Shown: one piece after another, positions 1 through 64,000 of the stretch
Layout: every line of letters starts with the position of its first letter
Position numbering within the stretch: the first letter of the stretch is position 1
DNA from: a bacterium
GTDB taxonomy: Bacteria; Bacteroidota; Ignavibacteria; SZUA-365
Length of the DNA stretch: 64,000 bases
Reading direction: 5' to 3'
Assembly: GCA_020444325.1 (NCBI GenBank)
Contig: JAHLLD010000001.1
Location: 516,747 to 580,746 of the forward strand
Notes under the pieces: model-generated
Database searches by the model: none
Told to the model about the DNA's origin: nothing
The model's input: the letters and a program-made list of their open reading frames with translations, nothing else
Translations under genes and position numbers: made by a program

Positions 1-526
1 CGAAAAGCATGTTCGTCAGCAGGTTGCGCACTGCGGCCGAGGCCACGTGTTCATGCACGATACGCAACGAACCCTCCTGCCACCCGCGCCCGATTTCCTG
101 GACCAGGGGAACAACGACATCCTCGAGCAGTGCACGATGGGAAAGCAGTACGGAACCTTCGACAAGCAGACGCTCCATTCCCACTCCGTCGAGGCGTCGT
201 GCGCAGTCGATCAGTTTATCCCTCAGTGTGGACGCTGTTCTTTCCCCTTCCCATGCTCCGGAATGCGATTTGTGTTCTTCTGCTTCCAGCAACGCCCGCA
301 ATTCCTCGACCGTCATCCCGGCTATCGAACCAATGGGATAATCCTCTTCGGTCAACCGGCGAAGCAGACGCAGATGTTCGACTTCTTCGTCACTGTACAA
401 CCTGCGATTGCTGTCTGACCGCGACGGCTGCACCACGCCATATCGCTTCTCCCAGGCCCGGATGACGTAAGGCGTCAGTCCCGCCAGTTTCGCGGCCATC
501 CGTATGGCATATCGTCCTTCCTGCAT
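1..526 (-). CDS. MerR-family regulator with B12-binding domain (partial, C-terminus cut by window edge)
   Basis: Reading leftward from an ATG at 526, the frame stays open to the window edge and gives 175 residues. The N-terminus has the MerR winged-helix pattern (RMAAKLAGLTPYVIRAWEKR, then RRLYSDEEVEHLRLLRRL). After about residue 95 it looks like the helical cap of a cobalamin-binding domain (VVPLVQEIGRGWQEGSLRIVHEH). This is the CarH/LitR layout; known members use adenosylcobalamin as a light or B12 sensor and repress carotenoid or stress genes. The part that would carry the B12-ligand histidine motif lies outside the window, so light sensing is inference. A promoter and TTAGACA repeats lie just upstream, which suggests autoregulation. 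Confidence 0.85.
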   Translation of the reverse strand, partial: MQEGRYAIRMAAKLAGLTPYVIRAWEKRYGVVQPSRSDSNRRLYSDEEVEHLRLLRRLTEEDYPIGSIAGMTVEELRALLEAEEHKSHSGAWEGERTASTLRDKLIDCARRLDGVGMERLLVEGSVLLSHRALLEDVVVPLVQEIGRGWQEGSLRIVHEHVASAAVRNLLTNMLF

Positions 527-540
527 GAAAATTGAGTATT

Positions 541-636
541 TGTCTAAAAATATCCTGTTTAATCACTACAATATACCCTAAATCCTGTTACATGCAAAAA
601 TAATGTCTAATATGGGAACCTTATTTATTAGACATT
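541..636. promoter_or_regulatory. TTAGACA/TGTCTAA operator candidates
   Basis: AATGTCTAAT (602-611) and ATTAGACATT (627-636) form a perfect 10-bp inverted repeat with a 15-bp spacer. A third TGTCTAA lies at 541-547. The three half-sites bracket the regulator promoter, as expected for an autoregulated MerR/CarH-type gene. Binding is inferred from symmetry and position only. Confidence 0.5.
570..597 (-). promoter_or_regulatory. Candidate promoter for the MerR/B12 regulator
   Basis: On the minus strand TTGCAT (592-597) and TATATT (570-575) are 16 bp apart and lie about 45 bp before the ATG. The -10 matches the primary-sigma consensus at five of six bases and the -35 at only three. TTAGACA repeats lie on both sides. 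Confidence 0.4.
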
Positions 637-712
637 GGTTTTTATATTCAGCAACACAGAAATATCGTCAGATACTAATTAACAGGAAGCACACCGACAG
701 CTGACGATTTGT

Positions 713-751
713 ATGGCGTCCCGCCGGCAACAACGGGACGCCATTTTTTTT
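713..751 (+). terminator. Rho-independent terminator reading rightward
   Basis: ATGGCGTCCCG (713-723) pairs with CGGGACGCCAT (734-744) over 11 bp and is followed by eight T on the plus strand. It lies just past the stop of the leftward gene at 750, but for that gene the U-tract would be on the wrong side. Either it serves a rightward transcript from 640-710 or it works as an imperfect bidirectional terminator. Confidence 0.6.
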
Positions 752-1868
752 ATCTCAGAAGCAGCAGCGGTTTCTGGAGGCGGTGTTTTCCGCTGCGAAG
801 GGAGAGGAAGTACACGCCCTGTGGCAGATGGGCCGCATTGAAGCGCAGCGTATGGCGTCCGGCATCCCGCCAGGCATCCTCGAGCAGCACGGCCACCTGT
901 CGTCCCGCGGCATCGCAGACAGTGAGCTGCACGGGAGCGGCCGCGCGGAGGGTGAAGCCGACGGTGGTTTCGACGGAGAAGGGATTGGGGAAATTTTGAT
1001 GCAGCATGGGGACGAGGGGACGCGAGGCAGCGTCGACGCCGGTCACGCCGTCCCATCCCGCGAGGCGGGCCATCATGTACCAGAACGCCTTTCCTTTCTG
1101 CTGGCAGTTCAGGCATTGCGAATGCGCACAGCCGCAGCTTTCGCAGGCACCGGGATTGCGTTCGCACCATTCCTGCGCCCAGTTACGACTGCTGCCGTGT
1201 TCGTCCCTGTAATCGCAATTGTCATTGGCCGCCTTGTCGAGGAAGTAATTTCCATCGGGATCGTAGCTCTCGATATCGGCGAAGTCGAAAAGGATTTTGC
1301 CATGTGTGCGGCAGTACTCGCGAATCTGCTCATTGCGCTGATGGAGTGTGCCGTCCACCCCCGTACCGTCGAGATGTCCCGTCATGTACACAAAGGTCAC
1401 ATCCGGATAATCCTTTTCCAGTGCATCCATCGCCGTCAGGTAAGCGTTGATTCCATCGACCGTGTTGTCCGAGCAGCCGCCGCACCACGACCACATGATC
1501 ATGTTGCGGTCGCAGCCGGAGGCATCGAGCAGTGCCCGTGTGGCCGATGCCCAGGCCAGGTCGCCGTTGTGACCGAGGTCACCGGAGGGTCTGCCGTCAT
1601 GAAGGGACAATGCCCCGCCGCTGCCGTCATTGTTGAAATTGAACGGTTCATCCGCCAGCCCGCGCAGCAGCTGCATGCCGCTCACGATCTGACTGCCGTG
1701 TGATGTGTGTCCATACGACAGCCGGAATTGCGCGCAGGCCTGCTCGACGTAGCTGCGGGGCACGGCGTCGAGGTCCGTGCAATGATGATCGATGATGAGG
1801 GACTGCTGTGCCTGCCCCATGGTGGCGAGCAGGAGGAGAAGGGAAAAAACAAAGGTGCTTCGACGCAT
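750..1868 (-). CDS. Secreted T9SS-sorted protein with cysteine-rich segment, function unknown
   Basis: 372 residues. Residues 1-20 are a signal peptide (RRSTFVFSLLLLLATMGQA). The central part has conserved-looking motifs such as YGHTSHGSQ, MWSWCGG and YMTGHLDGTG, and a cysteine cluster (CESCGCAHSQCLNCQQKG) near residues 245-262. Residues from about 290 are a T9SS sorting domain starting QNFPNPFSVETT and ending KPLLLLR. The GHTSHG and GHLDGTG motifs recall SGNH-like or polysaccharide-acting secreted enzymes, but no family is certain. The protein is likely exported across the outer membrane and anchored or released. The gene stands alone, leftward. Confidence 0.85.
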   Translation of the reverse strand: MRRSTFVFSLLLLLATMGQAQQSLIIDHHCTDLDAVPRSYVEQACAQFRLSYGHTSHGSQIVSGMQLLRGLADEPFNFNNDGSGGALSLHDGRPSGDLGHNGDLAWASATRALLDASGCDRNMIMWSWCGGCSDNTVDGINAYLTAMDALEKDYPDVTFVYMTGHLDGTGVDGTLHQRNEQIREYCRTHGKILFDFADIESYDPDGNYFLDKAANDNCDYRDEHGSSRNWAQEWCERNPGACESCGCAHSQCLNCQQKGKAFWYMMARLAGWDGVTGVDAASRPLVPMLHQNFPNPFSVETTVGFTLRAAAPVQLTVCDAAGRQVAVLLEDAWRDAGRHTLRFNAAHLPQGVYFLSLRSGKHRLQKPLLLLR

Positions 1869-1961
1869 TCCGATACCTATCAGGCTATGAAGAGGATGCG
1901 GAAAAGTACGGATCAGGATGATTCAAGACAACCATATCCCGTACCCGCCCGGAAAAACCAT

Positions 1962-1989
1962 AAAAAAAACCGCGTCCCGAAGGACGCGG
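1962..1989 (-). terminator. Rho-independent terminator of the RRM gene
   Basis: CCGCGTCC (1970-1977) and GGACGCGG (1982-1989) form an 8-bp stem with a CGAA tetraloop. A run of eight A at 1962-1969 gives the U-tract on the minus strand, 45 bp after the RRM stop codon. Confidence 0.85.
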
Positions 1990-2033
1990 TACGGTGCCGG
2001 ACGCACGGGGCGCCTGGCTATAGACGGGGAAAC

Positions 2034-2288
2034 TTACCAGCGATCGTTGCGCGGCTTTGCTTCGTTGACTTTCATTGTGCGTCCCATCAGCTCGCTGCCG
2101 TTGAGTGCGCTCATCGCTGCCTGTGCCTCATCCGAGTTCGGCATCTCGACGAAACCGAATCCCTTGGAGCGGCCGGTTGCGCGATCACTGATCACGTTGG
2201 CTTCGGCGACTTCACCGAAAGAACCGAAGGTTTCTTTCAGCATGCTGTTGGTGACATCGTAGGAAAGGTTTCCGACGTAGATATTCAT
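2034..2288 (-). CDS. RRM-domain RNA-binding protein
   Basis: 84 residues from the ATG at 2288, which follows a GAGGATT ribosome site; an in-frame upstream ATG at 2327 would add 13 residues without RRM homology. The whole protein is one RNA recognition motif: RNP2 is IYVGNLSY (residues 2-9) and RNP1 is KGFGFVEM (about 44-51). Small single-RRM proteins of this type in cyanobacteria and other bacteria bind single-stranded RNA and are often cold-induced. The gene has its own terminator and a long structured upstream region, consistent with post-transcriptional control. Confidence 0.92.
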   Translation of the reverse strand: MNIYVGNLSYDVTNSMLKETFGSFGEVAEANVISDRATGRSKGFGFVEMPNSDEAQAAMSALNGSELMGRTMKVNEAKPRNDRW

Positions 2289-2828
2289 AGAATCCTCAAA
2301 CTTGCGTGCTCCGAATAAAAACGCCATCGAAAGTCAAGCACGCGAAGAGCACGACAGCGTGGAACCTTAGGACGGTTCCAGTGAAATTCATCAAACTGTA
2401 CGTCAGGTGTGTTTCTGGCGCCATCTCCCTGCGGCGCAAACGATAATAGTATTTCGACCTGATCAAAGAGCAATCGTAAACGTGAAACGGAATCGTGAAA
2501 ATCGGGATACAGACTGCTCTCAAAGATCGAATGCGAAACGTGATTTCTCACAATATGCCGTGTATTCACGGCTGCAATCGGCGGGCAAATCAATACCGAT
2601 CTAGTATACAGGCTTTAAAGTAAATCATTTTTTCGCAATATGCAACAGAAAAAGCAGGAATATTACATGCATGTCTTTTCCTGTCCCGCCCCCTGATTCT
2701 CCTCGTCTTTCCCTTTTCTGCACACACCGCAGCCGCCACTCCGGATCCCGCGCTTGCATGTTGTCGGCAATGTGCAATATACTGGGGAACCGCCTCGCCT
2801 GAAGTTGTATTTCATCCCGGGAAGCTCC
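2289..2828. other. 540-bp gene-free region with short hairpins
   Basis: No convincing ORF. It holds the leader of the leftward RRM gene and the promoter region of the rightward glycosidase. Short hairpins include GGAACC/GGTTCC around 2362-2379, GCGCC/GGCGC around 2430-2450 and GCCGTG/CACGGC around 2560-2575. It is AT-richer than the flanking genes. No known riboswitch was recognised. Confidence 0.4.
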
Positions 2829-5717
2829 ATGCGACAGTGCTGTCTGTTCCTCTGCATTCTGCTTACTTCTGTCAGTATTATCCCACAGGTCGCCCACGCG
2901 CAGCCGAAGGGTTACGCGTCGCGCGGGGTACGCGCGTACCTCGTCAACTACAGTGCGATTCGGGGGGACCGTTACCTGGCGGAGCTTGCGGCGCGGCGTT
3001 TCGTGCTCATCGATGAGGCGGGTGCGAAGGATATCCCGCTCATGCGCGCGGTGCGTCCCGACATCCCCGTGCTCCGCTACAAGGATATCGTGGCCCTGCA
3101 TCGCAGCGCGGCCGAGTATGATTCGGTGACGCTCGACGAGCACGCCTTCCTGCACAGCAGCGATCCGGCCAGCCTGCAGTATATGCTCAAGGGGGACAGC
3201 GTAACACTCGCCTGGATGCCTGATCGCCGCACGCTTCCCGTTACTGGCTACGAGCTGCAGTGGTCAGAGGATTCGCTGCTGGGGTGGACGACATTCGCCT
3301 CCGCGCCGGAAGCCGGGGAAGCGGTGACTGTCGGACTCCCCTCAGAAGCGGCCTACCTGCGCGTGCAGTCCGTGCGCGACAGTGGCAGCACGCTGAGGTT
3401 TTCCCTCCCGCTTCGTATTGGAACAAACGTGCGGCGGGACCTCCTGCTCTGGCCGCAGCGCTGTGTGGTAGACCGCGATGCCGACCGCGTGCAGCTGGAT
3501 ATCGCTCTGCGCAGCTTCGGGGTGGTGGTGGATTCGGTATTCATCACAGGGGACTGGGATCGCGACAATCAGCTTGAGAATGCGGAACGCGTACAACTGC
3601 AGCATGAGCAAGGGGAATGGACGTATGCGCGGGAAATCGATATCACGGGACTGCGCACATACTGCGGTTATGAATACCGCGCCGAGGCGTGGAGCAATGG
3701 AAAGGTATATCGCTTTCCTGCCGAGGGCAGCTGGCAGAGCAACGTGAACAACCGCCTGGTGAACAATACGTATGGCTTCTATGTGATGAACGTGGGGAGT
3801 CCCACCTGGCGCGATGCCTACATCGAGCAAGTGCTGCTCGCGTTTTCCGCGCGGGGGTACAGCGGATTGTTCGAAGATGACTGCTGGTACCGCGTGGCCA
3901 ATTACGGGGTGGATGCGTATCCCCCGGCATTCTACGATGATCATACCTGGCGCAGCGGGTTGTATACCATGCTGGCGGATATACAGTCCGCCATCGCTCC
4001 GCGTCCCGCCTACTTCAACGGACTCCATGCCGAAACCGCCGACAGTCTGCTGCTTTTCACTGAGGGCGGCATGACCGAAGGCTTCGCCTACACGCACTGG
4101 TCCGGTCTCGTGCGGGGCGCGTCGTGGAAAAACATGTGCAATCGCGGACTCGCGGCAGGACGACAGGGCAAAACCTGGATGGCGCTGGGCGGGGCGCCGT
4201 ATGATGATCCGGAGGGACGACTGTACGCCATGGCCAGCTACCTGCTCGCGGCCGACGCCGGGGCGATGTACGCCAATGCCACCGACTACCAGGAGTTCGC
4301 GCATTACCCCGAGTTCGATCTCCCCATCGGCAATCCCGTCGACGCGCCTGTCGCCGACATTGACTCGCTCGCGCGTGAGATGGGCGGCGGCACGCTGCAC
4401 ATTCGCGAATACAGCAACGGCAGTGTCGTCGTCAATGCCGGGAATGTACCCGCCCTGTATACCGAGCAGGCGGGACGCGCTTTTGTCGTCGCCCACGGCG
4501 GCACGACCATCGACGGCGGCTGGCTCGGGATGTCCGGCCGAAGCGACAGCCTCGCACCCGGCAGTGCGCGCATCTACATGCACAGCACGCCGCCGGACAT
4601 CGCCTTTTCCCCACGCATCGATTCGATTGTGGTCCAGCCCCGCCCCCTTCCCTCCGACGGTTCCACCCCGTGCAGCATCCGCGTGCGTGCAGCGGATCCG
4701 ATGGCAGGATACTGGGGCGATCAATCAAAACCCCTGTACATCGTCGTGGATGCCGGCGCAGCCGGGGGTCCCAGGCAGCTCGTACTCACCACCGGCGACC
4801 CGAACGCTCCTGAAGCTTCCGCCTGGTATGAGGGAAGTTTCAGCGTCCCTGTCGGTTCGCCACCGGGAGAACTGCAGCTGCCCGTCACGGCGTATTCCAC
4901 CACGGGGATGTTCACCACCGGTGAAGCGGCGGTGCAGATCATCAACGGCGACTCGGCCAACCTGCTGCTCAACTACAGTTTCGAAATCGACAACAACGAC
5001 GACGGCGTGCCCGATTTCTGGCATAGCTACGTCAAGGGCTTCGACTACGACACCACCGGCACGAACGCGCACAGCGGCCGCCGCTCGGTGCATGTACGCA
5101 ACGACAGTCTGACGGAGTTTCGTGGCGTGAGTGTGCTCGTGGAAGTGAATCAAGGCAGTCCCGAAAAACTCGAACTCTCGGGCTGGTCAAAGGCCGCGGA
5201 TGTCAGTGGTGATGCGAATAACGACTATTCCCTCTATGCGGATATCACCTACACCGACGGCACGCGTCAGTATGGCCGCACCGCGCAGTTCGCGACAGGC
5301 ACGCATGACTGGGAATACTCATCCACCGTTATCGAGCCTGAGAAACCCATTCGCAGCATCAATCTTTATGCGCTGTTCCGCCGCCACACCGGGGAGGCCT
5401 GGTTCGATCATCTCGCGCTTCGTCCCTACCAGGAGCCCAACGGCGTTCCACCCGCCACGGCCGGCGATTTCGCGATGGAGCTGTATCCCCAGCCCTCGCA
5501 TGGACCCACGCACTTGCGCTTCACGCTGCCCGTGCCCGCGCGTCTGCGCATTGCGGTGTACGACTGCCTGGGACGCGAACGTCAGCGGCTGCCCGTCCAC
5601 GACTACGGCAGCGGCACGCAGCATGCCGAGCTGCCGGCCGGACTCCCCCCGGGCATGTACCTTCTCCGACTGACGGGAATCAACATCGCCCACAGCCGGA
5701 CCTTCATCGTACGCTGA
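2829..5717 (+). CDS. GHL15-like putative glycoside hydrolase with T9SS sorting domain
   Basis: 962 residues from the ATG at 2829, which begins the signal peptide (RQCCLFLCILLTSVSIIPQ); the earlier in-frame ATG at 2754 would bury it. The first barrel-like part is residues 25-105 (VRAYLVNYSAIRGDRYLAEL). A fibronectin-III-like segment (about 130-200) and a second beta domain follow. The barrel then resumes (NVGSPTWRDAYIEQVLLAF, GYSGLFEDD, acidic residues near 349-351), resembling the hypothetical glycosyl hydrolase family GHL15. A CBM4-like segment (LLNYSFEIDNNDDGVPDFW) comes before the sorting domain (LYPQPSHGPTHLRF to the end). It is probably a cell-surface polysaccharidase; the substrate is unknown. 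Confidence 0.8.
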   Translation: MRQCCLFLCILLTSVSIIPQVAHAQPKGYASRGVRAYLVNYSAIRGDRYLAELAARRFVLIDEAGAKDIPLMRAVRPDIPVLRYKDIVALHRSAAEYDSVTLDEHAFLHSSDPASLQYMLKGDSVTLAWMPDRRTLPVTGYELQWSEDSLLGWTTFASAPEAGEAVTVGLPSEAAYLRVQSVRDSGSTLRFSLPLRIGTNVRRDLLLWPQRCVVDRDADRVQLDIALRSFGVVVDSVFITGDWDRDNQLENAERVQLQHEQGEWTYAREIDITGLRTYCGYEYRAEAWSNGKVYRFPAEGSWQSNVNNRLVNNTYGFYVMNVGSPTWRDAYIEQVLLAFSARGYSGLFEDDCWYRVANYGVDAYPPAFYDDHTWRSGLYTMLADIQSAIAPRPAYFNGLHAETADSLLLFTEGGMTEGFAYTHWSGLVRGASWKNMCNRGLAAGRQGKTWMALGGAPYDDPEGRLYAMASYLLAADAGAMYANATDYQEFAHYPEFDLPIGNPVDAPVADIDSLAREMGGGTLHIREYSNGSVVVNAGNVPALYTEQAGRAFVVAHGGTTIDGGWLGMSGRSDSLAPGSARIYMHSTPPDIAFSPRIDSIVVQPRPLPSDGSTPCSIRVRAADPMAGYWGDQSKPLYIVVDAGAAGGPRQLVLTTGDPNAPEASAWYEGSFSVPVGSPPGELQLPVTAYSTTGMFTTGEAAVQIINGDSANLLLNYSFEIDNNDDGVPDFWHSYVKGFDYDTTGTNAHSGRRSVHVRNDSLTEFRGVSVLVEVNQGSPEKLELSGWSKAADVSGDANNDYSLYADITYTDGTRQYGRTAQFATGTHDWEYSSTVIEPEKPIRSINLYALFRRHTGEAWFDHLALRPYQEPNGVPPATAGDFAMELYPQPSHGPTHLRFTLPVPARLRIAVYDCLGRERQRLPVHDYGSGTQHAELPAGLPPGMYLLRLTGINIAHSRTFIVR

Positions 5718-5827
5718 TCGCCGAGACGCATGCGCTGCATTGCCTGCACTCAACACCAGCAGTGCTGATCAGCCCTCCGCCAGCGCAGCCTCAAGCTGCT
5801 CGCGGAAATCCTCTTTGCTCCGGAGAA

Positions 5828-5844
5828 TATGCAGTTATTGCATA
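5828..5844. repeat. TATGCA-N5-TGCATA palindrome, copy 1
   Basis: TATGCA and TGCATA flank GTTAT. The element overlaps the stop codon of the leftward Omp28-like gene. It is one of six such elements in the window. Confidence 0.5.
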
Positions 5845-7922
5845 ATGATGACGGGGCGTGCGAGCATGCGGCTTCCGTCGCTGACGCGCAGAAGATAGCT
5901 GCCGGAATGCAGTCCTTCGAATACCAGCGGAAGATGATGCGTTCCCGAGCCGGTGAATCCCGCGTGCAGGAGGAATTCACGTCCCAGCAGATCCGTTACC
6001 GTGACGCGCAGATGCGCAGCGCGATCAGTGCGCAGACGCAGTGTGCCTGCATCGCGCAGCGGCTGGGGATAGATGCCGTCGATGGCGAAGTTCGCCGCGT
6101 GAAGGACTTCCGTACTCAGCACGCGCATCCCGCTTTCGGAAACGTTCAACACCTCGCGCTCATTGACCGCACCGTGATGCCGTGTCACGAAGGCGACAAT
6201 TCTGCATGCGAGCGGAACGCCGTCGCCGTAGGGCATGCTCATCCCATCGAAATTGAACCTGCGTGTGTATTCGGCATCCGCCTGCGGGAGATTCGGAACC
6301 ACGCCCTTGATTCCCCAGTCCCCCGTGAGCGAAGCATACTGCACATGCCTGTGTCTGTAACCGATGATGGGATTGGGCAGATCGTGGTACGGATGATCCG
6401 GGTAGTTTGCGTGTCCACTGTAATAATTCGATTGATCCCAGCCAGTACCCTGTCCCGTAAGTTCATCCGCCACAACCCAGCAATGGAGACGATAATCGTC
6501 TTCCGGTGCATAGTCGGAAAACTGCACGGTGACATCGGCGAAGCCCTGCTGCGTCCAGTGATCCCACTGCGCATCCACACTGACGGCGCAGGGCGTGAAG
6601 GCCTGCAGTCGCTCGGCTGCGCGGGCAAGCCAGGCGCCGCCGGTGCGCTGAATGGGCACCGCGGTTTCGCGTTCAAAGAGGACGCGATCGATCATGGCGT
6701 TGGGATAGGAGGGACGATAGGTATCGGCGAGCTCGAGGCTGGTTGCGGTTTTCATCGCATCCGTTCCGCCGGCGTGCAGGGCCACTGCGACAGCGGCGGG
6801 ATACTGCGCGAGCAGTTCTTCGACCTGTAGTCCCCCATCGGGACACCAACCGCACCAGGCCCCGGTGAATTCCTCGACCAGCACGCGTTTTTCCGAACCC
6901 GTACCACGCTGCACGACGACATCCGTCGAGAGCGAATTGTTGGAAGGCACCTCGTCCTCCACCCCGCCGTTGATGCTATCAACCGTCACGGTGATAGAAT
7001 GCAGTTGTCCCGCCACCGCCGGTGTCCATGCGATCGCATGCCGGAATTCCCAGGTCCCGCTGCTGGTGAGTCCGAGATCCGTCGCTTCCATAACCTGCGG
7101 CACAGTGCCGTCGATGCTGTAGCGCAGGCGGCAGGACGTCACTTCCGTCGAGCCCGCATTGGTGACCGTACCACCGATGCTCACCGCTTCACCCACCCGC
7201 ACTGCGGGCGGGATGTCCAGCGAAAGCAGGACCAGGTCGAGCGCGGCGTTGGTCCACGAGAACGCGTAGCGCACGTCGTCGTCAGGACTCGAGCTGATGT
7301 TGGGATAGTCCAATCGCGGACTCCCTTCCACCCACGCTTCCGCGCTGCCATCGGCGCTGATGGCACCGATGCTGCCACTGAGGGGACGCGGGGTCTTGCC
7401 CGCCACGAGCACCACCTCGAAATCCCCGCGCTCATAGAGCACGATAGCGAAACTGACATTGCTGACTTCCCAGGTTCCATTCCCCGGCACCGCGCTGGCC
7501 CACATGATCACATGCCGGCGATCCGGCGCCGAGCCGGTGGTCTTCGAATACACCTGGTTCGACCAGATCGGTGTACCCTCCTGCAGATGCAGATCGTCCC
7601 ACCACCCGCAGATCGCATTGCGCAGCGGATCCGACTCATTCTGTGCATAGCTCTGCGTGGCAGACGCATCGAACGTGATATAGCCGTTGTCGCTGATGTA
7701 GTATCCCGTCACCTCCTCTCCGGCGAAGCTGAAGCTGAAGGGCAGGGACTGCCATGCCGACAGTGCATCCTCCTGCGGTTTGTCCATCACCAGCACGCCG
7801 CCCACGCGAATGCCCGAAACATCCGGCTGCGAGCCCGTCGATGTGGTGTACGTCCATGTCTGCCCGAACGCGGTGGAAACAAGAAGGAGGGAAAGGAGTA
7901 TTGCGGAAAACAGCTGACGCAT
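5835..7922 (-). CDS. T9SS-sorted Omp28-like protein with thioredoxin-type CGWC motif
   Basis: 695 residues from the ATG at 7922, preceded by AAGGAG; an upstream in-frame ATG at 7955 lacks a site. It has a signal peptide (RQLFSAILLSLLLVSTAFG), an N-terminal beta-rich region, a CARDB-like segment (PPAVRVGEAVSIGGTVTNAG), then an Omp28-type thioredoxin fold with VEEFTGAWCGWCPDG (CGWC near 357-360), and a C-terminal sorting domain (GIYPQPLRDAGTLRLRT to VIIMQ). Omp28 proteins are outer-membrane-associated in Bacteroidetes. The CxxC pair suggests disulfide exchange at the cell surface, which is inference. It converges with the glycosidase. Confidence 0.87.
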   Translation of the reverse strand: MRQLFSAILLSLLLVSTAFGQTWTYTTSTGSQPDVSGIRVGGVLVMDKPQEDALSAWQSLPFSFSFAGEEVTGYYISDNGYITFDASATQSYAQNESDPLRNAICGWWDDLHLQEGTPIWSNQVYSKTTGSAPDRRHVIMWASAVPGNGTWEVSNVSFAIVLYERGDFEVVLVAGKTPRPLSGSIGAISADGSAEAWVEGSPRLDYPNISSSPDDDVRYAFSWTNAALDLVLLSLDIPPAVRVGEAVSIGGTVTNAGSTEVTSCRLRYSIDGTVPQVMEATDLGLTSSGTWEFRHAIAWTPAVAGQLHSITVTVDSINGGVEDEVPSNNSLSTDVVVQRGTGSEKRVLVEEFTGAWCGWCPDGGLQVEELLAQYPAAVAVALHAGGTDAMKTATSLELADTYRPSYPNAMIDRVLFERETAVPIQRTGGAWLARAAERLQAFTPCAVSVDAQWDHWTQQGFADVTVQFSDYAPEDDYRLHCWVVADELTGQGTGWDQSNYYSGHANYPDHPYHDLPNPIIGYRHRHVQYASLTGDWGIKGVVPNLPQADAEYTRRFNFDGMSMPYGDGVPLACRIVAFVTRHHGAVNEREVLNVSESGMRVLSTEVLHAANFAIDGIYPQPLRDAGTLRLRTDRAAHLRVTVTDLLGREFLLHAGFTGSGTHHLPLVFEGLHSGSYLLRVSDGSRMLARPVIIMQ

Positions 7923-8006
7923 GGCGGCTCCTTGGTGGCGTGGATGAGATCGCAATATAAGAATAGAGAGTCCGACATGCAGTCCTTTTGTAATCGATCC
8001 TGTCTG

Positions 8007-8036
8007 TTGTATTCGATCCAGCCTGTTCCGTATAAT
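8007..8036 (+). promoter_or_regulatory. Primary-sigma-type promoter for the DUF1801-like gene
   Basis: TTGTAT (8007-8012) and a perfect TATAAT (8031-8036) are 18 bp apart, about 30 bp before the ATG at 8067. Confidence 0.65.
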
Positions 8037-8066
8037 GGAGCATCACCAACCCCTGAAAGGACGCCC

Positions 8067-8426
8067 ATGCCTGCAGATCTGAACGCCGTATACGACGCTC
8101 TGTATTCCCTCATGAAGCCGCTGGAGAAAAACCTCGCCGTCGTACATGATGACCCCGGCAACTACTACCTCAACACCCGCGTGCCTTACAACGGGAAGGA
8201 CCTGTACTTCGGCGGCATCGCCATCCGCAAGAACTACGTCAGCTATTACCTCATGGGCGTGTACATGTACCCCGACCTCCTCGACGGCATCTCCGACGAA
8301 CTCTCAAAGCGCCGCCAGGGCAAAAGCTGCTTCAACTTCAAAAGCACCGAAGCCCCGCTGCTGAAAGAACTCGGCGCCCTGACAAAGAAGAGCTTCCAGC
8401 GTATGAAGAAAGAGGGGAATGTTTAG
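8067..8426 (+). CDS. Small conserved cytoplasmic protein, DUF1801/YdhG-like
   Basis: 119 residues from the ATG at 8067, which has an AAAGGA ribosome site and a TATAAT promoter; the frame is open far upstream, but that part is antisense to the Omp28-like gene. There is no signal peptide or membrane segment. YYLMGVYMYPDLLDGIS and GKSCFNFKSTE resemble the YdhG/DUF1801 fold, a small domain of unknown function. The C-terminus is basic (KKSFQRMKKEGNV). It is a single rightward gene between leftward ones. The biochemical role is unknown. Confidence 0.78.
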   Translation: MPADLNAVYDALYSLMKPLEKNLAVVHDDPGNYYLNTRVPYNGKDLYFGGIAIRKNYVSYYLMGVYMYPDLLDGISDELSKRRQGKSCFNFKSTEAPLLKELGALTKKSFQRMKKEGNV

Positions 8427-8430
8427 CGAA

Positions 8431-9519
8431 TTACGAAGAACGAGTGCCATGAACTATCAGCACTCGTCCACCCTGCGTGTTTATTCCTACCAACCAGGCC
8501 TCGTTACCACGAATAATGCATGCTTTAAGAGCAGCGTATTCGAATCCTGGTCTATCTTTCCACTGTCTGCAAGTTTCTCCATTAAAGTGTCTAATGGTTC
8601 CAAAATCTCCACATTCGAGTATGTCAGAATTGTTGTTTGCCGCCATCCCTCTTGTAAATCCTCCCAGCGGAAGAGAATTGTACCCCGGCGGCACCCTCCA
8701 TTTTTCCCCATCATAGTGGAGCGTGTGCGGCCCAGCCGTATAAACATCCTGAAGACTGCTAAACCACAAGGCATCTACGCCACGTACAATATCAACCTGC
8801 GTAAAAAAATTCACAGAATCACCGACTACAGTATAAAACTCTGTGACTCCTGTATACTGCCAATCTGTATAAGCTACGAGCACGGTATCCCCAACCCCAT
8901 GCATGGCTGATAACTTCCAATTCGTAACTCTTTTCAATTGTTTCCAGCCGCTACCATCATAATGTACAAGTCCACCTTCGTATCCACCTGCATAGATGTT
9001 ATTTGGTCCTGATGCCCAGCAATCTCTTAAGGAACTCTGAACTGATTGCACAAGGCTTCGATCTGTCCGAAACGACTCTCCATTCCAGTGTATGAAAGCA
9101 TTTCCTTTGATAAACCAAATATCATCGGGAGAAGCACCGTAGAGTGTATGAATTTCATGAACGCCGGGTTTCGTTGCTGAGCCAGTCGGATCATCGTACA
9201 CCTTCTCCAGTCTCCACTCTTTCCCGTCCCACCGGCACGCGTTGAATCTCTCGCCTTTATGTTCAATCCATCCAACCGCCCATATACAGGTATCGTTGAT
9301 ATAACATATATCTGAAAGGTGGCCCGTTGTGTTTGCTGAATCTACTGCAATATACTCCCAGGTCCACTCGTGGGAGGAAAATGTAGGAACTTCCGAAACA
9401 GGCTCAGTACTTGTCGGATCCTCGCGGCATCCGGATACATTGAATACCAGGAATGCAAAAATAATTCCTACTGCATAGTGAGTCTTCCTTATATGATATC
9501 CGCTTTCCTGCTTCAGCAT
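8431..9519 (-). CDS. Lipoprotein with beta-propeller-like repeats
   Basis: 362 residues from the ATG at 9519, preceded by GAGGGT; a longer frame from 9645 would overlap the upstream gene and bury the signal peptide. The signal ends in a lipobox (FNVSGC), so the protein is predicted to be lipidated. The rest repeats short W/Y-rich segments (SPDDIWFIKGNAFIHWNGES, NIYAGGYEGGLVHYDGSGW, DVYTAGPHTLHYDGEKW, CGDFGTIRHFNGE), suggesting about six blades of a beta-propeller. No catalytic motif is seen. It is the last gene of a leftward block that is AT-richer than its surroundings. Confidence 0.8.
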   Translation of the reverse strand: MLKQESGYHIRKTHYAVGIIFAFLVFNVSGCREDPTSTEPVSEVPTFSSHEWTWEYIAVDSANTTGHLSDICYINDTCIWAVGWIEHKGERFNACRWDGKEWRLEKVYDDPTGSATKPGVHEIHTLYGASPDDIWFIKGNAFIHWNGESFRTDRSLVQSVQSSLRDCWASGPNNIYAGGYEGGLVHYDGSGWKQLKRVTNWKLSAMHGVGDTVLVAYTDWQYTGVTEFYTVVGDSVNFFTQVDIVRGVDALWFSSLQDVYTAGPHTLHYDGEKWRVPPGYNSLPLGGFTRGMAANNNSDILECGDFGTIRHFNGETCRQWKDRPGFEYAALKACIIRGNEAWLVGINTQGGRVLIVHGTRSS

Positions 9520-9568
9520 ATGCGTGTACCCTCTGAAAAAGTGATCTAGAACCGCGGTGCAGTTTCCG

Positions 9569-10702
9569 CTACCCCGGTCGTCCCCTGAGCAGTACAGAAC
9601 CTCTAATTTCGTTGATATACACCATGATGTAAATACGATCTTCATAAAACTTGATGTTCGTTACAACTCCACCCACTCCATCGAGAGGCCAATTGTATCT
9701 GCTTACTGATGTCCCATCGTAACGCCATATATCTCCTGCTACGTCACCGAAGTACACATCCCCGCTGCCCGTACCCTCTATCGATGTGACAATACGCGAT
9801 TTGATAATGTGCTCCCACTCTCCACCTTCATCCATTTTAAACGCTCCATCAATCCCAACAGAGTATAAATCACCGTCTTCTGTTGCGTAGAGGTAAGAAG
9901 ATCCAAAATGCGCGTTGGACCCGTCGGCTGATCGACTATTTGATGTACTGTCAATGCATGACCACAGTGTGTCATGCTCCAGTTGAAATAGATAACCTTT
10001 CGAGGTTCCTCCAACCATTGGATCCGTTAAACTTGCCACTGCATAGAACTCATCCCCGGCCCGCGTGATATCCGTAATGTACAATCTGTAATTGCCATTC
10101 CTCACATGCTGAAGATCTACAGTCTGCTTGTGGATTTTTTCCCCATCGAAGACGTATATATCGCCAGGACTGGTTCCAATATAGTACTTCCCATCATACT
10201 CGCTGCTCAAACATGATGGACTGCTGAGAACGTAGGGGCCTTCCAAATCCCACGTGTACTCTTTTTGCGCTCTTCGGTATAAACTGATATTGAAGCTAGA
10301 GAATCGGTATACGGCATAGTAGCCGCTTTTTGCTTTCGCCAAGCCACTGAGCAAATCAATCTGATCGTATCTGTATAGAGAATCACCGATTAGTTCGAAA
10401 TGCGTATAATCCCGGCTCTGTGAGTTCCCTCCGAATACGACATGTGTAGTATCGAGTATAAGCATATGCCAGGGCTGGACAACATATTTATCACCTTCAG
10501 AGCGTATCGTATCATATTTCCATTCAAATATTCTGTTTCTGTTGTCCGCAGGTTGACTGGCACCATCCTCATCACATGAAGTCAACGCAGACAACAGAGA
10601 CATGATCGCCAATCCAAATAGCAAGAAACGTACTGCCATTCTCAATGTATTCACCCCGTTAGCTATGTTACTGGATACCTCGACATTCCCTTCGATTTTC
10701 AT
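9569..10702 (-). CDS. Lipoprotein with propeller-like repeats, function unknown
   Basis: 377 residues. The ATG at 10702 has GAGGTGA upstream that overlaps the end of the previous gene, suggesting coupling; a second candidate ATG at 10639 gives a more typical signal peptide (AVRFLLFGLAIMSLLSALTS) with lipobox LTSC. After the acidic linker there are beta-rich repeats (GKYYIGTSPGDIYVFDGEK, GDLYSVGIDGAFKMDEGG, GDVYFGDVAGDIWRYDGT) like those of the next lipoprotein, so the two may be distant paralogues. No enzyme signature. The codon use is AT-richer than in the neighbours. Confidence 0.78.
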   Translation of the reverse strand: MKIEGNVEVSSNIANGVNTLRMAVRFLLFGLAIMSLLSALTSCDEDGASQPADNRNRIFEWKYDTIRSEGDKYVVQPWHMLILDTTHVVFGGNSQSRDYTHFELIGDSLYRYDQIDLLSGLAKAKSGYYAVYRFSSFNISLYRRAQKEYTWDLEGPYVLSSPSCLSSEYDGKYYIGTSPGDIYVFDGEKIHKQTVDLQHVRNGNYRLYITDITRAGDEFYAVASLTDPMVGGTSKGYLFQLEHDTLWSCIDSTSNSRSADGSNAHFGSSYLYATEDGDLYSVGIDGAFKMDEGGEWEHIIKSRIVTSIEGTGSGDVYFGDVAGDIWRYDGTSVSRYNWPLDGVGGVVTNIKFYEDRIYIMVYINEIRGSVLLRGRPG

Positions 10703-10712
10703 TGTTCAATCT

Positions 10713-12395
10713 TCACCTCACCAACACCTTCCCCACTTCGAACCCGTCATTATGCAGAATCTGCATAAAGTACACGCCGGGAGGGGCGTTTGAGGCGTTC
10801 CAGGTTGTGGTGGTTGCGCCTGCGGGGATATCCTGCGTGTGGACTGTGCGGCCGAGTTGGTCGAGGATGCGGAGGTGGGCTGTCGGGTTCACCGCTTTAC
10901 TCCAGCTGAGGGAGATCGGTCCTGAGGAAGGATTGGGATACGTAGTCAGGCTGCTGCTCTGCGGGAGGGTAGGAATTTGCTGAGCTGATACGAGCTTGCT
11001 GTTTCCTCCATACACTCTGATTCCATTTGACAGCCCTACTTCACCTCTTCTTGTGGGACGACCGAGGAGAACAACGTCATCGAAGCCATCGCCATTTACA
11101 TCTCCAAGTGGGAATATCCGCGTTACATCGATAAATGACACCTCTGGGTCAATACCTACGGAACCAAACGCCGACCTCCCGATTCCATCATTCCGGTTGG
11201 CATAGAAATAGAATGACGAGGCATGAGGGAATATATCCGTCACCCAAGCCAGCATTAAATCCCGTGTCCCATCTCCATTCATGTCTCCCACAGGGTTAGC
11301 GGATCTGCAGTAATACAACACTTGAGGATTGGGATTTAAAAGTGAATCATCAGGTTCGATAGTGCCTGAGAGATCCGCCCGTCCATGCCAGAATCTGATG
11401 TTCCCTTGATATTGCCCGTTCTCATCTCCATGAATAATATCTGCATATCCATCGTCATTTACGTCAGCTACGCAAGCATAAAGATCATCAAAGTACCATC
11501 CGGAATCTCTCCGGAGGGTGAAGCCCGTTTTTGTGAAATCCATATCTCTGCTTCCTAGAATCAGATCCCATGCCGCCGTTCCTGTTGTATCAGTAATTTT
11601 CCAAGCAGAACGAACGAGCAGGTCATCACAACCATCTCCATTTATATCCCCCGTGTAATAATAGTTGGATACAAGTGTGTTCGAACTACGAATGGGAGGT
11701 GATAAAATATAGTCGGGTTCGCTGGAGTATGGGTACCCCCCCATGTACAGGCAATATCGTATGCCACCTACGCTACCCATATAGGCTGTGGCCAAAAGGT
11801 CCAGAACGTCATCACCATTCATATCGACCAGCGCTATGCCCATAAATGGATCGGAGTGATCGCCTTGTCCCAGGTATTGGATATTCCCATCCTCACCATC
11901 ACCCTCAATCATCATATCCGGCTCACTGGCATAAAACGGATACAATCCCGTATTCAGGTAGATTCTAATTCTCCCCTTTTTTTCCGGATCCGGATCATTT
12001 TTTTGTCCCCGCTCCCGGGATGTGACTATATCCACCCTTCCATCGCCATTCACATCACCAGCACGGAGTCCTGGCGTTCCTCCGAGAACGAACCCGATTG
12101 GCTCTTGCGGTAATGGATCCCCACCGAGGTACACGAACGTCGTATCCATATACGAGCTAATAGCGTAGTCGTCATATCCGTCCTGATTCAAATCACCAAG
12201 TTCCACTGAGTTCCAGCCTAGCGCTGGATGATTCGTCCCTCGAATACGTGCGATTTCCTTGATCTCGTTTTGCAGCACCTTCGTATTCCGAGCCTCCTTC
12301 GATGCCATCAAAGGGGGAAAGCACACCTCCTGCCCCACTGCAGTGGATGCTGTGACAGCAATGACTGCGAAGACTAGCATTATTCGTGAAAGCAT
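10713..12395 (-). CDS. FG-GAP/VCBS repeat protein with T9SS sorting domain
   Basis: 560 residues from the ATG at 12395, which has a strong AGGAGGG site. The signal peptide ends near ASTAVGQ. At least seven integrin-alpha-like calcium loops follow (DLNQDGYDD, DVNGDGRVD, DMNGDDVLD, DINGDGCDD, DVNDDGYAD, DMNGDGTRD, DVNGDGFDD), typical of a seven-bladed FG-GAP propeller. The C-terminus is a T9SS sorting domain (TYPNPSSGPISLSW to VGKVLVR). It likely works outside the cell in adhesion or ligand binding. It is the first gene of the leftward three-gene block with the two lipoproteins. Confidence 0.9.
   Translation of the reverse strand: MLSRIMLVFAVIAVTASTAVGQEVCFPPLMASKEARNTKVLQNEIKEIARIRGTNHPALGWNSVELGDLNQDGYDDYAISSYMDTTFVYLGGDPLPQEPIGFVLGGTPGLRAGDVNGDGRVDIVTSRERGQKNDPDPEKKGRIRIYLNTGLYPFYASEPDMMIEGDGEDGNIQYLGQGDHSDPFMGIALVDMNGDDVLDLLATAYMGSVGGIRYCLYMGGYPYSSEPDYILSPPIRSSNTLVSNYYYTGDINGDGCDDLLVRSAWKITDTTGTAAWDLILGSRDMDFTKTGFTLRRDSGWYFDDLYACVADVNDDGYADIIHGDENGQYQGNIRFWHGRADLSGTIEPDDSLLNPNPQVLYYCRSANPVGDMNGDGTRDLMLAWVTDIFPHASSFYFYANRNDGIGRSAFGSVGIDPEVSFIDVTRIFPLGDVNGDGFDDVVLLGRPTRRGEVGLSNGIRVYGGNSKLVSAQQIPTLPQSSSLTTYPNPSSGPISLSWSKAVNPTAHLRILDQLGRTVHTQDIPAGATTTTWNASNAPPGVYFMQILHNDGFEVGKVLVR
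10750..10768. repeat. TTATGCA-N5-TGCATAA palindrome, copy 2
   Basis: Seven-bp arms flank GAATC. It lies inside the C-terminal coding part of the FG-GAP gene, where it encodes MQILHN on the minus strand. Confidence 0.5.
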
Positions 12396-12653
12396 CAACC
12401 CTCCTGATGTGTGGATACGAACCGCGATCATCCGCATTTCGCCCCTACCGGAGGTAAAAAGGTGAAATAAATCCGAATAATCAAGGAAGGAATCAGCGCA
12501 GGCGGGGACAGTAAGGCTATGTGCCTATTTTCCTGCAACCTTGTCCGATATTCGTCGTAAACCGGGAGTGGCTGCCGCTGTGGCTCGCGGCGGCGTTTTC
12601 CCCCTGACAAGATGGTGAAGCTCATGTGCGGCCTTGACGGTGTGCGAATTGCG

Positions 12654-14831
12654 ATGCGTTCTGCCTTCCTTCTTTGCTTTGTGTTCCTGTTCGGGACGAT
12701 GGGTGCCACAGCGCAGCAGAAGTCGCTGGAGCTGCGGCGGACGGCACAGCCGATCGTGCTTGATGGACGCATTGATGCCGCATGGGCGAAAGCGGATTCG
12801 GTGGCGGATTTCGTGCAGCAGAGTCCTTTCTACAATGCTGCTCCCTCGCATCGCACGGTGGCAAAAGCGCTGACGTCCGAATCGGCACTGTATTGCCTGA
12901 TCATCGCGTACGCGCCGCGCGAAGAGATTTCGGCGTATACCGGCTATCTCGACAATGCGGGTGGGGATTTCGTTTCCATCATGCTCGATACGTTCGGGGA
13001 CAAGAAAAGCGCCTACAAGCTGGCGGTGTATGCCGGGGGTGCGCGCAGCGATGCGCGGCTGCTGGATGATGGACGCAATCGCGACTACAGCTGGGATGGC
13101 GTGTGGTTCGCGGAAACGCGGGTCGAGGATTGGGGGTATGTCGTGGAAATGGAAATCCCGTACCGCTCGATTCAATATGATGAGAACCTGGAGTCGTGGG
13201 GACTCGATTTCGACCGCTGGATCGTCGAAGGAGCAGAGGACATTTACTGGAATACCTATGCGGAAGCCGAGGGACAGCGCATTTCGAAATTCGGGCGGCT
13301 GGAATTCACCGAGTACAATCCCACGGTGCAGGGACTCAACCTGGAAATCTATCCCGTCGCCATCGCGGAGACGAAATATGTGCGCGACGGCGTGTATGAC
13401 GTTTCCCCGAATGCGGGGGTGGACCTCTTCTACAATCCATCCCCACGGCTGACGCTGCAGGTGACCGGCAATCCGGACTTCGCCCAGATCGAGGCCGATC
13501 CGTTCGATTTCAATATCAGTCGCTATGAGTCGTACTTCGAAGAACGCCGCCCCTTCTTCACCGAAGGGAAGGAAATCTTCATGGCCTCCGGCAAGCAGCA
13601 GAACATGGGCTTCTATACGCCGCTCGAGCTGTTCTATTCGCGGCGTATCGGACGCAAGCTTCCGGATGGACAGGAGGTCCCGCTCCACTTCGGCGCCAAG
13701 GCATTCGGCCGCGCGGGCACCTGGGAGTATGGCGGCTTCTCGGCCGTGACCGGGGAGGTGGCGTATGATGACGATGGCGAGCAGCGCACTGAACAGGCGG
13801 CGCGTTTCGCTTCGGGACGACTCAAACGGCAGCTGTTTCACAATTCCGATATCGGCGTGCTCTTCGTTGGTAAATGGACAAACACCGGCAGCAACGGGGT
13901 GATCGATATCGACGGCGCGGTGCGCGGCAGCGGCTGGCAGCTGGCATACCAGTTTGCCCGCTCCTTCCGTGACGGGGATGGCGATTTCGCGGCGTCGCTC
14001 GGATTTACGAATCCATCCGAGAACTGGCTCAGCGCCGTGCGGGGACGCACCATCGGCAACGATTTCAATATCGACGAGGTCGGCTACGTCCCCTGGCAGG
14101 GCACCGCCGAGATCATCGGTTTCACTGGTCCCCGCTGGTATTTCCCCGAGGGCACCATCAGCCAGATACTCATGTACGGCGGTGCGGGCGCGAGCTACGA
14201 GCACGTCGATCTCTACACAGACGTACTCGGACTCCTCGGCTACAACATGCAGTTCCGCAGCAACTGCGGCGGGGAAATCAATCTCACGTTCGGGCGCTCC
14301 AAAGAGAAAGAGCAGGAATTCGATTCCTACGAAGCATCGCTGTCCACCTGGTTCCACACCAACCCCGTCTGGGAAGCCAACATCTGGGGCGGATACTCGC
14401 GCACCTACAATTTCGACCGCGACTGGCTGGCGTATTACAGCTGGGTGGGAGCGTGGGCCGGACTCCATGCTTCCAACATCCTGTATTTCGAGCTGGATGC
14501 GGGTCAGTGGATAGAAGGCAATCCCGACGGCGGGATAGAAGATATCACCTGGAATGCGCGTCCCTCAGCCACCATCACCCCCATCAACGACCTGAGCTTC
14601 CGCCTCTACGTCGACAACGTCTTCGTGCGCTCCAGCAATCGCATGGAGCAGATCATCGTCGGCTTCCTCGTCTCCTGGAATTTCCTCCCGAAAAGCTGGA
14701 TGTATTTCGCCATCAACGACGTACGCGACCGCAGCGAACGCCGCGACGGCAGCGGACTCCTCCTCCCCACACGCATGCACATCGTCGACCAGGCCGCCGT
14801 GCTGAAGGTGAAGTACCTGTATTACTTCTGA
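12654..14831 (+). CDS. CBM9-like / DUF5916 outer-membrane protein
   Basis: 725 residues from the ATG at 12654, chosen because it begins the signal peptide (RSAFLLCFVFLFGTMGATA); an ATG at 12612 is in frame. The N-terminal part resembles a family-9 carbohydrate-binding domain (PIVLDGRIDAAWAKADSVAD, GVWFAETRVEDWGYVVEMEI). The large remainder matches the DUF5916 pattern (NPDFAQIEADPFDFNISRYE, EERRPFFTEG) and is rich in alternating aromatic strands, ending in LKVKYLYYF, an outer-membrane beta-barrel-like terminus. These proteins are common in Bacteroidetes and probably take part in glycan or peptide handling; the substrate is unknown. No T9SS domain. Confidence 0.87.
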   Translation: MRSAFLLCFVFLFGTMGATAQQKSLELRRTAQPIVLDGRIDAAWAKADSVADFVQQSPFYNAAPSHRTVAKALTSESALYCLIIAYAPREEISAYTGYLDNAGGDFVSIMLDTFGDKKSAYKLAVYAGGARSDARLLDDGRNRDYSWDGVWFAETRVEDWGYVVEMEIPYRSIQYDENLESWGLDFDRWIVEGAEDIYWNTYAEAEGQRISKFGRLEFTEYNPTVQGLNLEIYPVAIAETKYVRDGVYDVSPNAGVDLFYNPSPRLTLQVTGNPDFAQIEADPFDFNISRYESYFEERRPFFTEGKEIFMASGKQQNMGFYTPLELFYSRRIGRKLPDGQEVPLHFGAKAFGRAGTWEYGGFSAVTGEVAYDDDGEQRTEQAARFASGRLKRQLFHNSDIGVLFVGKWTNTGSNGVIDIDGAVRGSGWQLAYQFARSFRDGDGDFAASLGFTNPSENWLSAVRGRTIGNDFNIDEVGYVPWQGTAEIIGFTGPRWYFPEGTISQILMYGGAGASYEHVDLYTDVLGLLGYNMQFRSNCGGEINLTFGRSKEKEQEFDSYEASLSTWFHTNPVWEANIWGGYSRTYNFDRDWLAYYSWVGAWAGLHASNILYFELDAGQWIEGNPDGGIEDITWNARPSATITPINDLSFRLYVDNVFVRSSNRMEQIIVGFLVSWNFLPKSWMYFAINDVRDRSERRDGSGLLLPTRMHIVDQAAVLKVKYLYYF

Positions 14832-14902
14832 GCCACGCACCCTTGCGATTCCCCTGCATGGCGTGTATACTTGAATCGTGAATCACAGTTCAGTATTGGG
14901 AT

Positions 14903-15490
14903 ATGCGACGGAAATCCGGTGAGAAGGACAAGCGGATAGCGCGGGCGGCGATCAAGGTGTTCGCGAAGGATGGTTTTCATGGGGCCAAGATTTCGCGCAT
15001 TGCGCGCGAGGCGGGGGTGGCCACGGGGAGCGTCTACCTCTACTTCAAGAACAAGGATGCGATTCTGCATCACCTCTTCGCGCAGCTGTGGCAGGAATTG
15101 CATGCGGCGTTCGATGAACTGGCGCACCGGTCGGATCTGACGGCGCGCGGGAAGGTGGAGCAGATTATCGACAGCATGTTCGATCAGTTCGGACAGGATG
15201 CGTCGCTGGCGCTGCTCTTTGTCAACGAGCAGCATCAGCTGCTGCGGCAGGATTCCGGGGAATTCATGCAGTATTACGTGGATTTTCTGCAGCTCGGCGA
15301 ACGTGTGGTGCGGGAAGGGATGCGGCAGGGGGAGTTTCGCTCGGATCTCGATCCGCGCGTGTTTACCAACCTGGTGTTCGGCGCGTCACGGCAGCTGCTG
15401 CATCAGTGGGCGCGGGCGCCGCGGCAGTTCCCGATTTCACGGGTACGGGATGAAATAAAAACGGTGTTCCTGCGAGGCATACTGCCCTGA
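14903..15490 (+). CDS. TetR/AcrR-family transcriptional regulator
   Basis: 195 residues. The N-terminal helix-turn-helix is clear (RIARAAIKVFAKDGFHGAKI, then REAGVATGSVYLYFKNKDAI, residues about 10-55). The C-terminal ligand domain resembles FadR-type TetR proteins (LALLFVNEQHQLLRQDSGEF, GMRQGEFRSDLDPRVFTNLV), whose ligands are often acyl-CoAs; the ligand here is unknown. It follows the DUF5916 gene by 70 bp and converges with the SDR gene. Confidence 0.92.
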   Translation: MRRKSGEKDKRIARAAIKVFAKDGFHGAKISRIAREAGVATGSVYLYFKNKDAILHHLFAQLWQELHAAFDELAHRSDLTARGKVEQIIDSMFDQFGQDASLALLFVNEQHQLLRQDSGEFMQYYVDFLQLGERVVREGMRQGEFRSDLDPRVFTNLVFGASRQLLHQWARAPRQFPISRVRDEIKTVFLRGILP

Positions 15491-15516
15491 AATCGGGGCA
15501 TGCTGCCGGAACACCG
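15462..15516. repeat. Inverted repeat at the convergent TetR/SDR junction
   Basis: CGGTGTTCC (15462-15470) pairs with GGAACACCG (15508-15516), with a smaller GCAT/ATGC pair inside. It spans the TetR stop codon. There is no U-tract, so it may be a weak bidirectional terminator or a protein-binding site. Confidence 0.35.
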
Positions 15517-15538
15517 CGAAGGGGAGAAGCGGGTCGCG

Positions 15539-16318
15539 CTAGTTGAAGGGACCCATATGCTTGACAATCGATGACGCCTGGGCCGTGGGCATGATGACCA
15601 CCTGGTTGACGCTGACATGCGGTGGACGCGTGGCACAGAATACCACGGCGTCGGCGATGTCGTCGGGCGTGCAGGCGTCGATGTGCTCGTATACGGAATC
15701 GGCGCGTTCCTTGTCGCCGTGGAAACGGACGACGCTGAATTCGGTTTCGACCAGGCCGGGGTCGACGGAGGAAACACGCAGCGGGGTGTCGACCAGGTCC
15801 ATGCGCAATGCGCGCGTGATGGCGTCGACGGCAAATTTCGTGGCGTTGTATACGGCACCCTTCGGATAGGGATCGAGTCCGGCAATGGAACCGATGTTGA
15901 TGACATGTCCCCGTCCGCGCTCGACCATACCGGGCAGCACCTGCCGGCTGACGTACAGCAGTCCCTTCACATTGGTATCGATCATTTCATTCCAGTCCTG
16001 CACATCTCCCTCATGCAGCTTGTCGAGCCCGCGCGCGAGTCCCGCATTGTTCACCAGGATGTCGATCTCATTCCATTCCTTCGGGAGTCCGGCAATGGCA
16101 GCCGTCACGGCATCGTGATCGCGTACGTCCAGCGCGAAGGTATGCACCTCCACCGCATGCTGCGCACGCAGCTCTTCAGCCAGCTGTTCGAGACGCTGCT
16201 CGCGCCGGGCGCAGAGCAGAAGGCGCGCGCCCTCGGCCGCGAAGGCGTGTGCACAGGAACGGCCGATGCCCGAACTGGCGCCGGTGATCATCACGGTCTG
16301 CTTTTCTATCGATGCCAT
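15539..16318 (-). CDS. Short-chain dehydrogenase/reductase (YdfG-like)
   Basis: 259 residues with a GAGGAGAG ribosome site. All classical SDR motifs are present: TGASSGIG (12-19) for the dinucleotide, NNAG (90-93), and the catalytic Ser144, Tyr157 and Lys161 (YNATK). An arginine pair after the first strand (CARREQR) suggests NADP preference. The closest characterised relatives are YdfG-type 3-hydroxy acid / serine dehydrogenases; the substrate is not determined by sequence. The gene lies downstream of lpxD but is separated from it by a terminator. Confidence 0.93.
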   Translation of the reverse strand: MASIEKQTVMITGASSGIGRSCAHAFAAEGARLLLCARREQRLEQLAEELRAQHAVEVHTFALDVRDHDAVTAAIAGLPKEWNEIDILVNNAGLARGLDKLHEGDVQDWNEMIDTNVKGLLYVSRQVLPGMVERGRGHVINIGSIAGLDPYPKGAVYNATKFAVDAITRALRMDLVDTPLRVSSVDPGLVETEFSVVRFHGDKERADSVYEHIDACTPDDIADAVVFCATRPPHVSVNQVVIMPTAQASSIVKHMGPFN

Positions 16319-16344
16319 GTCTCTCCTCTTTGTTACGATGCCAT

Positions 16345-16370
16345 AAAAAAAGCGAATGTCTCATTCGCTT
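16345..16370 (-). terminator. Rho-independent terminator after lpxD
   Basis: AGCGAATG (16352-16359) and CATTCGCT (16363-16370) form an 8-bp stem with a 3-nt loop, followed on the minus strand by a T-run (A at 16346-16351). It closes the uppS-bamA-skp-skp-lpxD operon. Confidence 0.85.
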
Positions 16371-16392
16371 TCTCCTTTCTCTTTGCTCCGGT

Positions 16393-17451
16393 TCAGTGAC
16401 CGGATTCTTCCTGCTGCAGGGCGGCTTCGAGTTCAGCGATGCGCGCTTCCTGCTTGCGCACGGTGCGGATGAGATCCGGCAGATGCCGCATCGCCGCTTC
16501 CAGCCGCAGTTCTTCATGAATTTCACGCGCGGGCGAACCGCGGAACATCTTTCCCTCGCCTGCCAGGTCTTTCGACACCCCGGCCTGCGCGCCCACGGTC
16601 ACCCGGTCGCCGATTTCGATGTGACCGACGAGTCCCACCTGTCCGGCAATAATCACATTGCTGCCGAGTATGGTGCTGCCGGATATCCCGGCCTGTGCGG
16701 CGACGACGGAATTCTCACCCACTTCCACGTTGTGTGCGATCTGGATGAGGTTGTCAAGCTTGGCGCCGCGGCGGATGATGGTCGGACCCAGTGTGCCACG
16801 ATCGATGGCGCAGTTGGCGCCGATTTCGACGTCGTCTTCTATCTGCACGAAGCCGACCTGCGGAATTTTCTCGTAGCGTCCCTCGTGGGGAGCAAAACCG
16901 AAACCGTCACTGCCGATGGTGGTGCCTGCGTGTATGGTCACGCGATTGCCCACCGTGCAGCGGTCGAGCAGGGTGACGTTCGGATAGATGAGACTGTCTT
17001 CCCCGATCTCGCAGCGGTCGCGAATGACCACGCCTTCCGCGATGACGGTTCTGCTGCCGATGCGCACATCCGCGCCGATGCAGGCATGTGCGCTGATGGT
17101 GACATCCTCACCGATTTCGGCGGAGGGATGTACGACCGCGCTTTCATGCACGCCTTCCGCCGCATAGCGGCGGGTGGGGAAAAACAGACGCAGCGCGGTA
17201 ACGAAACCGAAGTAGGGATCGTCCATGCGCAGTACGGCAAGATCGTCACGCGCGACCGCGGTGTTGCGGCCGACGATGACGGCGGATGCCTTCGTGGTCG
17301 TCAGGTATTTTTCGTATTTCTTGTTGGCGAGGAAGGTCAGGTGTCCCGCACCCGCAACCTCGATGGGAGCGAGGCTGTGCAGCTCAAGCTGCGGATCCCC
17401 TTCGGGATCCGCGCCGAGTAAGCTTGCAATGTCCTGCAGTGTGCGTGCCAC
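16393..17451 (-). CDS. lpxD: UDP-3-O-(3-hydroxyacyl)glucosamine N-acyltransferase LpxD
   Basis: 352 residues from a GTG preceded by AGGAA. LpxD adds the second hydroxyacyl chain from acyl-ACP in lipid A synthesis. The N-terminal uridine-binding domain covers about residues 1-100, the left-handed beta-helix of hexapeptide repeats about 105-300, and a C-terminal helix 310-352. His240 in LIQIAHN aligns with the catalytic histidine of E. coli LpxD. It shows that the organism makes lipid A. It is the last gene of the envelope operon, 15 bp after the second skp gene; in proteobacteria lpxD also follows bamA and skp. Confidence 0.96.
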   Translation of the reverse strand: MARTLQDIASLLGADPEGDPQLELHSLAPIEVAGAGHLTFLANKKYEKYLTTTKASAVIVGRNTAVARDDLAVLRMDDPYFGFVTALRLFFPTRRYAAEGVHESAVVHPSAEIGEDVTISAHACIGADVRIGSRTVIAEGVVIRDRCEIGEDSLIYPNVTLLDRCTVGNRVTIHAGTTIGSDGFGFAPHEGRYEKIPQVGFVQIEDDVEIGANCAIDRGTLGPTIIRRGAKLDNLIQIAHNVEVGENSVVAAQAGISGSTILGSNVIIAGQVGLVGHIEIGDRVTVGAQAGVSKDLAGEGKMFRGSPAREIHEELRLEAAMRHLPDLIRTVRKQEARIAELEAALQQEESGH

Positions 17452-17466
17452 GGTGTTCCTGGATTA

Positions 17467-18156
17467 TCAACGGGGACGATCGGCATCGGGCGGCACGCTG
17501 CCGTCCTGTCCCGAACGCATGTCGTCGGGTGTACCGGTGGGCTGACGGGTTTCGGTAGGCTGCGTTCCGGTGCCGCCACCACCGATACCACCGCCGCCCT
17601 GCGTGGTGGCGCCGGGCGCATCGCGCGCGGGAAGGAAGCTCTTGACGCGCTCGATGGTCTGCATGGTGAGATCGTTCTCTGGATTGGCGTAAATGATCAT
17701 CACGCCGCCGCTCTTGTCGACCACGTAGTCGTAGCCGAGCTCTTTCGCAAGCTGTTCGACCTGGCTGAAGACGAGGTCCTGGATGGGACGCATGAGGCGG
17801 TCTTCTTCCTTGAACAGCTCTCCATCCTGCCCGAATTTCTGATCACGGTAATCCATGATGCGGGCGTCGAGTTCCTGCAATTCCTTCTCTGCGCGTGCGC
17901 GGCCCTGTTCGGTGAGAATCAGTTTGCGCTTGTCATAGTCGTTGAACTTCGCCTGCCAATCGTCTTCCATTTCGCGCAGCTCTTTCTGCCACTTGTCGAC
18001 GGTGGCGTCGAGCATGCGCTGGGCTTCCTGGGCCTCGGGCAGTTCCTTCATGATCGCGGCGATATCTACATAAGCGATGCTCTGCTGCGCATGCGCGGAC
18101 GTTAGTCCGACCAGGCTCAACAGAAATATGGCGAGAGAAAGCGTGTACCTGTTCAT
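17467..18156 (-). CDS. OmpH/Skp-family periplasmic chaperone with Gly/Pro-rich tail
   Basis: 229 residues from the ATG at 18156, which is six bases after GTGAGG; the GTG at 18168 is in frame but lies in that site. A signal peptide (NRYTLSLAIFLLSLVGLTSAHA) precedes a long charged helical arm (residues about 40-120, KELREMEDDWQAKFNDYDKR), the Skp/OmpH tentacle. Skp trimers hold unfolded outer-membrane proteins for BamA. After about residue 180 there is a tail rich in glycine, threonine and proline (GGGGIGGGGTGTQPTETRQP) absent from its tandem partner and from typical Skp. Confidence 0.9.
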   Translation of the reverse strand: MNRYTLSLAIFLLSLVGLTSAHAQQSIAYVDIAAIMKELPEAQEAQRMLDATVDKWQKELREMEDDWQAKFNDYDKRKLILTEQGRARAEKELQELDARIMDYRDQKFGQDGELFKEEDRLMRPIQDLVFSQVEQLAKELGYDYVVDKSGGVMIIYANPENDLTMQTIERVKSFLPARDAPGATTQGGGGIGGGGTGTQPTETRQPTGTPDDMRSGQDGSVPPDADRPR

Positions 18157-18180
18157 GGGTTTCCTCACTTATACAACGAA

Positions 18181-18714
18181 TTACTTGGAGCCCCGTTTCA
18201 GCATGTCGAGCACTTTGAACGTGTAATCGTATTTCTCCTGTGCGTACAGCACGATGGTCGCGTCTTCGATCTTGTCGAACACGAAGGAGAGTCCTTCTTC
18301 CTTGGCCACGGCCTGGATGGCTTCGAGCACTTTTTCCTGCAGGGGACCCAGAACGTTCTGACGCATCTGGGCGGCTTCACCGGTCTGACCGAATTTCTTC
18401 GTACGGTATTCGCGGATTTCCTGCTCCATGCGGGTGAGGCGCTGCAGCGTCTCTTCCTTCTTTGCGTCGGCCATCATGCCCTGCTGCGCCTGGTAGGTTT
18501 CGACCTCGGACTGGAATGCGCGGCTCATGGTTTCGAGGCTGTCCTGCCACACCGCGAGCTGTGCATCGAGTTTTTTCTGCGCTGCCTGCGCCTCAGGGAG
18601 TCCCTCGAAGATCTTCTGGGAATCCACGTATCCGAGTTTGAGATTCTGGGCGCCGGCCGTCATGCCGAGAAAGACAAGAAGTGCCGCCGTCAAGATGAGT
18701 TGCATGCGTTTCAC
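18181..18714 (-). CDS. OmpH/Skp-family periplasmic chaperone
   Basis: 177 residues from a GTG with GAGG five bases upstream. A signal peptide (QLILTAALLVFLGMTAGA) is followed by NLKLGYVDSQKIFEGLPEAQ, the hallmark start of OmpH/Skp, then a coiled-coil arm and the C-terminal strand (LSFVFDKIEDATIVLYAQ). It works in the periplasm as an outer-membrane protein chaperone. It lies 57 bp after bamA and 25 bp before the second skp-like gene; tandem skp genes behind bamA are common in Bacteroidetes. Confidence 0.93.
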   Translation of the reverse strand: MKRMQLILTAALLVFLGMTAGAQNLKLGYVDSQKIFEGLPEAQAAQKKLDAQLAVWQDSLETMSRAFQSEVETYQAQQGMMADAKKEETLQRLTRMEQEIREYRTKKFGQTGEAAQMRQNVLGPLQEKVLEAIQAVAKEEGLSFVFDKIEDATIVLYAQEKYDYTFKVLDMLKRGSK

Positions 18715-18771
18715 AATGACCTCTGCAATATGAGAATTATCAAGATATCGTTGCCGTATTAAGCAAATATA

Positions 18772-21153
18772 TTAAAAACCGCGTCCGAATTGGAAATGGA
18801 AATGCCAGCCGTCGGCTTCTCCATCCAGCGGTTCCACGTCGTCAAAGCCGTATCCGTAGTCAAACCCGATCAGTCCCACACCCTGGATCAGCAGACGCGC
18901 ACCGAAACCGGCACTGCGCTTGAGATCGAAAGGATCGAGGTAGCGCTCGTCGAGCCACACATTACCCGCTTCGGCAAAGCCGAGGATATACAGCGGCATG
19001 GGATTGAGCGTCAGCGCGAAACGCAGCTCCGCCACGTAATGCGAGTAAAGCGTACCGCCGGTGATCAGTCCCTGCACGCGGGGACCGATACTCCGGTCCT
19101 CATATCCGCGCAGCGGCATGGTCTGATACTGCAGTCCGTTACCACCCATGAAGAAATACTCGATGGGCGGAATGTACGGGTCGCTGGTGAAGCCTTTCAC
19201 CATGCCGTATTCGGTGCCGGTATACAGCGTGAGACGGTTCTGATCGCCGATGCGCATCAGCGGCGTGAACCACTTGAATTCGAGCTGATGCTTGTGGTAG
19301 TTCACCGAGCCGGGCAGGAAACCGCCGCTGATTTCCGAGGTCAACGCCACGCGCGAACCCGCGCTGGGGAAGATCGGACTGTCGAGCGAGTTGCGCGAAA
19401 GCACCTGGGTGAGACTGACCTGCGTGTAATTACCGGTGTCGTAGAAACTGCCGCCGTCTTTCACATCCAGTTCCTGGTAGCGGATGAACCAGTCGCCGCG
19501 GGCGAAATCATCAGGCCAGCGGAAACGGCGTCCCAGGTTGAACGATGCACCCGTGCGGCGCATGTCGAATGCATACTGCTGCCGCTCGTCGTACAGCGAG
19601 AAGCCGACCGAGGTGGGAGTGTCCATGAACCAGGGTTCGGTGAAGGAAAGCGAGAAGATGCGGAAACGCGAGGCCTCACCGAACTGCCACTGGAAATTCA
19701 GCACCTGTCCGGCACCGCCGCGGAAGGGCTCGGCAATATTGAAGTTGTTGAAGGTCAGTCCGAACGCGCCCGTTGCGCCGAAGGTGCCGCTGTAGCCGAC
19801 CGAAGCGTTGAAGGTATCGCTCGAACGTTCTTCTACATTATAGATGATGTCCACGGTCGAATCGTTGACCATGGAGGGTTCGGGACGTATGGTTTCGGGA
19901 TTGAAATAGTTCAGCGTTGCCAGCTCGCGAATACTGCGGATGATGGCCGAACGGCTGAAGTAATCACCGGGCCAGGTGTAGAGCACACGGCGGATGACCT
20001 TGTCATGCGTCTTGTTGTTGCCGCGGATGTACACATGTCCGATGCGCGACTTGTTGTTCTCTATCACGTTGATCTCGACATCGACGCTGTCTTCGGCGAC
20101 GCGAATGCGCTCGTCCTGCGCAAAGAAACGCAGGTAGCCATTGTCGAGATACAGCGAGCCGACGTCGGTCTGATCCGGATTGCCGCGGAGGTTCATTTCG
20201 AACAGCGGCGCGTTGAACACGTCGCCTTTCTCGAAACCGAGGCGGGCGGTGAGCAGAGAGTCGGGATACACCGTGTTGCCCTTCCAGACAATGTTGCGCA
20301 GGTAGCTGCGCTCACCCTCGTCGATGGCGATGTTGATGTGCATCTCGGTGCGGTCATCGCTGTACCAGATCGAATCGCCCGTGATCTCTGCGTCGAGATA
20401 GCCCTCTTCGCGGTATTTCTCGAGCACGAGATCCTTGTCCTTCCGGTAATTATCCCGGTCGAAATGCGAACTGCGCCAGAAACGCCACCAGCTGCTTTCC
20501 GCCGTCTCATCCATTGCGCCGCGCAGGTCACCGTCGTCGAAGGCGGTGTTGCCGCTGAAGCTGATCGAGGAAACGTCCACTTCCGGACCTTCATCGATGG
20601 TCACCTTGAGTTCGGCCCGGTTGTCGCGGGGATTGGTCACATCGGCTTCCAGCTGCACCTTGGCGAGCATGTAGCCCTCTTCCTCGTAGGAATCGGTGAG
20701 CTTGCGGGTGATGCGGTTGAAGTCCACGGGACGCAGAATCTGTCCCTTGATCAGTCCGATCTTGGCTTCGATGTCTTCAGTACTGAATTCATCATTTCCC
20801 GTGACGGTGATATGATCGAGGCGGGGCAATTCCTTCACCACGATTTTCAGGTAGATGCCATCGCCGACCTGCCGGTCGATCAGCAACTGCACATCGCTGA
20901 ACATGCGCATATCCCAGAGTTTGGATATGGCGTTCGTGGTGGCGTCGCCGGGAACGACGATTTCATCGCCGTTTCGCAGTCCCGACGTCAGGATAACCGT
21001 GGAAGCATCCGCCGTGGTGTTGCCCTCGACAGAAATCCCCAGGATTTTGTAGGCCTGCTGTCTCGGTGTTTGCTGGGCGTAGCTGTGCCCCCCGGCAAAC
21101 ACGAGAAGAAGCAGTACCGGAAGGATGAGGTTTTTACAGACTCGTAATTGCAT
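18772..21153 (-). CDS. bamA: Outer-membrane protein assembly factor BamA
   Basis: 793 residues, the usual BamA length. It inserts beta-barrel proteins into the outer membrane. The signal peptide ends near AGGHSYAQ. Five POTRA-like repeats span about residues 30-430 (for example ISVEGNTTADASTVILTSGL and HITVTGNDEFSTEDIEAKIG, and VYIRGNNKTHDKVIRRVLY). The 16-stranded barrel follows (ASVGYSGTFGATGAFGLTFN), with loop-6 VRGF-type residues in PLRGYEDRSIGP and a terminal aromatic (FHFQFGRGF). The start codon overlaps the 3' end of uppS by 20 bp, so translation is probably coupled. Confidence 0.97.
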   Translation of the reverse strand: MQLRVCKNLILPVLLLLVFAGGHSYAQQTPRQQAYKILGISVEGNTTADASTVILTSGLRNGDEIVVPGDATTNAISKLWDMRMFSDVQLLIDRQVGDGIYLKIVVKELPRLDHITVTGNDEFSTEDIEAKIGLIKGQILRPVDFNRITRKLTDSYEEEGYMLAKVQLEADVTNPRDNRAELKVTIDEGPEVDVSSISFSGNTAFDDGDLRGAMDETAESSWWRFWRSSHFDRDNYRKDKDLVLEKYREEGYLDAEITGDSIWYSDDRTEMHINIAIDEGERSYLRNIVWKGNTVYPDSLLTARLGFEKGDVFNAPLFEMNLRGNPDQTDVGSLYLDNGYLRFFAQDERIRVAEDSVDVEINVIENNKSRIGHVYIRGNNKTHDKVIRRVLYTWPGDYFSRSAIIRSIRELATLNYFNPETIRPEPSMVNDSTVDIIYNVEERSSDTFNASVGYSGTFGATGAFGLTFNNFNIAEPFRGGAGQVLNFQWQFGEASRFRIFSLSFTEPWFMDTPTSVGFSLYDERQQYAFDMRRTGASFNLGRRFRWPDDFARGDWFIRYQELDVKDGGSFYDTGNYTQVSLTQVLSRNSLDSPIFPSAGSRVALTSEISGGFLPGSVNYHKHQLEFKWFTPLMRIGDQNRLTLYTGTEYGMVKGFTSDPYIPPIEYFFMGGNGLQYQTMPLRGYEDRSIGPRVQGLITGGTLYSHYVAELRFALTLNPMPLYILGFAEAGNVWLDERYLDPFDLKRSAGFGARLLIQGVGLIGFDYGYGFDDVEPLDGEADGWHFHFQFGRGF

Positions 21154-21967
21154 TAATGAGATCTTCTTTTACCGATTTGCGGCGGCTGGTTTTCCCCTGG
21201 ACTTGCTCGCTGACCTTTCCAAAGCGCCGCTCGCGCTGCTGGAAAGACCGTATGGCTTCGCAGAGTTCGTGAGTACGGAATTCCGGCCAGTAGCAATCGC
21301 TTATATAGAGTTCAGTGTATGCGAGTTCCCATAGGAGGAAATTACTCAGCCGCAGCTCACCGCTGGTGCGGATGAGGAGATCGGGATCGGGAAGCGCTGC
21401 GGTGGAGAGATAGGAAGAAAGAAGCTTGTCGTCAATGTCCTCTGGCGAGATTTTTCCGCTGCGGGCCTCGAGCGCGAGCTTGCGCACGGCACGCACGATA
21501 TCCCAGCGGCCGCTGTAGCTGAGCGCGAGGTTCAGCGTGAGTCCGGTATTCGCCGATGTCAGTTCCATGGCACGCTTCACTTCTTTCTGTGCCTCACCGG
21601 GGAGACGTGAAATCTCGCCGATCATCATGAAGCGCACGTTGTTGCGATGCAGATTATCAAGTTCCGAACGCAATGAACTGACGAGCAGACGCATGAGGGT
21701 CGACACTTCGTCTTTCGGGCGTTTCCAGTTTTCCGTCGAGAAGGTGTACAGCGTCAGGTACTTGACGTCGAGACGGGCAGCGGATTCGACGATCTCACGG
21801 ACGGAGCGCACGCCTTCCCGGTGTCCGAAGACCCGGTTTTTGCCATGCGACTTCGCCCAGCGGCCATTTCCATCCATAATGATGGCAATGTGCCCGGGGA
21901 TCGTCCCATCGGATTTCAACGCATCGATCTCCGCGTTGATGTCCGTTTTCCTGCCTGTATTCGCCAA
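21134..21967 (-). CDS. uppS: Isoprenyl (undecaprenyl diphosphate) synthase
   Basis: 277 residues from a TTG at 21967, chosen because GCGAGG lies six bases upstream; a TTG at 21997 is a weaker choice. It makes the C55 lipid carrier for peptidoglycan and LPS by adding isopentenyl units to farnesyl diphosphate. Motifs: MDGNGRWAK with catalytic Asp32, FGHREG, LYTFSTENWKRPKDEV and RTSGELRLSNFLLWELAYTE. It is the first gene of the leftward operon with bamA, two skp genes and lpxD, tying carrier-lipid synthesis to outer-membrane assembly. Confidence 0.96.
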   Translation of the reverse strand: MANTGRKTDINAEIDALKSDGTIPGHIAIIMDGNGRWAKSHGKNRVFGHREGVRSVREIVESAARLDVKYLTLYTFSTENWKRPKDEVSTLMRLLVSSLRSELDNLHRNNVRFMMIGEISRLPGEAQKEVKRAMELTSANTGLTLNLALSYSGRWDIVRAVRKLALEARSGKISPEDIDDKLLSSYLSTAALPDPDLLIRTSGELRLSNFLLWELAYTELYISDCYWPEFRTHELCEAIRSFQQRERRFGKVSEQVQGKTSRRKSVKEDLINAITSL

Positions 21968-22106
21968 ACCTAACCTCGCTGGGTCACTTACGAACAAAGA
22001 TCAACTAACTTAGAAGTTTACGCTTCCAAAGTCAAGGTAAGGAAACGTCCCCGGTTTCTTGTAACCGCCAGCCTTTTCAAGGGGTTACACGTTCCGGTCC
22101 AATAAA

Positions 22107-22883
22107 TCAGGCCGATGCGCGGGATTTTGCCGCCGCGATGATGGCCAGGAAGTCCTCTGCCTTGAGGCTCGCACCGCCGATGAGTCCGCCATCGACATTG
22201 GGTTGTGCGAACAATTCCGCTGCATTATCCGCTTTTACCGAACCCCCGTACTGTATCACCAGGGCATCCGCGGTTTCCTCGTCGTACAATTCCGCGACAA
22301 GCTTCCGTATATAGACGTGTACTTCCTCCGCCTGTTCCGGCGTCGCCGTTTTTCCCGTACCAATTGCCCAAACCGGCTCGTATGCCAGTATCATATCACG
22401 GATCTGCAGTGCATCGAGTCCTTCAAGCACTCCGCGCACCTGCTTCTCGATCACATCATTCGTCGCTCCAGTCTCGCGATGCGCCAGGGTCTCTCCCACG
22501 CATACGATGGGAGTGATCAAATGCGCAAAAGCCTGCTTGGCCTTCGCATTGATCAGTTCGTCGCTTTCCGCGAAATACTGTCGGCGCTCCGAGTGTCCGA
22601 GAATGACATGCGAGCAGCCAAGGCTGTTGAGCATCGGAGCCGACACCTCGCCGGTGAACGCACCGAAATCCTGCTCATGCATGTTCTGTGCACCGACGGT
22701 CACGAGCGAACCCGCCACCGCTTCCAGCACCTCGGCCAGCATCGGGAAGGGGGGACAGAGGATCACGCCAAAACCTTCGATCTCGGGAGCCGGGTATTCT
22801 TTTCCAATTGCCTCCGCCAGCGCCTTCGCCTGTCCCGGCGTTGTATTCATTTTCCAGTTTCCGGCTACGACGTACGGTCTCAT
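22107..22883 (-). CDS. tpiA: Triosephosphate isomerase
   Basis: 258 residues with a GAGGG ribosome site. It interconverts dihydroxyacetone phosphate and glyceraldehyde 3-phosphate in glycolysis. Active-site residues are visible: Lys11 in AGNWKMN, His97 in ILGHSERR and Glu169 in AYEPVWAIGTG; the phosphate-gripping loop is next (GTGKTATPEQA), then YGGSVK and DGGLIGGASL. Full length. An inverted repeat (GTAACC/GGTTAC around 22061-22088) lies between it and uppS, without a U-tract. Confidence 0.98.
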   Translation of the reverse strand: MRPYVVAGNWKMNTTPGQAKALAEAIGKEYPAPEIEGFGVILCPPFPMLAEVLEAVAGSLVTVGAQNMHEQDFGAFTGEVSAPMLNSLGCSHVILGHSERRQYFAESDELINAKAKQAFAHLITPIVCVGETLAHRETGATNDVIEKQVRGVLEGLDALQIRDMILAYEPVWAIGTGKTATPEQAEEVHVYIRKLVAELYDEETADALVIQYGGSVKADNAAELFAQPNVDGGLIGGASLKAEDFLAIIAAAKSRASA

Positions 22884-22977
22884 ATGCGGCCCTCGTTATT
22901 GATACAGAAGCTTGGTGTATGATAATATACGGATGTCAGCTCCATTTCGCAGGTCAATGCGATGGGGCCGCGTGGTT

Positions 22978-23128
22978 GCGACGCTATCGCGTCGCGGTGT
23001 TTCACCGCTGCGCGGTGAGGTGTTGCGCCGCTGCGCGGCGCGGTTTTATCCGAGGCATGGAGCGGAACAGATCGCGAAGCAATACCATCCCGCGCAGCGG
23101 GATAAGAACGCGAACGCAACGCGTTCGC
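22978..23128. repeat. Cluster of five short perfect hairpins (REP-like)
   Basis: Five inverted repeats lie within 151 bp: GCGACGC/GCGTCGC (22978-22995), TCACCGC/GCGGTGA (23002-23018), GCGCCGC/GCGGCGC (23025-23041), ATCCCGC/GCGGGAT (23087-23103) and GCGAACGC/GCGTTCGC (23110-23128). Stems are 7-8 bp and loops 3-4 nt. Three share the core CCGCTGCGCGG, one of them in the opposite orientation. The region between tpiA and tRNA-Phe has no supported gene. Confidence 0.7.
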
Positions 23129-23225
23129 AAGAACGGCGGAGCGAAGCGGAGCCAAGAACCGCCGGGCGAACAGACTCCGCAGACCGGAAAAAGAAAGCCC
23201 CCACGTATGCACGGGGGGCCGGGGG

Positions 23226-23298
23226 TGGACAGGGACGGAATTGAACCGCCGACACATGGATTTTCAGTCCATTGCTCTACCAACTGAGCTACCTGTCC
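23226..23298 (-). tRNA. tRNA-Phe (GAA)
   Basis: 73 nt on the minus strand. The acceptor stem GGACAGG (5' end at 23298) pairs with CCTGTCC (23233-23227). The D-arm GCTCAGTTGGTAGAGC is present, the anticodon loop CTGAAAA gives anticodon GAA between GGA and TCC, and the T-loop is TTCAATT. The discriminator is A and the CCA end is not fully encoded. Confidence 0.97.
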
Positions 23299-23313
23299 GT
23301 TGACAGAGTATCA

Positions 23314-23343
23314 AATATACGACGGTCCGCTTTGAAAAGTCAA
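23314..23343 (-). promoter_or_regulatory. Promoter of tRNA-Phe
   Basis: On the minus strand TTGACT (23338-23343) and TATATT (23314-23319) are 18 bp apart, with the -10 ending 15 bp before the tRNA 5' end. Each box matches the primary-sigma consensus at five of six bases. Confidence 0.75.
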
Positions 23344-23389
23344 GTAATTCACGCTTTTCAGCGCAGGGTGTCGGCGAAGGGACTCGCTG

Positions 23390-24193
23390 TCAGCGCAGGG
23401 GCTCGATGTCGCCGGAGCTGCTGCTGTGGGCTTCGACGTCGGGTCCGCCGCGGAAGTGGATGGAGCCGCTGCTGCTGGTGGATGCGCGGAGCTTGTCGAT
23501 GACCCAGACTTTGGCGTCGCCGCTGCTGCTGGTCTTGATGGTGGCGCGCTGCGTGCGGAGTCCGACAGCGTCGTAATCACCACTGCTGCTGATGCGCACC
23601 TCCTGCCGCTCGGCGCTGCCTTCCCGAATGGTCACGTCACCCGAACTGCTGAGACTCACTTCCAGCTCCTGCGCCATCAGGTTGGCGATGCGCAAGTCGC
23701 CGGAACTGCTGGTGGAGAGATGCACACGCTTGCCGTCAATGTCGCGCACGGTGATGTCGCCGCTGCTGCTCGCTGAGATATGCACTTCCTTCTCTTTCAA
23801 ATCCTTGGCGACGATGTCGCCGGAACTGCTGGTTGAGAGGTAGTCGAGCGAAGTCGTCACGAGATGAAAACGCACGGCGCTGTGCGTGCGCATGCTCACG
23901 CCGTCTTCCACCTTGATGCGCAGGATGCCGTCGTCGACGGACGTTGCGAAATACTTGAGCAGATTGTCGTCGGCCTCGATGGTGAGCTGATTCCTGTCGC
24001 CCACCTCCACGCGCAGGTCGCCGATGGTGGAAAGGCGCACGCCATGCAGCGCGGAAAATGTGCGCACATCCTTTGCCGTGTTGCCGGAGCCCGATACGCC
24101 TTCTCCCCAGAACAGGGTGTCATTGTCCATCGCATTGCAGGCGGTCATCGTCAGCGCCGCAAGCAGCACAATACATATTGTCGCGATTCTCAT
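23390..24193 (-). CDS. Lipoprotein with GIN/DUF2807 beta-helix head domain
   Basis: 267 residues with a GAGG site seven bases before the ATG. The signal ends in lipobox MTAC (Cys19). The body has the DUF2807 (auto-transporter adhesin head GIN) pattern. SSSG recurs eight times at roughly 20-residue spacing (SSSGDIVAKD, SSSGDITVRD, SSSGDLRIAN, SSSGDVTIRE and so on), each probably one rung of a beta-helix. The family is common in Bacteroidetes and its function is unknown; adhesion is often proposed. It lies 35 bp after the M1 peptidase gene and may be co-transcribed. Confidence 0.9.
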   Translation of the reverse strand: MRIATICIVLLAALTMTACNAMDNDTLFWGEGVSGSGNTAKDVRTFSALHGVRLSTIGDLRVEVGDRNQLTIEADDNLLKYFATSVDDGILRIKVEDGVSMRTHSAVRFHLVTTSLDYLSTSSSGDIVAKDLKEKEVHISASSSGDITVRDIDGKRVHLSTSSSGDLRIANLMAQELEVSLSSSGDVTIREGSAERQEVRISSSGDYDAVGLRTQRATIKTSSSGDAKVWVIDKLRASTSSSGSIHFRGGPDVEAHSSSSGDIEPLR

Positions 24194-24228
24194 GATTTAT
24201 CCTCGTCGCTCATAGTTGATTTCATCGC

Positions 24229-26127
24229 TTACGGTTTCCATGCATTGTCCTGCGGATGGCTGTCGGGTATCCATCCACCACCGAGATGCACTTCCGTAAT
24301 CGGTACATCGTGATCGATGCGAAAACGCATCTCCTCTGCTCCGTCCTTCCACACCTCCGCGCTTTTGACCACATCCCTGCTTTCGCCTCCCTGCATCGTG
24401 ATCTTCAGATGCACGGGAACGGGCATGCTTCCCACACGACGGACGGTGACGGTGGAAAGCGAACCTTCATTCTCCACCGAAGCGATGGCGAGATCCGGGT
24501 ATCCGGGCTCGAGAAACCATCCGCTCCAGAACCAGTTGAGATTTTCCGCGGCAACGGTGTTGAAGGTATTGAAGAAATCCCATGGCAGGGGATGCTTGGC
24601 GGTCCATCGCCCAATGAACACCTTCAGCGCTTCGTCGAAACGCTCCTCCCCGAGCATTTCACGCAGCACGGCGAATCCAATAGCGGGCTTGAGATAACCG
24701 ATGACCTGCAGATCGTCTCCCTCGGACGCAGTTGATGGAATCCACAGCGGGTAATCCTTCTCCGTCCCTGCGAAACGCTCATACGCACGGGCCGCGCGTA
24801 TCATGTGGTCGTAATTGGACAGCCGTTTCTGCACGTCGATCGGCAGGAAATAGGCCATACCTTCATCCATCCATGCATAGCGCGTTTCGTTGATGCCCAC
24901 CATGAAGGGGAAATAGCTGTGCGCGATTTCATGCGAGTGCACGTACACGTTGAGTATGCGATTGGGGAATTCCCCGTCGTTGACGATCATCGGGAATTCC
25001 ATGCCGTAGTGTCCGTTGAAGACGGTGATGCCGGGGTAGGGGAAGGGGATGCCGGGACGCGCGGCGGACATCATCCGCACGGTCACACTTCCTTCCTCAA
25101 CTGCCGTGGCAAAGGATTTTGACTGCGGATCATAGGCGGCGTCGACAAACACACGGCTCCTTCCGACACGGGCACCCGTACCGTCCCAGCAATACCCGCG
25201 CGCCATACCGAACGCGAAATCGGGCAGTTGCTCGCCCGCAAATTCCCAGGTGCAGCGTCCGTCTTCGGCGATGTAGGGGGACTGTCCCTGCGCCTCCGCT
25301 TCATTGACGATGCGCACCACGCTGTCGCTTTCCAGCGCCATTCGGTAGCGGCTCAGCGCCGGCTCGCGCAGCACGTCGTCTGCGTTCTGCAGCATTCCCG
25401 TCGCCCAGACGCCGTAACGCTCGGGCACGTCGATAGCGACGCGATAGGAACCGTAATCGTTGTAAAATTCATGCTCGCCATTGTACGAGTGCATATCCCA
25501 GCCGAAGACGTCGTCGTACACGGCCACGCGCGGGAACCAGTAGGCGATGAAAATCGCGCCGTTCTCATACGTGCCCATGCGGGGATTGCCCCCGCCCTCG
25601 CCGGTGTTGACGGGGATGGTGAAATTCCACTCCACGTCGATTTCCGTACTCTCTCCCGGAGGCAGCGCCTCGGGCATGGTCACGATGCAGTTGCCGCCCG
25701 AAATGGACGCCTGTCCGTTATCGGGAAGAAAATTCCTTTCCTGGCCATCCACCGTCAGCTTCCCGATATGCACGCCTTCGGTCACCGCCTGCTCACCGAG
25801 GGGAAACAGGCGCGCCGCACCGCGGCGGTTCATGTTCTGATGAAGCTTGAGCACGAGACTGCCAAGGGTGTCGGGACTGTTGTTGCGGTAGCTGATCGTT
25901 GCGCTGCCGGTGAGCAGACGCTGCGAAGGATTGATGCGCACACGCATGTCATAATCCGCCGCGTTCTGCCAGTAGCGTGCGCCCGGCATGCCGTCCGGCG
26001 AACGCGTGCCCCGGTCATACGCGCGCTTCACCTCGCGCGGCATGTACAGATCATCGCCGCCGCCGCGGGCCGAAAGCGCAATGGGAAGAAAGAGAAGAAG
26101 AAAAAGACTGTATCGCCAGGTAGTCAT
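24229..26127 (-). CDS. M1-family zinc metallopeptidase, exported
   Basis: 632 residues from the ATG at 26127, which has GAGGT upstream and begins a signal peptide (TTWRYSLFLLLFLPIALSA); the frame is open further upstream. Zinc ligands are the HEIAH motif near residue 400 and the glutamate about 18 residues later in YAWMDEGMAYF. The substrate-N-terminus motif is GMEFPMIV. The N-terminal saddle domain (YDMRVRINPSQRLLTGSATI) is present. M1 enzymes are aminopeptidases; this one should act in the periplasm or outside. No T9SS domain is seen. It belongs to a leftward run with membrane proteins. Confidence 0.93.
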   Translation of the reverse strand: MTTWRYSLFLLLFLPIALSARGGGDDLYMPREVKRAYDRGTRSPDGMPGARYWQNAADYDMRVRINPSQRLLTGSATISYRNNSPDTLGSLVLKLHQNMNRRGAARLFPLGEQAVTEGVHIGKLTVDGQERNFLPDNGQASISGGNCIVTMPEALPPGESTEIDVEWNFTIPVNTGEGGGNPRMGTYENGAIFIAYWFPRVAVYDDVFGWDMHSYNGEHEFYNDYGSYRVAIDVPERYGVWATGMLQNADDVLREPALSRYRMALESDSVVRIVNEAEAQGQSPYIAEDGRCTWEFAGEQLPDFAFGMARGYCWDGTGARVGRSRVFVDAAYDPQSKSFATAVEEGSVTVRMMSAARPGIPFPYPGITVFNGHYGMEFPMIVNDGEFPNRILNVYVHSHEIAHSYFPFMVGINETRYAWMDEGMAYFLPIDVQKRLSNYDHMIRAARAYERFAGTEKDYPLWIPSTASEGDDLQVIGYLKPAIGFAVLREMLGEERFDEALKVFIGRWTAKHPLPWDFFNTFNTVAAENLNWFWSGWFLEPGYPDLAIASVENEGSLSTVTVRRVGSMPVPVHLKITMQGGESRDVVKSAEVWKDGAEEMRFRIDHDVPITEVHLGGGWIPDSHPQDNAWKP

Positions 26128-26226
26128 ACGCACCTCGCAGTGGGGAAAGAGCAGAACGTCCCTCGCAAGGGACGCTATGAGCATACAACGGAAAAGGAGG
26201 AAAATTGTTGCAGTCCCGCCGCGAAC

Positions 26227-27099
26227 TCAGAATGGCGCGGGCAGGTCATACTCGATGGACGTGAGCTGAAAGCGGGCGTAGGAAAACGGTTCATCATCCA
26301 CAACCCAGTTCACTTCGGCGTCATGCGGGATGCGCATGCCGTCCACTTCGCGGTAGTCCCGGTATTCACATATCCACGGCAGGCGCACAAAGCTGCCGTT
26401 CATTTCCCTGTATCGTTCCCCCGTTTCAAAGCGGGAAATTTCACCGTCTGCATTGAAGTGAAATATTCCTCGCACTGTCATGCCACTGTCGGTCAGGGTC
26501 GCCGCTGCGGAATCCGCATCAATGGCCTCCCACTGCAATCCTTCCACGGCGCGAAATGCCGTCGGCAGCCAGGGCAGTTCGGACAGGTAACGGATGAGGG
26601 AGGATTCGTCCATTTCCCTGCCCCTGCCGAGTCCCAGTGTCAGCGCACCGCGCAGCCGGATGAGCATTTCGCCTTTCCCGCCGATGTACTTGTCGCGCGC
26701 ACGCACCCAGGCGAGGGGACCCGCTTTCACCACGGCCATCCAAACAAAGCCCGGCGTCACGGCATTGAAATATTCTTCCCCGCTGATCGAAAGCCATTCC
26801 GCATCCGGCTTCGTGCGGAAGCTGCCGCCGTGACGCAGGCGCGCGAACACCGCATCATCGCGTCCCTCGGCAATGCAGCGTGCGAAATAACGCCGCACGG
26901 GTTCGGGAAGTGCCTCCTCTGCCGCAGCGATGCGGGCGGACTCCTCCGTTGTCAGCTCAGCCTGCGCATTCAGGGGTGGATTGTCACCCGCCAGCTGCCG
27001 CACTTCCTTCCATACCATGCTGTGCATCGCGTGGTTCTGCACGTAAAAGTAGGCGAGTATGCCGACGAGAATGATAAGCGGGATGACGAAATAAATCAT
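26227..27099 (-). CDS. DUF6544-like membrane-anchored protein
   Basis: 290 residues. One N-terminal membrane helix (IYFVIPLIILVGILAYFYV) is followed by a soluble domain with LPEPVRRYFARCIAEGRDDA, LRHGGSFRTKPDAEWLSISG and a beta-rich C-terminus (YRDYREVDGMRIPHDAEVNW), matching the DUF6544 pattern; the fold resembles lipoprotein-carrier LolA-like sheets. Function unknown. It starts 16 bp after the upstream membrane gene and is probably in the same operon. Confidence 0.8.
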   Translation of the reverse strand: MIYFVIPLIILVGILAYFYVQNHAMHSMVWKEVRQLAGDNPPLNAQAELTTEESARIAAAEEALPEPVRRYFARCIAEGRDDAVFARLRHGGSFRTKPDAEWLSISGEEYFNAVTPGFVWMAVVKAGPLAWVRARDKYIGGKGEMLIRLRGALTLGLGRGREMDESSLIRYLSELPWLPTAFRAVEGLQWEAIDADSAAATLTDSGMTVRGIFHFNADGEISRFETGERYREMNGSFVRLPWICEYRDYREVDGMRIPHDAEVNWVVDDEPFSYARFQLTSIEYDLPAPF

Positions 27100-27115
27100 A
27101 AAAACACGAAATTAT

Positions 27116-28087
27116 TCAGGATTGCGATGTGTGAAGAGGGTCTGTCCCACCGGAAGAAGCACTGACTGTGACCGCCTCATTTGCGGATTCGGCGTCGTCT
27201 GTCCCACTGCCTCCCGCTTCCAGGTCCGGCGCCATGCGGAAAATGTTCAGCGCGACAACGGTGGCGAGAGCAACAAGCGCGAGCAGGTACAACTGCGAGA
27301 GTACACCAAAGAGAACCTCGGGGATACCGTACAGAATGGCCTGTGACATGGAAAAGAATTCCAGGCGCTGATGCATATAGTCCATCATGATGTCATGAAT
27401 GCTGAGGTTCGTGAAGAGGGAAGCCAACAATCCACCAACCGCGAAGACGAAAAGCAGAATGGTTGCGATCGCGGTGCGCAGACGGTAACGGTTTGCCAGC
27501 GCAAGACTGCGTTCCATCGCGCGTCCGATGCTCATGCGCCTGAGCACCACGAGCTGCGGTGACATGCCGAAGGCGTAGCCACCGGCGAGAAGAACGAGCA
27601 GACCGAAGACGAAAAGCACGGGCTGGGGACCCGTCAGCTCGGTCCCGTGCAAGGTCACTGCGAGCACTCTCGCCAGCATGTTAATCGCACCCCAGAGCAT
27701 GAGAAAGATGAACATCAGTAGCGCGATGATTGCCATGCCTTTCCCCAGCCGCATGAGAATGCGCTCGACCAGCATCGGCAGCGACAGGCGCTCTTCCTCC
27801 TCCGTGGCCTCCACCAGGTGCATCATGCCTATCCAGGCGATGAGCGGGAGTATAATGGAAAATGTTTGTGCTGAAATCAGCAGCACATTGATCATGCGTC
27901 TCGGATCTCTTCCGAGCATGAGGCTCACGAAATAATCGAGAATTTCATATGGGAGCAGCAGGAGCAACGTGAGCCACAGCAGTCCGCGCCACTGCCGTTT
28001 CCAGGCGGATGCGGCAGAGGAAATGACCTCAAGAAGCGTGAGCGGCTGCGTGTCAGCAGGCACCGGTGTTACCCTTCCGTCCATCAT
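27116..28087 (-). CDS. Multi-pass membrane protein, function unknown
   Basis: 323 residues with a GGGAGG site. About six hydrophobic segments are visible (GLLWLTLLLLLPYEILDYFV, ALLMFIFLMLWGAINMLARV, ILLFVFAVGGLLASLF and others), followed by an acidic, serine-rich tail of 50 residues. The layout recalls the glycerophosphodiester phosphodiesterase membrane-domain group, with a conserved-looking SIGRAMERSLALANR helix. The ATG overlaps the stop of the upstream membrane gene (ATGA), so the two are translationally coupled and probably form one complex. Confidence 0.78.
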   Translation of the reverse strand: MMDGRVTPVPADTQPLTLLEVISSAASAWKRQWRGLLWLTLLLLLPYEILDYFVSLMLGRDPRRMINVLLISAQTFSIILPLIAWIGMMHLVEATEEEERLSLPMLVERILMRLGKGMAIIALLMFIFLMLWGAINMLARVLAVTLHGTELTGPQPVLFVFGLLVLLAGGYAFGMSPQLVVLRRMSIGRAMERSLALANRYRLRTAIATILLFVFAVGGLLASLFTNLSIHDIMMDYMHQRLEFFSMSQAILYGIPEVLFGVLSQLYLLALVALATVVALNIFRMAPDLEAGGSGTDDAESANEAVTVSASSGGTDPLHTSQS

Positions 28088-28830
28088 GCCTCCCTGCTTT
28101 CAGTGACAGGAGCGGCTTCCGCTTCGGGTGGAACTTCCTTCCAGTGAATGCGCACGTTCATATAGAACACGGTGCCCATGATGAGAACGATGAAGTTCAT
28201 CGGTTCGGTGATGAGCATGACGAGAAAGCGTGCGAGAGGAGTGACAGCCATGGTTTCCAGAATCATGCTCACGATCAGGAATGGAAGAAAGATCGCAAGT
28301 GAAATGCCGACAACGTGGAAAAAATGTCCCTGCACGAGGCGGGCGCTTTTGCTCATGGATTCAAAAACCCCCGCTCCGTCGATGACCATGAACGTCGCGA
28401 AAAATCCCATGTACACCATGAAGACAATGCCGGGAAGAACGAACAGTACGAGGCCGAGCATGAGTCCCAGGAAAATGATCAGGTAGGCAATCGCCACGGG
28501 CACGTACAAACGTACGGTCACCTTGAACAGCTCGTCGACACGGACCGGGTTTTCACGCACGTCTTCCGCCGTCAGCCGCATCAGGTAGATCGCATTCACG
28601 ATGGTGAAGAGCATTGCGATCAGCGTGGACAGCATGCCGTACTGGAAGTTTTCCAGTGTGACCGGATCGAAGCCGAAGTAGCCGTCCAATCCCGTTTTCA
28701 GCGCCGCGCCGGGCAGCACGGTCACAAAGAACATCAGCAGCATATGCTGCGCATTTCTTCGCAGGATGTCATAGCCGATGCGGTAGAGATCCCTCACGCG
28801 CAGCACCGAAGTCGACAGGTCGTAACGCAT
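28084..28830 (-). CDS. Multi-pass membrane protein (DUF975 / GDPD membrane-domain-like)
   Basis: 248 residues from the ATG at 28830, which has a perfect GGAGGAACGA site; the longer frame to 29001 overlaps the next gene. Five or six membrane segments are seen (MLLMFFVTVLPGAALKTG, PVAIAYLIIFLGLMLGLVLF, LPGIVFMVYMGFFATFMVID, ISLAIFLPFLIVSMILETMA). FESMSKSARLVQGHFFHVVG is typical of this loosely defined family, where it follows the membrane helix. The next gene overlaps it by 4 bp. The role is unknown. Confidence 0.82.
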   Translation of the reverse strand: MRYDLSTSVLRVRDLYRIGYDILRRNAQHMLLMFFVTVLPGAALKTGLDGYFGFDPVTLENFQYGMLSTLIAMLFTIVNAIYLMRLTAEDVRENPVRVDELFKVTVRLYVPVAIAYLIIFLGLMLGLVLFVLPGIVFMVYMGFFATFMVIDGAGVFESMSKSARLVQGHFFHVVGISLAIFLPFLIVSMILETMAVTPLARFLVMLITEPMNFIVLIMGTVFYMNVRIHWKEVPPEAEAAPVTESREA

Positions 28831-28925
28831 TCGTTCCTCCAACTTGAAATGCAGGATAAAAAGATGGAGAAATTTGTCACTGAAGGCAAGCGCGGGAGGG
28901 GAAATCAGTCCCTCAGCGCACCGCT

Positions 28926-29141
28926 TCAGTCCCTCGCCGCATAGCTGTGACAGGTGAATTCCCCGCCTTCGAGCATGTGTCCGCAGCGCGCCAGCATGCA
29001 CAGCACGGACTGCATTCCCTCCTTTTCTTCATCGCGTATGCAGTTTCTGCATAATTCCGGACGCGGAATACTCTCCGGCGAAACTTCATTCCCTTCGTCG
29101 TCGTACATGCCCATGAATTCAATGAACGGTTCCTTGCTCAT
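28926..29141 (-). CDS. Small cysteine-rich cytoplasmic protein
   Basis: 71 residues from the ATG at 29141, which has GGGAG at a proper distance; the frame extends to 29309 without a site. There is no signal. Four cysteines lie in ELCRNCIRD, SVLCMLARC and FTCHSYAARD (five with the last), suggesting a metal site. FIEFMGMYDDEGNEVSPESI is acidic. Similar small proteins exist in Ignavibacteria-type genomes, but no name is known to me. It precedes the leftward membrane operon by about 95 bp. Confidence 0.65.
   Translation of the reverse strand: MSKEPFIEFMGMYDDEGNEVSPESIPRPELCRNCIRDEEKEGMQSVLCMLARCGHMLEGGEFTCHSYAARD
29037..29053. repeat. TATGCA-N5-TGCATA palindrome, copy 3
   Basis: TATGCA and TGCATA flank GTTTC. 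It lies inside the small cysteine-rich gene, where it encodes ELCRNCIR on the minus strand. Confidence 0.5.
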
Positions 29142-29268
29142 TTCCATCTCCCTGACTGGATGTGGCTGCATTTTCGCCGCTCCCTGCGGCTTCATTGCGG
29201 GGAGATGAATATATTGCCGCGAGCCGCGCATGACAAGAGAAGAATGTTTCCCTGATAGAAAGGTCCCT

Positions 29269-30792
29269 ATGATTCGTCTTTCCTTTACCGTCCTGTTTCT
29301 GCTACTCACAACTCAATTCCTCTCCGCACGTGTGCTCACCGTCGGCAGCGGAGGATACAGCGGACTCGAATCCGCAGCCGCCGATGCGCAGCCGGGCGAT
29401 ACCATCATGTTCGCGGCAGGGACGCATGCGGGCGGGGCTGCGGTGTCGGATCTTCATGGCACCGCCCAGCAGTCGATTACCATCATGGGGGCACCGAACG
29501 AGACCGTGCTCATCGAGGGCGGCGTCAACGCTTTCCAGCTGAGCGACGTGTCGTACCTGCGTATCACCAACCTGCAGTTTGACGGACAAACGGGCAACGG
29601 TGTCAACATCGATGACGGCGGCAGCTTCGATACGCCGAGCATGTACATCAGCATCGACAACTGTCACTGGCTCGGCATCGGCGCCACGGGCAACAACGAT
29701 CAGCTCAAGATGTCGGGGGTGGACAATTTTACCGTCCGCAACTGCAGCTTCCGTGACGGCGCCGCAGGAGGCAGCATGATAGACATGGTCGGCTGTCACT
29801 ACGGGGAGTTCGCGGGCAACCGCTTCGAAAACGCGGGGTCGAATTGCATACAGGCAAAGGGCGGTACGCGCTATATCAGTATCACGCGCAACCTGTTCCT
29901 GGGCGGGGGACAGCGGGCGATCAATATCGGAGGGTCGACCGGACTCCCCTACTTCCGTCCCCAGAATGCGGATTACGAGGCACAGGAAATTTCCGTCATC
30001 GCAAACATCTTCACCGGGGCCATCGCCCCTGTCGCCTTTGTCGGCGCAGTGCGCTGTGAAGTCGTCAACAACACCATGTTCCTCCCGGAAAAATGGGCAG
30101 TCCGCATTCTGCAGGAAACCACGGACAGCCGCTTCCAGCAATGCGGAGAAAATATCCTGAGCAACAACCTGTTCTACATCGATGCCGCCGCTGCAGCGCC
30201 GAGTTTCAATATCGGTCCCAACACGCGTCCCCTTACTTTCCTTATCATGAACAACCTCTGGTACAACGCGGACGACGAGAACTGGCAGGGACCCAATACT
30301 CCGGTAACGGATATGCACATGATACTGAATCAGGATCCCCTGCTGACGGCGCCCGCACTGCGTGGCGGGAATTTCACTCCCGCCTCCGGATCACCGGCGA
30401 TCGGTGCGGGTTCGGGACTGACGCGGGATGTGCTGGATTTCAATGGACACCTGTTCCGCGATCCGCAGACCATCGGCGCCATTGAAGCCGATACCACCAC
30501 AAATGCTCTGCGTACCCTCGCACCCCCGGCCTCCTTCCAGCTCACGACATGGCCGAATCCGTCTCACGGACAGCTGCACGTGCGCATCAGCGATATGCGC
30601 ACTGGCGGACAGCTGCGAATTCACGATATCCAGGGGAAACGCGTCCCGCAGACGGAACGGTGGATTGACGCGCAATCCGCAGGCAGCGAAGAAGTAACCC
30701 TTTCGCTGAACAACAGTCCCGCCGGCTGGTATTTCCTCATTGTCGAATCCGCCGGCGGCCTCCGCGTGCAGCCATTCCTTCTGCAGAAGTAA
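29269..30792 (+). CDS. Right-handed parallel beta-helix protein with T9SS sorting domain
   Basis: 507 residues from the ATG at 29269, with AGAAAGG upstream; the ATG at 29230 is in frame but lacks a signal-peptide context. Signal peptide IRLSFTVLFLLLTTQFLSA. The main domain is a pectate-lyase-like beta-helix (GYSGLESAAADAQPGDTIMF, FTVRNCSFRDGAAGGSMIDM, NNTMFLPEKWAVRILQETTD), followed by SPAIGAGSGLTRDVLDFNGH, the standard end of such helices, and a sorting domain (LTTWPNPSHGQLHVRI to QPFLLQK). It probably binds or cleaves an extracellular polysaccharide; catalytic residues are not identified. Confidence 0.9.
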   Translation: MIRLSFTVLFLLLTTQFLSARVLTVGSGGYSGLESAAADAQPGDTIMFAAGTHAGGAAVSDLHGTAQQSITIMGAPNETVLIEGGVNAFQLSDVSYLRITNLQFDGQTGNGVNIDDGGSFDTPSMYISIDNCHWLGIGATGNNDQLKMSGVDNFTVRNCSFRDGAAGGSMIDMVGCHYGEFAGNRFENAGSNCIQAKGGTRYISITRNLFLGGGQRAINIGGSTGLPYFRPQNADYEAQEISVIANIFTGAIAPVAFVGAVRCEVVNNTMFLPEKWAVRILQETTDSRFQQCGENILSNNLFYIDAAAAAPSFNIGPNTRPLTFLIMNNLWYNADDENWQGPNTPVTDMHMILNQDPLLTAPALRGGNFTPASGSPAIGAGSGLTRDVLDFNGHLFRDPQTIGAIEADTTTNALRTLAPPASFQLTTWPNPSHGQLHVRISDMRTGGQLRIHDIQGKRVPQTERWIDAQSAGSEEVTLSLNNSPAGWYFLIVESAGGLRVQPFLLQK

Positions 30793-30871
30793 TAGGCAGC
30801 AGGTCTTCTAGTCCAGCACGTGTGCTCATCCAGCAGGTCTGCTCGCACAGGCGATCAAGTGACTGAGGATA

Positions 30872-31447
30872 TCAGGTCACCCAGACCACGACGTACTTCT
30901 TTACTTCCCATCCGGTTGCTTCTTTCGTGACCAGCGCGCAGATGCCCCACGCCGCCAGTACACCGGAGCTGTTCGAGGCGTAGACCAGCGCGGAATTCCC
31001 GTCGTCGGAAAAACCAATGCCCGACAGTGTCAGGTAGCCCTGCGCTCCGGGATACGCCGCGAAGAACGGATCCCAGTTCGCTCCGCCGGTGAGCCGCTGG
31101 AAGGTACTGTCCGCGATAAGCTCATAGTCTTTCGCGATACTGAATTTCCTCTCGAGCGCGCCCGCCGATGCATTTGCCTCATCATAGGCGTTGAGAAGCG
31201 TGTCACTGACACCGAGCGATACCTTGATGAATGATCGGCCCGATCCCTGCGGGAATGCGTAAGGATCGGTCATGTTCTGAATCACCACCATCTGCGTGGC
31301 GGGATAAATGAAGACGGAGTCAATAAGCGCGGAATACACCGCGTAGATATCCGTCGATGTATCGGGAGTGTCGGGGGTGGACGGGTTATCGTCGCAGGCG
31401 GGGAGCAATAACAGCAGAAGGACGGGAAGGAAGAGACATTTCCGCAT
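30872..31447 (-). CDS. Predicted lipoprotein, function unknown
   Basis: 191 residues with a GGAGGT site. The signal ends in lipobox LPAC (Cys18), followed by a linker rich in Asp, Pro and Thr. The mature part (DIYAVYSALIDSVFIYPATQ, GWEVKKYVVVWVT) is a small alpha/beta domain with no catalytic motif; the pattern 'Y.ALI...F' with a closing VVWVT strand resembles other unnamed lipoproteins in this group. It stands alone, leftward, between the beta-helix gene and the DUF2156 gene. Confidence 0.78.
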   Translation of the reverse strand: MRKCLFLPVLLLLLLPACDDNPSTPDTPDTSTDIYAVYSALIDSVFIYPATQMVVIQNMTDPYAFPQGSGRSFIKVSLGVSDTLLNAYDEANASAGALERKFSIAKDYELIADSTFQRLTGGANWDPFFAAYPGAQGYLTLSGIGFSDDGNSALVYASNSSGVLAAWGICALVTKEATGWEVKKYVVVWVT

Positions 31448-31538
31448 TCTTTACCTCCGTTTTCCGGCCGCACGCGATTGCGCGGCATGGCATGTGAAAC
31501 AGCTTGTACAGGTAATGGACACGGGAAATGGGAATACG

Positions 31539-32585
31539 TCACACGGAAGGCTGGCGGCGGAGTCCCTTGAGCAGAGTCCTGAGCGGATTTTCTCCGGCGA
31601 ATGCCGCGGCTGTCGCGAACAGTGTATGCATGGACATTGACGATTCATTGGAAACCGCGTATACGGTTTCCCAGCGCGGCGCGTGGAACTTGGCTTTGAA
31701 ATTATCGAGTCCCTCAAAATTGTAGAAACGTCGTCCCCACGCGCGCACGGTCGACAGCACCGCGCGCAGCCACACGGGGTTATGCTCCTCGCGCGCGCGT
31801 GCGTGCCGGGAAATCGGTGAGAGTCCGAGCGTCACATGCCTGGCGCCTTCCACCGCCATGGCATTGACGGCAGCATCGATAAGCAGTTCCGCCGTTCCAT
31901 TCGGCGCTGCACTGCCGCGCACGTTCTGTTCGATCAGCCAGCCCCCGCGCTGGGGAATGGGCGATGCCACGAGAAAGCCGACGACATGCTGCTCCAGGCG
32001 CGCAATGAAGATCATGCGGTTGAAAAGCCTCTCCAGTGTCTGCGGCTCTATGAGGAAATGCAGGGGTGGAAGTCCCCTCGTCTGCAGCCATTCCTCCAGG
32101 CAGCGCTGCAGTGCGGGATGTGCAGTCGCGCGCTCATTGTCCCACCGCTCAACCACGACACCCTTGTTGCGCGCGCGATTGAGCTGCGCGCGCAGGGACG
32201 CGTGTTCAGCGAGCATCAGCGGCCAGTCGGCCGGATTCCAGGCAGGCTGTGCGCCGAGCACGATGGATGTATGCGTCTGACCGCAGGGCAGGGCTTCGAT
32301 CAGGCGCTGTTCGGCCCCGAAATAACATACGCGCCTGCTCCCTGCCGCCTCGAATTCGTCGATGACATCAGCCAGCCTCGCGGTGTCGCACACCGGTGCA
32401 CCTGCCGCAATGCGCACCCCGTAATGTCGCACGTAGCCGACCACGGCATCACCTGCACTGCTGAACCAGTGCTCGATACCGGGATTGAGTATCTGGTACG
32501 ACGTCGCATTCCACCCGTATTGCAGAACCAGGTCGAGCGCGAGCTGTACCTCCATTGTAGCCGTGTGCGGGGAAAACGGTATCAT
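31539..32585 (-). CDS. DUF2156 / phosphatidylglycerol lysyltransferase C-terminal-domain protein
   Basis: 348 residues, soluble. It resembles the GNAT-like LPG-synthase C-terminal domain (DUF2156), which uses aminoacyl-tRNA in MprF proteins: RAQLNRARNKGVVVERW, GGWLIEQNVRGSAAPNGTAE and LGLSPISRHARAREEHNPVW, then RRFYNFEGLDNFKAKFHAPR. The membrane flippase part of MprF is missing, so lipid aminoacylation is only possible, not shown. The start at 32585 has AAAGG directly next to it; 32555 is an alternative. It lies 87 bp after ppc on the same strand. Confidence 0.85.
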   Translation of the reverse strand: MIPFSPHTATMEVQLALDLVLQYGWNATSYQILNPGIEHWFSSAGDAVVGYVRHYGVRIAAGAPVCDTARLADVIDEFEAAGSRRVCYFGAEQRLIEALPCGQTHTSIVLGAQPAWNPADWPLMLAEHASLRAQLNRARNKGVVVERWDNERATAHPALQRCLEEWLQTRGLPPLHFLIEPQTLERLFNRMIFIARLEQHVVGFLVASPIPQRGGWLIEQNVRGSAAPNGTAELLIDAAVNAMAVEGARHVTLGLSPISRHARAREEHNPVWLRAVLSTVRAWGRRFYNFEGLDNFKAKFHAPRWETVYAVSNESSMSMHTLFATAAAFAGENPLRTLLKGLRRQPSV

Positions 32586-32672
32586 CCTTTCCGCTCTGTG
32601 ATGCGTACGAGTATCAGCGCATACAGGAATACAGCGCGTCGGCCTGTGCGGCGCGTCAGCCTGTGCTGTGAA

Positions 32673-35444
32673 TCAACCTGTGCGGCGCATACCGGCGGCA
32701 ATGCCGTTGACCGAGGCGCGAAGGACGTCGAGTATCGCCTGGCGCTGCTGCGGATTGACGGATTTGCTCCGGAAGCGTTTCAGCAGCATGACCTGTATGT
32801 GGCTGATGGGATCAATATAGGGATTCCGCAGCATGATGGAGCGCTGCAGCGAAGGATTGTCCTCGAGCAGGTCGCCTCCGGTAATGCGTGTGATCGCATC
32901 GCGGCTGCGCCGGTACTCCGCTTCGATGTCATGGAACAGCGCCTCTGCCGCCTGTTCATCGTCACAGAGATGCAGGTATTCGGCCGCAATCCCCATGTCG
33001 GCTTTGAGCAGCGTCATCTCGATGTTGCTGACCATGACTTTGAAGAACGACCACTCTTCATACCACGCAGCAAGCTTTTTCCAGTTCAGTGCGCCGGATT
33101 CCACGGCGTTCTGCATGGCAGTACCAAAGCCGTACCAGCCCGAGAGGATGTTCCTGGTCTGCGTCCATGAGAATACCCAGGGGATGGCGCGGAGGTTGTC
33201 GATGGCGTCGCTTTTCTTGCGGGACGGGGGACGCGAGCCGATCTCGATTTGTTCGATCACGTCGATCGGTGTGGCCTGGCGGAAGAACGGAATGAAATCC
33301 GGGTTCTCCAACAGCGCGCGGTAAGCCTGCATCGCATCCCGTGAAATATTTTCAAACAGGGTGATGTGTTCCGGATTCTCGCTGCGGCGCGACAGATAAT
33401 TGCATTCCGCCGTGCTGCGCAATACGGCGGACGCCGCCAGCTCCAGACTTCGCAGGGCGATCTGCGGCATGGAATATTTGGCGGAAATCATCTCCCCCTG
33501 TTCGGTAATCTTGATACTCCCGTCGACGGTCCCTGATGGCTGCGCCAGAATCGCCTGATGCAGCGGACCGCCGCCGCGTGAGACACTGCCCCCGCGGCCA
33601 TGGAAAATCGTCAGATGCACATCATGCGCATCGCAAACCTTCTTGAGGGAAATCTGTGCCTTGTACAGCTCGAAATTCGAGGTGACAATGCCACCGTCCT
33701 TATTGCTGTCCGAATATCCCAGCATGATTTTCTGTTCATTTCCACGCAGGGCGAGATGCTGGGCATAGGCGGGATTGGTGAACAGGGAAGCCATGACGTC
33801 GGCAGCCCCACGCAAATCGTCGATTGTTTCAAACAGCGGCAGAATGTCGATGCGCGAATTGCGCAGTTCTCCCTGCCGCACGTCAATCAATCCCACTTCG
33901 CGGGCGAGCAGCATGGCCTCGAGCACATCGCTCGCGGCGGTACTCATACTGATGATATAGTCACCACAGCTTTCCTCACCGAATGTTTCTTTCCCCTCGA
34001 GAATGATTGCCATTTCTTCGAGCACCTGCAGCGTTTCGCCCTCGAGTTCGTGGCGGAGTCCGACGATGGGACGACTGTTGAGCAGTTCGCGTGTCAGCAG
34101 CAGGCTGCGATCCTCCTCCGCCAGTTCCGTGAGATTCGAACACACCTCCGCCCTGTCCATCAGCTCAGCCACGGCATTGCCGATCAGTTCCGAGTTCTGC
34201 CGCACGTCCAGTGCCGCGAGATGAAAGCCGAACGTCCTCACCTTGTACAGCAGCGGCTGCAGCAGACGCGAGGCGATCATTTCCCCGCCATGATGCAGCA
34301 GACTGTCGTGCATGAGCAGCAGATCGCCTTCGAATTCTCCGGCATGGGCGTAGCCCGGCTGCTCCTCGTTGAGGGTGTTGCGCAGCTTCTGCCAGATCAT
34401 GTAGGTTTTCACGCGGTAGATTTCAGACTGATCGCGCAGATCTTCATCGGTGATCTGTCCCTTCAATGCAGCCTTGTCGGACCGGAAGGAAGCCAGCAGT
34501 TCCTCATCGGCGTGCACGAGCCGCGTCGAGTTGCTGAGCGTATTGAACAGCCGGTCCATATCCGCGATATAGAGCTGCAGAATCTGTCTGCGATGCAGAT
34601 CGAAGGTCATGCGCGTGATATCCGTTGTCACATAGGGATGTCCGTCCCTGTCGCCCCCGATCCACGACCCGAAGCGCAACAGCACGGGTGCCGGTTCCAC
34701 ACTGCCGTACAGCTCGGCTATGTCATGGTTCAGGCGGCGGTAAAATGGCGGGATGGACTCATACAGAATGTGGCGGAAATAGAACAGTCCCCGCCGCACT
34801 TCATCGCGCACCGTCATTTTCTGCGTGCGAATCGCGTTGGTCTGCCAGAGAATGGTCAGCTCCGTTTTGATATCCTGGCGCAGTTCTTCCTGTTCCTCTG
34901 CGGTCAGCTGCGTAGTATCGCGCCGCAGCAGCAGTTCGCCGATGTGGAGAATTTTCCGCAGCACCGTCTGCCGTGTCGCTTCCGTGGGATGCGCGGTGAA
35001 CACCGGAAGCAGCTGCATGGAGGAAAGGACGGAATGCAGATCCCCGGCCTGCAATCCCTCAAGCGCCATATCTTCCAGGGCCTCGCGCAGGGATCCGGGA
35101 CGCGCGTCGTCCGATGCCGCAGCATGCACACGCTGACGCCGGATGCGATGAATTTCATCGGCTGCGTTGACAACGACGAAAAAGAAGGTGAAGGCGCGGA
35201 TCAGTTTATGTGCTGTGGCAAGATCCAGTGCTTCGACGATATCACGGATACTGCGCTCGGTCTCGGGACTGCCGTCCGTTCTGTATGATTTGGTCAGGCT
35301 GCGAATCAGCTCGACAATTTCGAAAAAGTCCCTTCCCTCCTGCTCTGAAAGCACATCTCCGAGCATTGCGCCCAGTTCCCGGATATCCCTGCGCAGCAGC
35401 GCTTCCTTGTCCCCTGGCAGGACGTCGCTATGCATTTCCGCCAT
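32673..35444 (-). CDS. ppc: Phosphoenolpyruvate carboxylase
   Basis: 923 residues from the ATG at 35444, with GAGG nine bases upstream; an upstream extension to 35552 has no homology. It carboxylates PEP to oxaloacetate to refill the TCA cycle. Motifs: FTAHPTEATRQTVLRKI (active-site His), GGDRDGHPYVT, GYSDSNKDGG, FHGRGGSVSRGGGP, GTVDGSIKITEQGEM, FSWTQTRNILSGWYGFG and the C-terminal RNPYIDPISH with the terminal GMRRTG (standard RNTG). Full length. It is divergent from the REC-only gene, and a palindromic site lies between the two. Confidence 0.97.
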   Translation of the reverse strand: MAEMHSDVLPGDKEALLRRDIRELGAMLGDVLSEQEGRDFFEIVELIRSLTKSYRTDGSPETERSIRDIVEALDLATAHKLIRAFTFFFVVVNAADEIHRIRRQRVHAAASDDARPGSLREALEDMALEGLQAGDLHSVLSSMQLLPVFTAHPTEATRQTVLRKILHIGELLLRRDTTQLTAEEQEELRQDIKTELTILWQTNAIRTQKMTVRDEVRRGLFYFRHILYESIPPFYRRLNHDIAELYGSVEPAPVLLRFGSWIGGDRDGHPYVTTDITRMTFDLHRRQILQLYIADMDRLFNTLSNSTRLVHADEELLASFRSDKAALKGQITDEDLRDQSEIYRVKTYMIWQKLRNTLNEEQPGYAHAGEFEGDLLLMHDSLLHHGGEMIASRLLQPLLYKVRTFGFHLAALDVRQNSELIGNAVAELMDRAEVCSNLTELAEEDRSLLLTRELLNSRPIVGLRHELEGETLQVLEEMAIILEGKETFGEESCGDYIISMSTAASDVLEAMLLAREVGLIDVRQGELRNSRIDILPLFETIDDLRGAADVMASLFTNPAYAQHLALRGNEQKIMLGYSDSNKDGGIVTSNFELYKAQISLKKVCDAHDVHLTIFHGRGGSVSRGGGPLHQAILAQPSGTVDGSIKITEQGEMISAKYSMPQIALRSLELAASAVLRSTAECNYLSRRSENPEHITLFENISRDAMQAYRALLENPDFIPFFRQATPIDVIEQIEIGSRPPSRKKSDAIDNLRAIPWVFSWTQTRNILSGWYGFGTAMQNAVESGALNWKKLAAWYEEWSFFKVMVSNIEMTLLKADMGIAAEYLHLCDDEQAAEALFHDIEAEYRRSRDAITRITGGDLLEDNPSLQRSIMLRNPYIDPISHIQVMLLKRFRSKSVNPQQRQAILDVLRASVNGIAAGMRRTG

Positions 35445-35536
35445 GCGTACCTCGTTGTGTTGTGTGTTTTCACAACACGATGCGGACTGCCGATGTTCCG
35501 CACAACGGCGCGAAGCGGCAATTCCGGCACGAAGAA

Positions 35537-35557
35537 AATAGGGTAGTACCACCTATT
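35537..35557. promoter_or_regulatory. Operator candidate sharing 16 bp with the site at 52.05 kb
   Basis: AATAGG and CCTATT form an inverted repeat around GTAGTACCA. The 16 bases at 35542-35557 are identical to those at 52078-52093. It lies in the divergent region of ppc and the REC-only gene. The half-site CACCTAT is one base off the NarL-type TACYYMT heptamer. Confidence 0.55.
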
Positions 35558-35618
35558 GCATAATACGCGCGAAGGTGTTGTATTAGGAACAACCCCCCCG
35601 AACAGTATGGAGGGCGGT

Positions 35619-36002
35619 ATGCGCTGCCTCATCATCGAAGACAATGACGGAATGCGCGAACTCCTCCGCCAGCTCCTTACGGATTACTGTGAGGAAATTG
35701 CGGAGGCGCGCAACGGGGAGGAGGGCTACAAAATATATCGTTCATCGAAGCCGGATCTTGTCATCATGGACAATTTCCTGCCAGGTATTGATGGACTCGA
35801 GACTGCGGAGAAAATCATTGAGATAGAACCGACAGCACACATCGTCATGGTGACGGATTTTGACGAAGTTCCGTATCGCCAGGCCGCGATGCGTTCAGGT
35901 ATTCGGGGCTTCTACGGAAAAAACGACCTCATGCATCTACGTTCCTACATTCGCTTCCTTCAGGAAGCGGGTCCACCGGATGCAGGCCCCCGAAAGAACT
36001 GA
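35619..36002 (+). CDS. Stand-alone REC-domain response regulator
   Basis: 127 residues from the ATG at 35619, with GGAGG upstream; an ATG at 35607 lies inside that site. The whole protein is a receiver domain: acidic pocket IIEDND, phospho-acceptor Asp51 in IMDNFLP, VMVTD, and the lysine in YGKNDL. There is no output domain, so it could pass or buffer phosphate, as in CheY- or Spo0F-type steps. It is followed on the same strand by a kinase and a NarL-type regulator, after a 160-bp gap holding their promoter. Confidence 0.9.
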   Translation: MRCLIIEDNDGMRELLRQLLTDYCEEIAEARNGEEGYKIYRSSKPDLVIMDNFLPGIDGLETAEKIIEIEPTAHIVMVTDFDEVPYRQAAMRSGIRGFYGKNDLMHLRSYIRFLQEAGPPDAGPRKN

Positions 36003-36033
36003 CCCCCGTTCGCAACTGCCGGACGATTGGGGG

Positions 36034-36062
36034 TGGATACTTTTTCTGCAAAGGGTTATAAT
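36034..36062 (+). promoter_or_regulatory. Promoter for the kinase / NarL-type regulator pair
   Basis: TGGATA (36034-36039) and a perfect TATAAT (36057-36062) are 17 bp apart. The predicted transcript starts near 36069, after the first in-frame ATG (36027) of the kinase frame, so the downstream ATG at 36162 is the better start. Confidence 0.6.
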
Positions 36063-36161
36063 TCGCTACCCGTTGTCATTCCCTGCAACGTTTTCGGAGA
36101 ACTTCTCCACGAAACGTCGCACATACGCACAGTCACTTGTCGGTCAGGAAAAGCAGTCTGT

Positions 36162-37472
36162 ATGTTCCTCCTTCCGCGTTTCAGTTTCTGGGTAATCGTC
36201 CTGCTCCTCTGCAGCCATGCCGCTACGGCCACGCCCGCATTTCCGGGGCAGCACGGATCCGATGCAAGAATGCTGTCGTCACAGCTTGACAGTGCCGATG
36301 CGGCACTGGACGCCGGCAATGAGAAAGCCGCCATCCGTATCCTCAGGTCATCGATCAGACAGCTGAACGGGCTGATCAGTCGGGAACGGACGCTGACCAC
36401 GGAGCTTTCCACGAGGCAGAAAGAGATTTATGCGTTGCGCGATACGCTGACCCAGCTCGAGGGACGCATGGACATGAAGACCTATCAGCTCGATGTGAGT
36501 GAAGGCTGGCGACGCCGGGAAAAGGTAAAGAATCTGCAGGCGCAGGAACTTCAGCAGAAGACTTCTCAGCTGTCGCGGGAACGGCTGGAGAGGGAAGCGC
36601 TTATTCGCTATGTCCTCATCGCAAGCGTTGGCATTACGCTGCTCATCGGCTTCCTGATATTCCGTCGCATGCTTGATCGTCGCCGCGCCGTAGAGCTGAA
36701 AGCGGAAATCGCCGAAGCCCGCGCTGCGACACTCGAAGCGGAAAAGCGGCGCGACGAGTACGAAGCGCGAAAACGCTTCACGCGTCAGCTCATCGATTCG
36801 CAGGAGCAGGAAAGGAAACGCATCGCTGCAGATTTGCATGACGGACTCGGGCAGGATCTGCTGGTAATCAAGAACCGCATCACGCTCGCACGCCGCGAGA
36901 TTGACCGCGGAGGCAACTATGACTACGAGCTCGATGAAATTACCACCGCGGTGGCTTCGTCGCTGCAGGACATCAGGCGCATTTCCCGGAATCTGCGTCC
37001 CTTCCAGCTCGACAGACTGGGACTGACTTCCACACTCGAATCCATGCTCAAAACCGTGCGCGACAGTACGGGACTGAACCTGTTTTTTGAAATTGCCAAT
37101 ATCGACGGCATTTTCAGCAAGGCCCGGGAAATGGATCTGTACCGCATCCTCCAGGAGAGCGTGAACAACGTGGTGAAGCACGCGGAGGCCACCGAACTCG
37201 AGGTCACCATTACCCGCCAACCAGATCTGATCGTCTGCAGGGTCCGTGACAATGGCAAAGGCTTTCAGCTCGAAGACGCCGGCGGACAGGGCGGTGACGG
37301 TGTGGGCGGCTTCGGTCTGCAGGGCATGCGAGAGCGCGCGGTCTATCTCGACGGCAATATCCAGGTCACCACGGCACTCGAAGAGGGCTGTACGCTGTCG
37401 CTGACCATCCCCATACCTGAACCTCAACAGAGCGCATCGAACAAGGAGAGTGTCCATGCCGCAACAGAATAG
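36162..37472 (+). CDS. Sensor histidine kinase, HisKA_3 (NarX/LiaS-type)
   Basis: 436 residues from the ATG at 36162, supported by the promoter position. An N-terminal membrane segment or signal (FLLPRFSFWVIVLLLCSHAA), a periplasmic helical region of about 120 residues, a second membrane segment (YVLIASVGITLLIGFLIF) and a cytoplasmic coiled coil precede the HisKA_3 box ERKRIAADLHDGLGQDLL with phospho-acceptor His226. The ATPase domain has QESVNNVVKHAEATE, DNGKGF and GFGLQGMRERA. The sensed signal is unknown. It overlaps the regulator gene by 17 bp, which fits a cognate pair. Confidence 0.93.
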   Translation: MFLLPRFSFWVIVLLLCSHAATATPAFPGQHGSDARMLSSQLDSADAALDAGNEKAAIRILRSSIRQLNGLISRERTLTTELSTRQKEIYALRDTLTQLEGRMDMKTYQLDVSEGWRRREKVKNLQAQELQQKTSQLSRERLEREALIRYVLIASVGITLLIGFLIFRRMLDRRRAVELKAEIAEARAATLEAEKRRDEYEARKRFTRQLIDSQEQERKRIAADLHDGLGQDLLVIKNRITLARREIDRGGNYDYELDEITTAVASSLQDIRRISRNLRPFQLDRLGLTSTLESMLKTVRDSTGLNLFFEIANIDGIFSKAREMDLYRILQESVNNVVKHAEATELEVTITRQPDLIVCRVRDNGKGFQLEDAGGQGGDGVGGFGLQGMRERAVYLDGNIQVTTALEEGCTLSLTIPIPEPQQSASNKESVHAATE

Positions 37473-38112
37473 GATCAGCATCGTGATAGCGGATGATCAC
37501 CCGCTTTTCCGCAAAGGTCTGCGGGAAGTCATCGAAGCGGAGAAGCACCTGCAAATCATTGGTGAAGCAGGAGATGGTGAAGCGGCAGTGGAGCAGATTC
37601 AAAAGCACAAACCGGAAGTGGCGGTTCTCGACATCGACATGCCGCGGCTCAACGGACTCGATGTCTGTGAGCGGGTACTCAAACCTGTGACGGCGCCCGG
37701 TGTGATCATCCTCACCATGTACGACGACGAAGCGCTGTTCGAACGGGCAATGCATCTCGGGGTGAAAGGATATATCCTGAAAGACAGTGCCGCCGACGAT
37801 ATCGTGCAGGGCATTGAAATGGTTGCCCGCAAAGGGTATTTCATCAGTCCTTCACTCACCGGACATGTCATGCGCGACAGTCCCCTGCGCAGTGACAACG
37901 AAGGACGCGCCGGACTCCTGAAGCTCACCCCGTCAGAGCGCCGTATCCTCGCGATGATTGCAACGGAAATGACATCGGCGGAAATCGCGGACGAACTGCA
38001 TATCAGTCCACGCACCGTCGAGCATCACCGTTCAAATATCATCGGGAAACTCGGGCTGTCCGGCCAGTACGCCCTGGTTCGCTACGCGCTGCAGAACAAG
38101 GATTCGCTCTGA
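37456..38112 (+). CDS. NarL/FixJ-family response regulator
   Basis: 218 residues from the ATG at 37456, seven bases after GGAG; a GTG at 37450 is in frame. The receiver has IADDHPLF, phospho-acceptor Asp59 in VLDIDMPR, and the lysine in YILKDSA. The C-terminal LuxR helix-turn-helix is KLTPSERRILAMIATEMTSA and EIADELHISPRTVEHHRSNI. It overlaps the kinase gene, its likely partner. Regulators of this family bind TACYYMT-like heptamers, such as those found at 35.5 and 52.05 kb; that link is inference. The last 35 bp of the gene are duplicated just downstream. Confidence 0.95.
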   Translation: MPQQNRISIVIADDHPLFRKGLREVIEAEKHLQIIGEAGDGEAAVEQIQKHKPEVAVLDIDMPRLNGLDVCERVLKPVTAPGVIILTMYDDEALFERAMHLGVKGYILKDSAADDIVQGIEMVARKGYFISPSLTGHVMRDSPLRSDNEGRAGLLKLTPSERRILAMIATEMTSAEIADELHISPRTVEHHRSNIIGKLGLSGQYALVRYALQNKDSL

Positions 38113-38187
38113 TCTCCACCCACATTGCAGTTCTTGCTTGAGGAAACAACCTTTCGCTACGCGCTGCAGAACAAGGATTCGCTCTGA
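38078..38187 (+). repeat. 35-bp direct repeat of a gene end
   Basis: The last 35 bases of the NarL-type gene including its TGA (38078-38112) recur without mismatch at 38153-38187, 75 bp further on and just before the uvrA stop codon at 38191. The second copy has no start. Confidence 0.9.
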
Positions 38188-38190
38188 GCG

Positions 38191-41133
38191 TCAGCCGCGT
38201 TCCAATTCGTGTTTGAGATAACGTCCGGTATGGCTGGCATCGACCTCGGCCACCTTCTCCGGAGGTCCCTCCGCAACGATATATCCCCCTTCATCCCCAC
38301 CTTCTGGACCAAGATCCACAATCCAGTCAGCCGTTTTGATCACGTCGAGATTGTGCTCGATCACGACGACGGTATTTCCCTTTTCCACCAGTTGATCCAG
38401 CACGTTGAGCAGCATACGAACGTCCTCGAAATGCAGCCCGGTTGTCGGCTCATCGAGGATGTACAGTGTATTCCCCGTCCCCACTTTTGACAGTTCGGTT
38501 GAGAGCTTGACGCGCTGCGCCTCGCCGCCCGACAGCGTTGTGGCCTGCTGTCCGAGACGGATGTAGCCGAGTCCGACATCAAACAGTGTCTGCAGCTTGC
38601 GTTTGATGCGCGGGATTTCACTGAAGAAATCCAGCGCCTCGGCGACGGACATCTCCAGCACATCGGCAATTGATTTCCCGTGGTAACGCACCTCGAGGGT
38701 TTCCCGGTTGTAGCGCTTGCCCCTGCAGACCTCACAGAGCACGTAAACGTCGGGAAGGAAGTTCATCTCGATTTTCCGCACGCCGTCGCCCTTGCAGGCG
38801 TCGCAGCGTCCGCCCTCAACATTGAAGCTGAAGCGGCCGGCATTGTAGCCTCGGATTTTCGCCTCGGGAAGATTGGTGTAGAGATCGCGGATAAAGGTGA
38901 ACAGACCGGTGTACGTGGCCGGATTCGATCGCGGTGTTCTGCCGATGGGTGTCTGATCGATATCGATGACCTTGTCGATATGCTCGAGCCCGTCAATTCC
39001 CACATACGGCAGCGTCGCTTTCGTGGAACGGAAGAAGTGCCGCGACAGCAGCGGATACAGGGTCTCGTTGATGAGGCTCGATTTGCCGGAGCCGCTGACG
39101 CCCGTGATACAGGTAAACGTCCCGAGCGGGAGACTGAGATCAAGGTCCTTCAAGTTGTGTCCCTTCGCCCCACGCAGCAGAAGCGTATTGCCGTTGCCTT
39201 CCCTTCGCGTCTCCGGAAGTGCGATTTCTTCCTTCCCGTTGAGATACGCTGCGGTCAGCGAACCGGTACGCGCGAGTCCCTTGAGCATTTCCTTCTCTGT
39301 TGCGCTGTTCGATTTGCGCGCGCTGCCGTTCCCGTTTTTCGCGGACCCATTGCCGTTCGTTTTTCCGCGTCCGTTGGCCCTGCCGCTGCTCTTGAGAATC
39401 TGGGCGATCTCGCCTTCTGCGACGACTTCCCCGCCGTACTCGCCGGCGGCGGGACCGAGATCGATCACGTGATCGGCGTTCTCGATCATCTCCCGGTCAT
39501 GTTCGACGACGATGACGGAGTTGCCGAGATCGCGCAGTGCCTTGAGTGAATCGATAAGGCGCGAGTTGTCGCGCTGATGCAGTCCGATAGACGGTTCGTC
39601 GAGAATGTACAGCACGCCGACCAGCTGCGTGCCGATCTGTGTCGCCAGGCGTATGCGCTGCGCCTCGCCCCCGGAGAGCGAACGTGCGGAGCGGTTGAGG
39701 TGGAGGTAGTCGAGACCGACATTCGAAAGGAATTCAAGCCGGGAGGATATTTCTTTGATGATCTGGTTGCCGATTTCCTTCTGCCGGGAAGTGAGCTTGA
39801 TGTCTGCGAAGCGCTGCCGCGCATCCTTCACCGACATGCTGGTGACATCATGTATCGAATGTTTGTCGATCAGCACTGCCAGGCTCTCGGGCCGCAGGCG
39901 TCCCCCTTTGCAGCTGGGACAGGCTTTCGAGCTCATGAACGATTCGGCCCATTCCCGGATGCCGTTCGATGTCGTATTCTCGTAATACTGCTCGAGGCTT
40001 TTGAGCACTCCTGCAATACTGTGATTGTAATTCGATACGCGTCCGTCGGGATGCGTATATGCGATGCGGTATTTTTCCTTGCCACTGCCATGCAGCAGCG
40101 TCTGCATCGCCTCTTCGCTGATATCAGAGAGCGGCGTATCGAGATTGAAATCATAGCGCGCGGCCACTGCTTCGATCTGCGCCCACCACCATGTGCGCCT
40201 CGGCTTGCCGAGCGGCGCCAGTCCCTCTTCATTCAACGTCTTGGCCGGATCCGGAATGATGAGATCGAGATCGAACTCGCGCGTCTGTCCGAGTCCGTCA
40301 CACGTCGAACACGCCCCGTAAGGGGAATTGAATGAGAAGCTGTTCGGTGCGGGCTCTTCATAGCTGCTGCCACAGACGGGACAGGAGTTCTTGCGGCTCA
40401 TCAGAATATCTTCGCCGTTCATGTCGACGATGACGACGCCCTCGCCGAACTTGAGTGCGATTTCGAGCGAGTCGCTCAGCCTCGACCGGGCTTCGGGATT
40501 AACCACCAGGCGATCCACAACAATTTCGATGTTGTGGATTTTATAGCGGTCCACTTTCATCCCTTCTTCTATTTCCCGTACCTCACCGTCGACGCGCACC
40601 TTGGTGAACCCGTCCTTGCTGATTTCCTCGAACAGTTCGCGGTAATGTCCCTTGCGTCCCCGAACCACGGGCGCGAGAATAACCAGGCGTGTCCCTTTTT
40701 CATAACTGAGTATGCGGTCGACCATCTGGTCGAGGCTCTGCCGCTGCACGGGCGATCCGTCCTTGTGACAATGCTGCACACCCGCCCGCGCATACAACAA
40801 ACGCAGATAGTCATAAATCTCCGTTACCGTGCCAACGGTGGAACGTGGATTGCGGCTGACCGTTTTCTGCTCGATGGAGATGGCCGGACTGAGTCCTTCA
40901 ATGTTATCCACATCGGGACGCTCCATGCTCCCGAGAAACTGCCGGGCATAGGCAGAGAGACATTCGACGTAACGCCGCTGTCCTTCCGCATAGATGGTAT
41001 CGAACGCCAGGCTCGATTTCCCCGAGCCCGACAGTCCGGTAATCACCACGAGCTGATTCCGTGGGATGTCGACATCGACATCCTTGAGATTATGTTCCCG
41101 CGCTCCGCGGACAGTTATGAAATCGTGCTGCAT
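38191..41133 (-). CDS. uvrA: Excinuclease ABC subunit A
   Basis: 980 residues. UvrA finds bulky DNA lesions and loads UvrB in nucleotide excision repair. Two ABC modules are visible: GLSGSGKSSLAFDTIY and GVSGSGKSSLINETLY Walker A, with two SGGEAQR signatures and DEPSIGLH / DEPTTGLHF. Zinc-finger cysteines CPVC/CSTC and CDAC/CEVC are intact, as is CPSCKGGRL. Between the modules at about residues 584-611 there is an Asn/Gly/Ser/Lys linker (NGRGKTNGNGSAKNGNGSA) not typical of the family. Full length. It converges with the NarL-type gene. Confidence 0.98.
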   Translation of the reverse strand: MQHDFITVRGAREHNLKDVDVDIPRNQLVVITGLSGSGKSSLAFDTIYAEGQRRYVECLSAYARQFLGSMERPDVDNIEGLSPAISIEQKTVSRNPRSTVGTVTEIYDYLRLLYARAGVQHCHKDGSPVQRQSLDQMVDRILSYEKGTRLVILAPVVRGRKGHYRELFEEISKDGFTKVRVDGEVREIEEGMKVDRYKIHNIEIVVDRLVVNPEARSRLSDSLEIALKFGEGVVIVDMNGEDILMSRKNSCPVCGSSYEEPAPNSFSFNSPYGACSTCDGLGQTREFDLDLIIPDPAKTLNEEGLAPLGKPRRTWWWAQIEAVAARYDFNLDTPLSDISEEAMQTLLHGSGKEKYRIAYTHPDGRVSNYNHSIAGVLKSLEQYYENTTSNGIREWAESFMSSKACPSCKGGRLRPESLAVLIDKHSIHDVTSMSVKDARQRFADIKLTSRQKEIGNQIIKEISSRLEFLSNVGLDYLHLNRSARSLSGGEAQRIRLATQIGTQLVGVLYILDEPSIGLHQRDNSRLIDSLKALRDLGNSVIVVEHDREMIENADHVIDLGPAAGEYGGEVVAEGEIAQILKSSGRANGRGKTNGNGSAKNGNGSARKSNSATEKEMLKGLARTGSLTAAYLNGKEEIALPETRREGNGNTLLLRGAKGHNLKDLDLSLPLGTFTCITGVSGSGKSSLINETLYPLLSRHFFRSTKATLPYVGIDGLEHIDKVIDIDQTPIGRTPRSNPATYTGLFTFIRDLYTNLPEAKIRGYNAGRFSFNVEGGRCDACKGDGVRKIEMNFLPDVYVLCEVCRGKRYNRETLEVRYHGKSIADVLEMSVAEALDFFSEIPRIKRKLQTLFDVGLGYIRLGQQATTLSGGEAQRVKLSTELSKVGTGNTLYILDEPTTGLHFEDVRMLLNVLDQLVEKGNTVVVIEHNLDVIKTADWIVDLGPEGGDEGGYIVAEGPPEKVAEVDASHTGRYLKHELERG

Positions 41134-41208
41134 GTATGTCAGGTTGGAATAACCGGATACGTAACTTCAATCTTCTAAAATGAGAAAACAATCGTTTTGC
41201 ACAAACAC

Positions 41209-41233
41209 AAAAACGGGCACCCTGAGGTGCCCG
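41209..41233 (-). terminator. Rho-independent terminator of the first DOMON-like T9SS gene
   Basis: CGGGCACC (41214-41221) and GGTGCCCG (41226-41233) form an 8-bp stem with a 4-nt loop, then five T on the minus strand, 28 bp after the stop codon at 41261. Confidence 0.82.
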
Positions 41234-41260
41234 CTTCGCTTTCGCCGTCACTGTAGACGG

Positions 41261-42532
41261 TTATCGCGCTATCACCATTCTCTGCGAAAATTTCTGACCG
41301 TTTTTCTGCAGCTGCAGGATGTAGCTTCCCGGACCAAGCGCGGATACGTCGAGCACGCGGGTTTCCCAGCTGCTGTTCGCGACATCACTGCGATGTTGCT
41401 GCAGAAGGCGGCCGGAGAGGTCAAACAGACTGAGTGTCGCCGCTTCGACACCGCTTCCGCGGTAACTTACCGTCACGCTGCCGGTGGCCGGCTGCGGATA
41501 CATCGATGCAATGCCTTCGTCTCCTGACGGAGATGCAGAAAGCGTGACCATGCCGTGAATCTCCTCTGTTCCGTCACGGTCGATCTGTCTGAGACGGTAG
41601 CGGATGACACCATGCAGTCTGCTGACATCTTCCGACCAGCGATACTGTCGCGGAGTGTTGACCGTCCCGCCACCCGTGACAAAGCCACGCGGCAGCCAGG
41701 CGCCATCGTTGACAGCACGCTGCACTTCGAATCCATAATTGTTGAGTTCCGTTGCGGTGCCCCACTGCAGCTCCGCCGTACCCGCGCGCAGATACGCGGC
41801 GAACGACGTCAGTTCCACCGGGAGCGGGGTGAGATTCCCCGTTTCAATGGCGTTGAAATTCGTGGTCGCGAGTCCGATAAAACTCAACGTATCCCCGGTC
41901 GTCATGTAATCCTTGTTGATCGTTCCTCCCGAAGACGAACTGCCATAATAGAAACGGACCTTCGTATTGGCATCGATTCCGAGGCGGCTGCTGAGCGCCG
42001 CCATCGGCACCTGAAAATCAAGGAAATAGAAACCTGAGCTTCCCGCAGCCGTACTGCGCACAGCTGCTGGGTTGGCGAGTTTTTTGTCATAGGTGTAGAT
42101 GACATCGGTGGTGGTCTGATCCTTGACCTCGACAGTCATGTTGTTGGAAACATTCACCGAGACCCAGCCGATTGGGGCACCCTGTCCGGTGGAATCACCG
42201 ATAGCCACAACCCAGGAGTACTGCGACCACTGACCGTTGGCCTTGTACGGATTGGCACTGAGCTGAACGCGGAAGAACGCATGTGTCCCGTCCGTATTCA
42301 CCGAGACGGAACTCGGCGTGGTCGCCGAATAAATGATATCCGTTTCCAGTGGCGTCTGATCATTGACATCCTGGATGTATGCGCCGGTGCTGTCGGTGTA
42401 ATCGATAAAGCTGGCAGGCCAGGCACCGGGCGTATACTGCGCATGCAGCAATGGTGCCGATAAAAGAAACAACAGAAGGGGAACCGACCACCGGAACAGT
42501 GGACGCGAGAAAGGTATATCTTTACGTACCAT
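41261..42532 (-). CDS. T9SS-sorted protein with DOMON-like N-terminus (paralogue 1)
   Basis: 423 residues with a GAGGATTTC site. The signal peptide is near residues 10-31 (FRWSVPLLLFLLSAPLLHA). An approximately 200-residue beta-sandwich follows (SVSVNTDGTHAFFRVQLSAN, GFYFLDFQVPMAAL), then the common T9SS linker domain LPVELTSFAAYLRAGTAELQ with TATELNNYGFEVQR, and a sorting domain (ASMYPQPATGSVTVSY to RMVIAR). The N-terminal sandwich resembles DOMON/CBM9-like folds that bind sugars or haem; this is weak. Its tandem neighbour has the same architecture. Confidence 0.85.
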   Translation of the reverse strand: MVRKDIPFSRPLFRWSVPLLLFLLSAPLLHAQYTPGAWPASFIDYTDSTGAYIQDVNDQTPLETDIIYSATTPSSVSVNTDGTHAFFRVQLSANPYKANGQWSQYSWVVAIGDSTGQGAPIGWVSVNVSNNMTVEVKDQTTTDVIYTYDKKLANPAAVRSTAAGSSGFYFLDFQVPMAALSSRLGIDANTKVRFYYGSSSSGGTINKDYMTTGDTLSFIGLATTNFNAIETGNLTPLPVELTSFAAYLRAGTAELQWGTATELNNYGFEVQRAVNDGAWLPRGFVTGGGTVNTPRQYRWSEDVSRLHGVIRYRLRQIDRDGTEEIHGMVTLSASPSGDEGIASMYPQPATGSVTVSYRGSGVEAATLSLFDLSGRLLQQHRSDVANSSWETRVLDVSALGPGSYILQLQKNGQKFSQRMVIAR

Positions 42533-42831
42533 GAAATCCTCATGACGTGTGAATGTGATGAAATGCGCTCTCTACTTTCATCGATCCACCACATCACGGG
42601 ATCGATGCGTATCCGGCCGGCCGAGTCATGCGCTATCATTTTGACCCGGCGAGAACCGTGGGATCAATATAAATCAGGGAATTGTGTGCTGCCTGAACAG
42701 CGCATTACAACTGCATGAAAAGGTTGTAAGGTTGCGGATGTGCCGCATCCGGATTCACGGGAGCATGAAAAAACGCACCCCGCTCCGCGTGCTGCGAAAC
42801 GGGGTGCGCCTCTCTTCATCAGGTATGGGTA
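42533..42831. other. 299-bp intergenic region with hairpins
   Basis: It contains the leader of the gene at 42532, an inverted repeat TTACAAC/GTTGTAA (42705-42729), CGGATG/CATCCG (42735-42751) and the terminator of the following gene (42768-42808). No ORF is supported. Confidence 0.5.
42768..42808 (-). terminator. Rho-independent terminator of the second DOMON-like T9SS gene
   Basis: CGCACCCCG (42774-42782) and CGGGGTGCG (42800-42808) form a 9-bp stem with a 17-nt loop, followed on the minus strand by six T. It lies 24 bp after the stop codon at 42832. Confidence 0.82.
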
Positions 42832-44118
42832 TTATTTCATGAGAACCACTGAATGGATGCTGCGCTGCGCGCCGGCGGTAAGGACGAGGAAGTAACGTCC
42901 CGAGGAAAGCTCTTCCGCATTGATGACGGTCGAGTGCATTCCGGCGGAGAGCTGCTCGTCAACAACAACCTGCACGGTGCGGCCTGTCACATCCATCATC
43001 TCGAGGCGAACGGGGCCGTCGGAGGTGAGCGTGTAGCTCACTGTCGTCGTGGGATTGAAGGGGTTGGGGAAGGCATCGGTAATCGCGATTGCGTTGCTTG
43101 TCTCGAGCGAGACCATGACAACCGATGAATATTCATAGCTGCCGTCGCGGTCAATCTGGCGGAGACGGTAGTAAAGTTTCGCCGCGCCGCGCGGAAGGGA
43201 TGCATCATCGAAGCGGTAGTCGCGGGGCGTGTTGCTGGTGCCGCCGCCGGCGATGAAGGAAACTTCCGACCAGTTCTCTCCATCAACCGAGCGCTCGACC
43301 GAAAATCCGTAGTTGTCGAGTTCCGTGGCAGTGTTCCAGCGCAGTTCGACGCGGTTCGACTTGAGATAGGCGTTGAAGGAGGTCAGCTCAACGGGCAGCA
43401 CACCACTGCCGATGATGGAAAACCCTGTCGGGGTGAGCGTGGAGAAATCCACCGCCGCGCCGATCATGAAGTCCTTGCTGATCTGACTGGGGTTGCCGGC
43501 AGCTGTGCTCGTGCCGTAAAAGAAACTCTGAATGGAAGTCTCGGTCAGTCCGAGATGCGTATTCGATCCATTCCACAGAGCGGTCATCGGAACCTGGAAA
43601 TCGAGATAATACGTCGTTGCATTCGGCACCTGCTGTACGCGTGCTCCGTCAGGACTGTTGTTGTTCGAGCTGAAGGTGAAAATCTCATCAACATTACTGC
43701 CGTCGGAAACAGCGACTCTCCCTGAATTTCCAACGACGTTGACATACACTGCGCCGATAAATCCGTTCGTGAGGTTACCGAACTGCACGATCCACGTACC
43801 ATTCTCCCATTTGCCGTTCGATGCTATGGGTGAAGCCTCGAGCTGGAAGCGGTAAAAGGTCGTGCTGCCGTCATAGGCGACACTGACCGAGGCAGGATCG
43901 GCAGTCGAATACCACAGGTCGATATAGTCGGGCGACATGTCATTGGGATCCTGAATCAGGTTGGAATTCGCATCGCGGTACGCCACCCAGGAAGTGCCGG
44001 TGTTCGTCCCGGTTCCGGGCCAGTCAGCGGCCGTCTGGCCATTCATATTCATCGTGACAAGGATAATGGCGATGGCGGTTGTGATCGTAAGGCGCAGCAT
44101 GTTCATTTTTCTCATCAT
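42832..44118 (-). CDS. T9SS-sorted protein with DOMON-like N-terminus (paralogue 2)
   Basis: 428 residues. Signal peptide near residues 9-27 (LRLTITTAIAIILVTMNMNG). The layout equals that of the downstream neighbour: beta-sandwich (SVAYDGSTTFYRFQLEASPI, TTYYLDFQVPMTAL), linker LPVELTSFNAYLKSNRVELR with TATELDNYGFSVER, RLRQIDRDG, and sorting domain (DAFPNPFNPTTTVSYTL to HSVVLMK). PNPFNPTTT is the textbook sorting motif. The ribosome site is weak, and an ATG three codons further in is possible. The pair arose by tandem duplication and then diverged. Confidence 0.85.
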   Translation of the reverse strand: MMRKMNMLRLTITTAIAIILVTMNMNGQTAADWPGTGTNTGTSWVAYRDANSNLIQDPNDMSPDYIDLWYSTADPASVSVAYDGSTTFYRFQLEASPIASNGKWENGTWIVQFGNLTNGFIGAVYVNVVGNSGRVAVSDGSNVDEIFTFSSNNNSPDGARVQQVPNATTYYLDFQVPMTALWNGSNTHLGLTETSIQSFFYGTSTAAGNPSQISKDFMIGAAVDFSTLTPTGFSIIGSGVLPVELTSFNAYLKSNRVELRWNTATELDNYGFSVERSVDGENWSEVSFIAGGGTSNTPRDYRFDDASLPRGAAKLYYRLRQIDRDGSYEYSSVVMVSLETSNAIAITDAFPNPFNPTTTVSYTLTSDGPVRLEMMDVTGRTVQVVVDEQLSAGMHSTVINAEELSSGRYFLVLTAGAQRSIHSVVLMK

Positions 44119-44179
44119 TACTGGTGCAATTCGTTATCTGCCAGTAGTGTCGCATGAACCGTGCCAATCCGTTATAACG

Positions 44180-44206
44180 AAAAAACAGGCCCGTTTGGCC
44201 TGTTTT
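44180..44206 (-). terminator. Rho-independent terminator of the multi-PAS kinase
   Basis: AAAACAGGCC (44182-44191) and GGCCTGTTTT (44197-44206) form a 10-bp stem with a CGTTT loop and a T-run on the minus strand. Confidence 0.8.
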
Positions 44207-44314
44207 AAGGGATTTGTATTATGCCTTCAGATAATCGTTCGGATTCCGAACAAGCAAAATCCTGCATTTGTAGGGAAAGCAAACATGAGTATTCAAGAAT
44301 CCCGGTCGTATGCC

Positions 44315-44354
44315 AGTGGAAAATCCGGGCAACGAGTGGAAAGTCCGGGCAGCG
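44315..44354. repeat. Two tandem 20-bp repeats
   Basis: The units at 44315-44334 and 44335-44354 (AGTGGAAA..TCCGGGCA..CG) differ at two positions. They lie in the gap between the kinase stop and its terminator. Confidence 0.6.
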
Positions 44355-44388
44355 GGGTAGGTTGAATGATCCGATCTGGAGAATGGGC

Positions 44389-47013
44389 TCAGGTGGCGGT
44401 GGATTCCCTCATTTGCTCTGTGTGGGGGAATAGTATGGTAAAGTTACTCCCTTCGCCCTTGCGGCTTTGAACATGAATCTCCGCCCCATTGAGTGCGAGG
44501 TACTCTTTCACCAGCGCGAGTCCCAGTCCGATGCCCTCATAGCGCCTGGAGAGCCCGGTTTCTTCCTGCGAATGCGGCTCGAACAGCATGGGGAAATATT
44601 CTTCGGCGATCCCGATGCCCGTATCGCGTATGCTGATGCAGCAGCTATCATTATCCTTCTGATACAGACGCACCTGTACTGATCCCTTTTCGGTGAATTT
44701 GATCGCATTGTCGATGAGATTTTCCACTGCTTTTGAGAGACTGTACTCGTCAACGGTGCGCACGGCCGACTCCACATCCATCTCCAGGCTGAGATGCAGG
44801 TTTTTCTGCGTCGCAAGGGGTCGGAGATCATCGACAATCTGCGGGACGAAGCGGCAAAGATCCACCGGTGCGGGATGCAGACGCAGGTCGCCGCTGCGCA
44901 GGCGGGAGACGCTGAGTATCAGATCCACCGTACGGTTGAGACGTTCGATGCCGCGCTGGATGCTGTCGAAGTACTCCATGCTGTTCACATTGCACTCTCC
45001 GGCGCAATCGGACTGCACCAGGGACGCAAACCCCGCAATAATATTGAGAGGTGTACGGATCTCATGTGAAACTGTAGCGAGAAAGGTATCCTTCAGCCTG
45101 TCCGATGCTTCTGCTTGTTCTTTCGCGGCCACAAGTTCGGCTTCAGCACGTTTCTGTTCGGTAATATCCCTCAGCAGCAGCATGAAATGCTGCTCATCGT
45201 CCATGAAGTACATCGAGACATGTGCATTTACGGCAATTGGTGAGCCGTCCCTGCGAACACCGGTAAACTCATACTTGTCCGGTATGGAGCTGTCCTCATC
45301 CCGGTGAAGCATATAGTGTGTCAGCCGCTCATGATCTTCCGGATGTGCGAATTTCAGCATTGGCGAGCCCAGAACCTGACCTGCATCGGAATAGCCGAAC
45401 ATTTCCATGGCGGCACGGTTCGCAAGGAAAATCTTTCCATCCTTCAGAACGCACATCCCATCGAGGGAATGGTTGAACACCAGTTCGAACTGCTCGTGTA
45501 CTGTCTGCGAGACCCGGCGAATACGCGCCTCCTCATCCTTTGCATTATGCATGTCCGTGATATCCTGCGTGACACCGGTAATCACCGCCTGGCCGTCCTG
45601 CACACGATCGCGCAAACGCAGTCGCGTGCGCATCCACCGCGGTTTCATCCCCTCCCCTGTCACGCGCAATTCCAGCGTCACCACATGCAGCAGATTGTTC
45701 TCCCTGATGATATCGCGTATGGCCTTTCGAAACTGCATGCCCTGACGGGGGGAAAGAAACTCGCGAATGAAATTTTCTCCGCTCAGCGTGGAGAGCAGGG
45801 GATGCACGCCGAGCAGCGCGCGCGTGTCCGGAGGCAATTCGAGCGCATCCGTTTGGACGTGATATTCAAAGGCCCCCATGTTCCCGAGCTGCAATGCGTC
45901 CGTCAGGCGTTCCCGGTTCTCGCGCAGCGTGCTCTCCTGCCTCCTTCGCAGTCCGATATCACGCGCGAAGAAGCACACATAACCGCGTCCCTCGAACAGC
46001 AGATAATTCGCAGCGACCTCCACCTGCACGATGTCTCCGTCTATCCGGGTCAGCACTGCTTCGTATGTACTGCTCCCCAGTTCCCGCAGCTGTGCGACAA
46101 ACTCCTCCCAGAGCGGTGGACGATGGGCCCTGTTGACATCCCAGGCCTTTTTCATCAGGAATTCTTCGTGGGTGAAATCCAACAGCCTGCAGGCGGCATC
46201 ATTTACGTAGTACACACTTCCGTCGTCCCGCACCCATACAATAACATCGCTCGAATGCTCCAGCGAAAACTGCAGCAGCTCGTACCGCTTCTCTGCCTGC
46301 TTGCGGGCAGTGCAATCGCGCATGCGAAACATCATGCCCTGCGTTTCGCCGTGGTCAGCGCTGAGCAACCGTGCACTTACTTCCAGCCACAGCACATCGC
46401 CTCCGCGACGGCGCACGCGGAATTCCCCGGTCTCCGAAACGGCGGAATCGACCACATTCTGTTGAAACGTCAGAAAGCGCCCGCGATCCTCCTCATGCAG
46501 AATCTTCTCGAGTGAACAGGTCCCGTCCAGCCAGAGCGCGGCCTCATAGCCCGACAACTCCTCGCAGAACGTGGAGATGTACACCGAACGATTATCCCCG
46601 TCGAGGTACAGGATGCAGTCCCCGTTCTTCGCCGAGGTGACCATACCACGATCTTTCCTGCCTTCAAGCTCCGGGAGCAGACCCCTGTCGATATATAGTA
46701 TGAGGGCATGGCGCGCATCGAGCGGCAGTATGCGCACGCCGACCACATGCCCCACAGCCTCCGCATCATCCGCCGCACTCAGGAGTTCATGCATTTCCCC
46801 TTCCCTGACGACCTGAAGCAGAATATCACCGAGATCCGGCTGCGCCAGTTCCAGAGGGAGATCCGTACCCCCGGAGAGGATGAGAGAAGGGAATGCCGTA
46901 CGGGCCGCATCGTTGGCCGACAGCGAAACCAGCCGTCCTTCATCAGAGAATACGGCGAACTGTGCAGGCATGGGCAACGCCTGCGTCATGGACATGATAC
47001 TATCGTGTTTCAT
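44389..47013 (-). CDS. Cytoplasmic multi-PAS hybrid-less sensor histidine kinase
   Basis: 874 residues from the ATG at 47013 (no strong ribosome site; an upstream frame to 47061 and an ATG six codons in are alternatives). No membrane segment is seen, so it probably senses inside the cell. After an N-terminal region there are four PAS-like domains, three with PAC ends (MMFRMRDCTARKQAEKRY, VCFFARDIGLRRRQES, GVTQDITDMHNAKDEE, LLLRDITEQKRAEAEL). HisKA has FLATVSHEIRTPLNIIAGFA with His near residue 650, and HATPase_c has NLIDNAIKFTEKG, DTGIGI and GIGLGLALVKEYLALN. The partner regulator is not adjacent. Confidence 0.9.
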   Translation of the reverse strand: MKHDSIMSMTQALPMPAQFAVFSDEGRLVSLSANDAARTAFPSLILSGGTDLPLELAQPDLGDILLQVVREGEMHELLSAADDAEAVGHVVGVRILPLDARHALILYIDRGLLPELEGRKDRGMVTSAKNGDCILYLDGDNRSVYISTFCEELSGYEAALWLDGTCSLEKILHEEDRGRFLTFQQNVVDSAVSETGEFRVRRRGGDVLWLEVSARLLSADHGETQGMMFRMRDCTARKQAEKRYELLQFSLEHSSDVIVWVRDDGSVYYVNDAACRLLDFTHEEFLMKKAWDVNRAHRPPLWEEFVAQLRELGSSTYEAVLTRIDGDIVQVEVAANYLLFEGRGYVCFFARDIGLRRRQESTLRENRERLTDALQLGNMGAFEYHVQTDALELPPDTRALLGVHPLLSTLSGENFIREFLSPRQGMQFRKAIRDIIRENNLLHVVTLELRVTGEGMKPRWMRTRLRLRDRVQDGQAVITGVTQDITDMHNAKDEEARIRRVSQTVHEQFELVFNHSLDGMCVLKDGKIFLANRAAMEMFGYSDAGQVLGSPMLKFAHPEDHERLTHYMLHRDEDSSIPDKYEFTGVRRDGSPIAVNAHVSMYFMDDEQHFMLLLRDITEQKRAEAELVAAKEQAEASDRLKDTFLATVSHEIRTPLNIIAGFASLVQSDCAGECNVNSMEYFDSIQRGIERLNRTVDLILSVSRLRSGDLRLHPAPVDLCRFVPQIVDDLRPLATQKNLHLSLEMDVESAVRTVDEYSLSKAVENLIDNAIKFTEKGSVQVRLYQKDNDSCCISIRDTGIGIAEEYFPMLFEPHSQEETGLSRRYEGIGLGLALVKEYLALNGAEIHVQSRKGEGSNFTILFPHTEQMRESTAT

Positions 47014-47326
47014 TGTATCTACATACAGGATGGATTCCCTGCGCCTGGCTCCCTGAGGCATCAGAAAAGATCCGTCCCGCGGTGTTCAGAAACTTTTGTT
47101 GTTCGAACGGTGTCGTTTTTGCGTTTTCACGCAGTACACTATCACAGCTACCGGCTTACCAAATATAGTAAAATTCTATACTTATCAACACATCAACTTG
47201 TCTATCCACAGGCAATGCAATCATCGGTGACAGGTTCTGAATGAAAGAACGCCATGGCTGTTCCCTGCCTGCCCGGATTTTCGTATTTTGTTTGGTTGCA
47301 GAAGTGTTGAATCCTTTACGGGACAC
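47014..47326. other. 313-bp divergent promoter region (kinase / tatC)
   Basis: No ORF. It is AT-rich around 47160-47190 and contains two sequences one base from the DnaA box (TTATCAACA at 47182-47190 and CTATCCACA at 47202-47210). No clear promoter was assigned. Confidence 0.4.
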
Positions 47327-48118
47327 ATGAGCGAAGAAGAAAACAGCAAAGACGCCGAAGCCGGATCCGAGGAAAAGGAAAAGGAGATGACCTTTCTCGA
47401 TCATCTCGAGGAACTGCGCTGGCGTATTATTTATTCCATGATCGGCATTGTCGTCGGTGCCGTGGGACTGTGGTTTTTCATCGATCCGCTGATGGAGGAA
47501 GTGCTGCTCAAGCCGGCGATGCAGTTCGGTATGGAGCTGCAGAACCTGCGTCCTTTCGGACAGGTGTTCCTGTACATGCAGGTGGCCATTTTCGGCGGCA
47601 TCATCGTCAGCATCCCGAACACGATTTACCAGATCTGGAAATTCATCGCACCCGGGCTCTATCCCCACGAGCGCAAGTACATCACACTTATCGTCGTGTT
47701 CACCTCGCTGTGCTTTCTTATCGGCGTGGTCTTCGCGTACATGTTCATTCTGCCGGCGGCACTGCAGTTCTTCGAGAATTTTGGTACCACCGACATTCAG
47801 AACATCATTTCCATTGAATACTATTTCGAATTCATACTTATGCTGATGATCGGCGCCGGCGCGATCTTCGAACTGCCCATGCTCTCCTTTTTCCTCTCCC
47901 GCCTGGGCATTGTCACACCGAAGCTGATGCGGAAATACTGGCGTCACGCCATGGTCGTCAGCTTTTTCGTCGCCGCGCTCCTTTCTCCCGGACCCGATCC
48001 CTTCAGTATGCTGCTGATGGCCATCCCCCTGGTCTTTCTCTACGAAGTCAGTATTCTGATCAGCAAGCTGAGCCAGAAGAAGAACAATCCCCGCAACAAG
48101 GAAGACGAAGGAAACTGA
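47327..48118 (+). CDS. tatC: Sec-independent translocase subunit TatC
   Basis: 263 residues from the ATG at 47327; the earlier ATG at 47288 adds a segment without homology. TatC binds twin-arginine signal peptides and exports folded proteins. After an acidic N-terminus comes TFLDHLEELRWRIIYSMIGI, the family signature, then six membrane helices and the conserved loop IPNTIYQIWKFIAPGLYPHE, with LSPGPDPFSMLLMAIPLVFL near the end. tatA is not in the window. The polyprenyl synthase gene starts one base after its stop. Confidence 0.96.
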   Translation: MSEEENSKDAEAGSEEKEKEMTFLDHLEELRWRIIYSMIGIVVGAVGLWFFIDPLMEEVLLKPAMQFGMELQNLRPFGQVFLYMQVAIFGGIIVSIPNTIYQIWKFIAPGLYPHERKYITLIVVFTSLCFLIGVVFAYMFILPAALQFFENFGTTDIQNIISIEYYFEFILMLMIGAGAIFELPMLSFFLSRLGIVTPKLMRKYWRHAMVVSFFVAALLSPGPDPFSMLLMAIPLVFLYEVSILISKLSQKKNNPRNKEDEGN

Positions 48119-48119
48119 C

Positions 48120-49091
48120 TTGAAGCTTGACAGCATCATTGCGCCAGTCGCGCCACAGCTGAAAGAGTTCGAAACGCATTTCAGGCGTTCGCTGCGTTCG
48201 GATGTGGGACTCGTTGACACCGTCGTGCGCTACATCGTCAAGCGCAAGGGCAAACGCATTCGTCCCGCGCTCGTCCTTCTCTCCGCCGCGGCCTGTGGTG
48301 GCATCAACGAGACAACCTTCCGCGGCGCCTCCCTGGTCGAGCTGCTCCACACCGCCACGCTCGTTCATGACGACGTCGTCGATGATTCCGATACCCGGCG
48401 CGGCTGGCCCTCGATCAACCGCATCTGGAAAAACAAGGTTTCCGTGCTGCTCGGCGACTACGTTCTTGCGCGCGGACTGCTGCTCTCGCTCGAACATGAA
48501 GACATCGCCTTTCTGCACAGTACCTCCACCGCCGTGCGCCGGATGAGCGAAGGGGAGCTGCTGCAGATTCAGAAATCACGGCAGATGAACACGGACGAGG
48601 AAACCTACTTCCGCATCATCGGGGATAAAACCGCATCCCTTCTCGCCACCTGCTGTGAGATCGGCGCACGCAGTGCGACCGATGATGATGAGCGTGTTGC
48701 GCAGCTGCGTGATTTCGGGGAAGCCCTCGGCATCGCCTTTCAGATTCGTGATGATCTGCTGGATTTTCTTGGAAAGGAATCCACCATCGGCAAGCCGGTC
48801 GGCGGAGACCTCAAGGAAAAGAAATTTACCCTTCCGCTCATCCACGCCTTCCGCGAGGCGCCTGCCGCCAGGCGGAAAGCCGTGCTCCGGGCACTTAAAA
48901 GCGGGGTGAAGCGTAAGGAGATAGCGGAAATCCTCGCCTTCGTTCAGGAATACGGGGGGATCGAGTATGCGGACAGCACAGCGCATGAATATCGTGAACG
49001 CGCCGTATCCTGCCTTTCCGCGCTGCCGGATTCAGAAGCGAAACAGGCATTGACCGATCTGACGACCTTCGTCGTTTCCCGCGCGAAATAG
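48120..49091 (+). CDS. Polyprenyl diphosphate synthase (trans type)
   Basis: 323 residues from a TTG with AAGGA eight bases upstream, directly after tatC. Both aspartate-rich motifs are present: DDVVD (84-88) with ATLVHDDVVDDSDTRRG, and RDDLLDF near 212. KGKRIRP and GDKTASLLATCCEIG are also typical. The enzyme condenses isopentenyl diphosphate with an allylic primer to a long all-trans chain, most likely the side chain of menaquinone (IspB/HepT type). The chain length cannot be fixed by eye. It is separate from the cis-type uppS at 21 kb. Confidence 0.95.
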   Translation: MKLDSIIAPVAPQLKEFETHFRRSLRSDVGLVDTVVRYIVKRKGKRIRPALVLLSAAACGGINETTFRGASLVELLHTATLVHDDVVDDSDTRRGWPSINRIWKNKVSVLLGDYVLARGLLLSLEHEDIAFLHSTSTAVRRMSEGELLQIQKSRQMNTDEETYFRIIGDKTASLLATCCEIGARSATDDDERVAQLRDFGEALGIAFQIRDDLLDFLGKESTIGKPVGGDLKEKKFTLPLIHAFREAPAARRKAVLRALKSGVKRKEIAEILAFVQEYGGIEYADSTAHEYRERAVSCLSALPDSEAKQALTDLTTFVVSRAK

Positions 49092-49122
49092 TTCAATCCC
49101 CTTCACCATAGCATAACACGTC

Positions 49123-51273
49123 ATGAAGCGATTTACCGTACTCATGAAGCGACTCACTGTATTGACAGTGCTCGCCTTCTGTGCTCTTCCGCTTGCGGCG
49201 CAGACACAGGTCGAGCGCATTGAAATGCTCGAGGATGATCCCGGGCGCCCCATCACGTTTGAAGACATGTACAACCTCGGCCGTGTGTCCGATCCCCAGG
49301 TCGCGCCCGATGGCAACACCGTCCTCTACGTTGTCACACAGTACAGCGTGGAAAACAACACCAGCAACAGCGACATCTACGCGGTGGATATCACCGGGGA
49401 AAACAGCGTCCGGCTGACCGTATCGCAGTCCTCCGACCGCAATCCCCGCTGGTCGCCCGACGGCAGCAGCATCGCCTTCATCTCGAGCCGGGAGAACGGC
49501 TCGCAGATCTGGGTGATGAACCCGGACGGCAGTGCGCAGCGCAGGCTGACCGATATCTCCACCGGGATAGACGATTTCACGTGGACGCCAGACGGCTCGC
49601 ATTTCCTCTACAGCTCGGCCGTGTTTCCCGATTGCAGTGACGATGCATGCAATCGCGCGCGACTGGCTGCACGCGATGAGGATCCGGTAAAGGCACGCCG
49701 TATCTCGCGTCTCCCGTACCGCGTGTGGAACAGCTGGAAAGACGATCGCTACAGCCATGTGTTCGCGCTCCCCTCGGCCGGCGGCATTCCCGTCGAACTC
49801 ACCCCCGGCGCGTTCGATACGCCGCCGATTGATATCGGGGGACATCAGGATTTCACCGCATCGCCCGACGGACGCGAAGTCGCCTTCGTGAAGAATACCG
49901 ATGAGATGGTCGCGGCCAGTACCAATAATGACATCTGGCTCGTCGGCATAGATGGCAGCAATCCTCGCTGCATCACCACCGCGAATCACGGTAACGACAA
50001 TCAGCCCGTGTACTCGCCCGACGGCAAGTACATCGCCTACCGGTCGATGGCCCGCGCCGGATACGAAGCCGACAAGTACGATCTCAAGATTTACGAACGC
50101 AGCAGTAAAAGAACGTGGACGCTGACCGAAGGCGTGGACCGCTCGGTGGATGAAGTGATGTGGACACGCGACAGCAAACGACTGCTTTTTACGGCGCAGG
50201 ACGGACCGTACAAGTCCCTCTTCGATGTGCCGGTGCAGGGCGGCGACGTGCTGCGCGTCCTCAAGGGCATCCTCGAGCTGCAGTATTCGCATATGGACAC
50301 GGTGAAAACCATTGAACTCGGGACCTACCGTCACGACTTCCGCCTGCACCCCGACGGAGAAACACTGGTCTTTCTCGGCGAGCGCATGAACTATCCCGCC
50401 GAAGTCATGTCCATCAAATACGACGGACAGCGCATTTCCAATATCCGTCAGCTGACCACGACCAACCGCGAATTGATCGAACAGCTCAACATGCAGGCGC
50501 CCGAATCGTTTACCTTCAAGAGTTTCGACGGAAAGGAAGTGCAGGGATGGATCGTCGTTCCTCCCGACTTCGATCCGGCAAAGAAATATCCCATGATTTA
50601 TCTCGTGCATGGGGGACCCCAGGGCGTGTGGTCAGATAATTTCCATTACCGCTGGAATCTCGAGCTGTTCTCATCTCCCGGTTTCGTGGTTGCGGCCGTC
50701 AACTGCCGCGGCTCTGTTGGTTTCGGACAGGAATTCACCGACGGGGTCAACGGCGACTGGGGTGGTGCACCGTTCAAGGATTTGATGAAGGGACTCGATT
50801 TCATCCTCGAACATTATCCCTTCGTGGATAAAAACCGTGTCGGCGCGGCCGGCGCCTCCTACGGGGGCTACATGATGAACTGGTTCCTCGGCAACACCGA
50901 CCGCTTCAAGGCCATCTTCTGCCATGCAGGCGTATACGATCTGCGCAGCATGTACGGTGCGACCGAAGAGCTGTGGTTCCCCGAATGGGAATTCAGGGGC
51001 ACTCCCTGGAAAAACCCGAAAATGTATGACCGCTGGTCCCCGAGTCATCTGGTCGAAAAGTTCAAAACGCCGACCTACGTCTCTCACGGACAGCTCGACT
51101 TCCGCGTCCCCGTCACCCAGGGCATGCAGCTGTTCACCGCGCTGCAGCGCCAGGGCGTGGAAAGCCATTTCCTGTATTTCCCGGATGAAGGACACCTCGT
51201 CCTGCGTCCCCGAAACTCCCAGCTCTGGTACGGCGAATTCCACAAGTGGTTCACGGAAAAGCTGATGAAGTAG
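49123..51273 (+). CDS. Prolyl oligopeptidase-family (S9) peptidase, exported
   Basis: 716 residues; the start may be at 49123 or 49144. Signal peptide RLTVLTVLAFCALPLAAQ. The N-terminal propeller has TolB/WD40-like repeats (NPRWSPDGSSIAFISSRENG, TWTPDGSHFLYSS, QPVYSPDGKYIAYRSMARAG). The alpha/beta-hydrolase C-terminus carries the catalytic triad Ser579 (GASYGGYM), Asp659 (QLDFRVP) and His691 (DEGHLV), and HGGPQGVWSDNFHYRW. This is the dipeptidyl-/acylaminoacyl-peptidase type (S9C). It probably degrades peptides in the periplasm. A strong terminator follows. Confidence 0.95.
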   Translation: MKRFTVLMKRLTVLTVLAFCALPLAAQTQVERIEMLEDDPGRPITFEDMYNLGRVSDPQVAPDGNTVLYVVTQYSVENNTSNSDIYAVDITGENSVRLTVSQSSDRNPRWSPDGSSIAFISSRENGSQIWVMNPDGSAQRRLTDISTGIDDFTWTPDGSHFLYSSAVFPDCSDDACNRARLAARDEDPVKARRISRLPYRVWNSWKDDRYSHVFALPSAGGIPVELTPGAFDTPPIDIGGHQDFTASPDGREVAFVKNTDEMVAASTNNDIWLVGIDGSNPRCITTANHGNDNQPVYSPDGKYIAYRSMARAGYEADKYDLKIYERSSKRTWTLTEGVDRSVDEVMWTRDSKRLLFTAQDGPYKSLFDVPVQGGDVLRVLKGILELQYSHMDTVKTIELGTYRHDFRLHPDGETLVFLGERMNYPAEVMSIKYDGQRISNIRQLTTTNRELIEQLNMQAPESFTFKSFDGKEVQGWIVVPPDFDPAKKYPMIYLVHGGPQGVWSDNFHYRWNLELFSSPGFVVAAVNCRGSVGFGQEFTDGVNGDWGGAPFKDLMKGLDFILEHYPFVDKNRVGAAGASYGGYMMNWFLGNTDRFKAIFCHAGVYDLRSMYGATEELWFPEWEFRGTPWKNPKMYDRWSPSHLVEKFKTPTYVSHGQLDFRVPVTQGMQLFTALQRQGVESHFLYFPDEGHLVLRPRNSQLWYGEFHKWFTEKLMK

Positions 51274-51296
51274 CGAGCGCCCGAAGCTGAAATGCA

Positions 51297-51339
51297 AAAG
51301 TCCCTCCAACCTTGCCTCTGGTTGGAGGGACTTTTTTTT
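51297..51339. terminator. Strong bidirectional Rho-independent terminator
   Basis: AGTCCCTCCAACC (51299-51311) and GGTTGGAGGGACT (51320-51332) form a 13-bp stem with an 8-nt loop. T at 51332-51339 and A at 51296-51299 flank it. It ends the S9 peptidase transcript and perhaps also the leftward gene at 51467. Confidence 0.92.
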
Positions 51340-51466
51340 GCAGACGGACCTCCTCAAGCTCGGGGAATTCGTCTCCTGCTTCATCTTCTCGCCTCATCAT
51401 CCACAGCATTCCCGCTTGATGGATGGGTCCGTCGGCGTTGTCATGTCTCCCGCAGCACGGTGATTA

Positions 51467-51877
51467 TCAGTTTCGAGCCAGGGTTCCTAACTCCCGGTGT
51501 ATCATCGACCGAAGCTGCCGGGGGGCATCAGCTTTGTCCTGCACATTCTCGATGAGGGGAATATTACCGCGAAGCACACGCTTCCAGCAGCACTTCATCC
51601 TCATGTCCACATCGCCCTCCTTGATAGTCAGGCACAGTGTATCCGCCTTGCTCAGATCCAGCGTCGCCTCGGCAGAGCCGTCTGCCGTACGCAGACAGAC
51701 GAGGTTACTGTTGACGCATGCGACCGGTTCGAATTCATAGCCGCGGACACAGAGCAGATTATCGGTGATCGTCACATCTCCTTCACAGCTCCGAAGAACG
51801 AGTGCTTCCCCGTCCTGTGCTGCTGCTATTATGCTGCACAACATCAGCAATGTTGCGCCGACGATTGCCAACTTCAT
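51467..51877 (-). CDS. Small secreted protein, function unknown
   Basis: 136 residues from the ATG at 51877, which has a GGAGG site; the frame is open to 51940. Signal peptide KLAIVGATLLMLCSIIAAAQ, so the protein is exported. The mature part has six cysteines (RSCEGDVTITDNLLCVRG, VACVNSNLVCLRTADG, DTLCLTIKEGD, MKCCWKRV) and should contain disulfides. No T9SS domain or lipobox. No family recognised. It is divergent from the ABC-F gene, with a phased set of heptamers between them. Confidence 0.8.
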   Translation of the reverse strand: MKLAIVGATLLMLCSIIAAAQDGEALVLRSCEGDVTITDNLLCVRGYEFEPVACVNSNLVCLRTADGSAEATLDLSKADTLCLTIKEGDVDMRMKCCWKRVLRGNIPLIENVQDKADAPRQLRSMIHRELGTLARN

Positions 51878-52051
51878 GGCATCCTCCAAATTCTGTGAGG
51901 GGTTCATCGACTTTACGTCCGTTAGACACGGGCGCAACATGCCCCGGCTTGTGTGTCCCCTTCAGGGAAACCCACCTGCGTGACCGGGAAAACTGGCATT
52001 GATTTCGTAGAGATTGACGGTGACAAGAAACGGAAGACGCAAGGAAAGAAC

Positions 52052-52093
52052 AATAGGTATTTCTACCTATTTTTATAGGTAGTACCACCTATT
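52052..52093. promoter_or_regulatory. Four NarL-like heptamers phased at 11 bp
   Basis: ATAGGTA (52053-52059), TACCTAT (52064-52070), ATAGGTA (52075-52081) and CACCTAT (52086-52092) alternate in orientation and start exactly 11 bp apart. Three of them match the NarL-family heptamer TACYYMT or its complement. The site is in the 361-bp gap (51878-52238) between a small secreted protein gene and the ABC-F gene, which otherwise holds no ORF. It could control either gene. Confidence 0.6.
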
Positions 52094-52238
52094 CTGCCCA
52101 AAACAGGCCGTATTCGCCGCTTATTCAACAGATTTTCAGGGAGTCCCGGGGATTTTTGCCATGCAGAAGCGCATTTTTCTTGGAAATTGACTTGGGCTGC
52201 TCTTTATTTACACGCCTGAATACGAAAGAACCGACTGC

Positions 52239-54215
52239 ATGATAGCGCTGACAAATATCACCAAGGAATATCCGGGAAAAGTTCTGTTCAAGGACGTCTC
52301 GCTGCGTATCGGCGACCATGAGCGCATCGCCATCGTGGGTCCGAACGGTGCGGGGAAATCCACGCTGATGAAAATCATCACCGGTGACCTCGAAGCGGAC
52401 AGCGGTGATATTGCACAGTCGCGCGCGAATTCCGTCGGCTATCTCCCGCAGGATGGCGTGCTGCACAGTGGCAGAACATTGATGGAAGAAGCCTCCACGG
52501 CCTTCGACGACATCATTGCCCTGCATACGCGTGTCGACGAGCTGAGTGCGGAGCTCAACCGTCTCTCCGATGCCGGCGCCAGCGAAGAGCAGCTTCAGCG
52601 GCGCGTGGAGGAACTCGGTGAAATACAGCACGTGCTCGAGCATCGCGAAGGCTACAGCATTGAAACGCGCGTTGCGCAGGTACTTTCCGGACTCGGTTTT
52701 TACGAGAAGGACTTCCACCGCTCTACCGAAGAATTCAGTGGAGGCTGGCAGATGCGCATTGCGCTGGCGAAGCTGCTGCTGCGTGAACCGACAATCCTCC
52801 TGCTCGATGAGCCGACCAACCACCTCGATCTCGAGGCCCTGCAGTGGCTGGAAGAATATCTGCTCGGCTATGAATACAGCATCGTGCTGATTTCCCATGA
52901 TCGCCGCTTTCTCGATACGCTCTCGAAGCGCACAGTTGAAGTGAGTATGGGCGATATCACCGAGTATTCCGGAAATTACAGCTACTTCCTCGATCAGAAA
53001 GCCCTGCGCATGGAGCAGCTGCGCGCGGCGCATGCGAATCAGCAGCAGGAAATCCGTCAGACGCAGCAGTTCATCGAGCGCTTCCGTTACAAGAACACCA
53101 AGGCGCGGCAGGTGCAGAGCCGGGTGAAAAAACTCGAGAAAATGGAGCGCATCGAGCTTGAGGACGAGGAGGGGAGCATCAGTTTCGATTTCCCGGATCC
53201 GCCTCAGCCGGGACGCATGCTCATGGAGCTCGAGGGCATCGGAAAATCTTTCGGCGAACTCGAGCTGTTCACGGACATGGATTTTACAATCGAGCGCGGC
53301 GACCGCATCGCCTTCCTCGGCGTGAACGGCACGGGCAAATCCACTCTCGCGCGCATCATCGCCGGCATCGAGCCCTTCCAGGAAGGGGAACGTCGTCCGG
53401 GACACAATGTCGTCATCAGCTACTACGCCCAGAACCAGGCCGAGGAGCTGATCCCGCAGAAAACCGTGTTTCAGACAATCGACGACGTCGCCGTGGGGGA
53501 AGTGCGAAAAAATCTGCGTTCCCTGCTCGGCTGCTTCATGTTCTCGGGCGATGACGTCGACAAGCTGGTTTCCGTGCTCTCCGGCGGAGAAAAAAGCCGT
53601 CTCGCGCTCTCGAAAATGCTGCTGACGCCCTCGAACCTGCTCATTCTCGATGAGCCGACCAACCATCTCGACATGCGCAGCAAGGCCGTGCTGCAGGATG
53701 CCCTTTCCCGCTTCCAGGGGAGCTTCATCATTGTCTCGCATGACAGGGATTTCCTCGAGCCCCTGGTGAACAAATGCGTGGATTTCCATGATGGCAAGGC
53801 GCGCATCACCCTGGGCACGGTCAGCGATTACCTCCGCAAACGGGCCGAAGAACTGGACGAGGACAGTGCGCAGCGCGACGCCGCGGGAAAAAGCATTCTC
53901 CGGCGGCAGACGCAGCATCATGACCGCGAGCGAAAGCGGGAAGAGGCCGACCGGCGGCAGGCCCGTTACAAGAAAATCAAACCACTGAAAAACCGTCTCG
54001 ACCGCCTGGAGAGACAGGTCGGAGAGCTGGAGCAGGAGAAGGCGGATACGGAGGCGGCGCTGGCGGACGAAGCGACGTACAGGGACGAAGAAAAGGCCCG
54101 CCAGCTCACGCAGAAATACCGGGAAGTTTCCACTGCGCTGGATGACGCTTTCGGGGAATGGGAGCAGCTGCAGGCGGAAATCGACGCGATTGATGCGGAT
54201 TTCGACCCGTCTTGA
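52239..54215 (+). CDS. ABC-F family ATP-binding protein
   Basis: 658 residues with no membrane segments. Two ABC domains are in one chain: Walker A GPNGAGKST (about 36-44) and GVNGTGKST, signatures EEFSGGWQMR and SVLSGGEKSR, Walker B DEPTNHLD twice. The interdomain linker is the long charged P-site tRNA-interaction motif (IRQTQQFIERFRYKNTKARQ). A C-terminal coiled coil (about 560-650) is like that of Uup/YdiF-type proteins. ABC-F proteins act on stalled ribosomes or DNA intermediates, or give antibiotic resistance; the subgroup is uncertain. Confidence 0.95.
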   Translation: MIALTNITKEYPGKVLFKDVSLRIGDHERIAIVGPNGAGKSTLMKIITGDLEADSGDIAQSRANSVGYLPQDGVLHSGRTLMEEASTAFDDIIALHTRVDELSAELNRLSDAGASEEQLQRRVEELGEIQHVLEHREGYSIETRVAQVLSGLGFYEKDFHRSTEEFSGGWQMRIALAKLLLREPTILLLDEPTNHLDLEALQWLEEYLLGYEYSIVLISHDRRFLDTLSKRTVEVSMGDITEYSGNYSYFLDQKALRMEQLRAAHANQQQEIRQTQQFIERFRYKNTKARQVQSRVKKLEKMERIELEDEEGSISFDFPDPPQPGRMLMELEGIGKSFGELELFTDMDFTIERGDRIAFLGVNGTGKSTLARIIAGIEPFQEGERRPGHNVVISYYAQNQAEELIPQKTVFQTIDDVAVGEVRKNLRSLLGCFMFSGDDVDKLVSVLSGGEKSRLALSKMLLTPSNLLILDEPTNHLDMRSKAVLQDALSRFQGSFIIVSHDRDFLEPLVNKCVDFHDGKARITLGTVSDYLRKRAEELDEDSAQRDAAGKSILRRQTQHHDRERKREEADRRQARYKKIKPLKNRLDRLERQVGELEQEKADTEAALADEATYRDEEKARQLTQKYREVSTALDDAFGEWEQLQAEIDAIDADFDPS

Positions 54216-54352
54216 CTCTGCGTGCGCTTTACGGTATTATTTTCACGAGAATCAGTTCCGACAGAATTTTTTACGGGAAAGGGAACAAACGTTCCTCACC
54301 CGTGTCTTTTGCGTGATAGTGCTTCGATTTGCGTTGAACTGACAGGAACAAC

Positions 54353-54904
54353 GTGCTGAACGATGTGAGCCAGACCGATACGCAGGATCTCGTTCTGCAG
54401 CAGCGAATCCGGGAGGGAAACAATGCTGCATTCGCAGATCTGTACAACCGTCATAAACACGGTGTGTACCTGTTCTGCACGCGATTCCTCGGTGAGCGTC
54501 CCCTGGCGGAAGACATATTCCAGGAAGTGTTCGTCAACCTCCTGGAGAAAATCCGCGAAGGACTGGAAATCACCAATGTCCGCGCCTACCTGCTCCGTTC
54601 TGCGCGAAATCGATGCTACAACAGCATTCGCGATCGCAAGTACGCGAAAGACATCGATGACATGCATGACATGCTCGGCGGCGGCGCAGAAGCGGATCCG
54701 GACGATCACGAAGAACTGCATGCCGCGCTCCGGCAGCTGCCGGAAGACAACCGCGAAGCACTCCTGCTCTGCGAATTCGAAGGTTACAGTTACGAGGAAA
54801 TCGCAGAGTTGACGGAAGTACCGGTCACAACCGTACGCAAACGCATTTTCCGGGCACGCCGGAAATTGCGTGAACTGCTCTCTCCAGGCACGACACGGAT
54901 GTAA
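54353..54904 (+). CDS. ECF-type RNA polymerase sigma factor
   Basis: 183 residues from a GTG with AGGA six bases upstream. Region 2 is AFADLYNRHKHGVYLFCTRF and EDIFQEVFVNLLEKI (about 25-75), and NVRAYLLRSARNRCYNSIRD follows. Region 4 is LPEDNREALLLCEFEGYSYE and EIAELTEVPVTTVRKRIFRA (about 125-170). It is a minimal two-domain ECF factor without an extra C-terminal domain. The next gene begins 4 bp after its stop and encodes the likely anti-sigma factor, so the pair probably forms a regulated unit for the downstream surface-protein genes. Confidence 0.95.
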   Translation: MLNDVSQTDTQDLVLQQRIREGNNAAFADLYNRHKHGVYLFCTRFLGERPLAEDIFQEVFVNLLEKIREGLEITNVRAYLLRSARNRCYNSIRDRKYAKDIDDMHDMLGGGAEADPDDHEELHAALRQLPEDNREALLLCEFEGYSYEEIAELTEVPVTTVRKRIFRARRKLRELLSPGTTRM

Positions 54905-54908
54905 TGCA

Positions 54909-56264
54909 ATGATTTTCGAAGAACACATCTCGGCTTTTCTTGACGGCGCACTCTCCGCCGCAGAGGAAACGGAATTCCTCCACATTCTCTCGGTCTCTCC
55001 CGAGAAGCGCGAGCTGTTTCATGCACATCTCGGGGTGAAATCCGCCCTCGCCGCGGACGCGCGCAGCAGCGCCGTCCCTTCAAAACTCGATGCCGCGGTG
55101 TTCGCGGCAGCTGGTGGCGCGGCAGCTGGTGGCGCGGCAGCTGGTGGGGCTGCTGCCGGTGGCGCGGCAGCCGGTGGCGCGGCAGCTGGTGGGGCTGCTG
55201 CCGGTGGTCTTGCAGCCGGCGGCTCCACAGCGGTCTCCTCCGCAGCGGCTTCCTCCGCAGCGGTTTCCTCCGCGGGCGCATCCGTAGTTGCTGCTGCGGG
55301 CTGGTGGACGGGAATGCGCATCGTGAGCGCGGTACTGCTCGGTCTGTCCCTGTTCGGGGCGGGCTATTTCCTGCATGATCGGCTGTCTGGAAACGAGGAA
55401 ACGGCTTCCGAGACCGCAATTATGCAGAATATGCATAAGGAAAGCCCTGGAAATATGCAGAATGTGCATAATGACGCCGCGCAAAATATGCAGAATGTGC
55501 ATAATGGCGCTGACGCAGACTCGCGCATTGATGGTGGGGAGGGACGCGCAGCGCAGGGAAACGGCCAGCAGGGAAGTTCAGCTTCTGCGCAGCGCGTCGT
55601 CTACCGCAACGTGTACGTTACGCGTGTGGATACGGTATATCTGACTGACGCGGATCGTGACCGCAGTCCGCAGATTGTCGAACGCATCGACACCGTCTCC
55701 ATCGCGCTGATGCACAGCGCGCCGGAGCAGCGTCCCATACAGATCAACCAGGCCCCCCTGCGCTCTGCCGAGCTGCCGCTTCCGGGACATCTCGAACTGG
55801 AAGTGCAGCGCGAACATCTGACGACCTTCCCGTACATCGATTACAACCGCCTCGGTGTTGACCGCAATCAGCAGCGATTCGCAGCTTCCGCCGCATGGAT
55901 ATTCAATGAGCACCATGCCGCCGGTGTGACCGTAGGACAGAAGCCGTTCGCGATGGATTATTACAACCTCAACAGCGATACGCTTTATCTCTACCAGGAC
56001 CAGCCGGTTCTGCTCTACGGCGGCGCGTTCTACCGCTTCTCGCTTCCCGCCTTCACCGGTGTCACCCCCGAATTCACCATGATGCTCGGAGGAGCGGAAT
56101 TCGGTCCGGTCATCGGTGGACGTCTTGCCGTACAGCTGTCTCCCACCCAGCATTTCAGTATAATAGTAGGTGCAAACGGTACGCTTCTCGCATACCGCTT
56201 CAAGGATAAAGTGTTTACAAGCCAGAATCTCGGACTCTCATACGGAATTCGTTACCGCTTCTGA
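54909..56264 (+). CDS. Anti-sigma candidate with membrane helix and beta-barrel-like C-terminus
   Basis: 451 residues from the ATG at 54909. Residues 1-60 look like a short anti-sigma domain (HISAFLDGALSAAEETEFLH), here without the zinc-binding cysteines. Residues 66-105 are seven AAAGG and one LAAGG repeats, followed by an A/S-rich tract. One membrane helix spans about 136-155 (RIVSAVLLGLSLFGAGYF). A linker to about 290 contains three 11-residue MQN.HN repeats and is probably periplasmic. Residues 295-451 are beta-rich and end LGLSYGIRYRF, like an outer-membrane barrel. If real, one chain crosses both membranes. Function is inferred from the sigma-factor neighbour. Confidence 0.75.
   Translation: MIFEEHISAFLDGALSAAEETEFLHILSVSPEKRELFHAHLGVKSALAADARSSAVPSKLDAAVFAAAGGAAAGGAAAGGAAAGGAAAGGAAAGGAAAGGLAAGGSTAVSSAAASSAAVSSAGASVVAAAGWWTGMRIVSAVLLGLSLFGAGYFLHDRLSGNEETASETAIMQNMHKESPGNMQNVHNDAAQNMQNVHNGADADSRIDGGEGRAAQGNGQQGSSASAQRVVYRNVYVTRVDTVYLTDADRDRSPQIVERIDTVSIALMHSAPEQRPIQINQAPLRSAELPLPGHLELEVQREHLTTFPYIDYNRLGVDRNQQRFAASAAWIFNEHHAAGVTVGQKPFAMDYYNLNSDTLYLYQDQPVLLYGGAFYRFSLPAFTGVTPEFTMMLGGAEFGPVIGGRLAVQLSPTQHFSIIVGANGTLLAYRFKDKVFTSQNLGLSYGIRYRF
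55104..55223 (+). repeat. 15-bp minisatellite encoding (AAAGG)7-LAAGG
   Basis: Eight in-frame 15-bp units (GCGGCAGCTGGTGGC-type with third-position changes) lie at 55104-55223. A second degenerate 15-bp array encoding SSAAx follows at about 55226-55270. Copy-number change by slippage would keep the frame. Confidence 0.9.
55420..55503. repeat. Three phased TATGCA-N5-TGCATA palindromes
   Basis: Palindromes at 55420-55438, 55454-55470 and 55487-55503 have loops GAATA, GAATG and GAATG and repeat every 33 bp. They encode the MQN.HN repeats of the anti-sigma candidate. Confidence 0.75.
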
Positions 56265-56265
56265 C

Positions 56266-57027
56266 ATGATTGCTGTTATCCGGAGAGTATTCGGAATCTC
56301 ATCGGTGCGCACCGCACTGAAGGGATTCCCCCTCTACCTCCTCGTCCTGTGCGTGGTGGCGCTGGCATTCTCTTTCTCATTTACCGCCTGCTCTCCCCCG
56401 ACAGGTGTCGTGCCGGATACGCTCTCCACCAACAAGTGTCAAACCGACTGGGGTGATTCCGTCGCCGTGGTACGCAGCACCATACGCTTTGAAGCGCAGG
56501 TCGATACGTCGCTGTATCCTCTCGAGCGTTTTTCCGAAAGCGGTCTGCGCATTGCCGTGGTCTGTATTCCGCCGGATACGAGTTCGCTGCCGTATCTCGA
56601 CCTCTATTCCGTTTCGGCGAACTATCTCGACATTCCCGCGACAGGACTCCCTTTCACAACGAAAATCCCGGCGCGGTATTTCTCTCATTACGGCTGCACG
56701 CGCGTCGCGGTAAGTGTCATTCTCCTGTACAGCGATGTGAATGCGAACGGGCATTTCGAAGCCGGTGAGCCGGTGTACGGAGCCGGAGAACAGAGCCTGT
56801 ATGCTTACGCGGAAGGGACGGTCAGCAATGATGACATCCGCGGCACGCCGTATGAAAGTCTCCAACTGTTTTCGAACGTGCTCGTGCGTGTCGCCGTAAA
56901 TCCGGCACCCCGTTTTCGTCCTGCGCCCGACTATCGCGCAACGATTTTTCTGATCAACGTACGCGGTGATGCCGCGTCCTACGAACTCCCCTATCCGTGG
57001 GAGCCCGTACACCCGCTGCTTCCATAG
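56266..57027 (+). CDS. Lipoprotein next to the sigma/anti-sigma pair, function unknown
   Basis: 253 residues from the ATG at 56266, one base after the stop of the anti-sigma candidate; no separate ribosome site is seen, so translation may be coupled. A long signal segment (YLLVLCVVALAFSFSFTAC) ends in a lipobox-like TAC at Cys42. The mature part is beta-rich (SVAVVRSTIRFEAQVDTSLY, VAVSVILLYSDVNANGHFEA). DVNANGHFEAGEPVYGAGEQ resembles a calcium-binding loop. No family recognised. Its place suggests a role with the sensor protein or the following VWA protein. Confidence 0.8.
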   Translation: MIAVIRRVFGISSVRTALKGFPLYLLVLCVVALAFSFSFTACSPPTGVVPDTLSTNKCQTDWGDSVAVVRSTIRFEAQVDTSLYPLERFSESGLRIAVVCIPPDTSSLPYLDLYSVSANYLDIPATGLPFTTKIPARYFSHYGCTRVAVSVILLYSDVNANGHFEAGEPVYGAGEQSLYAYAEGTVSNDDIRGTPYESLQLFSNVLVRVAVNPAPRFRPAPDYRATIFLINVRGDAASYELPYPWEPVHPLLP

Positions 57028-57064
57028 CAGCTGCTTCCGTAGCAGGAAGCAAGGAGCTGAACTG

Positions 57065-58315
57065 ATGAAACGCAGAAATATCATATCGTCCCTGCTCTTC
57101 GGCATGCTGCTGTGCATGCTGCTGTTCCCCCAGCACGCCGTTGCGCAGCCCAGGCTCGACCTGCGCCTGCTGAAACCGAATACGCCGGACTACTATTACT
57201 ACCAGCTTTATTTCGCCGCGTACTGTGGTGACAGCGTGATTTATGATCTCGACAAAGGGCAGCTCATACTTGAGGAGGACATTGGACTGATCGATACCAG
57301 CAGGTACACCATCGACCGCCCGGCCTCACCCGACCGGAATTCCTGCTACGAACTCGCCATGGTCTTCGACAACAGTAATGCCATCAGTCCGGCAGATCTC
57401 ACCGAGATTGCATCAGCATCCGCCGGTATCATCGACTCGATGAACAGGGACTGTCAGCGCAGCGCGGTCCTCACCTTCGCTGACCATCCGACCTTGCTTT
57501 CCTTTCTCACCAGCGAGCGAGAGCAGGCGAAAGCAGCGCTGGATGGAATGACTCCCGGAGGCAGCCGCGCATTGTACGATGGGATTTACACCGGCGTCAG
57601 TGAGCTGCGGACGAACGGAATCATGAATGTACGCATCGTGCTCGTACTCACCACCGGCGGGGATCAGGGCAGTACCACCGATCAGCTCAAACTGCTCCAA
57701 CATGCGAGGGGACGCGACATTCGTATTTTCATCGTCGAACTCGGATCCACCCCCCACCGGGACGAACTGGAATTCATCGCCAGGGAAACCGGGGGTCTGT
57801 ACTATCACGTCACGTCGGTGGATGAACTCGGGCAGCTCTATGCGACATTTCCCGGTTTCTTCCGGCGCGAGTTTGACGAGCACCGTATCGTCAGGCGTAC
57901 GGCGAATACGGACATGAAAAATCTCCTCATCCGGCTGCGGCTCGAGGCCTGCCAGGACAGCGTCTGGGCCGAGCGGCTTTTCCATGACTATCGCGCCGAC
58001 ACCGTGATCAGCGCCATACCGCCCCTCACCCAACGGTCGTTCACTCTCGGACAGAGCTGGCCGAATCCCGTGTCCGCCTCCGGAGGAGCACTGCAGATTC
58101 GTTTCGAGGTGCTTGCATCGCAATCACGGACGCTCTCGCTGCTGCTGTATAACGGACTGGGGCAGCAGGTCGCCACACTCATGCCACCACAGCTGCGTTC
58201 ACCCGGCGCCCACACCATACAGTGGCGTCCCTCGGGACTCCCACCCGGTGTGTACTATTACCGCCTCACCGGCGGGAAAGACATTCTTACAGGAAAGATG
58301 ACGGTCATACCCTGA
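57065..58315 (+). CDS. VWA-domain protein with degenerate MIDAS and T9SS sorting domain
   Basis: 416 residues from the ATG at 57065, with AAGGAG upstream. Signal peptide near residues 5-27 (IISSLLFGMLLCMLLFPQHA). The von Willebrand A domain covers about 95-270: FDNSNAIS (Asp102-Ala106) replaces the DxSxS metal site, and LTTGGDQG replaces the usual LTDGxD. Metal-dependent binding is therefore doubtful. The T9SS sorting domain (SLGQSWPNPVSASGGALQI to LTGKMTVIP) is complete. It is probably surface-exposed. It lies 38 bp after the lipoprotein gene. Confidence 0.87.
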   Translation: MKRRNIISSLLFGMLLCMLLFPQHAVAQPRLDLRLLKPNTPDYYYYQLYFAAYCGDSVIYDLDKGQLILEEDIGLIDTSRYTIDRPASPDRNSCYELAMVFDNSNAISPADLTEIASASAGIIDSMNRDCQRSAVLTFADHPTLLSFLTSEREQAKAALDGMTPGGSRALYDGIYTGVSELRTNGIMNVRIVLVLTTGGDQGSTTDQLKLLQHARGRDIRIFIVELGSTPHRDELEFIARETGGLYYHVTSVDELGQLYATFPGFFRREFDEHRIVRRTANTDMKNLLIRLRLEACQDSVWAERLFHDYRADTVISAIPPLTQRSFTLGQSWPNPVSASGGALQIRFEVLASQSRTLSLLLYNGLGQQVATLMPPQLRSPGAHTIQWRPSGLPPGVYYYRLTGGKDILTGKMTVIP

Positions 58316-58392
58316 CCGAAGGGAATTTTTACGCCGGTCACGTGTCTCTCTCCTGCAACATCACTCAGAGATTCACCTGACCGGAGGGATCC

Positions 58393-60495
58393 ATGCATAC
58401 CTTGTCACGGCTGCTGCTGCTTGCCGTACTTCTCAGTCTGGGCGCAAGTACTGCCGATGCCGGCGTGCTCTGTGCCCGCAGAGCGGGAACCGAAGCACCT
58501 GTATACAATCTGCGTATCAGCCATATCCGCACGCATGTGCAGATTGTCGGACAGCTCGCCATCACCCATGTGGATGAAGAATTCTTCAACGACAACAACA
58601 TGGAGCTCGAGGGCTTCTATGCGTTCGCGCTCCCGGAAGGGGCGGAGATTGACGGTCTCTGGCTCTGGGTCGACGGCGTAAGGCGCACCTTCATCGTCAA
58701 GGAACTCGAGGAGGCGGAACGGCTCTACGACAGCGTCGTCGTCGGACAGCGTCGCGATCCAGCCCTGCTCGAAACCCTCGGAAAAAACCGTTTCCAGCTC
58801 AAAATCTTTCCCATCGCCCCGCACAGCTCGCGGCGTATCGAACTGCAATATTTCACCACGCTGCCCCTGACGCAGGGGGGACTTGTACACTACCGCTATC
58901 CGATGAATCTGCAGGGATATCAGAGCGAGCCGGTGGAAAGCACATCGCTGCATATCGAAGTGGCCTCGCAGCTGGATATTGGCGGGATCGTGACGAACTA
59001 CGATGACAATCCGCTTGTCTGTTCGGTGCAGCGGCAGGGCGACCGAAACTTCACGGTGAATTTCGGAGGGGAAAACCAGTTCTACAGTTCGGACTTCGAA
59101 CTGTCGTTTGAGCAGCAGAATCTGTATTCCTTCTTCCCGGCACTTTCGTACGTGGATCCTGACGAAACGCATCCGGCACCCTACTTCATGTGCTGGCACC
59201 CGATTGCGCCGGATGATGGGACGGAAGTGCAGCCCCGCGATCTGACCTTCGTGCTCGATGCCTCAGGAAGCATGACCACCGAACGCATCGCAACCGTGCG
59301 CGACGCGGTCATCGGTATCCTGCGGCAGCTGCGCTCCACAGACCATTTCCGCCTCGTTCTCTTCAGCGCCGCGACGTCCACTTTCCCGGCATCATCAGAA
59401 CTGCTGCCGGCGACGCAGGAAAATGTGCGCGACGCAGAAACCTATATCACGCAGCGCTACATGGCAGGGGGAAGCACCAACTACCAGGCAGCGTTCCAGG
59501 CTGCTCTGGATGCAAATTACCGCAGCAACGCCGCCCGTCGCATGCTTTTCCTCACCGATGGCGTGCCCACCGCAGGTGATACTTCATTTGACGGTCTTAT
59601 CAGCACCATCGAGGGCTATGACACCTATGGGGTGAGCATCTATCCGGTCATCGTGTACAGTGAAAGCATCGATCTGCTCTACGACATCGCGGCCGCGCGA
59701 GGCGGGAAGGTCACGATTGTCGAGAACGGCGACAATCTCCAGACCGTCATTTCACGCATCATGCTTGAATTGAATATCACCGCGGTGACGGATGCAACGG
59801 TGACGTACGAAAGCGGACAGACCTTCCTGGTCTATCCCGAAAGCTTCCCGCCGAATCCGGGCATCGACAGGCTGATCACAACGGGACGTCTCTCCGGTGA
59901 TCTTCCTGAACTCGTACGCCTCCGCTATACCGATGCGGCAAGGGAGGAGCAGGAAATTGTCCATGCCGTCGACTTCAAAGCTGTGCGCACCGACGTGCCT
60001 CAGATCGCCTCGTACTGGGCGTCGGCACACATCGCAAAGCTGATAAAAGAGTATGACGCCACGGGAAATCCGGAGCTGAAGCAAAGCATTATCAATCTCA
60101 GTATCAAGCATCAGATATTAACGCCGTTTACCGCGTTCCTTGTGCTCGAGAACAATCCCATCGATCCCCCGGTCTCAGCGGTCTCCGAGGCCGCGCCGCA
60201 GCCTGTTCGCGTTTCGCTCGGACAACAGTACCCGAGTCCCTTCTCTGTCAGCAAGCACGGACAGCTGCGCATTCCGTTCACGCTCACGCAGCAGAATCCG
60301 GTGCGAATTGTGATCACCGATCTGCTCGGACGCGTCGTACGGGTTCTCGTCGACAGCGACTTCAGTGCGGGACGCCACGATATTACCTGGGATGGACTGG
60401 ATGCATCCGGAAGGCGCGTGGCAGCGGGAACGTATCTCGTGCGCCTGACGTCGCATGAAACCGCACTTGCGCGCCGCATCACCGTGACAGACTGA
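58393..60495 (+). CDS. VIT/VWA-domain surface protein with FlgD-like sorting domain
   Basis: 700 residues. Signal peptide HTLSRLLLLAVLLSLGASTADA. A VIT (inter-alpha-trypsin) domain spans about 40-170 (FNDNNMELEGFYAFALPEGA, ELEEAERLYDSVVVGQRRDP). The VWA domain has an intact metal site: FVLDASGSM with Asp289, GGSTNYQAA and FLTDGVPTAGD. The C-terminus (QQYPSPFSVSKHGQLRIPFT then DGLDASGRRVAAGTYLVRLT) is a FlgD-Ig-like T9SS sorting domain. VIT-VWA proteins often mediate adhesion or bind matrix. It lies 77 bp after the other VWA gene and probably belongs to the same unit. Confidence 0.92.
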   Translation: MHTLSRLLLLAVLLSLGASTADAGVLCARRAGTEAPVYNLRISHIRTHVQIVGQLAITHVDEEFFNDNNMELEGFYAFALPEGAEIDGLWLWVDGVRRTFIVKELEEAERLYDSVVVGQRRDPALLETLGKNRFQLKIFPIAPHSSRRIELQYFTTLPLTQGGLVHYRYPMNLQGYQSEPVESTSLHIEVASQLDIGGIVTNYDDNPLVCSVQRQGDRNFTVNFGGENQFYSSDFELSFEQQNLYSFFPALSYVDPDETHPAPYFMCWHPIAPDDGTEVQPRDLTFVLDASGSMTTERIATVRDAVIGILRQLRSTDHFRLVLFSAATSTFPASSELLPATQENVRDAETYITQRYMAGGSTNYQAAFQAALDANYRSNAARRMLFLTDGVPTAGDTSFDGLISTIEGYDTYGVSIYPVIVYSESIDLLYDIAAARGGKVTIVENGDNLQTVISRIMLELNITAVTDATVTYESGQTFLVYPESFPPNPGIDRLITTGRLSGDLPELVRLRYTDAAREEQEIVHAVDFKAVRTDVPQIASYWASAHIAKLIKEYDATGNPELKQSIINLSIKHQILTPFTAFLVLENNPIDPPVSAVSEAAPQPVRVSLGQQYPSPFSVSKHGQLRIPFTLTQQNPVRIVITDLLGRVVRVLVDSDFSAGRHDITWDGLDASGRRVAAGTYLVRLTSHETALARRITVTD

Positions 60496-60879
60496 TCACA
60501 CCGACAGCGCATACACAGATGTGCATACAGGGCGACCACGGAGAATTATGATCTCCATCTGATCAGCAGCCCTCCTCCGACCCGGCATTCCCTCCGAATG
60601 CCGGGTTTTTTTCAACTGCCGTTATTTCGGATGCAGTCCGTCTGGATTTGACATTCCCGTCCGCCATCCATATACTACCGTGTCTCTTACAAATGAATTC
60701 CCGCACCTATAAGGACCCGTTTCACGGGACCCTGCACGTCGTTTCCGGCTTCACGACAGATACCTGATCTGCATGTGAGCGGAACACCTGTGCGCAAGCC
60801 CTCGAAGCATGAAGCAATTCCCGGATCACCGCGATAAGCGCGGCACGAATGATCCAGTTGTATCATTGGAGGAACACTC
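60496..60879. other. 384-bp region: terminator then structured leader
   Basis: After the terminator (60581-60612) comes the upstream region of the collagen-like gene. It holds short hairpins such as CCCGT/ACGGG (about 60716-60729) and GTCG/CGAC near 60738-60756. No ORF and no recognised riboswitch. Confidence 0.4.
60581..60612 (+). terminator. Rho-independent terminator of the VIT/VWA gene
   Basis: CCCGGCATT (60581-60589) and AATGCCGGG (60597-60605) form a 9-bp stem with a 7-nt loop and seven T after it, 86 bp past the stop codon. Confidence 0.9.
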
Positions 60880-62814
60880 ATGAAACATCGTTTCCTTGTT
60901 TCCGTCATGCTGCTGCTCGGCATGACGGCTCTGCTTACATACCCCGCACGCAGTCAGCAGCCGTCGCCCCCGGTGCAGCGGGCATTCCACTATCAGGGCT
61001 GCCTGACGGATGCCAGCGGCAATAAGATCAACGGTACGCGCGACGTCATGTTCGAACTGCTGGACACCGATACATCCCCGATGACGGTTCTGTTTTCCGA
61101 GACGGCAATGGGACTGCAGGTCAATGATGGCATTTTTGAACACGCCATCGGTACAGTCGACACCACAGGAAATCCGCTGCCTCCGCTGATATTTCAGAAA
61201 CGCGTTGCCCTGCGGCTGACGGTAGACGGCGAGACCCTCGATCCCATCATTCCGATTTTCCCCTCACCGGTGGCCCTGGTCGCGCTGTATGCGGACTCGC
61301 TCAAGCAGCCCCTGCCTCCCGGACCCCAGGGTCCCGCCGGACCGGCTGGTCCCGCCGGCACGAACGGGAAAGACGGACTCAACTGCTGGGACGCCAACGG
61401 GAATGGCATCATGGATCCTGCCGAAGACACGAATGGTGACGGCTCATGGGATGCCGCAGACTGCAAGGGTCCCGCAGGCGCACCGGGTGCGAATGGTAAG
61501 GATGGGAAAGACGGAAAAGACGGCATCAATTGCTGGGACACCAACGGGAACGGGATGAAGGATGCCGCGGAAGACACCAACGGTGACGGCGTTGTGGATG
61601 TCAATGATTGCAAGGGACCGAAAGGAGATCCCGGTACGGGCGCCAGTGATACGCTAATCATCGATTATCTCGAAGTCACCGGTACGTCGCTTCATGAAGG
61701 AAATGAGCATTTCAAACGCGGCATCACCGTTGGCGGTGCCGACAGTGCGCGCAGCGCTCTGCGCATCGATTCCACCGGAGAAATCTATGCGCGCAGCCTG
61801 CATATCATTGACCCGGACGTGACGGGACTCTATGACATGAACAAGGTCGTGGAATTCGATTCTTCCGGATCAGTGCATCGCATGCCTGAGCGGTACATCA
61901 CCTTCAATCCCAGCGATCCCACGAAGTCTGACACCACAACGGTGACAGGAAAGGAAATCAAGACTCCGGCAATCGAAGTGTTCCATCCGGTCACGGGACT
62001 CCCCCTGTTTCGCTTCGACAGTTCGGGATCGTATCACTATCAGCGTGAGTTCTATCTTACACCCAACAAACAGAATCCCACGAAAAACGACACTACACTC
62101 ATCAAGGGTGATGGCGTCACGACCCCCTATTTCGAGGTCTACACGCCGGGGAATCCCGAACGGCAGGCATGGATCGACTCGGATGGTGAAGGATACTTCA
62201 ACAGTCTCCATGTCCTCGATTCCCTCGGGAATCCCATTCTCAATATCAATCACGACGGATTCATCGAATTCATCACCCCGCCGATATTCTACTCGGGATT
62301 GAGCATGTATCTCGAGAACGGAAACTTTCTCGACATCAATCCCCTCGAAGGCTTCACGATCAAAGATCCCACCAACCTATCGAATCCCTGGGTCGCACAT
62401 ATCGATCCAAACGGAAATTCGCTGTTCACCGGCGCGAAGAATGCCATCGTGACGACAAAGTCGTATGGCGTGCGCAAGATGTACGCGGAAGAGGCGACCG
62501 AGGTATGGTTCAATGACCGCGGCTTCGGGAAGCTCAAAAACGGCGAGATTCGCGTCGAACTCGATCCGGTCTTTCTTGAGACAGCATACATCGATGATGA
62601 CCATCCCATTCATGTCCGCCTCACGCCAACCGCGGAATGCAACGGACTGTATGTGGCCGAGAAGGGTGACGACTACTTCATCGTGCGAGAGCTGATGAAA
62701 GGTTCATCGAATGCCACCTTCGACTGGGAAGTGAATGCCAAGCGGCGCAATTATGAAAACGAACGTCTCGAGAGTTACGACACGGGAGCTACGCTCCCAG
62801 GGGAGGTACGGTAA
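60880..62814 (+). CDS. Secreted collagen-like protein with Cys-bracketed calcium loops
   Basis: 644 residues with a GGAGGAA site. Signal peptide KHRFLVSVMLLLGMTALLT. An N-terminal beta domain (AFHYQGCLTDASGNKINGTR) is followed by Gly-X-Y stretches at about 148-167 and 197-216. Between and after these lie two near-identical modules bounded by cysteines (NCWD, then DTNGDG near the end), residues about 168-195 and 217-244, with DxNxNGxxD loops like EF-hands. The C-terminus (YGVRKMYAEEATEVWFNDRG, AECNGLYVAEKGDDYFIVRE) is a domain I have seen in fibre-like proteins of several phyla. No T9SS domain. It overlaps the next gene by one base. Confidence 0.85.
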   Translation: MKHRFLVSVMLLLGMTALLTYPARSQQPSPPVQRAFHYQGCLTDASGNKINGTRDVMFELLDTDTSPMTVLFSETAMGLQVNDGIFEHAIGTVDTTGNPLPPLIFQKRVALRLTVDGETLDPIIPIFPSPVALVALYADSLKQPLPPGPQGPAGPAGPAGTNGKDGLNCWDANGNGIMDPAEDTNGDGSWDAADCKGPAGAPGANGKDGKDGKDGINCWDTNGNGMKDAAEDTNGDGVVDVNDCKGPKGDPGTGASDTLIIDYLEVTGTSLHEGNEHFKRGITVGGADSARSALRIDSTGEIYARSLHIIDPDVTGLYDMNKVVEFDSSGSVHRMPERYITFNPSDPTKSDTTTVTGKEIKTPAIEVFHPVTGLPLFRFDSSGSYHYQREFYLTPNKQNPTKNDTTLIKGDGVTTPYFEVYTPGNPERQAWIDSDGEGYFNSLHVLDSLGNPILNINHDGFIEFITPPIFYSGLSMYLENGNFLDINPLEGFTIKDPTNLSNPWVAHIDPNGNSLFTGAKNAIVTTKSYGVRKMYAEEATEVWFNDRGFGKLKNGEIRVELDPVFLETAYIDDDHPIHVRLTPTAECNGLYVAEKGDDYFIVRELMKGSSNATFDWEVNAKRRNYENERLESYDTGATLPGEVR

Positions 62815-63368
62815 TGAAGCGCTTCGCAAATTCCCTGCCGCTGCTGCTGCTCCCTGTTCTGCTGCTGCTGCCCGCTCTGGTGGCTGCGCAGTCGAGCAGC
62901 AATTACGTGCTGGTCGCCGATGTGTTCGATAACGGAGGAGGACGGGCAGACGGCAGTTCAAACAACCTGGCATCTCACAGTATTGTTGGACAGGCGGCGG
63001 TGCACCATACCTCAGCCTCCGCGAACTACGAGGCATCGTCAGGCGCCGAATGCATGTTCTGCGACAAGCTGACAGGCACTGCGGTACCGTCGGCAACCAT
63101 TCCCATGGTCATGCGCCTGTACCAGAACTATCCCAATCCCTTCAACCCCTCCACCACCATTCGCTATTCACTCGAGCGCGGTGGCACGGTGGAACTGTCT
63201 GTGTACAACCTGCTCGGAGAACGCATCGACGTGCTCGTTTCCGAGTATCAGAATCCGGGTGATTATCAGCTCGACTACAATGCGGCAGCGCTGCAGAGTG
63301 GTGTGTATATCTACCGGCTGCAAAACGAACATGGACAGCTGACGAAACGTATGGTGCTGATGAAGTAG
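62814..63368 (+). CDS. Small T9SS-sorted protein coupled to the collagen-like gene
   Basis: 184 residues; its ATG shares a base with the upstream stop (TAATG), so translation is coupled. Signal peptide FANSLPLLLLPVLLLLPALV. The mature domain SNYVLVADVFDNGGGRADGS with HSIVGQAAVHHTSASANYEA matches a short repeat type found beside fibre-like proteins. The sorting domain is canonical (RLYQNYPNPFNPSTTIRYSL to KRMVLMK). It may be a surface partner or anchor for the collagen-like protein, which lacks a sorting domain; this is inference. Confidence 0.9.
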   Translation: MKRFANSLPLLLLPVLLLLPALVAAQSSSNYVLVADVFDNGGGRADGSSNNLASHSIVGQAAVHHTSASANYEASSGAECMFCDKLTGTAVPSATIPMVMRLYQNYPNPFNPSTTIRYSLERGGTVELSVYNLLGERIDVLVSEYQNPGDYQLDYNAAALQSGVYIYRLQNEHGQLTKRMVLMK

Positions 63369-63393
63369 CACCTGCTGGAATCTCGTTGTGGAG

Positions 63394-63427
63394 AACGCCG
63401 GAGAAGCACATGCTCTCCGGCGTTTTC
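63394..63427. terminator. Bidirectional terminator between convergent genes
   Basis: AACGCCGGAGA (63394-63404) and TCTCCGGCGTT (63414-63424) form an 11-bp stem with a 9-nt loop and a short T-run (63423-63426). It serves the rightward gene ending at 63368 and possibly the leftward one ending at 63447. Confidence 0.85.
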
Positions 63428-63446
63428 TGTGGCATGACCCTGAACC

Positions 63447-64000
63447 TTACTGCACTGCAATCCGTTGCGACGTGCTGCCCGATCTGCTGCGAAGAACGCC
63501 GAGATAGATGCCACGAGAAAGCTGCGGCAATCGCACGCGCATGCTGCGCAGCCCCTCGCCGGACGGCGCGAGCGTCCACCGCTGCTGAAGCCTGCCGAGC
63601 AGATCGTACAGTTCGAACTGCACGTTTTCGTTTGCTGGAGTGTGCCATTGCAGCGTCACTTCTTCCCCGATGCGTGCGGGCTGAGGGTACACAGTGCAGA
63701 ACTGCGCAGCCGCCGCTTCCACTGCGCCGATACTCGTCGCGAGATCGCCGACCTCATAATACAATGTGTCCGCAAAGGGAATGCGCGTCGTCCAGCCCCT
63801 GTTGTCCGTCGCAGTGACATACCATTGCATCCACGTGGCCGACGGCGGAATGCTTACCCAGTGCTCGGTAAGCTCTCCGGCGACCGCGGGAATGGTGATT
63901 TCGGTAAAGGGATCGCCGGGATGATGGCGTTTATGCAGCGTGCATTGCTGCAGTTCCCAGTCGTCATCCCATGGATCGCCTTCGACCTGCGTCCACATCA
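63447..64000 (-). CDS. T9SS-sorted protein, N-terminus outside window
   Basis: At least 184 codons on the minus strand, open to the window edge, so the start is not visible. The visible part has a beta domain (LTEHWVSIPPSATWMQWYVT, ATDNRGWTTRIPFADTLYYE) and a sorting domain (CTVYPQPARIGEEVTLQW, FELYDLLGRLQQRWTLAPSG, ending SQRIAVQ). The upstream catalytic or binding domain, if any, is unknown. Confidence 0.85.
   Translation of the reverse strand, partial: MWTQVEGDPWDDDWELQQCTLHKRHHPGDPFTEITIPAVAGELTEHWVSIPPSATWMQWYVTATDNRGWTTRIPFADTLYYEVGDLATSIGAVEAAAAQFCTVYPQPARIGEEVTLQWHTPANENVQFELYDLLGRLQQRWTLAPSGEGLRSMRVRLPQLSRGIYLGVLRSRSGSTSQRIAVQ

Follow-up and report, generated by a model that had tools for sequence, protein, structure and literature searches.

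A predicted envelope-spanning anti-sigma factor encoded behind an ECF sigma gene in Ignavibacteria

Gene order and its conservation

The window, a stretch of 64,000 nucleotides from an uncultured bacterium of the class Ignavibacteria, carries five consecutive genes on one strand, for an ECF sigma factor, an anti-sigma factor predicted to span the cell envelope, a lipoprotein, a VWA protein and a VIT-VWA protein (Table 1). The sigma product matches the Pfam families Sigma70_r2 (4e-12) and Sigma70_r4_2 (1e-21), and its matches to specific NCBIfam ECF subfamilies score under their cut-offs. Its start codon is GTG in all aligned orthologues, and the AGGA upstream is kept too. The ORFs bear out the arrangement given by the initial annotation, in which the sigma gene lies 4 bp before a 451-residue frame: 4 nt separate the sigma stop from the next ATG.

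Table 1. Positions in the window of genes, protein segments and predicted DNA elements
Feature	Position	Strand	Details
Predicted autoregulatory ECF promoter, GGGAAC-N15-GTGTC	54281..54306	+	Before sigma gene; G000:C1:571027-571052
ECF sigma factor	54353..54904	+	183 aa, GTG start; Pfam Sigma70_r2 / r4_2
Envelope-spanning anti-sigma factor (predicted)	54909..56264	+	451 aa, complete gene with stop
Anti-sigma domain, residues 1-67	54909..55109	+	Four helices, no cysteines; AF2 models, Foldseek PDB
Gly/Ala-rich disordered cytoplasmic linker, residues 69-133	55113..55307	+	pLDDT <50; partly 15-nt tandem repeat
Single inner-membrane helix, residues 138-156	55320..55376	+	Hydropathy; helix in AF2 model
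Disordered periplasmic tether, residues 157-293 (137 residues)	55377..55787	+	pLDDT <50 over most of 160-290
Palindromic repeat x3 in tether, 33-nt spacing	55418..55504	+	Read in frame as MQN(V/M)H(N/K); species-specific
Eight-stranded OmpA-like outer-membrane barrel (predicted), residues 294-451	55788..56261	+	AF2 strands; VIA; Foldseek
Lipoprotein, third gene of unit	56266..57027	+	253 aa; lipobox FTAC at residues 39-42; no Pfam match
Exported VWA protein	57062..58315	+	VWA 9.6e-14; Por_Secre_tail 22.5 bits, below cut-off 23; kept in orthologous operons
Second predicted promoter, GGGAAT-N15-GTGTC	58321..58346	+	Directly before VIT-VWA gene
Exported VIT-VWA protein, FlgD/type IX-like tail	58393..60495	+	VIT 2.9e-18, VWA 6.4e-16, FlgD_ig 2.7e-10; Por_Secre_tail 21.8 bits, cut-off 23

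Orthologues with 48-66% identity over the full alignment occur in 10 of the 12 sampled genomes of the bacterial family, the window's own included, and the order sigma, anti-sigma, lipoprotein, VWA, VIT is kept in orthologous operons. Distant homologues, ~20% identical, have the same layout across the class. Because both sets keep the whole layout, it is more than a chance arrangement. All 26 homologous loci that include upstream DNA have an ECF sigma gene immediately before the anti-sigma gene, and every intact homologue examined carries the whole architecture in one reading frame. The search for this architecture beside ECF genes in Ignavibacteria, which the initial annotation had proposed, thus finds it throughout the class, and in some families there are several to about a dozen anti-sigma matches per genome. 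The envelope-spanning anti-sigma design is therefore widespread and multi-copy in Ignavibacteria; this is new here, and we found no description of such systems in this class in open papers. Three class genomes (G020, G136 and G140) have 10-12 hits apiece with the barrel anti-sigma profile, a count in which some genes appear as two pieces; for a single kind of regulator this expansion is unusual.

Outside the class, matches in a phylum-wide sample cover just the N-terminal anti-sigma end. A rough contrast is provided by the PG0214-like sigma family (NF058625), whose members lie mostly beside short anti-sigma proteins without a barrel; among NF058625 loci, a barrel-like end occurs just in two loci of the present anti-sigma family.

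At almost every locus examined, the gene directly after the anti-sigma gene encodes a lipoprotein; that of the window is 42-70% identical to its orthologues. A strict lipobox scan caught most loci, and most of the others have a near match by eye (for example LWSC, YSAC or VEGC), with one clear exception (L050). In the window's own genome, a lipoprotein is the third gene in all five systems, including that on contig C2, whose anti-sigma paralogue is shown to match the family just at its N-terminal end. The conserved unit is sigma factor, barrel anti-sigma factor and lipoprotein. The lipoproteins of these paralogous systems do not form one family: the window's has no Pfam match, that of C5 has a VWA domain, those of C12 and C2 are weakly PQQ/propeller-like, and that of C8 is a serpin. 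This diversity suggests that the lipoprotein may be an exchangeable sensor or partner. The serpin of C8 (L104:4890-6116) is complete (Pfam E 3e-114) and carries a lipobox, which predicts a lipoprotein that inhibits proteases, encoded next to an envelope-spanning sigma switch.

Predicted architecture of the anti-sigma protein

An AlphaFold2 (AF2) model of the 451-residue protein was built with 25 aligned homologues. Its first 67 residues form four helices (pLDDT about 62-95) and are followed by a disordered linker. When this N-terminal domain was folded alone and compared with the PDB by Foldseek, the top nine matches were all anti-sigma chains (RslA, MucA, RsiW and ChrR), with E values of 0.4-2.4 that are each insignificant. 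The unanimity of the nine best matches is telling, and with the four-helix model it supports a predicted role as an anti-sigma domain, in agreement with the anti-sigma-like N-terminus described earlier. Searching PDB sequences with a profile of the aligned orthologues gave nothing relevant. In Pfam, the window protein has a weak zf-HC2 match at residues 3-23 and no family over its C-terminal half; weak matches to zf-HC2 and to RseA_N are each found in 10 of 25 family members. The window protein and 22 of the 24 proteins listed lack cysteine in their first 70 residues. We could therefore rule out a zinc-binding anti-sigma domain (ZAS), with its His-x3-Cys-x2-Cys site.

The single membrane helix had been placed at about residues 136-155, close to the hydropathy peak at 138-156 and to the model helix at 130-149/151-159. 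Beyond it, the linker first estimated at 135 residues measures 137 and is disordered, and the corresponding tether ranges from 98 to 214 residues in homologues.

Two kinds of repeat lie within this gene. A 15-nt GC-rich tandem repeat at window positions 55073-55237 encodes a Gly/Ala-rich stretch that joins the anti-sigma domain to the membrane helix and differs in length among orthologues. The tether holds a palindromic repeat (Table 1), and the imperfect palindrome AAATATGCAGAAAGTGCATAA (17-21 nt) has 63 copies in this genome, often 33 nt apart, with none in four genomes of the same genus and at most one in each of 26 other relatives searched. Ten of 30 checked copies lie in frame inside a long ORF, reading MQ(K/N)(V/M)H(N/K), and others are intergenic or antisense; examples outside the window are at G000:C2:370229-370278, C10:91125-91174 and C16:84188-84237. 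It looks as if a very short element had recently spread in this species alone.

The C-terminal domain had been described as a beta-rich stretch of about 155 residues ending in SYGIRYRF. That ending is confirmed, with IRYRF as an aromatic beta-signal, and the domain comprises residues 294-451. AF2 predicts eight strands (294-305, 323-331, 336-346, 367-378, 385-396, 399-410, 416-431 and 434-450), mostly with pLDDT of 83-97, and an extra short hairpin at 349-364. With residues 289-451 as query, VIA-align gives a designed membrane barrel (Z 17.4), OprF (17.3), OmpA (16.6) and NspA (15.8), and Foldseek gives OmpA with E 3e-6; nearly all top structural matches (Z 14-17) are outer-membrane or designed membrane barrels. 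The proposed structural check for a closed eight-stranded barrel thus yields a transmembrane-type barrel model, and these fold searches lead us to reject the soluble sandwich considered as its alternative. In Pfam, where the C-terminal half of the window protein has no match, OMP_b-brl matched in one of 25 relatives. Homologues that lack the barrel-like end would have spoken against the proposal, but the end is kept, most homologues finishing in an aromatic residue. The central claim of the initial annotation, that an anti-sigma factor and an outer-membrane barrel are joined in one polypeptide that would link the outer membrane to the sigma factor, holds in silico, on the AF2 model, the fold matches and the sigma pairing at 26 of 26 loci.

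Promoters and candidate targets

Alignment of the DNA upstream of orthologous sigma genes reveals one conserved block, GGGAAY-N15-GTGTC, in strict or near-strict form. The layout GGAAY-N17-GTC is that of an ECF-type promoter, and this form is kept before the VIT-VWA gene in all six aligned orthologues. At window positions 54302-54325, a (T/C)GA(C/T)A element follows GTGTC by 8-9 nt in most orthologues, one of which has the partly palindromic GTGTC-N8-GACAC; it is possibly an operator or a start-region signal.

The GGGAAY-N15-GTGTC motif has 14 copies in the genome. Ten are outside long ORFs and just before genes, namely the sigma gene and genes for nine exported-looking proteins, eight of which have a type IX-secretion-like tail, the ninth having none. 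In a strict automatic test, an exported protein with a type IX-like tail follows 7 of the 14 N15 sites, versus 0 of 52 sites with other spacing, which are all sites in the genome whose spacer is 10-14 or 16-20 long (Fisher p = 4e-6). This test missed one Tat-like protein, at the signal test, and one duplicated N16 gene pair, at the tail pattern; neither changes the result. For a TIGR04183-type tail, five of eight target proteins score above 23 bits, two score 20-21 bits and one has no match. Domains among the targets include VWA (in two), VIT, FG-GAP and a lectin-like domain of the GH43_C2 type. As the genome encodes at least 150 type IX tails, the N15 targets are a small subset.

In a sister species (G001), five of the ten N15 sites are orthologous to sites in this genome. 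They precede genes for the sigma factor, the VIT-VWA protein, a second VIT protein, a 1413-aa VWA protein and a 328-aa protein, and their flanks conserve just the motif. A sister-species locus (L219) was dropped as an orthologue of the FG-GAP target, being 27% identical over part of its length.

The initial annotation had grouped the lipoprotein with the two VWA proteins as likely partners or targets. The VWA proteins do look like sigma targets, whereas the lipoprotein is instead the conserved third gene of the unit. From autoregulation and co-location, we infer that this sigma factor reads all N15 sites, although other ECF sigma factors of the genome could share the motif. Two sites with a spacer one base longer, GGGAAY-N16-GTGTC (L178 and L179; G000:C5:158808-158834 and 164413-164439), each precede a gene for a 576-aa exported protein. 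The two proteins are apparently identical or near-identical, and their genes are possible further targets. Farther downstream in the window (60880-62814), a gene encodes an exported protein that combines collagen-like stretches (GPxGPxG) with repeats of a calcium-binding-like motif (DxNGNGxxDxAEDTNGDG).

Known systems and possible mechanism

The initial annotation contrasted its one-chain protein with TonB-type surface signalling, in which anti-sigma factor and outer-membrane sensor are separate. The single chain stands, but not as a first: two papers report anti-sigma factors with an outer-membrane barrel in one chain from Phocaeicola and Bacteroides (PMC9308784) and, under the name Dma, from B. 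thetaiotaomicron (PMC13088901), so the window protein is not the first of its kind. Dma as described shares with it an anti-sigma domain, a membrane helix, a long disordered tether, a barrel and an adjacent ECF sigma gene, and in every architectural feature tested the window system agrees with Dma, which makes it a Dma-like member by architecture. According to PMC13088901, dma2 is a three-gene operon that is strongly induced on loss of the anti-sigma factor, and Dma proteins are confined to Bacteroidota. NCBI places the class Ignavibacteria in Ignavibacteriota. Host and predicted output differ: the Bacteroides Dma targets are vesiculation (nigD1) and polysaccharide-utilisation genes, whereas in the Ignavibacteria host the third gene encodes a lipoprotein and the surface proteins predicted to be controlled are of the VWA/VIT and type IX-tailed kinds. 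In Phocaeicola vulgatus (M0N98_03760-61) and B. fragilis (the EcfO pair), the anti-sigma factor is likewise encoded behind an ECF sigma gene and predicted to span the periplasm and end in an outer-membrane barrel; attack on the outer membrane strongly induces the sigma gene of the M0N98_03760-61 pair, and the regulon described in the accessible part of PMC9308784 has a NigD-like lipoprotein and an LPS glycosyltransferase but no VWA or type IX-tailed targets.

Two other systems are similar in part. FecA-FecR-FecI also relays an outer-membrane signal to an ECF sigma factor, but its receptor and anti-sigma factor are separate, whereas here there is one chain and no receptor gene in the operon. 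None of the five operon proteins matches a FecR or receptor profile in Pfam, which rules out classical TonB signalling. In PorXY-SigP of Porphyromonas gingivalis, an ECF sigma factor likewise controls type IX-secretion genes; there, a two-component system governs the secretion apparatus, whereas here cargo-like genes are predicted to be under an envelope-spanning anti-sigma factor (PMC4800418).

Sequence and structure prediction support the architecture, the sigma pairing, the conserved triad, and the promoter with its predicted targets. We consider it likely that the system is a Dma-type sigma switch anchored in the outer membrane, in which an outer-membrane event frees the sigma factor to raise its own operon and exported proteins. 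The N-terminal helical domain would hold the sigma factor at the inner membrane, which one helix would cross; the ~137-residue disordered tether would traverse the periplasm, and the OmpA-like barrel would fix the far end of the chain in the outer membrane, probably close to the product of the adjoining lipoprotein gene. Release of the sigma factor would be set off at the barrel, alone or together with its lipoprotein, whether by a ligand, by damage or by a barrel that fails to assemble. Judging from other anti-sigma factors, the likeliest route would be regulated proteolysis of the anti-sigma protein. The free sigma factor would then use GGGAAY-N15-GTGTC promoters to express its own operon and exported proteins with VWA, VIT and type IX-like tails, and surface proteins would be renewed.

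Perhaps the barrel is instead a gauge of its own assembly, a tentative alternative in which overloaded or damaged barrel-assembly machinery leaves the barrel, with its aromatic C-terminal signal, unassembled in the periplasm, and proteolysis of the anti-sigma factor then reports outer-membrane assembly stress. The beta-signal is an ordinary one, and according to PMC9308784 the equivalent Phocaeicola pair is thought to answer envelope stress, many co-induced genes being induced also by a BamA inhibitor. However, the conserved, fold-diverse lipoproteins suggest system-specific inputs that a general gauge would not need. Constitutive cleavage, which would leave anti-sigma factor and barrel as separate proteins that reconnect across the periplasm in the manner of classical cell-surface signalling, seems improbable: it would suit the length, disorder and low conservation of the tether and the common processing of anti-sigma factors, but every intact homologue examined keeps a single reading frame and the tether shows no obvious conserved cleavage motif. 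We give very little credence to a soluble periplasmic beta domain on an ordinary single-membrane anti-sigma factor, which would fit the missing Pfam outer-membrane family, uneven strand amphipathy and the few soluble barrels that score lower in the same structure search, but not the nearly uniform membrane-barrel matches or the aromatic C-termini.

Under the outer-membrane-anchored switch that we prefer, one speculative extension is a modular class of envelope-spanning switches, in which a constant barrel anti-sigma factor might be paired with an interchangeable outer-membrane lipoprotein (of unknown domain, VWA, serpin or propeller-like) as the real sensor. A bacterium might then run several parallel circuits from outer membrane to genes, including one for type IX cargo at the surface.

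As far as we found in open papers, the lipoprotein triad and a surface-cargo regulon are undescribed, and the new content is the spread within the class, the third gene, and the promoter with its predicted targets. The system carries the envelope-spanning anti-sigma design beyond Bacteroides-type bacteria into Ignavibacteria, where it is common and multi-copy. The conserved lipoprotein gene is a natural candidate for sensor or partner, and a short conserved promoter with a list of predicted targets, which the known cases lack in so simple a form, makes signal, release and output directly testable.
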